NCBI GenBank assembly: GCA_937958695.1
Contig: CALGNK010000034.1
Location: 1-33,699 of the forward strand
From: an uncultured bacterium
GTDB lineage: Bacteria; DUMJ01
DNA: 33,699 nt
Reading direction: 5' to 3'
This document shows, piece after piece, positions 1 through 33,699 of the stretch. Positions within the stretch are counted from its first letter, which is position 1; every line of letters begins with the position of its first letter. The translations under genes and the position numbers were made by a program. The notes beneath the pieces were generated by a model that did not search any database, was not told the DNA's origin, and saw only the letters and a program-made list of their open reading frames with translations.

Positions 1-40
1 CTTTAATACCTCTAGCTTATAGAGATGAAGGGAGAGTATT

Positions 41-982
41 ATGCAGAGACAGCTAAATGTCAAGTCCCATAAAAAAACATATGTGTTACAAATTTTAGAG
101 AATTATGAATTGTATTTATTTTTATTACCAGCTATATTGTATCTTTTGATTTTTAATTATCTCCCAATGGCAGGTATTATGATAGCCTTTAAGGATTTTA
201 CTCCAAGTTTAGGGATCTGGGGCAGTTCTTGGGTTGGATTAAAACATTTTGTTAGATTTTTCAGTATGCCTATGTTTAGTGTAATTCTTAGAAATACATT
301 GACACTGAGTATCTATGAACTTCTAGCAGGTTTTCCACTGCCTATCATATTAGCTTTAGTGTTAAATTCATGCCCATCATTACGATTTAAAAAAATAGTT
401 CAAACAGTTTCATATGCACCCCATTTTATTTCCGTAGTAGTATTAGTTGGAATGATTAATATCTTCTTTGCTCCTTCTTATGGAATAATAGGACATATAT
501 TGAGGAAACTTCATCTTCTTGAAGGTCCATTATTTGTTTTGAATGAACCAGCTTGGTTTCCTCATTTATATGTATGGAGTGGGATATGGGCTAATATCGG
601 ATGGAATAGTATTATCTATTTAGGAGCACTAACTGGGGTTGACCTTACTTTATACGAAGCTGCAGAGATAGATGGGGCTAATAAGCTACAAAAGATGTTA
701 TACATTGATTTGCCAGCTTTATTACCTACTATTGTAGTCTTATTTATCCTTAATGCTGGAAGAATAATGAGTGTAGGATTTGAAAAGGTATTTTTGATGC
801 AAAATGCAATGAATTTATCTACCTCTGAAGTAATAAGTACTTATGTGTATAAGACTGGTATTGGACAGGGGAGCTATAGTTTAGCTACAGCTATAGGATT
901 GTTTAATTCTATCGTCAATTTTGCAATGTTAATAATAGTTAACAGGATTGCTAAGAAATTAGGAGAAACTTCATTATGGTAG
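41..982 (+). CDS. Sugar ABC transporter permease, LplB family
   Basis: This is an integral inner-membrane permease of the carbohydrate (CUT1) ABC importer type, one half of the translocation pore. The 313-residue protein has hydrophobic segments starting near residues 25-45 (with NYLPMAGIMIAF), 80-108, 125-145, 175-195, 228-245 and 280-300, giving about six membrane spans. The cytoplasmic EAA loop that docks the ATPase is at about 206-225 (EAAEIDGANKLQKMLYIDLP), very close to the family consensus. The ATG follows a GAAGGGAGAG Shine-Dalgarno sequence at 27-36. The second permease begins 15 bases downstream, so the two form a heterodimeric pair. Relatives are linked to oligosaccharide or polysaccharide uptake; the substrate here is not readable. 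The partner binding protein probably lies upstream of the window, and no ATPase gene is present. Confidence 0.93.
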   Translation: MQRQLNVKSHKKTYVLQILENYELYLFLLPAILYLLIFNYLPMAGIMIAFKDFTPSLGIWGSSWVGLKHFVRFFSMPMFSVILRNTLTLSIYELLAGFPLPIILALVLNSCPSLRFKKIVQTVSYAPHFISVVVLVGMINIFFAPSYGIIGHILRKLHLLEGPLFVLNEPAWFPHLYVWSGIWANIGWNSIIYLGALTGVDLTLYEAAEIDGANKLQKMLYIDLPALLPTIVVLFILNAGRIMSVGFEKVFLMQNAMNLSTSEVISTYVYKTGIGQGSYSLATAIGLFNSIVNFAMLIIVNRIAKKLGETSLW

Positions 983-997
983 GTAGGAGGGCAAAAT

Positions 998-1888
998 ATG
1001 AGAAAATCTCGCTTTGACTTATGGTTTGATATATCGATATATGTCATTTTAGGATTTATCTTATTTGCTATAGCCTATCCTTTATATTTTGTTATAATCG
1101 CCTCACTAAGTGATCCTATAGAGGTAACGAGTGGGCGTGTAATGTTTTATCCAATAAAGTTTAATCTTGATAGTTATAAGAAAGTATTAGAATACAAAGA
1201 AATATGGATAGGATATAGGAATACTATAATATATACAACGAGTTATACATTCCTTTCTGTCTCGATTACTCTTATGGCTGGATACGCTCTATCACGTAAG
1301 GAGTTAGTGGGTAAAAACATTATAATGGCTTTTATGGTTTTTACTATGTTCTTTTCAGGAGGACTTATTCCAACATATTTACTAGTGAGGAGCTTAGGTT
1401 TAATAGGTAAACCTATTATAATAATATTATTAGGTTCGGTTAATGTTTATAATATCATTATAGCCAGAACTTTTATCCAATCTACCATCCCTAACGAATT
1501 ATTTGAAGCTGCAAGCATGGATGGATGTAGTCATATCAGGTTCTTCTTTTCAGTAGTACTTCCATTATCTCCTGCTTTAATCGCAGTAATGATTTTATTT
1601 GCAGCAGTTACACAGTGGAATTCATGGTTTAATGCAATGATTTATCTGAGTAGAAAAGAGTTAATGCCTTTGCAGATGGTTTTAAGAGATATTATTGTTA
1701 GTCAAGCAACCTTTCTAAGAGAGATGGCAATGGATGTTTTGGGAGAAGATTTTGCTAGAGAAGCTCTCCTTGCTGAAACAATGAAATATGCTGTAATTAT
1801 TGTTGCGTCTCTACCAATCTTAGTTTTATATCCATTCCTACAGAAATATTTTGTAAAGGGTATAATGATAGGATCTCTCAAACAATGA
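998..1888 (+). CDS. Sugar ABC transporter permease, YtcP/MalG-like
   Basis: This is the second permease of the same carbohydrate ABC importer (296 residues, about six membrane spans; the first is near residues 12-36). The EAA loop is at about 170-189 (EAASMDGCSHIRFFFSVVLP) and the typical C-terminal FVKGIMIGSLKQ is present. It starts at an ATG behind GGTAGGAGGG, 15 bases after the upstream permease, so the two are surely cotranscribed. The C-terminal KGxxxGSxK ending is characteristic of YtcP/YteP-type oligosaccharide systems. In that family the pair usually works with a family 1 lipoprotein binding protein, which is not the type found at 3631-5592. The substrate is unknown; context suggests an oligosaccharide. 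Confidence 0.93.
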   Translation: MRKSRFDLWFDISIYVILGFILFAIAYPLYFVIIASLSDPIEVTSGRVMFYPIKFNLDSYKKVLEYKEIWIGYRNTIIYTTSYTFLSVSITLMAGYALSRKELVGKNIIMAFMVFTMFFSGGLIPTYLLVRSLGLIGKPIIIILLGSVNVYNIIIARTFIQSTIPNELFEAASMDGCSHIRFFFSVVLPLSPALIAVMILFAAVTQWNSWFNAMIYLSRKELMPLQMVLRDIIVSQATFLREMAMDVLGEDFAREALLAETMKYAVIIVASLPILVLYPFLQKYFVKGIMIGSLKQ

Positions 1889-1999
1889 TGAGGATTTTAA
1901 TTTTTATCTTTGAAGAGGATTTAGATGATTTTAGAAACATTAATAGAAAGGGAGTAGTCGAATTACGCTAAATCTATTACTGAAAGAAGGTGCATTGAA

Positions 2000-3442
2000 G
2001 TGATTTTGGATGAAAATAATCCTACTAGGCAAGATACAGGATTCGGAGGACTTGTTATTACAAGAATTGCTCCTATGAGTAAGTGTGTACAAATTGACTG
2101 GAAATTATCAGAAAGTTACGTTAATCCAGTAGATACGTTTATTATCAAGATTGAGCCCTTAGATTATTGGGGAGTTCCATTTTATAGAAACTCTCCTCGT
2201 ATGTTAATTTCAGTTTCTGGTAATATTTATTCTGCTAAAGTAGAGAATATATTTAACGGCATAGATTATACTGTAATGGTTAGTGCTTTAAGAGATGGGA
2301 TAGAAGTAGCACGTTCTAGAGTAAGATTATTCCGTGCAGGACCAGTTCCAGGGACAGTAGTAGCTTATTTACATCCACATGACTTAACCTTTATTTCTTC
2401 AGGTAGATTTACTTGTAGCCCTTCCATAGTTAGATTGCCAAATGGCCGTTTATTAGTTTCGCATGATATATATGAAAGACGCGGTGGACAGAATATTACC
2501 CATATTTATGCTTCAGATGATAATGGCCTTAATTGGTTTTTCCTTTCCGAAATTACCCCCTGCTTTTGGGGAACGATATTTCTCCATAGGGGAATATTAT
2601 ATATGCTGTGTACAAGTACAGAATACGGGAATTTGCAAATATACCGTTCGGACGATTTAGGGAAGACATTTACTGGTCCATTCGTTATTTTGAAAGGTGA
2701 AGGACGATGGGATAAGCCTGGGCCTCATAAGGCGCCTGTCCCAGTAGTCTCTCATAAGGGTCGTATCTGGACTGCTATAGAGTATGGTTGTTGGAAACAA
2801 GGATATCATGATACTGGGGTCATCTCAATAGATGAAAATGATGATCTATGTAATCCAAACAACTGGGTTATATCACCATTCGTCCATTATGACCCTTCTT
2901 GGCCTGGAGTTATTCGCGGTGGTAATCCTTCAGTTTTAGAGGGTAATTTAGTAATTACTCCAGACGGAAGATTAGTCAATATATTGCGATATGAAACTAT
3001 AGGTGGGGACCCTGAGTATGGTAAGGCTATAGTTATGCGTGTTGATGATGAACATCCAGATAAGCCGCAAATTTTCGAGATGTGTATTGACTTCCCTGGA
3101 AATTTATCAAAATTTGCTATAAGACGAGATAATAAGACAGGTATCTATTTATCATTAATTAATCGGGCACGTAAACCTTGGTATAAGCAACGTAATATTC
3201 TGTCTTTAGCAGTATCCGAAGATCTTACAAGTTGGAAGGTTGTTAAGGATCTTATCAATTATGATGATAAGGATTGGCCAGAAGGGGTATTACAGGTCGG
3301 ATTTCAGTATCCTGATTTCTTTATTGAAGACGATAACTTATATTTTGTATCTAGGACTGCTTTGAATGGAGCTAATAATTATCATGATGCAAATTATATA
3401 ACTTTTCATAGATTAGAAAACTTTCGAGAATTTTTAGAGTAA
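2000..3442 (+). CDS. Sialidase-like beta-propeller protein (BNR repeats)
   Basis: The predicted protein has 480 residues, begins at a GTG (2000) with GAAAGAAGG nine bases upstream, and has no signal peptide. Residues 1-115 look like a fibronectin III-like beta-sandwich. Residues 120-480 look like a six-bladed sialidase/neuraminidase-superfamily propeller. Asp-box motifs (SxDxGxxW type) occur at about 172-179 (SDDNGLNW) and 217-224 (SDDLGKTF), with blade-like SEDLTSW at 406-412. Proteins of this superfamily hydrolyse or bind terminal acidic sugars, but a true sialidase cannot be asserted because the arginine triad was not aligned. Arginine codons are unusual: by my hand count 16 of 29 are CGN, against 1 of 16 in the sialidase-like gene at 5657-6673, hinting at a different origin. 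The 111 bases upstream contain nothing recognisable. Confidence 0.75.
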   Translation: MILDENNPTRQDTGFGGLVITRIAPMSKCVQIDWKLSESYVNPVDTFIIKIEPLDYWGVPFYRNSPRMLISVSGNIYSAKVENIFNGIDYTVMVSALRDGIEVARSRVRLFRAGPVPGTVVAYLHPHDLTFISSGRFTCSPSIVRLPNGRLLVSHDIYERRGGQNITHIYASDDNGLNWFFLSEITPCFWGTIFLHRGILYMLCTSTEYGNLQIYRSDDLGKTFTGPFVILKGEGRWDKPGPHKAPVPVVSHKGRIWTAIEYGCWKQGYHDTGVISIDENDDLCNPNNWVISPFVHYDPSWPGVIRGGNPSVLEGNLVITPDGRLVNILRYETIGGDPEYGKAIVMRVDDEHPDKPQIFEMCIDFPGNLSKFAIRRDNKTGIYLSLINRARKPWYKQRNILSLAVSEDLTSWKVVKDLINYDDKDWPEGVLQVGFQYPDFFIEDDNLYFVSRTALNGANNYHDANYITFHRLENFREFLE

Positions 3443-3464
3443 AATATGATGTAATATAATAAAA

Positions 3465-3493
3465 TTGATAAATATTTTAAGAAAGCTTATAGA
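3465..3493 (+). promoter_or_regulatory. Possible sigma-A promoter for the solute-binding protein gene
   Basis: TTGATA (3465-3470) and TATAGA (3488-3493) are separated by 17 bases. The next gene starts about 130 bases downstream. The region is very AT-rich, so chance matches are likely. The untranslated leader (about 3500-3630) shows no riboswitch I recognise. Confidence 0.3.
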
Positions 3494-3630
3494 ATGTGGT
3501 TGTTGGTTGGAGGTGGTTAGACATGTGAAAATTTTATAAAGATATTATTCTATGTGTTAAGGCTAATTCTGTATTTGATACAAAGAAAGCATGATTAAGA
3601 ATTAATTAATTTTAAATTAGGAGGGGAGAG

Positions 3631-5592
3631 ACGAAATATCTTAGAGTCTTATTGCTGAGTTTTATATGTATTAGTCTGGTTTTAAGTGTAGTGCCTATTG
3701 CTTTTGCCCAAAAGGCACCTACACCATTTGAATACAATACCCCATTAGATTATCAAAAGTTAACAGGAAAGAAGATAACAAGATTTAGTGAAGCTCCAAT
3801 GTTAGCCGAACTAGTAAAACAGGGGAAACTTCCACCGGTAGAGAAGAGATTACCACAGGAACCAAAGATAATAGTACCGGTAGAGGAAGTTGGGCAGTAT
3901 GGTGGTAGCCTTAACAGGGCTTGGTTAGGACCAGGAGATTCTTGGGGTCCTAGAAGGCTTATGGTAGAGCAGATAATTCAATTTAATGTTGATGGTTCAA
4001 AGATAATTCCAAATATAGCCAAGAAATGGGAAGTGTCTAAAGATAGTAAGGTGTTTACTTTCTACCTGAGGAAAGGTATAAAGTGGTCAGATGGCCAGCC
4101 ATTTACTGCAGATGATATTCTATTTGTCTATGAAGATGTGTTGATGAATAAAGAGCTTACCCCTTCGATGCCATATTGGCTTACCATTAATGGAAAACCA
4201 GTCAAAGTAGAAAAGGTGGATGATTATACAGTAAGATTTAGCTTTCCTGAATCCTATGGACTCTTCTTATATCAATTTGCTGATAAGAGTGCAGATCTAT
4301 ATGCCCCTAAACATTATTTGAAACAGTTCCATCCAAGGTATACACCAAAAGAAGAATTAGATAAAAAAGCAAAAGAAGCTGGTTACGATGTTTGGTATAA
4401 ACTGTTCCAAGCCAAGACAAGTTCATGGTGGGTTAATAATCTAGATTATCCTACTCTTTGGGCGTGGAAAGCTGTAAACTCCCCAACTGAGCAGAGATTT
4501 ATTATGGAGAGAAATCCTTACTACTGGAAGATTGATACAGCTGGTAATCAGCTTCCTTATATAGATAGAATAGTAAATATCTATGCCTCAGATATAAACA
4601 TGGTGAACTTTAAAGCTACAACTGGAGAGCTGGATTTTCAGTGGAGACATATCACCTTGGATAACTATACCTTATTTATGGAGAATAGAGAGAAAGGAAA
4701 CTACAGAGTATTGAAGTGGAGAGGAGCTAGGGGAGCCAATCCTGTTATTTATCTAAACTATTCTTATAAAGACCCTGTCCTTAGGGCTTTATTTAATAAC
4801 GATAAGTTTAGAAAGGCGCTCTCTATAGCTATTAATAGAGAAGAGATAAATCAGTTAGTATATCACGGATTAGGAATTCCTAGGCAGGCTTCTCTCATTT
4901 CTGGGGTCTTTGCTTATTCTCCTGAACGGGAGAAGGCTTGGGCTGAATATGATCCTAAGAGGGCAAATGCAATGCTAGATGAGATAGGCCTATCTAAGAG
5001 AGACAAGGATGGATACAGATTACGTCCCGATGGTAAGAGATTAGAATTAACTATAGAGTATACCGCTAGGTTTGGTCCATGGACAGATATCTTTGAAATG
5101 GTGAGAAAATATTGGGAGGCTTTGGGTATTAAGGTAGCTCTCAAAAGTATTGAATCTGCCCTATGGACAACGAGGAGAGATGCAAATGAGCTTGAGGTAA
5201 CAGGATGGCAGATGGATAGCCAAGCTCCATGGTTATGCGAAGGAACCTGGATGGCACCCCTAGGAATACCTAGATATTGGGGTATAGAGTTCGCAAGATG
5301 GTGGGAATCTGAAGGTAAAGCGGGGGTAAAACCAGAAGGTGATATGTATAGACTTATGCAGTTATGGGATAAGCTAAAGGGAGCAAAAGATCAGCTTGAG
5401 TTAGTTAGGGCAGCAAAGGAAATGGTAAGACTCCATATAAAGAATATATGGCTTATTGGTACTGTAGGAGAAACTCCAGATCTGGTTATAGTGAAGAATT
5501 ATGTAAGGAATGTCCCTGAAGAACTATTAGCAGATGGAACGTTTGATACCCCTAGAAATGCTGAACCACAGCAATTCTTTATTAAAAAGTAG
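3631..5592 (+). CDS. ABC transporter solute-binding protein, family 5 (peptide/oligosaccharide type)
   Basis: This is a secreted extracytoplasmic binding protein of the SBP_bac_5 (DppA/OppA-like) family, about 650 residues. A signal peptide ends near AFA-Q, and the mature protein starts with QKAPTPFEYN. Typical family segments are the RKGIKWSDGQPFTADDILF stretch about 160 residues in and NDKFRKALSIAINREEI in the second lobe. In thermophiles such proteins often bind oligosaccharides rather than peptides. Start choice: an AGGAGGGGAG Shine-Dalgarno lies at 3619-3628 and the ideally spaced codon is ACG at 3631, which restores a charged n-region (KYLR) to the signal peptide. The first conventional in-frame start is TTG at 3652, which lacks that region and is too far from the Shine-Dalgarno. 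No family 5 permeases are adjacent. A strong terminator follows the gene. Confidence 0.88.
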   Translation, partial: TKYLRVLLLSFICISLVLSVVPIAFAQKAPTPFEYNTPLDYQKLTGKKITRFSEAPMLAELVKQGKLPPVEKRLPQEPKIIVPVEEVGQYGGSLNRAWLGPGDSWGPRRLMVEQIIQFNVDGSKIIPNIAKKWEVSKDSKVFTFYLRKGIKWSDGQPFTADDILFVYEDVLMNKELTPSMPYWLTINGKPVKVEKVDDYTVRFSFPESYGLFLYQFADKSADLYAPKHYLKQFHPRYTPKEELDKKAKEAGYDVWYKLFQAKTSSWWVNNLDYPTLWAWKAVNSPTEQRFIMERNPYYWKIDTAGNQLPYIDRIVNIYASDINMVNFKATTGELDFQWRHITLDNYTLFMENREKGNYRVLKWRGARGANPVIYLNYSYKDPVLRALFNNDKFRKALSIAINREEINQLVYHGLGIPRQASLISGVFAYSPEREKAWAEYDPKRANAMLDEIGLSKRDKDGYRLRPDGKRLELTIEYTARFGPWTDIFEMVRKYWEALGIKVALKSIESALWTTRRDANELEVTGWQMDSQAPWLCEGTWMAPLGIPRYWGIEFARWWESEGKAGVKPEGDMYRLMQLWDKLKGAKDQLELVRAAKEMVRLHIKNIWLIGTVGETPDLVIVKNYVRNVPEELLADGTFDTPRNAEPQQFFIKK

Positions 5593-5596
5593 TAGA

Positions 5597-5635
5597 AATA
5601 AGGGGACAGCTTATAACTGTCCCCTTATTTTTTTA
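5597..5635 (+). terminator. Rho-independent terminator after the solute-binding protein gene
   Basis: A perfect 13-base stem (AATAAGGGGACAG at 5597-5609, CTGTCCCCTTATT at 5617-5629) with a 7-base loop is followed by a T tract to 5634. It sits 5 bases after the stop codon. Placement right after a binding-protein gene would let that gene be made in excess over downstream genes by partial read-through. Confidence 0.92.
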
Positions 5636-5656
5636 TTTGTAAAGGGGATGAATGTA

Positions 5657-6673
5657 ATGAGATACAAATATTCTAAGGAAGGTTTAAAGATTCTATCCGG
5701 CAATCTATTTAAAGGGCTTGAAGATAGACCTATGTCTCATGCAGCAAACATCTTAGAACTCTCTAATGGAGATATTCTTACAGTATGGTATGCTGGAGCC
5801 TATGAGACTTCTCCTGATGAAGCTATAATAATATCTAAACTTAAGAGAGACACTTCCAATTGGGATGAACCAAGGATTGTTGTTGATACACCAGGAAAGG
5901 CAGATGGTAATCCAGTATTATTTGAATATGATGGAGAAGTCTACTTGTTTTATGTCACTATAGAAGGCGGGGGATTATCAGAAGATATTGGTTCAAATTA
6001 TCCGGAGGCTATAAGAACTAATAAGTCTTTGAGAGGTGGATGGGATACTTGTCCAATAAAATATAAGATATCTAAAGACTTTGGAGAAACTTTTGAAGAA
6101 GAAAAGGTATTTCGCAAAGAATGGGGATGGATGATTAGGAATAAACTATTAAAACTTTCTAATGGGGAGATCCTTTTTCCAATATATGACGAGGTAAATT
6201 GGAAGGCTATCTTTGGTATATCAAAAGATTTGAAGGATTGGGAATTTACTGGATATATAACAACTCCTAAAGGATGTATTCAACCAGCAGTGGTAGAACT
6301 TGAAAGTGGTCATTTATTATGTTTTCTAAGGACCAGGGATGGTTACATATATAAGAGCGATTCTTATGACTATGGTAGGACATGGTCTAAGACAGAGCCC
6401 ACAATTTTAAAAAATCCAGACAGTGGGATAGACCTTATAAAGCTTAGAGATAAAAGATTGTTAGTTGTTTTTAATGATAGCTTTGATAGAAGAACCCCTT
6501 TAAATATTGGTATATCTAGCGATAATGGTAAAACTTGGAAGCTTTGGAGTTTAGAAACAGATGAAGGCGAATATTCATATCCTAGTGTAATTCAGTCTAG
6601 TAATGGATTAATCCACTTAGTTTATACGTATAAGAGAGAGACCATTAAACATTTAATACTCTCGATAGATTAA
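5657..6673 (+). CDS. Sialidase-family (BNR) glycosidase-like protein, cytoplasmic
   Basis: The protein is 338 residues from the ATG at 5657, chosen because AAAGGGG (5641-5647) is 9 bases upstream; the ATG at 5648 touches the Shine-Dalgarno. There is no signal peptide. It resembles the BNR_2 sialidase/neuraminidase-like family. The N-terminal blade has HAANILELSNGDILTVWYAG. Asp-boxes fall near residues 139-146 (SKDFGETF), 236-243 (SYDYGRTW) and 287-294 (SSDNGKTW), and the terminal blade has YPSVIQSSNGLIHLVYTY (309-326). Such proteins act on, or resemble enzymes acting on, terminal uronic or sialic sugars. It is a different subtype from the propeller at 2000-3442. It follows a terminator, so expression needs read-through or an unseen promoter. 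It opens a six-gene run ending at 14707. Confidence 0.8.
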   Translation: MRYKYSKEGLKILSGNLFKGLEDRPMSHAANILELSNGDILTVWYAGAYETSPDEAIIISKLKRDTSNWDEPRIVVDTPGKADGNPVLFEYDGEVYLFYVTIEGGGLSEDIGSNYPEAIRTNKSLRGGWDTCPIKYKISKDFGETFEEEKVFRKEWGWMIRNKLLKLSNGEILFPIYDEVNWKAIFGISKDLKDWEFTGYITTPKGCIQPAVVELESGHLLCFLRTRDGYIYKSDSYDYGRTWSKTEPTILKNPDSGIDLIKLRDKRLLVVFNDSFDRRTPLNIGISSDNGKTWKLWSLETDEGEYSYPSVIQSSNGLIHLVYTYKRETIKHLILSID

Positions 6674-6706
6674 GATTACTGATTCTAAGTAAAAAGAGGT
6701 GAGAAG

Positions 6707-9061
6707 ATGTTGGATATAACTGATAGTTTTATTTTTACTCCTAAAGAGATATCTGGTCCAGAGGCAAAGGCTATAAGAGTATTGGTTGAGGAGATAGAAA
6801 AGAGAACAGGTATTACACTTTCAGTTAAGTATGATCTTCCAGAGGATGGTAGACCTGTAATAGTAGTTGGAACAGAAAGATCTCTTAATGAGATAATAAA
6901 GCCCTATATTTCTCTATTAGAAACTTTAGAAAAACCTGGAAGAGAAGGGTATAGAATTATAGTAAAAGAAAGTGATCACCCGATTATCTTAATAATAGGA
7001 TCTGATCCGAGGGGAGTATTGTACGGAGTAGGGAAGTTTCTAAGGAAGCTGATCTGGGATAAGGGTTCTATAAAGATAAAGCCATTTAGCATTTCTAGTA
7101 CTCCTAAATATCCTCTTAGGGGCCATCAGCTAGGCTATAGGCCAAAGACTAATGCCTATGATGCTTGGAGTGTAGATCAGTTTGAGCAGTATATAAGGGA
7201 ATTGGCACTTTTTGGTGCTAACAGCATAGAGATACTACCTCCAAGGACCGATGATGCACCAACAAGTCCACATATGAAGGTTGATCCGTTAGGGATGATG
7301 ATAAAGCTCTCTGAGATAATAGACTCTTATGGATTAGATGTGTGGATATGGTATCCGAATATGTTTACGGAAGAAGAATATAAAGATGAGAATTGTAGGA
7401 AGAGAGAGATGGAAGAAAGGGAAGAGGTATTTAGTAAGTTAAAGAGGATAGATGCGGTATTTATACCAGGAGGAGATCCGGGGAGTTTAGATGCGAATAC
7501 GCTATTTGAATGGTCAGAGATAGTTTATGGGATTCTAAAGAAGTATCATCCTAAGGCAAAGATATGGCTTTCTCCACAGTGCTTTAGGCCAACAAAGAAG
7601 TGGTTGGAGGATTTTTATAACAATGTAAGAAAAGAGCCAGAATGGTTGGGTGGTATAGTATTCGGTCCTTGGATAAAGACAAAGTTGCCAGAATTGAGAG
7701 AGATTATTCCTAATAAGTATCCTATTAGACATTATCCTGATATTACACACAGTCTTCACTGTCAATACCCAGTTAAGGATTGGGATTTAGCATTTGCTAT
7801 AACCTTAGGGAGAGAATGTATAAATCCAAGACCTAAGGCAGAGAAACACATACATAATCTCTTTGCTCCTTATACAATTGGTAGTATTAGTTATTCAGAA
7901 GGTATAAACGATGATGTAAATAAATTTATCTGGAGCGACCAAGACTGGGATCCAGAGACTCCAGTGATAGAAACATTAAGAGATTATGCAAGACTCTTTA
8001 TAAGTCCCAAGTTTGTAGGAGAGATAGCACAAGGTATAATAGCGCTAGAAGAGAACTGGGAAGGACCATTATTGGTAAATGACAAGGTTGATGTAACGTT
8101 GAAGCAGTGGCAGGATATGGAGAGATCTGCCGATCAAACTGTCCTGAACAATTATAGATTTCAGATGTGTCTACTTAGGGCTTATTATGATGCCTATATA
8201 AGGAGGAGATTACTCTATGAGACAGAGTTAGAGAGACAAGCATTAGATGTTTTAGAAAAATCTAGGGAAATAGGATCTATAAAGGCTATAGAATTAGCAG
8301 AAGAGATATTAGAGAGGGCAAAGATACATCCTGTAGCAGAAGATTATAAGAATAGATGCTGGGAGTTAGCAGATGAATTATTCAAGAATATAGGGTCTCA
8401 GCTGTCTGTAGAGAAGTATAATGCTATAGCATGGGATAGAGGAGCATTTATGGATACTATAGATATGCCATTAAATAACTATAAATGGCTCAAGGTTCAG
8501 CTCTATAGGATTAAGAAGATGGAGAATGAAGAAGATAGAGATACAGCAATTTACAAGATTATCAATAGGACAAATCCTGGGCCTGGAGGATTCTATGACA
8601 ACTTAGGACATCCTACAAGTTTTAAGAGGATTCTAAGTGACAAGAAATGGGAAGATGATCCTGGCTATTTATCTTCCACCTGTGTTGTATTTACTCCATA
8701 CTTGTTACACCTTAATAAGGAATTGGAAGAACAGCTTGGAGGGATTCCTCTATCCTGGGTAAATAGTGTGGCAACTCTATATGACACGCCACTAGTCGTA
8801 AGATATGAGGATCTTGATCCAAATTCAGATTATAGGCTTAGAGTTACATATATAGGCGCTATTGGAGGGAAGGTAAGACTAATAGCGAATGAGAAATTTC
8901 TGATCCATGATTTTATAGATACTAAGCGAAAAGTGTTAACAGAAGAGTTTAAAGTATCTAAAGATATGATATCTAACGGAGAGTTGATTCTTAAATGGAT
9001 AGCTGATGACGGAGAGCGTGGCTGTGAAGTAGCAGAAATCTGGTTAATGAAGGAGGATTGA
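6707..9061 (+). CDS. Alpha-glucuronidase/hexosaminidase-like glycoside hydrolase
   Basis: The protein has 784 residues with no signal peptide, preceded by AGAGGTGAG. Residues 1-130 form the small alpha/beta domain that precedes the barrel in GH20, GH67 and related enzymes (GPEAKAIRVLVEEIEKRTGI at 17-36, DPRGVLYGVGKFLRKL at 100-115). Residues 135-450 look like a TIM barrel, with landmarks LRGHQLGYRPK (137-147), LFGANSIEILPPRTDD (168-183), FIPGGDPGSLD (252-262) and YSEGINDDVNKFIW (396-409). A helical section follows, and about 690-784 is a beta-rich, galactose-binding-like end. I cannot pin the CAZy family or name the catalytic acids. The best guess is an exo-glycosidase removing uronic acid or amino sugar from internalised oligosaccharides. 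It is followed, after one base, by an aldolase gene. Confidence 0.72.
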   Translation: MLDITDSFIFTPKEISGPEAKAIRVLVEEIEKRTGITLSVKYDLPEDGRPVIVVGTERSLNEIIKPYISLLETLEKPGREGYRIIVKESDHPIILIIGSDPRGVLYGVGKFLRKLIWDKGSIKIKPFSISSTPKYPLRGHQLGYRPKTNAYDAWSVDQFEQYIRELALFGANSIEILPPRTDDAPTSPHMKVDPLGMMIKLSEIIDSYGLDVWIWYPNMFTEEEYKDENCRKREMEEREEVFSKLKRIDAVFIPGGDPGSLDANTLFEWSEIVYGILKKYHPKAKIWLSPQCFRPTKKWLEDFYNNVRKEPEWLGGIVFGPWIKTKLPELREIIPNKYPIRHYPDITHSLHCQYPVKDWDLAFAITLGRECINPRPKAEKHIHNLFAPYTIGSISYSEGINDDVNKFIWSDQDWDPETPVIETLRDYARLFISPKFVGEIAQGIIALEENWEGPLLVNDKVDVTLKQWQDMERSADQTVLNNYRFQMCLLRAYYDAYIRRRLLYETELERQALDVLEKSREIGSIKAIELAEEILERAKIHPVAEDYKNRCWELADELFKNIGSQLSVEKYNAIAWDRGAFMDTIDMPLNNYKWLKVQLYRIKKMENEEDRDTAIYKIINRTNPGPGGFYDNLGHPTSFKRILSDKKWEDDPGYLSSTCVVFTPYLLHLNKELEEQLGGIPLSWVNSVATLYDTPLVVRYEDLDPNSDYRLRVTYIGAIGGKVRLIANEKFLIHDFIDTKRKVLTEEFKVSKDMISNGELILKWIADDGERGCEVAEIWLMKED

Positions 9062-9062
9062 A

Positions 9063-9941
9063 ATGTTGAGATTAAAAGGAGTTATACCAGCAGTACTAAC
9101 GCCATTTAATGAAGCTTACGAGATAGATGAAAGAGCTTTTAATGAGCTCTGTAATTATCTCATAGATAAAGGGGTAAGAGGTCTGTTTGTAGCTGGAACA
9201 ACAGGAGAGGGTCCATTACTTTCTTTAGAAGAGAAGGCTATACTCTTTAGCCTTGCGGTTAAGTTTTCGAAAGGTAGAGTTCCAGTCATTGCTCATGTAG
9301 GTTCTATTTCCCTGAAAGAAACAGTTACACTTATAAGATCTGCCATAGAGGCTGAGGTTGATGCAATTGCCATTGTTAGCCCCTATTACTATAAATTAGA
9401 TGAAAGGGCAATTGAAGAGTATTACTTAGGGGTATTAAAAGAGACAAATGGCCTTCCAGTGTTTTTATATAACATCCCAGGACTTACCAATAATTCTATA
9501 ACACCAGGTTTAGCAAAGAAACTATTCAATCAGGGTAAGATAAATGGTGTAAAAGACAGCTCAGGTAATGTTACTGTTATTAAGAGTTTTATAGACATAT
9601 CACCAGAATTTCAAGTAGTTTCTGGAACAGACGAATTGTTTCTTCTAGCACTTACTCTAGGGGCAGTAGGAGCAGTCTCTTCTACTAGTAATGTATTCCC
9701 AGAGGTATTTGTTAATATCTACGATGCTTTTGTTGACAAAGATTTGGATTTGGCTGTAGAGAATCAGCGTAAGTTAAATGAACTATGTAAGATATTTCAG
9801 TATGGGAGATTTATCTCCAGTTATAAGTATGCACTTTCTCTAAGAGGAATTAATATAAGTAGCAGAGTTAGATCTCCTCAGAGAGAACTTACGGAAGAAG
9901 AAGAGGATATAATAAAGGAGAAGATTAAAAATTTTATCTAA
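9063..9941 (+). CDS. DHDPS/N-acetylneuraminate lyase family aldolase
   Basis: This class I pyruvate aldolase has 292 residues, the usual family length. Visible family features are GTTGE at 45-49 (pyruvate carboxylate site), the tyrosine of YNIPG at 136, the Schiff-base lysine K164 in GVKDSSGN, and SGTDE at 187-191. True dihydrodipicolinate synthases have an arginine after NVPG (PGRT); here it is leucine (PGLT). That argues against lysine biosynthesis and for a sugar-acid aldolase or lyase of the NanA, 2-keto-3-deoxygluconate or 2-keto-3-deoxy-pentonate type. Context among glycosidases and a sugar kinase supports a catabolic role giving pyruvate plus a small aldehyde or sugar. AGGAGG precedes the ATG, one base after the previous stop. 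Confidence 0.88.
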   Translation: MLRLKGVIPAVLTPFNEAYEIDERAFNELCNYLIDKGVRGLFVAGTTGEGPLLSLEEKAILFSLAVKFSKGRVPVIAHVGSISLKETVTLIRSAIEAEVDAIAIVSPYYYKLDERAIEEYYLGVLKETNGLPVFLYNIPGLTNNSITPGLAKKLFNQGKINGVKDSSGNVTVIKSFIDISPEFQVVSGTDELFLLALTLGAVGAVSSTSNVFPEVFVNIYDAFVDKDLDLAVENQRKLNELCKIFQYGRFISSYKYALSLRGINISSRVRSPQRELTEEEEDIIKEKIKNFI

Positions 9942-9953
9942 AGAGGTGGTAAG

Positions 9954-10574
9954 ATGTTTGATATAGATTTGACAAAATATAGAATCTTAGACCTTTCTAA
10001 AGAGGTAATACCTCCAGGTACAGAGGATAGACCCTTTAAGGTGGAGAAGGGTTTTCTATCAGATAGATCCTATAAACATGATGTTTGGACGCATAGTCAT
10101 GTTGGAACACATATCGAGGCTTCATCCCATTTTTATGATAATGGTAAAGATATAAACGAGTATCCATTAGAAGCCTTCTTTGGTAGAGCGGTTCTTTTAG
10201 ACGCTGAGCCTGGAATTATAGATATCAAGGTTATAGAAAGTCTTATAGGAGATATAATAAAAGAGCAAGATATTGTAGTCTGTAGGAATAAAAGAGTTGG
10301 TTCTGGATACCCATATCTTGCAGCAGAAGCTGCCAGATGGTTAGCTGAGAGAAATATAAAGATGTTGGGGATAGATACTAATTTTAAATTGGGAAGGGAT
10401 ATAGAAGAGGGAAGACTTATACACGATATATTAATGTCTAAAGGAGCTACTTTTATAGAATTTCTTGACAACTTACATCTTATTTCTAAAAGAGAGTTTT
10501 TCTTTATAGCCTTGCCTTATAAGGTAAAGATGGATAGTTCTTGGACTAGGGCAATTGCTATTGAGGAAAGATAG
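9954..10574 (+). CDS. Cyclase-family metal-dependent hydrolase (PF04199-like)
   Basis: The protein has 206 residues, the usual length for this fold, preceded by AGAGGTGG. The metal-binding signature is at 49-59, HVGTHIEASSH, matching the HxGTHx(D/E)xxxH motif of kynurenine formamidase-like cyclases. A conserved GRAVLLD strand (77-83) and the GIDT strand also fit. The family holds Mn/Zn hydrolases acting on amides, lactones and cyclic acids. Between an aldolase and a sugar kinase, a lactonase or similar sugar-acid step is a reasonable inference but unproven. Only 12 bases separate it from the aldolase, and the kinase ATG is one base after its stop, so they share a transcript. Confidence 0.8.
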   Translation: MFDIDLTKYRILDLSKEVIPPGTEDRPFKVEKGFLSDRSYKHDVWTHSHVGTHIEASSHFYDNGKDINEYPLEAFFGRAVLLDAEPGIIDIKVIESLIGDIIKEQDIVVCRNKRVGSGYPYLAAEAARWLAERNIKMLGIDTNFKLGRDIEEGRLIHDILMSKGATFIEFLDNLHLISKREFFFIALPYKVKMDSSWTRAIAIEER

Positions 10575-10575
10575 T

Positions 10576-12105
10576 ATGGGTGGTTACATACTTTCCCATG
10601 ACCTTGGGACTACAGGCAACAAAGCAACCCTATACGATAGGGAAGGGAATCTTTTAGCTTCTTCTTTTTACTCTTATCCTACATATTATCCTTATCCAAA
10701 CTGGGTAGAACAGAATCCGCTAGATTACTGGGAGGCGGTTAAGAATTCTACTAGAGAACTTTTATCTAAAAGTAAGGTAAAACCCAAAGATATTGCTGTT
10801 ATAAGTTTTAGTGGACAGATGATGGGATGTCTCCCGGTAGATAAAGATGGAAATCCTCTGAGGAATATCATTATCTGGGCAGATCAAAGAGGAATAAAAG
10901 AGGCTGAATTTATTAAGGATAAGGTTGGAGAAGATAATGTCTATAGGATTACTGGACACAGGATAAGTCCAACATACTCGGCGAGCAAGATCCTATGGAT
11001 AAAGAACAATGAGCCGGAAATATTTTCCAAGACTCATAAATTCTTGCTAGCTAAAGACTTTATTATCTATAAACTTACTAATAGATGGGCAACAGACTTT
11101 TCTGATGCATCAGGAACAAACCTCTTTGACCTTCAAAGGGAGGGATGGTCTGAAGAGATAATATCTAACCTAGGGATACCGTTAGAAAAACTACCGGAAC
11201 CTCACAGTTCTTTAGATGTTATTGGAGAGCTTACTTATTCTTCGGCAGAAGACCTAGGATTAGTGCCTGGGATTCCAGTAGTTTTAGGTGGAGGCGATGG
11301 AGCCTGTGCAGCGTGTGGAGCTGGTGTAGTAGAAGAGGGTGATGCATATAATTATTTAGGTGCTTCCTCTTGGATTGCTATAGCATCTAAAAGACCTATA
11401 TATGATCAAAAATTAAGAACATTTACCTTTCATCATCTTGAACCTGGCCTATTTATGCCAACTGGAACTATGCAATCTGCTGGTCTATCATATCAATGGG
11501 CTAGAGATAATTTAGCTACACAGGAAAGAGAGATGGCTAGTAGTTTTAATCTAAGTTCCTACGAGATAATGGATTTAGAGGCGGAAAAGATTCCCCCTGG
11601 CTGTGAAAATCTTATATTCCTTCCTTACCTTCTGGGGGAGAGAAGTCCCCACTGGAATCCTAATGCTAGGGGTGCATTTATAGGCCTTACTCCAAGACAT
11701 ACAAGGGCTCATCTTATTAGAGCTGTCCTAGAGGGAGTTGGTTTTAACTTAAGAATAATACTAGATACATTTCTTGCTCAGGGCATAGAGATAGAGGAGA
11801 TAAGGCTTATCGGTGGGGGAGGAAAGAGCAGACTCTGGTCAGAGATTTTAGCAAGCATCTTTGAGAGAGATATCCTTAGGATGAAGATTTTGGAAGAAGC
11901 TACTTCATTAGGCTCAGCTATAGCAGGAGGTATAGGGGTAGGACTATTTCCAAGCTTAAAAGTAGCTAAAGAGCTTATAAAGGTAAAAGAAAGGATTAAA
12001 CCTGATATAGAGAAGATGTCTGTATATAGGAAGATATTTCCAGTGTTTGTTGAGACTTATGAGAGGTTGATGCCAATATTTGATAAATTGGGAGGAGGTA
12101 AGTAG
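10576..12105 (+). CDS. FGGY-family carbohydrate kinase (xylulokinase-like)
   Basis: This ATP-dependent sugar kinase has 509 residues from the ATG at 10576, preceded by GAGGAAAG inside the cyclase gene. The phosphate-1 loop DLGTTGNKA is at 9-17, and SFSGQMMGCLPVD (77-89) and IIIWADQR (98-105) are typical of xylulokinases. The likely catalytic aspartate is D241 in GGGDGA. The C-terminal ATP-binding LIGGGGKSRLW and GSAIAGGIGVG segments are intact. The N-terminal segments and length favour ketose kinases (xylulose, or gluconate/ribulose-like); substrate cannot be assigned more exactly. In the operon it would phosphorylate the free sugar released by the glycosidases, or the product of an isomerase encoded elsewhere. 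Confidence 0.9.
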   Translation: MGGYILSHDLGTTGNKATLYDREGNLLASSFYSYPTYYPYPNWVEQNPLDYWEAVKNSTRELLSKSKVKPKDIAVISFSGQMMGCLPVDKDGNPLRNIIIWADQRGIKEAEFIKDKVGEDNVYRITGHRISPTYSASKILWIKNNEPEIFSKTHKFLLAKDFIIYKLTNRWATDFSDASGTNLFDLQREGWSEEIISNLGIPLEKLPEPHSSLDVIGELTYSSAEDLGLVPGIPVVLGGGDGACAACGAGVVEEGDAYNYLGASSWIAIASKRPIYDQKLRTFTFHHLEPGLFMPTGTMQSAGLSYQWARDNLATQEREMASSFNLSSYEIMDLEAEKIPPGCENLIFLPYLLGERSPHWNPNARGAFIGLTPRHTRAHLIRAVLEGVGFNLRIILDTFLAQGIEIEEIRLIGGGGKSRLWSEILASIFERDILRMKILEEATSLGSAIAGGIGVGLFPSLKVAKELIKVKERIKPDIEKMSVYRKIFPVFVETYERLMPIFDKLGGGK

Positions 12106-12106
12106 T

Positions 12107-14707
12107 ATGAATATACCTTATTCTGAGAGTGAGATATTTGATTTTGGCCTACAGAGAAAATTCGAGGGAGAAAATCTTTCTCAGATAGCTTTTCCTCTAG
12201 GGGGGATTGGAACAGGGACAGTGTCTTTAGGGGGAAGAGGAAATCTCCAGGATTGGGAGATTTTTAATAGGCCAGCTAAAGGGTTAAACCTACCTTTTAC
12301 ATTCTTTGCCATAAGAATAAAAGAAAGGACTGGTTATAAGGCGAAGGTCTTAGAGTCTAAGTTGCTTCCCCCTTATACTTCAAGCCATGGACTTCCAAAT
12401 GGTAGGGTCTCAGGACTACCAAGGTTTGACTCAGCAAGATTTAGAGGAGAGTATCCTTTTGCATATATAGAATTCTCAGATAAAAATATTCCTTTGAGTG
12501 TAAACTTAGAGGCTTTTAATCCTTTAATTCCATTAAACGATTTTGATTCAGGTTTACCTATAGCTATATTCTATTTCACCATTAAAAATACTGGTTATAC
12601 CCCTATAGAAGGGACTCTAGCTTTTAGTATACTTAATCCGGTTGGATATGATGGAAAGGTATCATTGAGAAATATATATGGGGTAAATAATAGATATGTA
12701 CCTTGTTTTGGTTCTAACCTTAACGAATTCTTTGATGAAGTACTAATAAGAGGTATAAGGATGAGTAGTCTGAAGTATAAAAAAGAAGATTTCCTCTACG
12801 GCAACATCTCAGTAGTAACTACCTGGAAGGATGTTACATATACCTTGAGATGGCTGAGGAGTGGATGGTTTGATGACCTACAAGAATTTTGGGATACCTT
12901 TAGGACTAATGAAAAACTAAAGGAGGAGAAGTCTAGTGAACCAAGCCCTGAAGGTCAGACAGATGTTGCTACATTAGGTTTGAACTTCAGCCTTTTACCA
13001 AAAGAAGAAATAAGGTTACCTATCTTTCTTTCTTGGTATTTCCCATATCTGCCAGAAGAGATTACAAAATACTTTAGGATAGAACCTTTGAAGGAAGAGG
13101 TTCGATTAAAGACTTATTATTCTACTAGGTTTGATGATTCCTGGGATGTTGTAAGGTATACTATTGAGAATATAGAAAAGCTAGAAAGAGGGACTAGGAA
13201 ATTTCACGACTCACTTTTCTGTAGCTCCTTACCTAATTATGTCCTAGATGCGATCTCAAGTCAGATTTCTACTATAAGGACTAATACTTGTTTTAGGACA
13301 GAAGACGGTTATTTCTTTGGTTTTGAGGGATGTAGTGATAACGAAGGATGTTGTCCGATGAACTGTACTCACGTATGGAACTATGAGCAGACCTTAGCTT
13401 ATCTCTTTCCACAATTAGAAAGATCAATGAGGAAGGTAGAATTCCTATACAATACAGATGATGCGGGTAAGATGTCATTTAGGACAATGTTACCTTTAGG
13501 CACTGGAAAATGGAGTTTCAAACCTGCTGCTGATGGACAGATGGGAAGCATTATGAGGGCATATAGAGAATGGAAATTATCTGGAGATAATGAGTTTATA
13601 AGAGAGATCTGGCTTAATATAAAGAAGGCTCTAGAGTTTGCCTGGATGGCTTGGGATATAGATAAGGATGGAGTTATGGAGGGAGAACAGCACAATACGT
13701 ATGATATAGAATTCTATGGTCCAAATACTATGACTGGATTGTTCTATCTTGGAGCACTTAAGGCTTCAAGTGAAATAGCAGAATCTTTAGGTGAGAAAGA
13801 TAAAGCTAAAGAATATCTAGAGATATTTAGAAAGGGTAGTGAACAGATAGTTAGGGAACTTTTCAATGGAGAGTACTTTATACAGAAATACGATAGGAGT
13901 AAGGAATACAAGTATCAGTATGGAGATGGGTGTCTGGCTGATCAACTTTTAGGTCAATGGTTGGCAGATGTTATAGGGTTAGGAGATTTAATACCTAGTG
14001 ATTATGTAGAGAAGTCTCTAGAATCTATATTCAGATATAACTTCAGGGATACTCTTTCAGATCATTCTAACTGTCAAAGGACATATGCATTGAATGATGA
14101 GAAAGGATTCATACTTTGTACCTGGCCTAAAGGTAACAGAGAAACCTTTCCATTCCCATACTCAGATGAGGTTTGGACAGGGATAGAATATCAGGTGGCT
14201 AGTCATTTGATATATAGGGGATTTCTAAAAGAAGGACTCACAATAGTAAGGGCAGCGAGAGAAAGATTTGATGGCCTGCGAAGGAATCCTTGGGATGAAC
14301 CAGAATGTGGGCATCATTACGCTAGAGCTATGGCTAGTTGGGCTTTACTTTTAGCTCTCTCTGGTTATGAGTATGATGGAAGAAAGTTTACTATAGGGTT
14401 TAAACCTAGGATAAATATCTCAAACTTTAAGTCTTTCTTTTCTACGACTCATGGTTGGGGAGTGTTTTCTCAAGAGATCTCTAAAGATTCCTTTAAGGTT
14501 AGCATATCAGGTTCCTATGGAAAAATAAAGATAAAGGACATAAATCTAGGGATACCGAAAGAATTTAGTGCAGGTCTTTCTGTTAGATTAGTAAAAAATG
14601 GAGAAGAAAAAATACTAAAAGCCAGACTAGATGAAAATACAGTAAAACTGGAAGAAACAGTTGAATTAAAAGAAGGGGAGATGATGGAAATACTCATCTC
14701 CCCTTAA
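12107..14707 (+). CDS. GH116 family glycosidase (GBA2/DUF608-like)
   Basis: The protein has 866 residues from the ATG at 12107 (GGAGGAGG 8 bases upstream, two bases after the kinase stop). The N-terminal beta-sandwich domain (about 20-340) has the family hallmark PLGGIGTGTVSLGGRGNLQDW (30-50). The catalytic (alpha/alpha)6 barrel spans about 380-800. CTHVWNYEQTLAYLFP (420-435), EGEQHNTYDIEFYGP (525-539) and PYSDEVWTGIEY (684-695) match the regions holding the nucleophile glutamate and acid/base aspartate in GH116. From memory of the family I place these at E525 or E527 and D687. Bacterial and archaeal members cleave beta-glucosides, beta-xylosides or N-acetylglucosaminides. No signal peptide, so intracellular. 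A hairpin that can terminate the opposing gene is encoded in its last codons. Confidence 0.9.
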   Translation: MNIPYSESEIFDFGLQRKFEGENLSQIAFPLGGIGTGTVSLGGRGNLQDWEIFNRPAKGLNLPFTFFAIRIKERTGYKAKVLESKLLPPYTSSHGLPNGRVSGLPRFDSARFRGEYPFAYIEFSDKNIPLSVNLEAFNPLIPLNDFDSGLPIAIFYFTIKNTGYTPIEGTLAFSILNPVGYDGKVSLRNIYGVNNRYVPCFGSNLNEFFDEVLIRGIRMSSLKYKKEDFLYGNISVVTTWKDVTYTLRWLRSGWFDDLQEFWDTFRTNEKLKEEKSSEPSPEGQTDVATLGLNFSLLPKEEIRLPIFLSWYFPYLPEEITKYFRIEPLKEEVRLKTYYSTRFDDSWDVVRYTIENIEKLERGTRKFHDSLFCSSLPNYVLDAISSQISTIRTNTCFRTEDGYFFGFEGCSDNEGCCPMNCTHVWNYEQTLAYLFPQLERSMRKVEFLYNTDDAGKMSFRTMLPLGTGKWSFKPAADGQMGSIMRAYREWKLSGDNEFIREIWLNIKKALEFAWMAWDIDKDGVMEGEQHNTYDIEFYGPNTMTGLFYLGALKASSEIAESLGEKDKAKEYLEIFRKGSEQIVRELFNGEYFIQKYDRSKEYKYQYGDGCLADQLLGQWLADVIGLGDLIPSDYVEKSLESIFRYNFRDTLSDHSNCQRTYALNDEKGFILCTWPKGNRETFPFPYSDEVWTGIEYQVASHLIYRGFLKEGLTIVRAARERFDGLRRNPWDEPECGHHYARAMASWALLLALSGYEYDGRKFTIGFKPRINISNFKSFFSTTHGWGVFSQEISKDSFKVSISGSYGKIKIKDINLGIPKEFSAGLSVRLVKNGEEKILKARLDENTVKLEETVELKEGEMMEILISP
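14665..14705 (-). terminator. Terminator for the fasciclin gene, inside the end of the GH116 gene
   Basis: A perfect 12-base stem (AAGGGGAGATGA at 14673-14684, TCATCTCCCCTT at 14694-14705) has a 9-base loop. Read on the - strand it is followed by CTTTTAATT, a short T-rich tract, just past the fasciclin stop. On the + strand no T tract follows, so it is weak in that direction. The stem lies within the final codons of the convergent GH116 gene. Confidence 0.65.
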
Positions 14708-14712
14708 GTTAC

Positions 14713-15261
14713 CTAGTCGCTACTTTCCTCTTCTTCCTCTACCTCTTCTTCTAGAAGTTCCTCTTCAAGTGTTTCTTCTTCTGGTGGTATAATTACACCA
14801 TTTATCAAATGAATTATCCCATTACTTGCCTTGATGTCTGCCTTTGTAATCTTTATCGTATCGTTGATTATGATATCCTTACCCTCCTTCTTGATAGTAA
14901 TTGTTCCTCCGTCAGTATATACCTCCTCAGTTTCTACTAATTTATTAGCAGAAAGCGCTTCTAGTGAGATTATATGACAGCTGACAATTTTGTAGACAGT
15001 ATCGGTGTCTCCCGCATCTATCGCAGATTTTAAATCCCCTGCTACATCATCGGTTGGGACTAGGACGGTAATAGGACCTTCACCGGTGAGTGTCTCTGTG
15101 AGTTCTGCCATCTCTACAGCTTTTAGGAAAATAGAACAGTTTTTCTGTCCCTTCAATGTATCTAACACATTTTTGGTCTGGGCGAAGACACTGTTAAGAA
15201 TTAGAGATGTAACTAGGACAACTACAAGACCTACTAAAGACACCTTTACAATTTTTCTCAT
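14713..15261 (-). CDS. Secreted fasciclin (FAS1) domain protein with acidic C-terminus
   Basis: The protein has 182 residues. Residues 1-28 are a clear signal peptide (MRKIV charged start, long hydrophobic core, cut near VFAQ). Residues 29-160 are a single FAS1 domain, with TEGP-like GPITVLVPTDDVAG and the C-terminal ASNGIIHLINGVIIPP typical of the family. The last 22 residues are almost all Glu/Asp/Ser (for example LEEEVEEEEESSD). FAS1 domains mediate adhesion to surfaces or partner proteins. The central fold is shorter than average. The Shine-Dalgarno is GAGGAGGG and a sigma-A-like promoter lies just upstream. It appears monocistronic and is unrelated to the convergent sugar genes. Confidence 0.88.
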   Translation of the reverse strand: MRKIVKVSLVGLVVVLVTSLILNSVFAQTKNVLDTLKGQKNCSIFLKAVEMAELTETLTGEGPITVLVPTDDVAGDLKSAIDAGDTDTVYKIVSCHIISLEALSANKLVETEEVYTDGGTITIKKEGKDIIINDTIKITKADIKASNGIIHLINGVIIPPEEETLEEELLEEEVEEEEESSD

Positions 15262-15291
15262 AAAAATCCCTCCTCTCTAAAATTTTTATAA

Positions 15292-15320
15292 ATTATATAA
15301 TAAAGGGATTTAATTTGCAA
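15292..15320 (-). promoter_or_regulatory. Promoter for the fasciclin gene
   Basis: On the - strand TTGCAA (15315-15320) and TATAAT (15292-15297) are separated by 17 bases. The gene starts about 30 bases downstream. A perfect -10 box and optimal spacing support it; the -35 box is only four of six. Confidence 0.6.
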
Positions 15321-15375
15321 TATTGCTGTAGGCAAAACATTTCAGGTATAAGCTTTTGATAGGAAAAAAATAAAT

Positions 15376-16281
15376 CTATTCAAAAGCGCTATCTACTATA
15401 GCTTTTATTAACCCAGTATACCCTAATCCGTACTCTTCTGCCATCCTTGGCAGATAGCTATACCTAGGATGAAGGCCAGGTAATGTGTTTACATCTATTA
15501 CGTATGGAATTCCTTCCAAGTTAAGTCTTAGATCTATACGTGCATATCCTCTGCATCTCAGAATTCTATAGCTATTCAATGCTACATTAACCACCTTGCT
15601 ATAAGAACTTTCGCTATAAATCACAACCCGTTCATCATAAGCATCTAAAACCTCTTTTAATTTGCTAGTAAGAATTTGTTTAGCATCTATACAGGTTTTT
15701 AAAATACCAATTACAGTAGGAGTATTTTTGCCTATAATTCCTACGGTAAGCTCTTCTCCTCCTATAAAAGACGAGACTAGAATCTTTGTGAATTTGTTGG
15801 AGGATAAAGATTCGAGAGCCAGCTTAAGCTCCTTATAGTTCTCTGCTACAGATATATCAGAAATACCTTCGCTAGATCCGCCCAAAGCAGGTTTTACTAT
15901 TACAGGAAAAGGAGGTATATCACCTATTTTATCTATATCTGTAATTACTGAAAAAGGTGGGACAGGAATCCCATAAGATTTTAGAACAAGGCTAGTATAT
16001 TCTTTGTCCATAGCTAAAAATTGAGTATCAGCGGTAGAGCCAGTGAAAGGGATTCCCATCCACTCTAAGATTAATGGAACTAAGCATTGCAGTAAGCCAG
16101 TAGACGTATAGTAATTAAAGACCAAATCGTCTTTCCTTAACAAAGAAAGAAACTCTCTGTTAAAAGGAATAGACTCAACTTTATAATTAAGAGTCTTCAA
16201 CGCCTCTTCAATATGTTTTACTGCTCCAGCTGAAGTAATAGTATCCCTATCTTTATTGTAGACTAGAATACACCTTTGCAT
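15376..16281 (-). CDS. ATP-grasp ligase resembling D-alanine-D-alanine ligase
   Basis: The protein has 301 residues. The central and C-terminal ATP-grasp parts match Ddl closely: GSTADTQFLAMDKE (81-94), VIVKPALGGSSEGIS (127-141, ATP lysine K130 and glycine loop), EELTVGI (176-182), and metal ligands D250, D263 and N265 in YARIDLRL and IDVNTLPGL. The N-terminal ExxVS motif, whose glutamate binds the first D-alanine in Ddl, is missing; TITSAGAVKHIEEA stands in its place. The reaction is therefore probably ATP-driven amide or peptide bond formation on a different amino acid. It overlaps the upstream mutase-like gene by 29 bases, indicating translational coupling. A true cell-wall Ddl is less likely given the operon partners. 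Confidence 0.85.
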   Translation of the reverse strand: MQRCILVYNKDRDTITSAGAVKHIEEALKTLNYKVESIPFNREFLSLLRKDDLVFNYYTSTGLLQCLVPLILEWMGIPFTGSTADTQFLAMDKEYTSLVLKSYGIPVPPFSVITDIDKIGDIPPFPVIVKPALGGSSEGISDISVAENYKELKLALESLSSNKFTKILVSSFIGGEELTVGIIGKNTPTVIGILKTCIDAKQILTSKLKEVLDAYDERVVIYSESSYSKVVNVALNSYRILRCRGYARIDLRLNLEGIPYVIDVNTLPGLHPRYSYLPRMAEEYGLGYTGLIKAIVDSAFE

Positions 16282-17893
16282 ATTTGATTATTCCCTCTAT
16301 TCTTTCCTCTTCACTTATAGGTATTCCGTTGTCATTAATAGCTTCACAGCCACCGTTTATCATTCTCGTTTTAATCCTACCACAAGCATAAGGATTGCCT
16401 TTAAGATGTGGTGCATCCAAAAGACCAATTTTTATAGCTTTTGCAATGACATTTGGATCAATTAATGGATCGCTATCTTTAGTCCCTAAACTTTTTATCA
16501 CTGAGATAAGAAGCTTTGCCTCTTTTACTAAGTGTTCCTTCCTGGCTAAAACTTCCTCATCTGCTAGAAGGTTAGGAAACCCTAGACTAAAGTTACGTAT
16601 AACTCCTTGGGCTATCTTACAACTCTCTATAACATCATTTGGATTAGCTGCATGATCCCCTTCTGAAAATCCAACTACGTGAACAATATGTGGTGATAAT
16701 ATAAGGCCAAGCTGAATAGAGCTAGCTAACTGCCCTTTCGCTATTAGCATATCGGATGATAGGCTGGCTAGTCCAGTCCTAATCTGCCTGTATATAGTAA
16801 AGTTTTCATCTTCTAAAGAGTTAATAAGTTCTAGTATTGCTAGCATTTTCCCTAGATCTGCTTTGCCTGATGTGGATGGGGGGGTATTTAACATAAGTTG
16901 GGCTATATAATGCCTTACCCCCATAGCTTTTGCATTATACGCAGCTAAAAATGCAGAAGTAACTGTAATTACATCAGGTGCATCTCTTAATCCCCAATGG
17001 TGGGCCTCGTTAACCTCTACTGGAATACCTCTCTCTGCGTGCCAACGCATAGCCGATTGGTTTTCTTTAATAGCTTCTACTAACGTTCTATCGGAACGTT
17101 TATCTAATACACTATACCAACATAAAGGGATAGCAGCCCAAGCATTCTTTATTGTCTCTTGAAGCATCTCTGCCCATTTTATAATATCTCTAGTGCCACT
17201 ATAGCATCTAAGCAAAGGGAAATTTCCCGTTCTTGAAACAGAATATATTCTCTCTAGATCTTCTTTACTTCTAATAGGAACCCCACCAGCTCCTGTCAAT
17301 TCATCTTTCATCTCTTCTGGTCTAAAGAAACTTTCTTGAGCATTTTGATCAGGACCTATAGAGATTACATCTAAAACCTTTGCTTCTGCTATTTCCCTTA
17401 CTCCTTCGATAGTATCTTCAAGATTAGGTAGACCAAAATGATGCCTTAATATAGGGTAAGGACTGTTAACTCTTATTCTTTCTAGAAGAGTTTGGGGAAA
17501 AGAGAGTTTATGAATTACCCCCTCACCTTTCAGATAAGCTACTACTTCTATAGGGGACTCTCCACCAGTGAATATAGCATCAAATATTTTAAATTCTTCT
17601 GCTACTTTAGCTACTGAAGGCGTGGTTCCAAGAATAAATTTAACAGAAAGATTTCTATTCTTAATATCCTCTTTTAATCTAGAAAATATATTCTTAGCCA
17701 CCTCAGGTGTAAGTCTAAAACTTACCCCAACAATGTCTGGCTTGTATTCCTCTATTTTTAAAAACAATTCATCTACACTGAGAGAAGTTCCTAAGAATAT
17801 AGTTTCATATCCTAATCTTTCTGCTATATTCAAGAAATTGAAAATCCCTGCATTATGAATACAGGGCTCTAAGGAACAAGCAACTATCCTCAT
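16253..17893 (-). CDS. Cobalamin-dependent mutase-like protein (B12 domain fused to glutamate-mutase E-like barrel)
   Basis: The protein has 546 residues. Residues 1-125 look like a B12-binding Rossmann domain: CIHNAG at 11-16 (DxHxxG with Cys replacing Asp but the cobalt-ligand histidine and glycine kept), GVSFRL at 56-61 (SxL region) and FTGGESP at 108-114 (GG motif). Residues about 150-546 resemble glutamate mutase (methylaspartate mutase) subunit E. Parallels are FPLLRCYSGTRD (225-236), VTSAFLAAYNAKAMGVRHYI (311-330), GFSEGDHAANPNDVIES (408-424) and the end region DAPHLKGNPYACGR. In classic glutamate mutases the two parts are separate subunits. The residues around the substrate-binding glutamate are not obviously kept, so the substrate may not be glutamate. 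It lies 4 bases after the dehydrogenase gene. Confidence 0.78.
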   Translation of the reverse strand: MRIVACSLEPCIHNAGIFNFLNIAERLGYETIFLGTSLSVDELFLKIEEYKPDIVGVSFRLTPEVAKNIFSRLKEDIKNRNLSVKFILGTTPSVAKVAEEFKIFDAIFTGGESPIEVVAYLKGEGVIHKLSFPQTLLERIRVNSPYPILRHHFGLPNLEDTIEGVREIAEAKVLDVISIGPDQNAQESFFRPEEMKDELTGAGGVPIRSKEDLERIYSVSRTGNFPLLRCYSGTRDIIKWAEMLQETIKNAWAAIPLCWYSVLDKRSDRTLVEAIKENQSAMRWHAERGIPVEVNEAHHWGLRDAPDVITVTSAFLAAYNAKAMGVRHYIAQLMLNTPPSTSGKADLGKMLAILELINSLEDENFTIYRQIRTGLASLSSDMLIAKGQLASSIQLGLILSPHIVHVVGFSEGDHAANPNDVIESCKIAQGVIRNFSLGFPNLLADEEVLARKEHLVKEAKLLISVIKSLGTKDSDPLIDPNVIAKAIKIGLLDAPHLKGNPYACGRIKTRMINGGCEAINDNGIPISEEERIEGIIKYAKVYSSLQ

Positions 17894-17897
17894 ATTA

Positions 17898-18992
17898 TCA
17901 CTCCCCTTCCATAACTAGCCTGATAATCTCTTTTACCGAAAGACCTGCTAGGCCTAACTTATCTACCGTTCTCCCTTTCTCCCAGTAATTACAGTTATGC
18001 ATTATATTAGCTAGATGAATGATAGATTTAATCGTTGGAGTAGGGACTCCAAGCAAATCTCCCAGAGAGGCTATAGGGACAAGGCTCATAGGAACATCTT
18101 CTTCTATATATCTTGTATCAAGAGTAGGAGGAGCCATAATACCTTTATACCCATCATTATTTTGTATAGCTTCATATAGCGTTTTACCTACAGCATCATA
18201 CGCTATATAAAGCCATTCTCTAGCGGTAAGACTTCTTATTCCAAGGGCAGAAGCAACTGCAACCCTTTCCTTGTCCATTTCCTCTAAGACTAGAGCAATA
18301 GAAGGAGTTATGCCCTCCACATAATACTGGAAGTTACCCCTTGTGCTTTCGATACGGCTAGCATTTAATATGGTTAGCGCTGGATGAAAAATAGCGCCTA
18401 TATTATCTAAGCTAGTATTTAGCACATTATCACCTGGAATAAATTGGGGTAAAGCTAATTTCAATCTATTAATTATCTCTGTTGTTCTATATGCAGGGAG
18501 TGCCGCTACTGGGATCGCATTTTTTATTCTGAAAATTCTCACCTGCCCAGGATTTTCAGACCTCGATGCATAAATAAAAGTCTGAGCCTCTGCTATTAGG
18601 ATATCCTTCTTAATACCGTTCTTTTTTAGAATATTCTTTACTTCTAGTGCCCCACCCGTCCTTCCAGGATTTAGAACTATCTTTTGACCATCCTCCAAAT
18701 AAGGAGCCATTGCTTCAACAAGAGGTCTATGTGCATAAGCAGGGACAACAACCATAAGTATTTCTCTCCCTTTGATAGCTTCTTTGATATCACTTGTAAT
18801 TAGACTAAGTTTAGCAAATCCTTTAACTTCTCCCTCAACATTTATACCCCCTAGCGCTTGGATAGGCTTAATACGAGCAAAAGTCCTATTATATAGGCTT
18901 ACATCAAAACCAAGAAGAGACAAATGAGCTGCTAGAGCTTGGCCTCCGTGACCTGCTCCCAATACACAAAAAGTAGGAGTATTAAGATTCAT
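17898..18992 (-). CDS. Opine-type (octopine/nopaline) NAD(P) dehydrogenase family protein
   Basis: The protein has 364 residues, matching the family. The N-terminal Rossmann fold carries GAGHGGQA at 12-19. The C-terminal octopine-dehydrogenase domain has the catalytic histidine H203 in IFHPALTILNASR and aspartate D301 in EEDVPMSLVP, the expected dyad. Family members reductively join a 2-keto acid to an amino acid, or run the reverse; the substrates cannot be read here. The gene is first in a three-gene operon under a c-di-AMP riboswitch. AAGGGAG precedes the ATG by about 9 bases and lies just after the riboswitch. An amino-acid-derived product fits the ATP-grasp and mutase-like partners. Confidence 0.88.
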   Translation of the reverse strand: MNLNTPTFCVLGAGHGGQALAAHLSLLGFDVSLYNRTFARIKPIQALGGINVEGEVKGFAKLSLITSDIKEAIKGREILMVVVPAYAHRPLVEAMAPYLEDGQKIVLNPGRTGGALEVKNILKKNGIKKDILIAEAQTFIYASRSENPGQVRIFRIKNAIPVAALPAYRTTEIINRLKLALPQFIPGDNVLNTSLDNIGAIFHPALTILNASRIESTRGNFQYYVEGITPSIALVLEEMDKERVAVASALGIRSLTAREWLYIAYDAVGKTLYEAIQNNDGYKGIMAPPTLDTRYIEEDVPMSLVPIASLGDLLGVPTPTIKSIIHLANIMHNCNYWEKGRTVDKLGLAGLSVKEIIRLVMEGE

Positions 18993-19008
18993 AAAATCAC
19001 TCCCTTCT

Positions 19009-19122
19009 ATGCTTACGGGGTTAGCTGACGGGTTCGGGAAGAAGGGTTCCCTATCTACAAGAAGTAGAATTCACCCCACAGTTTGGGTCCCCCGTTTTCT
19101 CTCTATGAGAGAAATTCAGCAT
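19009..19122 (-). ncRNA. c-di-AMP riboswitch (ydaO/yuaA type)
   Basis: Read on the - strand, the leader contains the hallmark blocks of the ydaO aptamer in order: GCTGAA, CGGGGGACCCAAAC, GGGGTGAATT, a GGGAA/TTCCC hairpin, CCCGAACCCGTCAGCTAACC and CGTAAGC. The outer helix P1 is formed by ATGCT (19118-19122) and AGCAT (19009-19013). The element begins about 12 bases after a good promoter -10 box and ends 2 bases before the Shine-Dalgarno region of the dehydrogenase gene. No terminator lies between, so translational control is likelier. These aptamers bind cyclic di-AMP, usually turning genes off at high ligand. Identification is by motif recognition, not a covariance search. Confidence 0.9.
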
Positions 19123-19133
19123 TCCTTAATAAA

Positions 19134-19163
19134 AGTATATCAACGGGATAGAAGAATTGTCAA
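19134..19163 (-). promoter_or_regulatory. Promoter for the riboswitch operon
   Basis: On the - strand a consensus TTGACA (19158-19163) and TATACT (19134-19139) are separated by 18 bases. Transcription would start near 19127, immediately before the riboswitch. Confidence 0.85.
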
Positions 19164-19188
19164 GTTTTACCTGCCGGTCTACGTGCTG

Positions 19189-19218
19189 TTGACTTGGTAG
19201 GTGTTTATATTTTATAAT
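19189..19218 (+). promoter_or_regulatory. Promoter for the tRNA-Gln transcript
   Basis: TTGACT (19189-19194) and a perfect TATAAT (19213-19218) are separated by 18 bases, placing the start about 2-4 bases before the tRNA. It is back-to-back with the riboswitch promoter, the two -35 boxes being 25 bases apart. Confidence 0.85.
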
Positions 19219-19227
19219 AAAGACAGC

Positions 19228-19301
19228 TGGGGAATCGTCTAACGGTAGGACACCAGACTCTGGATCTGGGTGTGAGGGTTCGAATCCTTCTTCCCCAGCC
19301 A
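19228..19301 (+). tRNA. tRNA-Gln (anticodon CUG)
   Basis: The 74-base cloverleaf includes an encoded CCA at 19299-19301. The acceptor stem is TGGGGAA/TTCCCCA with the weak U1-A72 pair typical of bacterial tRNA-Gln, and the discriminator base is G. The anticodon stem is CCAGA/TCTGG around loop CTCTGGA (anticodon CTG). The T arm is GAGGGTTCGAATCCTTC. It reads CAG codons. The next gene begins 22 bases downstream with no terminator between, so the transcript is probably processed. Confidence 0.95.
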
Positions 19302-19323
19302 TTTTTATGTTAGGAGGATATTA

Positions 19324-19746
19324 TTGGTAGAGAGGGATAAACCTAGAGTATATCTATCTGTTCCGATAGTAAATTTTTACAATTCAGAGCTTACTTCTAT
19401 CTTAGGTAGAATCTTAGCTGATCTAGGATTTGATATCTCTTCTCCCTGGGTTCTCTCAGGGAAGGATGTTGGAAAGACCCCTGAGGAGATATTCTACAGA
19501 GATATAGGTGCGGTAAAAGAGTCTGATATAATACTAGCCGAAATTTCAAAGCCTAGTCATGGTGTAGGTATGGAGATTATGCAAGCGTATATAAGTAATA
19601 AAAAGATTATTCTAGTTGCTAGAGAGGAATCGAATATATCTTTTCTTGTAAGAGGAATTCCGAATGCAGTTTTAGTGAAATATAGAGATTACAGGGATTT
19701 GGAAGAGAAATTGAGAAAAACTTTAGAGGAGATGATATCAGTATGA
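19324..19746 (+). CDS. Nucleoside 2-deoxyribosyltransferase-like protein
   Basis: The protein has 140 residues, starting at a TTG with AGGAGG (19312-19317) 6 bases upstream. It resembles the nucleoside 2-deoxyribosyltransferase / DNPH1 (Rcl) family: N-terminal VYLSVPI strand (9-15), RDIGAVKESDIILAEIS (59-75) and the catalytic-loop SHGVGMEI (78-85) with candidate nucleophile E84. These enzymes transfer or hydrolyse the deoxyribose-base bond of (deoxy)nucleosides or deoxynucleotides in the cytosol. The length matches the hydrolase-like branch. Its last codon overlaps the next gene as ATGA. It probably shares the tRNA promoter; a role in nucleotide clean-up is inference. Confidence 0.82.
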   Translation: MVERDKPRVYLSVPIVNFYNSELTSILGRILADLGFDISSPWVLSGKDVGKTPEEIFYRDIGAVKESDIILAEISKPSHGVGMEIMQAYISNKKIILVAREESNISFLVRGIPNAVLVKYRDYRDLEEKLRKTLEEMISV

Positions 19747-20600
19747 AGTTTGGTGTTTATTCTCCATTTTCTCATGAGATTGTTGATCTTTTAAAAGAGG
19801 TAGGTGCAAGTAGTATTGAGTTAGCCTGCTGGCCAGGAAGCTATACAGATGTAGAAGCCATGCTTACTAATGAAAGTAGATATGAAGAGGTTATTTCTAA
19901 AATTATTTCTAAAAGCATTGAAATCTCTGCTTTAGGATTCTATTCAAACCATTTAGACCCTGATTTATCTAAGAGAGAGGCGAATAATAAATATCTATTA
20001 AAGCTTATAGACCTTGCTAACAAGATGAATGTAAAAGTAGTAAGTACATTTGCTGGTAGAATCCCAGATAAAGACATTCCTGAGAATATACCTATTTTTA
20101 AAGAGGTCTTTACACCTATAGTGAAGTATGCAGAGGATAAAGGAGTAAAGATAGCTATAGAAAACTGTCCAATGATGCATGGTTTTCCTTTTAGAGGAAT
20201 TAATATTGCATATACCCCTAGGGCTTGGGAATTAATGTTTGACGCAATCCCTTCTCCTAACCTTGGACTTGAGTTCGATCCAAGTCATCTGTATTGGCAA
20301 CAGATAGATTATATAGATGCTATATACAAGTTTGGTGATAAGATATTCCATGTTCATGCCAAAGATACTGAAATCCTATATGATAAACTTGCTGAAGTAG
20401 GTATCTATAGTACTGGCTGGTGGCGTTATAGAATTCCAGGTTGGGGAGAGATAGATTGGTTAAAAGTAGTATCTGCCCTTATGGATGTAGGATACGAAGG
20501 AGCTATAGATATAGAGCATGAGGACCCTGTCTTTTCTGGCCCAAGGGCTAAAGAAGGAATAATATTAGGATTAAGACATCTTGCTCAATATATAATTTAG
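19743..20600 (+). CDS. Sugar phosphate isomerase/epimerase-like TIM-barrel protein
   Basis: The protein has 285 residues and belongs to the xylose isomerase-like TIM barrel (AP endonuclease 2) superfamily. Expected divalent-metal ligands are visible: E140 in IAIENCPM, D179 and H182 in EFDPSHL, H203/H205 in FHVHAKD, and E258 near the end in DIEHEDP. WRYRIPGWGEIDW (227-239) is a common feature of the sugar isomerase/epimerase branch. Substrates in this family are too varied to assign. The start is fixed by a 4-base ATGA overlap with the deoxyribosyltransferase-like gene, so the two are cotranslated. The gene converges on ribF with 2 bases between stops, and no terminator stands out. Confidence 0.85.
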   Translation: MKFGVYSPFSHEIVDLLKEVGASSIELACWPGSYTDVEAMLTNESRYEEVISKIISKSIEISALGFYSNHLDPDLSKREANNKYLLKLIDLANKMNVKVVSTFAGRIPDKDIPENIPIFKEVFTPIVKYAEDKGVKIAIENCPMMHGFPFRGINIAYTPRAWELMFDAIPSPNLGLEFDPSHLYWQQIDYIDAIYKFGDKIFHVHAKDTEILYDKLAEVGIYSTGWWRYRIPGWGEIDWLKVVSALMDVGYEGAIDIEHEDPVFSGPRAKEGIILGLRHLAQYII

Positions 20601-20602
20601 GT

Positions 20603-21526
20603 TTAATGTATAATCTTTTTTATGATATTTCTTGCAGACTCTACATCTAAGTTTATCTGGTTTACTAGTTCTTCTAGCGAATTAAACTTTATCTCTTGTC
20701 TTATATAAGCTACTAGTTCTACCTTTATTAATTTATCGTAGATATCTCTATTAAAGTCTAAAAAGTGGGTCTCTACAGTTACCTCTTTTTCTCCTTTTAT
20801 AGATGGGGCAAATCCTATATTGGTGACACCTATAAATCTTTCGTTATCTATCGTTCCTATAGTAGCATATACCCCTAATTTAGGGATAATTATCCTATTA
20901 GATATTGCTATATTTGCCGTTGGAAAGCCGATCTCTTTTCCTAACCCTTTCCCTTTTATTACTCTGCCTTTTATATAAAAATATCTTCCTAACATCTCAT
21001 TGGCGTGAATTATATCGCCTTTCTTTAAAGAGAGTCTAATTCTTGAGCTACTTATAGGAGCCCCCTCGTATTCTACTGGTGGTACTATAGAAACCTTGAA
21101 ATTGTATTTGCTAGAAATTTCCTGCAAGAACTTTATATTTCCTCTTCTTCCTTTCCCAAATTGGAAGTTATATCCTATTACAATTTCTCTCATGTTAAGT
21201 CTATCTTTTAGTTCTTTTATAAAGCCTTCAGCAGACTTTTCTGCGAATCTATCGTTAAAGTTGATAAGGACATTATATGTGTGAGGAAATTGATCAATTA
21301 GCTCTAATCTGTCATTTAAATCTACTAAAAGTTCTATTTTTTCTTTTTTTATTATCTCAAGAGGATGAGGGTCAAATGTCACTACAATTCCAGGAAGACC
21401 TAAAGTAAAAGATCTTTCTATTAGAAGAGATAAAATAGACTGATGTCCCCTATGGACTCCGTCAAAAACTCCTACTGTAACTATAGTTGGTTCATTTATA
21501 TATGCTTTATCCCAGTCTACTAACAT
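20603..21526 (-). CDS. ribF: Bifunctional riboflavin kinase/FAD synthetase RibF
   Basis: The protein has 307 residues, the usual bacterial length. The N-terminal adenylyltransferase domain (1-180) has the HxGH nucleotide site GVFDGVHRGHQ (19-29), FDPHP and SSSRIR. The C-terminal flavokinase domain (185-300) has GKGLGKEIGFPTANI (FPTAN ATP/Mg site) and GVTNIG. It converts riboflavin to FMN and FAD in the cytoplasm. The ATG lies 20 bases inside the end of truB, as in many rbfA-truB-ribF operons. It is the last gene of the translation-factor operon. Confidence 0.96.
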   Translation of the reverse strand: MLVDWDKAYINEPTIVTVGVFDGVHRGHQSILSLLIERSFTLGLPGIVVTFDPHPLEIIKKEKIELLVDLNDRLELIDQFPHTYNVLINFNDRFAEKSAEGFIKELKDRLNMREIVIGYNFQFGKGRRGNIKFLQEISSKYNFKVSIVPPVEYEGAPISSSRIRLSLKKGDIIHANEMLGRYFYIKGRVIKGKGLGKEIGFPTANIAISNRIIIPKLGVYATIGTIDNERFIGVTNIGFAPSIKGEKEVTVETHFLDFNRDIYDKLIKVELVAYIRQEIKFNSLEELVNQINLDVESARNIIKKIIH

Positions 21527-22400
21527 CTAATCTCTCAATAGCTATTGGAGATAATGTATCTTGAGAAACTCTTCCAACTCCTATACAATTTCCTTCATAC
21601 CAGACAGATACAAATTCCTTTTTCAAAAATGGAGGTTTAAATAAGGGAACCGATTTCCCTTTTATAAAATCGTCCTTCTGTTTCTTTATTGTAAGCTCTA
21701 TCTTTCTCATCTCTTTTAGTAAAGACCAAGGCATAAAGTAATCTATGATAGAACTCCCTCTTTCTAATATCTCAGTTAGAGGATAGGCTTTAGTTAAGTC
21801 TACACTTCCTACCCTAGTTCTTATAAGAGAAGCCATATAGCCCCCTACTCCTAATTTCTCTCCAATATCATTGCAGAGGGTTCTTATATAGGTTCCCTTT
21901 TGACAGACAACGTCTAAGATTACCCTAGGGTATTCCCCTTCTTTGATATCAAGTATATTAATACTTTCTACTATTACTCTTCTAGGCTCTCTAGGAACCT
22001 CTATACCTTTTCTAGCAAGATCATAAAGTCTTTTACCCTTGTAGTGCAGTGTAGAATACATAGGTGGAACTTGTAAGATTTCTCCTTTAAAGGAATTTAC
22101 AACATCTTCCAATCCGGCAATGGATACCTCGTCTGATATTTTAGTTGGTGTTCCTGCCGAATCTTGAGTATCTGTAGCTATACCTAGCACTAATTCTACC
22201 CTGTAAGCCTTCTTGAGTGATAAAAAATAGTCGAACAGCTTTGTAGCTGAACCCAATGCTACCTGTAATAGTCCAGATGCTATAGGATCAAGAACTCCTA
22301 AGTGTCCTATATGTCTTACTTTAAACTTACGCTTTATAAGTTCAACAACCTTATAAGACGTAATAAGAGGGGGTTTTATAACATTGATTATTCCGTTCAA
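21507..22400 (-). CDS. truB: tRNA pseudouridine-55 synthase TruB
   Basis: The protein has 297 residues and makes pseudouridine 55 in the T arm of tRNAs. The N-terminal GIINVIKPPLITSYKVV and HIGHLGVLDPIASGLL with catalytic aspartate D38 are diagnostic, followed by KAYRVELVLGIATDTQD and CQKGTYIRTLCNDIG. A short PUA-like end (about 235-297) is present. The start codon is TTG, overlapping the nrnA stop as TTGA, with AGGAGG 6 bases upstream. Confidence 0.96.
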   Translation of the reverse strand: MNGIINVIKPPLITSYKVVELIKRKFKVRHIGHLGVLDPIASGLLQVALGSATKLFDYFLSLKKAYRVELVLGIATDTQDSAGTPTKISDEVSIAGLEDVVNSFKGEILQVPPMYSTLHYKGKRLYDLARKGIEVPREPRRVIVESINILDIKEGEYPRVILDVVCQKGTYIRTLCNDIGEKLGVGGYMASLIRTRVGSVDLTKAYPLTEILERGSSIIDYFMPWSLLKEMRKIELTIKKQKDDFIKGKSVPLFKPPFLKKEFVSVWYEGNCIGVGRVSQDTLSPIAIERLDVSRLG

Positions 22401-23362
22401 TGTCTTCCTCCTAAGAGTATCTTAATCTTGTTTACCGTGTCTAAGATTGCAGATGTTTCTTTATCTAAGAGATCAAATGCTGAAGCTCCTCTATGCCCTC
22501 CTCCTCCTAATGTCCTTGCTACAGAACCTACATCTCTAGTTTTACTCCTAAGACTTACTCTATACTTATCTTTATGCTCTTTAAATAAGATTACCGTATC
22601 AGCCTCTTCAATTCTTAATAATAAGTCTAGTAGAGGAGATGTATTATTTTGGAAATTATCACTTTCCATAATCTCTAAAGGAATTATACACCAAGCTATC
22701 TTAGAATCTCTATCTATTTTTACGTTTTTTGCTATTTCTATATAAAGTTCCATAGTATCGTAAGGGATAGAATAAAAGAGTTTATATGCCATCTCACCTG
22801 GAGATACACCATATCTTATCATCTCTAATGCAGTCTTAAATGTCTGTTCATTGGTATTGCCGTACATAAATCCTCCGGTATCAGAGAGTAATCCATAATA
22901 AAGCGAAGAGACAATATATCTATCCAATGGAAAACTTTTGAGTAGATTAAATACCACCTCACTTGTGCTTGAAGCATTAGGATCAACTAGATTTATGTCA
23001 GCAAATAGAGAATTATCAGGGTGATGATCTATATTAACCATAGGAGATGATATAAATCTTGATGCAAGTCCAACTCTTTCAATATTACTAGAATCTAATA
23101 TAAAAGTTACTTCTACTTCTGGTTTCTTTTCAAGTGTAGTTTTTATGAGATCCACATTTGGTAGATGCTGAAACTGCTTTGGTATCCTATCTGCTATATA
23201 TGCAGATACGGTTTTACCTAATTTAACAAGGAGGGTCAGAAGGCCAAGGACTGAACCAATAGCATCCCCATCTGGATATATGTGGGAAACTATTAAAAAT
23301 CTATCTTTCTCCTGTATAAGTCTATTTATCTTGGTATACTCTACTATGTATTCAGCCTTCAT
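22397..23362 (-). CDS. nrnA: DHH-family oligoribonuclease/pAp phosphatase NrnA
   Basis: The protein has 321 residues. The DHH phosphoesterase domain carries H27 and D31/D33 in SHIYPDGDAIGS, the aspartate of FILDSSN, and the DHH triplet in NIDHHPDN (near 113). The DHHA1 nucleic-acid domain ends with GGGGHRGASAF. The family degrades nano-RNAs (2-5 nt) and dephosphorylates pAp; some relatives also hydrolyse c-di-AMP or pApA. That is notable because a c-di-AMP riboswitch lies about 4 kb away, but no direct link is shown. The start overlaps rbfA by 11 bases. Confidence 0.93.
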   Translation of the reverse strand: MKAEYIVEYTKINRLIQEKDRFLIVSHIYPDGDAIGSVLGLLTLLVKLGKTVSAYIADRIPKQFQHLPNVDLIKTTLEKKPEVEVTFILDSSNIERVGLASRFISSPMVNIDHHPDNSLFADINLVDPNASSTSEVVFNLLKSFPLDRYIVSSLYYGLLSDTGGFMYGNTNEQTFKTALEMIRYGVSPGEMAYKLFYSIPYDTMELYIEIAKNVKIDRDSKIAWCIIPLEIMESDNFQNNTSPLLDLLLRIEEADTVILFKEHKDKYRVSLRSKTRDVGSVARTLGGGGHRGASAFDLLDKETSAILDTVNKIKILLGGRH

Positions 23363-23696
23363 TTACAATCTTTCCTATATAGTTAGCTAGTTTTACTCCT
23401 CTTTCTATAGAGTCATCTAGGACAAAAGATATTTCTGGTATCCTTCTTATTTCAAGTTTATGGGCTAATTCTGTCCTTATAAATCCAGTAGCATTCTTTA
23501 TGGCAAGAAAAGCCATTTTTTTCTCTTCCTCATCTCCTAAGATGCTTATATATATCTTGGCATATCTCATATCCTTCGACATCGTTACATCTGTAACTGT
23601 GACAAATTTTATTCTGGGGTCTTTCATCTTAAAGATGATTTCACTTACTATTTCCTTTATAAGGACACTTAGCCTTTCGATCCTAGAGGGTTTCAT
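23352..23696 (-). CDS. rbfA: Ribosome-binding factor A
   Basis: The protein has 114 residues from the ATG at 23696, chosen because GTGAGG (- strand, 23706-23711) is 9 bases upstream; upstream ATGs at 23705 and 23726 are badly placed. RbfA helps mature the 16S rRNA 5' end in the 30S subunit. The single KH-like domain is visible: RIERLSVLIKEIVSEII, KDPRIKFVTVTDVTMSKDM, and RRIPEISFVLDDSIERG. Length is typical. It lies between DUF503 and nrnA in the usual order. Confidence 0.94.
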   Translation of the reverse strand: MKPSRIERLSVLIKEIVSEIIFKMKDPRIKFVTVTDVTMSKDMRYAKIYISILGDEEEKKMAFLAIKNATGFIRTELAHKLEIRRIPEISFVLDDSIERGVKLANYIGKIVNEG

Positions 23697-23712
23697 CTTT
23701 ATCATCCTCACT

Positions 23713-23994
23713 TTAGAACATTTCAATAGAATAGTTTACTAGTTCCAAATCCCTTTCTCTAGAGATATATCTTATTATCTCAGAGAATGTAGTATCAATC
23801 TCACGCTGTCTTTCGTCTATGCAGGCAATACCAATCAATGCCCTTTGCCATTTATCCTTATAATCTAGCTCTATCACAGAGGCATTAAAATTATTCCGAA
23901 GCCTTTTTATAAGGCCCTGAAGATATCTTCTTTTATCCTTAAGGCTTAATGCATTTGGTATATATAATTCTACCTCACAAACTCCTATTACCAT
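23713..23994 (-). CDS. DUF503 family protein (YlxP-like)
   Basis: The protein has 93 residues. MVIGVCEVELYIPNALSLKD with KDKRRYLQGLIKRLRNNFN is the DUF503 signature, and the length matches. The family is found between infB and rbfA in many Gram-positive and thermophilic bacteria, and its biochemical role is unclear (a ribosome-related job is suspected from context). The ATG is 2 bases after the infB stop, with no separate Shine-Dalgarno visible, so coupling is likely. Confidence 0.92.
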   Translation of the reverse strand: MVIGVCEVELYIPNALSLKDKRRYLQGLIKRLRNNFNASVIELDYKDKWQRALIGIACIDERQREIDTTFSEIIRYISRERDLELVNYSIEMF

Positions 23995-23996
23995 AG

Positions 23997-25994
23997 TTAT
24001 TCATATGTATAGCATTCTATTATATCTTTTTCCTTATAGTCTCCAAAACCTTCTATAAATATACCACACTCGTATCCTGCTAATACCTCTCTTACATCCT
24101 CCTTAAATCTCTTAAGAGAGGTAAGTTTTCCTTCGAAGATCAGATTGTTTTCTCTTTTTACCCTTACATTGCTATTCCTTACAACCTTACCTTCCGTTAC
24201 ATAACATCCCGCTATATTACCTATCTTAGAGGATCTAAATACCTGTCTGACTTCAGCCCTTCCTAGTATTACCTCTTGCTTCTCTGGCTTTAGGAGTCCT
24301 TTGAGTGCTAAAGTAATATCATCTATGAGTTCATATATGATGTTGTAGATCTTTATAGATATACCTTCGTTCTCTGCTAATTTTGGAATACCGGTCTCTG
24401 TATCTACATTAAATCCTACAATTATAGCCTTAGATGCCTTTGCTAATAATACATCTCCCTCAGATATATTTCCTACACTTTTTCTTACAATTGTAAGGCC
24501 CACACCTTCTATCTCTATTTCTTTTAAGAATTTTTCTATAGCCTCTAAAGAGCCCTGAGTATCTGCTTTTAGTATGAGGTTTAAGGACTTTAACTCTCCT
24601 CTATCAATCCTTAACCTTATATTCTCCAAAGAGAGAACTTCTCTTTCTCTTTCTACCCTTTCGTTCCATTCTGCTACTAGCTCTTTTGCTCTCTTTTCAT
24701 TTGCTACAACCACAAAACTTTCCCCAGCTATTGGTAGTTTAGGAAGTCCAACTATTTGAACCGGAGTAGATGGGACAGCCTTCTTTATCTTTTCTCCTTT
24801 ATCATTGAAAATGGCACGAACCTTTCCATATATACCACTAGTTACAACTATGTCTCCAACTTTTAATGTCCCTTCCATAACTATAGCTATGGCTACTGGT
24901 CCTTTTCCTCTATCTAGAACAGTCTCTATTATATTTCCACTAGCTGGAACATCATACTTAGCCTTAAGTTCCATAATATCTGCTAGTAGTAAGACCATCT
25001 CTAGAAGCTGATCTATCCCTATATTCTTTTTAGCAGAGATGGGAACCATTATAGTATCTCCGCCCCACTCTTCTGGGATTAATCCTAGTTCTGATAGTTG
25101 AGTCTTTACTCTATCTACATTTGCTTCTGGTTTATCTATCTTATTGATAGCTACGATGATTGGGACTTCTGCCGCCTTTGCATGATCAATAGCCTCTATA
25201 GTCTGAGGCATCACTCCATCATCGGCTGCAACTACCAGTATTGCTATATCAGTAACTCTAGCCCCTCTAGCTCTTAAAGCGGTAAATGCTTCATGCCCGG
25301 GAGTATCTATAAACGTTATCTTTCTTCCATCTATCTCTACTTGATATGCACCAATATGCTGAGTAATACCACCAGCTTCTGTGGCAGTTACATTAGTCTT
25401 TCTTATAGTATCTAGTAAGGTTGTCTTACCATGGTCTACATGTCCTAGAACGGTTACTATAGGTGCCCTAGGATCACCCTCAGTAGTCTGGACCTTTATC
25501 TTTCCAGCTAATCTAGCTTTTTGAGGTTGACTAGATTCTACAGGTATATTGAACTTTTCTGCTAATTTTATAATTGTAGCTTGGTCTAATTCTTGATTTA
25601 TGTTAGCCAATATCCCCATACTCATTAAACTCATAATAATCTGACTTACAGGAAGATTAAAAAGTTCAGATATCTCCCTTACAGTAGCACTTGGCGGAAC
25701 TTGAATCTTTTTAACATCAACTTCTACCTTTTTTGGTTCTTCTGGAGTCTTTGTGGTTTCTTTTATCTCTTCTATCGTCTTTCTTTCCGGCTCCTTTATT
25801 TCCATCTCTCCCCTTTGTTCTTCTTTAATGCTATTTGAAGGATTCATCAGACTTTCCACCGTCTCTACAACCTCTTCATCTATCTTACTAAAATGAGATT
25901 TCACTTCTACCCCCAAGTCTTTTAATATGTCTAGCAGGTCATGGCTACTGACCCCCAATCTTTTAGCCAACTCATAGACTCTCACCTTTAACAT
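23997..25994 (-). CDS. infB: Translation initiation factor IF-2
   Basis: The protein has about 665 residues and is the GTPase that brings fMet-tRNA to the 30S P site. The N-terminal IF2_N helix-turn part ([18 protein letters not shown]) is followed by a short charged linker (about 50-100), a second IF2_N-like part, then the G domain with G1 GHVDHGKTT (184-192), DTPGHEAF (230-237) and NKID, and domains II-IV. The start is uncertain. ATG at 25994 abuts GAAGAGGAG, GTG at 25985 has that Shine-Dalgarno 9 bases away, and a TTG at 26006 is also open. It overlaps ylxR. Confidence 0.96.
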
Positions 25995-26268
25995 CTCCTC
26001 TTCCAAGAAGATTTTCTAACTCCTTCTTAATCTCGCTTAGTTCTTCTCTATTAACTTTCGTCCTAAGAGCATGATTTAAGGAGTTTTCTCTCTTCAATTT
26101 ATTTATACACTCTATGTTATTGCATATATATGCTCCTCTACCAGGGAGCTTCTTAAGAGGGTCTACTCTAACTAGACCCTCTGGTGTTCTAACAACCCTC
26201 ATAAGTTCTTCTTTATTTTTCTTCTTCCTGCACACTATACACAGGCGTTCTATTTTCCTGCGACTCAC
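25972..26268 (-). CDS. ylxR: YlxR family RNA-binding protein (DUF448)
   Basis: The protein has 98 residues. The family core is clear: RLCIVCRKKKNKEELMRVV, a GLVRVDP strand, and LPGRGAYICNNIECI with the GRGAY signature. YlxR proteins bind RNA and have been linked to transcription control and RNase P. The start is GTG at 26268, with GGAGG 12 bases upstream. The gene overlaps the end of nusA by 56 bases, longer than usual. The L7Ae-like ylxQ gene that often follows ylxR in Firmicutes is absent here. Confidence 0.93.
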   Translation of the reverse strand: MSRRKIERLCIVCRKKKNKEELMRVVRTPEGLVRVDPLKKLPGRGAYICNNIECINKLKRENSLNHALRTKVNREELSEIKKELENLLGRGDVKGESL

Positions 26269-27301
26269 TTAGATATTCTTCCTCCGTCCTTATATCTATC
26301 TTCCATCCAGTAAGTTTAGCAGCTAGTCTTACGTTTTGACCCTCTTTCCCAATAGCTATAGATAACTGATCCTTACTTACTATTACCCTTGCGCTTCTCT
26401 CACCTATCTGTTCTACCCTTAGAACAGTTGCAGGATTTAATGAATTCCCAACATAAGTTAGAGGATCATCACTCCAAGAGATCATATCAATCTTTTCTCT
26501 CTTTAATTCTCTGACTATAGGTTGAATCCTAACACCTTTAGAACCAATACATGTTCCTAATGCGTCTATATTACTATCATTAGATACAACTGCTATCTTA
26601 GTTCTTATACCTGCTTCTCTTGCTATGCCTTTTATGACAACTAGTCCACTCTGAATTTCAGGGATATTTAACTCAAATAGCTTTTTTACAAGGTTAGGAT
26701 GTGTTCTAGAACATGTAACTTCAGGTCCTTGCGAAGTTTTAATTACCTTTAATATATAGACATAGATCTTATCACCAACTTTATAGTTCTCACTTGGGAC
26801 CTGTTCATAAGGAGGTATTACTCCTTCTACTCTTCCAAGGTCTAAATATACACCTTTTTTGTCTATCCTATATATAGTTCCCTTTACTATGTCTCCTATC
26901 TTTCTTTGAAATTCTTCATATAGGATAGCCCTTTCCGCTTCTTCTAACTTTTGTGTAATGACCTGTTTTGCCGTCTGATAGGCAAACCTACCAAAACTAG
27001 CAGAGGGTATTACTTCTACATCGATCACATCTCCAATGTTTGCATCAGGTTTAACCTTTAAAGCTTCCTCTAAAGATATCTCTGTAGTACTATTATTTAC
27101 AACATCAACAACCTTCTTCTTTGCATATATATGAATCTCTCCAGTATTTCTATCTATAGCTATGAAGACATTTTGAGTAGTGCCGTACTGTTTTCTATAT
27201 GCAGAAAGCAATGCAGTCTCTAGGAAAGAGAATAAAGCCTCTATAGATATCCCTTTCTCTTTTTCTATCTGTTTTAGCATTAGTATAAGTCCTTCGTTCA
27301 T
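26213..27301 (-). CDS. nusA: Transcription termination/antitermination factor NusA
   Basis: The protein has 362 residues, the short form without C-terminal acidic repeats. The N-terminal RNA-polymerase-binding domain is about 1-125. The S1 domain (about 130-200) has GDIVKGTIYRIDKKGVYLDLG. KH1 has CIGSKGVRIQ and KH2 has AIGKEGQNVRLA. It acts at pauses and terminators during transcription. The ATG overlaps the rimP stop as ATGA, and the last 56 bases also encode the start of YlxR. A terminator-like hairpin in the operon leader could be its own target. Confidence 0.97.
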   Translation of the reverse strand: MNEGLILMLKQIEKEKGISIEALFSFLETALLSAYRKQYGTTQNVFIAIDRNTGEIHIYAKKKVVDVVNNSTTEISLEEALKVKPDANIGDVIDVEVIPSASFGRFAYQTAKQVITQKLEEAERAILYEEFQRKIGDIVKGTIYRIDKKGVYLDLGRVEGVIPPYEQVPSENYKVGDKIYVYILKVIKTSQGPEVTCSRTHPNLVKKLFELNIPEIQSGLVVIKGIAREAGIRTKIAVVSNDSNIDALGTCIGSKGVRIQPIVRELKREKIDMISWSDDPLTYVGNSLNPATVLRVEQIGERSARVIVSKDQLSIAIGKEGQNVRLAAKLTGWKIDIRTEEEYLSESQENRTPVYSVQEEEK

Positions 27302-27765
27302 AGTTCTACCTCTAGTTTTGCCTTTACTATATTTTCAAAAGGGATCGAAAAAATCTCTCTTTCTCTTTCGACTATGACTGCGCTACTGACAACTTCTCTA
27401 ATAGTAGCCTTTATATTTTGAGAACCTTTTATAGGGTTCTTCAATTTAAATAATGCCTTATGTCCTACAAACCTTTCAAAGTCTTTAGGTTTCTTCAATA
27501 CTCTATCTAAACCTGGGGAAAAAACCTCTAAGTTATACGAGTAAGGAATGGGGTCTAACTCGTCCAGCAATAAACTAACTGTGTGACTTATGCTTTCACA
27601 CTCCTTCAATGTTATGCCACCTTCAACCCTATCAACAAAGAGTCGAAGGACCCATATTCCTCTCTCTTTTCCATATTCAACATCTACTAGTTCGTATCCC
27701 ATATTCTCTATAACTTGTCCTATTTCCTTCTCTACTAAAGAGATTATTTCCTCTCTTGTCCTCAT
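27298..27765 (-). CDS. rimP: Ribosome maturation factor RimP
   Basis: The protein has 155 residues from the ATG at 27765 and helps assemble the 30S subunit. NMGYELVDVEYGKERGIWVLRL-type segments, GGITLKECE and EVFSPGLDRVLKKPKDF are diagnostic. The start was chosen by family length: GYELVDVE falls at residue 23, as expected. An ATG 33 bases upstream (27798) is in frame but touches its Shine-Dalgarno AAAGGAG. If the hairpin between them folds, that Shine-Dalgarno comes within about 9 bases of the 27765 ATG. It is first in the nusA-infB operon. Confidence 0.92.
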   Translation of the reverse strand: MRTREEIISLVEKEIGQVIENMGYELVDVEYGKERGIWVLRLFVDRVEGGITLKECESISHTVSLLLDELDPIPYSYNLEVFSPGLDRVLKKPKDFERFVGHKALFKLKNPIKGSQNIKATIREVVSSAVIVEREREIFSIPFENIVKAKLEVEL

Positions 27766-27770
27766 ATTAT

Positions 27771-27795
27771 AAAAAGTGGGACTAAGCCCACTTTT
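27771..27795 (-). promoter_or_regulatory. Terminator-like leader hairpin before rimP-nusA
   Basis: On the - strand the stem AAAAGTGGG/CCCACTTTT (9 pairs, 27787-27795 with 27772-27780) has a 6-base loop and ends in five T. It lies between a Shine-Dalgarno (27799-27805) and the likely rimP ATG (27765), about 25 bases after the predicted transcript start. It may act as an attenuator or shape rimP initiation. Function is inferred from position only. Confidence 0.5.
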
Positions 27796-27824
27796 CATCT
27801 CCTTTCTCTATTTTCTTTTAGATT

Positions 27825-27853
27825 ATTTTAACATAATCTTGCATAAAAAGCAA
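27825..27853 (-). promoter_or_regulatory. Promoter for the rimP-nusA-infB-ribF operon
   Basis: On the - strand TTGCTT (27848-27853) and TAAAAT (27825-27830) are separated by 17 bases. They lie between the terminator of the PEGA-protein gene and rimP. Transcription would start near 27818. Confidence 0.55.
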
Positions 27854-27910
27854 ATTGCCAAATCCTGGTAATTATTTCATTAAAGGCTGAAGATTTAGAG
27901 AACAGATAAT

Positions 27911-27950
27911 AAAAAACTTCTAGGGATGTATAGCTATACACCCCTAGAAG
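27911..27950 (-). terminator. Rho-independent terminator after the PEGA-protein gene
   Basis: On the - strand a stem of about 15 pairs (CTTCTAGGGGTGTAT with ATACATCCCTAGAAG, one G-U) has a short loop and is followed by TTTTTT (27911-27916). It lies about 40 bases after the stop of the DUF4384/PEGA gene and ends the radC-PEGA transcript before the nusA operon promoter. Confidence 0.92.
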
Positions 27951-27990
27951 TAAACAATACAATTAAACTTCTTAGCCTACTATAAGAGAG

Positions 27991-29025
27991 CTATCTTATT
28001 GGGTATAGTTGGACAAAGATGTTTCTCGTCTCGCCTGGAATTACTTCGTAGTACTGTACGAATGTTTCATATCCAGCTCTAATTACAGTAATTTGATATC
28101 TTCCTGGCTTTAGTTTATCAATTTTTATCGGCGTTCTGCCTTTTCTTTCACCGTTTATATACACTTCAGCATTAGAAGGATTGCTGGTTATATATAAGGC
28201 TCCTTGATAATAGGGGAGTAGCTTCAATGTAGCGCTTATCTTGGTAGTCTTATTAGGCGTTATATTGACGGTAGTTTCGTATGGCTGATATCCAGAGAGC
28301 TCTATCCTAATAGAGTGTCTACCCACAGAAACATCACTAGTATATGGTGTGTATCCTAAGAACTGTCCATCTATAAAGATACTCGCACCACTAGGGTTAC
28401 TCTCTACTGTAAGTCTTCCTAGTGCCTGGCTTGGTCCAGGGGGAACTATAACCCCACTTGATACTACATAGAAGATAGCATTAGCTGTTGTCCATTGAAC
28501 AGGTTGAGTAGGTGATGGAACAATCTCTATGTTCCTCCTTACCTTGTCAGTGAAAGACTCCGGTGGTTCTGGTATTAGAGGAAACGGTTCTCTACTTAAG
28601 TCCTTCCGATAACTTTCCATTATATTAACAGGTGTCTTACTTGCTAAGACATGGATTACCTCTCTTCCGTAAGGTGGTGCTATTCTTAAAGTATACTTAT
28701 CTGTTGGCGCCGGAATAGAATAGACTATATTGGCTCTAAAGAAGTTATCCTGACGATACCCGTTTGGTAGTATAAGTCTAATTTCTCCGTTAGCATTTAT
28801 ATCCCATATATACACATATGCATCTTGAGTTAGTTTAAAGTAGATAGTTATAGTTTCTCCAACCTTGTAACTAGAATTATTTCCCTTATCTGGCCAGACT
28901 TCAACTTTAAAGTCTGTCTGTATTGGTTCAATAATTATCGTCTTTAACTCTGGTTCGGCACTAAAGATCGCACTGGGTAATAGAAACAAACCTAGAATTA
29001 TCAATACTAAAAATCTTTTTATCAT
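27991..29025 (-). CDS. Secreted DUF4384 protein with two PEGA domains
   Basis: The protein has 344 residues. A signal peptide spans 1-23 (MIKRF, hydrophobic core, cut near FSA-E). DUF4384 is at about 40-135: YKVGETITIYFKLTQDAYVY, DINANGEIRLILPNG and ASKTPVNI. Two PEGA domains follow at about 203-268 (ESNPSGASIFIDGQFLGYTP) and 275-340 (SNPSNAEVYINGERKGRTP). PEGA domains are beta-sandwich modules of cell-surface proteins. No membrane anchor is visible at the C-terminus, so it is probably periplasmic or extracellular. It lies 14 bases after radC; the radC stop TAG overlaps the start of the Shine-Dalgarno TAGGAGGG. Function is unknown. Confidence 0.88.
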   Translation of the reverse strand: MIKRFLVLIILGLFLLPSAIFSAEPELKTIIIEPIQTDFKVEVWPDKGNNSSYKVGETITIYFKLTQDAYVYIWDINANGEIRLILPNGYRQDNFFRANIVYSIPAPTDKYTLRIAPPYGREVIHVLASKTPVNIMESYRKDLSREPFPLIPEPPESFTDKVRRNIEIVPSPTQPVQWTTANAIFYVVSSGVIVPPGPSQALGRLTVESNPSGASIFIDGQFLGYTPYTSDVSVGRHSIRIELSGYQPYETTVNITPNKTTKISATLKLLPYYQGALYITSNPSNAEVYINGERKGRTPIKIDKLKPGRYQITVIRAGYETFVQYYEVIPGETRNIFVQLYPIR

Positions 29026-29039
29026 TTTTATCAGCCCTC

Positions 29040-29948
29040 CTATTTTAATAATCCAAGTTCTGCAAAGCTAATGTAATCATTATTATTCCTCCCTAAGATT
29101 ATATGGTCAAGAACCTTTATTCCTACAATTTTGCATGCTTCTACTACCTGTTTGGTCGTCTCTATATCATCTCTAGAGGGGGAGGTATCTCCTGAAGGAT
29201 GATTGTGGACTAGTATTACCGAAGAAGCAGACTTCAATGTGGCCTCTCTAATTATCTCTTTTGGGTCCACAATGCTTGCATTAATACTACCCTTACTTAA
29301 CTCTACGTTTTCTATTACTTTATTTCTATAGTCTAAGAGTATTATATTAAATATCTCCTTGTTTGAATCTCTAAGGTACGGTGCATAGTAGTCCTTTACA
29401 TAGAGGATTGCATCCTCCGGACCCTTTATCTTTACCCCTAACTCCACCTCCTCTCGGTATAGTCTTTTACCAATCTCCAAAGCAGCCTTTATCTCAACTG
29501 CCTTAGCTATTCCTATCCCTGGAATAGAACAGAGTTGGGAGATATCCGCTCTGTCTAAGCCTCTTAATGAGCCAAATTCATTTAAAAGCATCTTTGCCAA
29601 TTCTTCCGCACTCTTAGAATCGCTTCCAGTTCTTAAGATTATTGCCAAAAGTTTTGAAAGATTTAGATTTTCAGGACCATTTTTTATTAAGAGTTCTCTG
29701 GGCCTTTCATCCTTTATCCAATGTTTTATAGGCTTATACTTTCTAATCTCTTTTGATCTATTTTTTATCTCTTCTCTTATCTTAGTACAATCTTCTGAGT
29801 TATATATTCCTAGGATTTTGATAAACTCCTCTTTTTCTTCCTCAGATAAAAGAGAATTTTTGTCCCTCCAAAAGACATTTCCCCTTTTACTGTATATAGG
29901 ATATATCCTATGTGTTGCTAGGTAATTTATAATCTCCTCTTTATCCAA
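29040..29948 (-). CDS. radC: RadC-like JAB/MPN-domain protein with N-terminal extension
   Basis: The protein has 302 residues, about 75 more than a typical RadC. The canonical part starts at about 75 (IKDERPRELLI, then LLAIILRTG), includes the helix-hairpin-helix SIPGIGIAKAVEIKAALEIG (141-160), and ends with the JAMM metalloprotease-like motif VHNHPSGDTSPSRDD (H248, H250, D261). The first 75 residues are charged, with no family I recognise. Despite the name, RadC has no proven DNA-repair role. The gene has an extended -10 promoter upstream and is followed by the PEGA-protein gene in the same transcript. Confidence 0.9.
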   Translation of the reverse strand: MDKEEIINYLATHRIYPIYSKRGNVFWRDKNSLLSEEEKEEFIKILGIYNSEDCTKIREEIKNRSKEIRKYKPIKHWIKDERPRELLIKNGPENLNLSKLLAIILRTGSDSKSAEELAKMLLNEFGSLRGLDRADISQLCSIPGIGIAKAVEIKAALEIGKRLYREEVELGVKIKGPEDAILYVKDYYAPYLRDSNKEIFNIILLDYRNKVIENVELSKGSINASIVDPKEIIREATLKSASSVILVHNHPSGDTSPSRDDIETTKQVVEACKIVGIKVLDHIILGRNNNDYISFAELGLLK

Positions 29949-29983
29949 CTTTATCTTTCCAGTTAAAACTTCGTGTATTTTAT

Positions 29984-29992
29984 ATTATATCA
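29984..29992 (-). promoter_or_regulatory. Extended -10 promoter for radC
   Basis: On the - strand TGATATAAT combines a TG extension with a perfect -10 box (29984-29989), about 35 bases before the radC ATG. No convincing -35 box lies 16-18 bases upstream, which is acceptable for an extended -10 promoter. Confidence 0.5.
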
Positions 29993-30034
29993 CAGCTTAC
30001 ACTGTACTAATATAGTTTCATATATTGATATAAT

Positions 30035-30063
30035 TTGAGTTTTTTAAATGTTCGTGATAAAAT
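30035..30063 (+). promoter_or_regulatory. Promoter for the small coiled-coil protein gene
   Basis: TTGAGT (30035-30040) and TAAAAT (30058-30063) are separated by 17 bases, about 47 bases before the ATG. It is divergent from the radC promoter. Confidence 0.55.
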
Positions 30064-30109
30064 AGAAACTGCTATTAAAAGATTGTTATTTTTATAAGGA
30101 GGAGAAAAC

Positions 30110-30490
30110 ATGGAGGAAAAGTCTACTGAGAAGCTTTCTCAGGTAATTAGCTCAACAGCCCAGAAGATTGGAGAGACTCTTTCTCAACTTGCACAGAAGA
30201 TTGGAAAGGAGACAGGAAAGTTAGCTAAAATAGCAAGTTTGAAGGCGGAGATATTTAAACTGCAGAACGATAGAAGAGGTAAACTTGAGGAGTTAGGAGA
30301 GAAATTGCTCAAGCTTTACAAAGAAAATTCATTAGCGGTTGTAAATTTAGAATTTTTTAAGGATATGATAGATGCTATACTAAACATAGAGAAAGAGATA
30401 GATGCCAAGAATATAGAGATAAAGAAGATTCAGGAAGAAGAAAAGATTTCTGATGAGGAAGTCTCTCAGATCCCTATGAGTCAAGGCTAA
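30110..30490 (+). CDS. Small coiled-coil protein of unknown function
   Basis: The protein has 126 residues and is not recognised. The ATG has AAGGAGGAG about 6 bases upstream. It is highly charged, without signal peptide, membrane segment or cysteines. Residues 12-43 have a repeated pattern (TAQKIGETLSQ, LAQKIGKETGKLA) suggesting an amphipathic helix. Residues about 45-75 and 88-115 have heptad-like Leu/Ile spacing (SLKAEIFKLQNDRRGKLEEL, ILNIEKEIDAKNIEIKKIQE), so a two-helix coiled-coil hairpin is likely. The first half is loosely like small stress or membrane-associated helical proteins, but no family can be named. It has its own promoter and precedes the str operon promoter. Confidence 0.75.
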   Translation: MEEKSTEKLSQVISSTAQKIGETLSQLAQKIGKETGKLAKIASLKAEIFKLQNDRRGKLEELGEKLLKLYKENSLAVVNLEFFKDMIDAILNIEKEIDAKNIEIKKIQEEEKISDEEVSQIPMSQG

Positions 30491-30516
30491 TTAGCTAAAA
30501 CTTTATAAGCTAACTA

Positions 30517-30545
30517 TTGACAGATTTTGGTAAAAATGATAGTAT
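30517..30545 (+). promoter_or_regulatory. Promoter for the str operon (rpsL-rpsG-fusA-tuf)
   Basis: Consensus TTGACA (30517-30522) and extended -10 TGATAGTAT (-10 at 30540-30545) are separated by 17 bases. Transcription would begin near 30552, about 22 bases before rpsL. This is the strongest protein-gene promoter in the window, fitting high expression. Confidence 0.85.
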
Positions 30546-30573
30546 ATTCTGCTGTGATATTGGAGGTGAATTA

Positions 30574-30948
30574 ATGCCAACCATAAATCAATTAGTTAGA
30601 TTTGGAAGAGAAAAGGTAGAAACTAAAACTAAAGCTCCAGCGTTAGATGGATGCCCTCAAAAGAGAGGGGTCTGTATACGTGTAGGGACTATGACCCCTA
30701 AGAAGCCTAATTCTGCCTTGAGAAAGATTGCTAGGGTAAGGCTTTCGAATGGGATGGAAGTAACAGCTTACATCCCTGGGATTGGACATAACCTACAGGA
30801 GCATTCAGTGGTCCTTATAAGAGGGGGAAGAGTCAAGGACCTGCCCGGTATAAGATATCATATAATTAGAGGAACGTTAGATGCAGCTGGGGTAGAGAAT
30901 AGAAGGCAAGGTCGTTCTAAGTATGGAGCCAAAAAACCAAAGTCTTAG
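30574..30948 (+). CDS. rpsL: 30S ribosomal protein S12
   Basis: The protein has 124 residues from the ATG at 30574 (GGAGGT at 30562-30567), exactly the usual length. A longer reading from 30517 would start inside the promoter and is rejected. S12 lies at the decoding centre. [19 protein letters not shown] (K43, K44 counting Met) and RVKDLPG (K88) carry the wild-type lysines whose changes give streptomycin resistance, so the sequence predicts a sensitive form. It is first in the str operon. Confidence 0.98.
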
Positions 30949-30959
30949 GAGGGTTATAA

Positions 30960-31430
30960 ATGCCACGTAAGGGACCTGTACCAAAGAGAGATATTCCACC
31001 AGATCTTGTATATCAAAGTAAATTGGTGGCTAAGTTTATAAATAAGGTAATGCTGAAAGGTAAGAAGACAAAGGCAGAGAAGATTGTCTATAGTGCTTTA
31101 AAGAATTTAGAGGAGAGATTAGGTAAATCTGGAGCTGAAATCTTAGAACAGGCTATAGAGAACGTTAGACCTTTGGTGGCGGTTAGACCTAGGAGAGTAG
31201 GTGGCGCTACTTATCAGGTTCCTATGGAAGTAGATCCTGAAAAGGGACGTGCTATGGCTATTAGGTGGATTATCGAAGCGTTTAGAAATAGGAGTGGTAA
31301 GAGCGCGATAGAGAAACTTACTGCTGAACTCTTAGATGCGTATAATAAGGTTGGAACCGCCATAAAGAAGCGAGAAGATACTCATAAGATGGCAGAGGCT
31401 AATAGGGCGTTTTCTCACTACCGATGGTAG
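30960..31430 (+). CDS. rpsG: 30S ribosomal protein S7
   Basis: The protein has 156 residues, the standard length, with AGGAGGG upstream. It is a primary 16S rRNA-binding protein of the 30S head. [31 protein letters not shown] (148-base equivalent region), VEVDP-like [16 protein letters not shown] and [15 protein letters not shown] are conserved. The gene ends one base before the fusA GTG. Confidence 0.98.
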
Positions 31431-33518
31431 GTGAGCCTAAGGTTGGAGGAGAAGGAATTGTTAAAGAAAACAAGAAATATTGGTATAGTGGCTCATATAG
31501 ATGCTGGTAAGACTACTACTACAGAAAGGATATTATTCTATACTGGTAAGGTTTATAAGATAGGAGAAGTAGATGAAGGCTCTGCTACAATGGACTGGAT
31601 GGTTCAGGAGAAAGAGCGTGGTATTACTATTACTTCAGCTGTAACTACGTGTTTCTGGAAGGAACATCGAATAAATATTATTGATACACCCGGGCACGTG
31701 GATTTTACAGCTGAGGTAGAAAGAGCGTTGAGAGTACTTGATGGAATTGTAGCTATATTCTGTGGGGTTGCAGGAGTCCAACCTCAGTCTGAAACTGTCT
31801 GGAGGCAGGCTAATCGATATAAGGTTCCAAGAATAGCATACGTAAATAAGATGGATCGTATGGGTGCTAATTTCTTAAGAGTTGTTAGTATGATTAGAGA
31901 AAGACTTGGTGCTAATGCGGTTCCCATACAGATTCCCATAGGAGAAGAGGATAGGTTTATAGGAATTGTAGACCTAATAAGACTAAAGGCTATCCACTAT
32001 AAGGATGAGCTTGGCTTAGAAATGGAAGTAACAGATATCCCTGAAGATTTAATAGAAAAAGCCCTAAGACAGAGAGAGATTCTTCTGGAGAGCTTAGCAG
32101 AGCTGGATGACAATATGATGAGTAAGTATTTAGAGGGAGAAGAGATTGCTGAAGAAGAGATGGTACAGACTATTAGAAGACTTACCATTGAGAATAAGCT
32201 TGTTCCTGTTCTATGTGGCACTTCATATAAGAATAAAGGAGTTCAGCCACTCTTAGATGCTATAGTTGACTTCTTACCGAGCCCTCTAGATATACCACCA
32301 GTTAGGGGTGTTAATCCTATAACTCAGGAGGAAGAGGAAAGAGAGACATCTTCAGATGCTCCGCTTTCTGCCTTGGCTTTTAAGATTATGGCAGACCCAT
32401 ATGTAGGTAAACTTACATATGTCAGGGTTTACTCTGGTAAACTTTTGCCAGGATCATATGTCTTTAATGTAAATAAGAATAGAAAAGAAAGAATAGCCAG
32501 AATCCTTAGAATGCATGCCAATAGAAGAGAAGAGATAGATATGCTAGGTGCTGGAGATCTTGGAGCTTTGGTTGGGCTTAAAGACACTATAACTGGGGAG
32601 ACACTTTGCGATGAAAAGTATCCTATCCTTCTAGAACCCATGCATTTTCCTGAGCCTGTTATATCTATAGCTATAGAACCAAAAACAAGGGAAGATGAAG
32701 AAAGATTACAGTCTGCTCTTACTAAACTTACGGAAGAAGATCCTACCCTTAAATGGAAAGTAGATGAAGAGACAGGACAATCTATCCTCTCTGGTATGGG
32801 AGAACTTCATCTAGAGATAATAACTGATAGATTGCAGAGAGAGTTTAATGTAGGGGTAAATGTGGGTAGACCTCAGGTAGCCTATAAGGAGACTATAAGA
32901 GAAAAAGCAGTATCGGAAGGAAGATATATAAGACAGACTGGCGGAAGAGGCCAGTATGGTCATGTATGGCTTGAGGTTGAACCACTACCTAGAGGTAAAG
33001 GTAGAGAGTTTATCAATAAGATCACTGGAGGAGTTATTCCTAAAGAGTTCATCCCTGCAGTAGAGGCAGGTGTTATGGAAGCTCTAGATGGTGGTATATA
33101 TGCAGGGTATCCGGTTATAGATATAAGGGTAACATTGTTTGATGGTTCTTATCATGAAGTGGATTCTAGTGAGATGGCATTTAAGATTGCAGCCTCCCAA
33201 GCGGTAAAATCTGCAGTGCTAAAGGCTAACCCATTAATACTTGAACCAGTGATGAAAGTTGAGATAACCATACCTGATGTTTATACTGGGGATGTTATGA
33301 GTGACCTTATGGCTAGAAGAGCTCATATTACAGATATGGAATTAGATGGGACAACAAGGATTATAAGAGTATTAGTACCTCTTAATGAGATGTTTGGATA
33401 TGCAACTGACCTTAGGTCATTGACACAGGGAAGAGGAAGTTATACTATGGAATTCTCCCACTATGGAGAAGTTCCTCAAGGAATATTGGAAGGAGGTAAG
33501 ATAAGTAAGTATGGCTAA
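31431..33518 (+). CDS. fusA: Elongation factor G
   Basis: The protein has 695 residues and is the translocation GTPase. The G domain has [30 protein letters not shown] and [10 protein letters not shown], followed by domains II-V with [22 protein letters not shown] and [10 protein letters not shown]. The GTG at 31431 directly follows the rpsG stop but has little Shine-Dalgarno. A TTG at 31458 with GGAGGAGAAGG upstream is an equally good start (MLKKTRNIG), giving 686 residues. The gene overlaps tuf by 8 bases. Confidence 0.97.
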
Positions 33519-33699
33519 ACAGAAATTTGAAAGGACTAAGCCACATGTAAATGTGGGAACGATAGGACACGTAGACCATGGTAAGACTACATTAACAGCA
33601 GCAATCACTCAGGTTTTAGCAACACTTGGAAGGACTCAGCCTAAGGACTTCTATGAAATAGACAACGCACCTGAGGAGAGGGAAAGAGGGATAACTATA
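33511..33699 (+). CDS. tuf: Elongation factor Tu (5' part, runs off the window)
   Basis: The first 63 codons are present. ATG at 33511 has AGGAGG about 10 bases upstream and overlaps the fusA stop by 8 bases. [20 protein letters not shown], the P-loop GHVDHGKTT and the switch-region [13 protein letters not shown] are diagnostic of bacterial EF-Tu. The remainder lies beyond base 33699. It belongs to the str operon. Confidence 0.97.

Follow-up and report, generated by a model that had tools for sequence, protein, structure and literature searches.

A c-di-AMP riboswitch ahead of an opine dehydrogenase, B12 mutase-like and ATP-grasp operon: a candidate pathway to a compatible solute

In 2009, Zhang, Rodionov, Gelfand and Gladyshev (PMC2667541) predicted a B12-dependent family with an N-terminal COG5012-like domain, always encoded beside an octopine/nopaline dehydrogenase (pfam02317) and with a D-Ala:D-Ala ligase or an asparagine synthase nearby; the family was described from 11 bacteria, with no function and no riboswitch. 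The locus described here was assigned to that family by architecture and gene context: it has the N-terminal B12-binding domain and the adjoining pfam02317 gene. To the published description we add archaeal members, a barrel resembling that of glutamate mutase, and an association with riboswitches for c-di-AMP and other ion-related signals. A sequence-only reading of this DNA had known of no described pathway with this trio of enzymes. That remains so for a pathway or function, neither of which the 2009 study gave, but the association of the genes was already on record there. In our literature search, c-di-AMP control of this B12 family was not found named; the main regulon surveys lay outside that search, and an earlier mention is possible.

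A described regulatory parallel comes from Dehalobacter, in which tandem Na+/c-di-AMP riboswitches precede a gene for a precursor of N-epsilon-acetyl-beta-lysine, and the c-di-AMP riboswitch turns this osmolyte gene off (PMC9337991). The likeness to our proposal lies in the repression of an osmolyte gene via a c-di-AMP riboswitch. The osmolyte is known in that system, whereas the mutase considered here is B12-dependent and its product is one that we only infer.

The window (the whole 33,699-nucleotide stretch of DNA from an uncultured bacterium that was analyzed) carries, on its minus strand from 19163 to 15376, one transcription unit comprising a promoter-like site, an aptamer and three coupled genes. 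Its features, together with one found at related loci, are as follows.

19134–19163, minus strand: promoter-like site, TTGACA-18-TATACT, the -10 extended by a preceding TG; 11 of 12 consensus positions
18995–19131, minus strand: c-di-AMP riboswitch aptamer (ydaO/yuaA type, RF00379); 107.4 bits, full model, aligned with 18 relatives that likewise precede this operon
19040–19046, minus strand: hairpin loop CCCUUCU, 5' pseudoknot strand of the aptamer; complementary to 19008–19002, 5 of 7 pairs changed on both sides in 19 sequences
19000–19008, minus strand: AGAAGGGAG, which forms the 3' side of the pseudoknot and overlaps the Shine-Dalgarno sequence; from the sequence and pair counts
17898–18992, minus strand: opine dehydrogenase (CENDH type), 364 aa; PF02317, E 4.9e-50; 1bg6, E 2.2e-87
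16253–17893, minus strand: B12-binding domain (residues 2–118) plus glutamate-mutase-fold barrel, 546 aa, with a CxHxxG cobalamin motif; PF02310, alignments, AlphaFold model, Foldseek
15376–16281, minus strand: Ddl-like ATP-grasp ligase without Ddl substrate signatures, 301 aa; PF07478, E 4.5e-29; alignment with the genome's canonical Ddl
Related loci L035, L036, L039, L044, L047, L061, L065, L075, L099 and L108: AsnB-like protein without the glutaminase Cys, SGGLDS-type loop intact, near the mutase in many phyla

The sequence-only reading had claimed a strong promoter, and the site is near consensus; its view of the three genes as one unit agrees with their spacing: a 4-nt gap separates the first two, and the second and third overlap by 29 nt. 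The three enzyme classes it had named were likewise recovered as Pfam matches, in order Octopine_DH (E 5e-50), the B12-binding domain (3e-10) and Dala_Dala_lig_C (5e-29). We refer to the dehydrogenase as ODH, to the B12-binding mutase-fold protein as MUT, and to ODH-MUT as the pair. A fasciclin-domain gene begins 114 nt past the operon with a promoter-like site of its own and is probably separate from it. Elsewhere in the window, a plus-strand ORF at 19324–19746 resembles nucleoside 2-deoxyribosyltransferases just below the Pfam cut-off (28.6 vs. 28.8) and overlaps a xylose-isomerase-like TIM-barrel gene at 19743–20600.

Is the leader a genuine member of the ydaO class? The sequence-only reading had asserted as much and asked for a covariance search, which, when run, returned a strong hit: RF00379 matches 19131–18995 on the minus strand with 107.4 bits, where 38 is the gathering score (E 7e-25; model positions 1–134, complete), the only such match in the 2.09-Mb genome. 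Among the 19 aligned aptamers, P1 is 100% paired; for the loop-to-tail pseudoknot the figure is 74% of cells, and five of its seven pairs have changed on both sides. The same complementarity, and a pseudoknot, occur in a solved ydaO RNA (PMC5393176). The genome also contains a diadenylate cyclase gene. In one sister genome (G001) the operon and the aptamer are both present, and in another (G002) the mutase and operon are absent, as is the aptamer.

The window's RNA thus has the complete consensus and the pseudoknot of its class. It differs in that the pseudoknot strand directly overlaps the Shine-Dalgarno sequence, leaving no space for a terminator, whereas terminator-like hairpins follow the aptamer in Firmicutes loci. 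The known regulons of the class cover K+, osmolytes and the cell wall, and the target operon here is unlike the genes named in the papers that we read. The Shine-Dalgarno AAGGGAG lies 7 nt ahead of the ATG at 18992 and overlaps the tail strand AGAAGGG (19008–19002), so an occupied aptamer would block ribosome access there. Based on this overlap, the switch is probably translational and OFF when the predicted ligand, c-di-AMP, is bound; the direction of regulation is taken from the riboswitch class. A nested fold of the window's RNA puts the Shine-Dalgarno and the first part of the ORF into one hairpin, and the expression platform may therefore be more complex.

The closest solved relative of ODH is N-(1-D-carboxyethyl)-L-norvaline dehydrogenase (CENDH, 1bg6), to which it is homologous over its full length (E 2e-87). 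Residues H203, R294 and D299 are near-invariant in 73 sequences and align with the His, Arg and Asp of octopine dehydrogenase that we take to be its catalytic residues. Gene 1 accordingly shows both the Pfam match and the conserved His/Arg/Asp expected of an Octopine_DH member. It differs from 1bg6 in being encoded beside a mutase.

The C-terminal half of MUT gave no Pfam match, even at E 10. An AlphaFold model built with 52 relatives (mean pLDDT 93.6) was more informative: Foldseek placed glutamate mutase at the top (E 4.8e-17; TM 0.58/0.65, to the GlmE TIM-barrel), followed by ornithine and lysine aminomutases and acyl-CoA mutases. PF06368 matches some of the relatives weakly. MUT thus has the barrel fold and the cobalamin domain of GlmS/GlmE, but it carries both on a single chain that starts with the B12 domain, and has CxHxxG in place of DxHxxG. 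Within this motif, His13 (the B12 ligand) and Gly16 do not vary, and almost every sequence has Cys at the position usually held by Asp. A BtuR-type adenosyltransferase, for AdoCbl, is encoded in the genome; the PduO type was sought and is absent. No relatives of MUT were present in the plasmid and viral collections searched.

Does MUT act on glutamate? In GlmE, the roles of the claw residues have been described, and E171 touches the glutamate amine (PMC10947579). We aligned MUT by profile (hhalign) with true GlmE sequences from some of the same genomes. In this alignment, whose low probability makes the correspondences tentative, R66 becomes H152 and R149 becomes Y231, the position of R100 is uncertain, and E171 has no counterpart; the arginine claw (R66, R100, R149) and E171 are thus not found together in MUT. 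With claw residues replaced and E171 missing, glutamate is not likely to be the substrate. An N-substituted substrate, an opine for instance, would go well with the lost amine contact, but this is a guess.

The window's ligase shares with D-alanine–D-alanine ligase the ATP-grasp core and the C-terminal domain, but it lacks the Ddl substrate motifs. Its best NCBIfam Ddl model scores 144.9 against a cut-off of 243, and SxEREVSL, HGxxGEDG and FYDYxAKY are missing when it is aligned with the genome's own Ddl, a separate canonical enzyme (G000:C25) that has all three in close form.

The sequence-only reading had also called for a genome-neighborhood search for the trio, and this search found the genes together in many other genomes. 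Of 290 genomes, 13 (the window's own included) had a substantial match, each with the dehydrogenase beside the mutase. A scan of 11.3 million contigs yielded at least 580 relatives, of which the best 80 were examined. These come from Bacillota, Armatimonadota, Aminicenantes, Ignavibacteria, Planctomycetota, Gemmatimonadota, others and several archaeal groups (Thorarchaeota, Lokiarchaeota, Theionarchaea and Methanomicrobia), the names being those of record titles, mostly of metagenome bins. The dehydrogenase adjoins the mutase in 79 of these 80 loci; by simple ORF calls on 80 loci, the window among them, the two are direct neighbors in 74 and on one strand in 73, and they usually overlap, with a median gap of -4 nt. 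The identity matrices of MUT and ODH correlate with r 0.65 across 74 loci, a value that includes shared ancestry. In five Aminicenantes bins (L063, L067, L068, L082 and L088), genes for TldD/TldE-type (PmbA) metallopeptidases follow the pair.

What accompanies the pair varies. Within four genes of it, an AsnB-like protein occurs in 17 loci and a non-Ddl ATP-grasp protein in eight loci plus the window, with almost none of either elsewhere in the 10-kb flanks. No locus has both, although this non-overlap alone is not significant. Not all ATP-grasp neighbors could be treated as one enzyme, since those of L037 and L083 have true Ddl motifs and are divergently transcribed. The N-terminal glutaminase Cys is missing in 10 of 16 AsnB-like copies, which retain the SGGLDS-type loop; in these, as in the ATP-grasp enzymes, either ammonia or a substrate amine would serve, and they are possibly amine-using or lactam-forming synthetases. 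Judged by these homologies, the third enzyme would be an ATP-using, amide-forming one of two unrelated types, ATP-grasp and AsnB-like. In about two-thirds of the 80 loci no ligase lies within four genes, and the third step may thus be optional or encoded elsewhere. In the archaeal bin of L047, a D-glutamate cyclase-like gene (6989–8074, plus strand) sits between the mutase and the AsnB-like gene.

In 20 of the 80 loci (Thermoanaerobacterales, Thermosediminibacterales, Tissierellia, Fermentithermobacillaceae and Armatimonadota), an aptamer with the ydaO core immediately precedes the operon; most of the 80 have no recognized riboswitch. Four gene orders follow these aptamers: ODH-MUT; ODH-MUT-AsnB; ATP-grasp-ODH-MUT (L069, L100); and AsnB-ODH-MUT (L097). 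The window adds a further order, ODH-MUT-ATP-grasp. The switch goes with the pathway and not with a single gene.

Ion-related riboswitches of other classes occupy the same place at two single loci. One Desantisbacteria genome contains exactly two nhaA-I riboswitches, both at one locus (L075:8767 and L075:13459, plus strand) and each with a terminator-like hairpin ahead of its gene. The first lies ahead of ODH-MUT, behind which come a putative CBS-like ORF and a Na+/H+ exchanger; the other, 4.7 kb on, had been considered as an antiporter switch, a reading rejected because the gene that it precedes is a Cys-less AsnB-like one. Through this shared regulation the amide-forming gene is tied to the pair, and the two together to monovalent cations. 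Li+ is the ligand of nhaA-I RNAs, and terminator-bearing variants sense Na+ (PMC9646797). They are not a general feature, as only Desantisbacteria among 50 genomes rose above the cut-off. In a Bacillota bin, a fluoride riboswitch (L104:8679–8740, plus strand; 50.3 bits) lies about 117 nt upstream of ODH-MUT and is followed by a terminator-like hairpin. Save for this one, an Rfam scan of 34 further loci found no other riboswitch at the operon start.

We consider it somewhat more likely than not that the operon directs the c-di-AMP-repressed synthesis of a small organic compatible solute, opine-derived and amidated or lactamized. At high c-di-AMP, with ample K+ and in the absence of osmotic stress, the ligand-stabilized pseudoknot would hide the Shine-Dalgarno and keep translation off; once c-di-AMP falls, the operon would be translated. 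The dehydrogenase, judging from its homologs, would then form an opine (an N-carboxyalkyl amino acid) by reductive condensation of an amino acid with a 2-oxo acid, and the AdoCbl-dependent mutase would rearrange a carbon skeleton, either that of the opine or that of its amino-acid moiety. Finally, the ATP-grasp ligase, or the AsnB-like synthetase in other lineages, would activate a carboxylate and form an amide or lactam, lowering the net charge such that the product could accumulate as an osmolyte. We infer the substrates, the product and the order of steps. The osmolyte idea, already raised by the sequence-only reading, gains from the archaeal members, from the nhaA-I and fluoride riboswitches in the same place, and from the published control of another osmolyte gene by c-di-AMP.

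That reading had offered a wall precursor as its other branch, and this branch fared poorly. AsnB-type enzymes amidate diaminopimelate in some bacteria, and the window's ligase is Ddl-like. Wall genes, too, are under c-di-AMP riboswitches (PMC7266159, PMC9960051). Under such control, the operon might make or modify a peptidoglycan precursor, for example an atypical dipeptide or an amino acid in amidated form. The archaeal records of the pair, however, come from groups that lack peptidoglycan, and a canonical Ddl is encoded separately in the genome; both facts argue against a wall role, as does the lack of Ddl signatures in the operon's ligase, and we regard this explanation as unlikely. Much the same low probability attaches to a catabolic route, in which ODH would cleave an amino acid that is opine-like or N-alkylated, and the carbon skeleton would pass through the mutase into central metabolism, much as it does through glutamate mutase in fermenting cells. 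That the nearest fold is this fermentation enzyme, and that many loci come from anaerobes by their record titles, would fit such a route. Yet the third genes encode ATP-consuming ligases, no lyase, dehydratase or uptake gene recurs beside the pair, and control by c-di-AMP and ion riboswitches suits stress more than nutrient use. Opine dehydrogenases also make staphylopine-type metallophores, which raises the thought of an opine-type chelator or other secreted metabolite. We find this quite improbable: no synthase, exporter or metal-importer cluster recurs beside the pair, the dehydrogenase is CENDH-like, and the riboswitch classes indicate osmolarity and ions other than transition metals.

The preferred reading, synthesis of a compatible solute, has a bolder form: an undescribed solute class, a skeleton-rearranged opine in amide or lactam form, made with a B12 radical enzyme in bacteria and archaea under c-di-AMP and ion-related riboswitches. 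This we put forward tentatively, as a possibility that falls somewhat short of even. New relative to the 2009 description are the adjacency in 79 of 80 loci from bacteria and archaea, the c-di-AMP aptamers at a quarter of the loci, the nhaA-I pair of Desantisbacteria and the nature of the third enzyme, an ATP-grasp or an AsnB-like synthetase that often lacks its glutaminase Cys. A B12 family predicted then, and still without a function as far as we found, thereby acquires a regulatory link suggestive of osmotic or ion stress. The riboswitch-operon unit is also present in cultured Thermoanaerobacter, Caldanaerobacter and Thermoanaerobacterium, so metabolite profiles from low- and high-salt cultures offer a direct way to look for the product. 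If the proposal is true, it would add both a new class of osmolyte and a new role for cobalamin chemistry.
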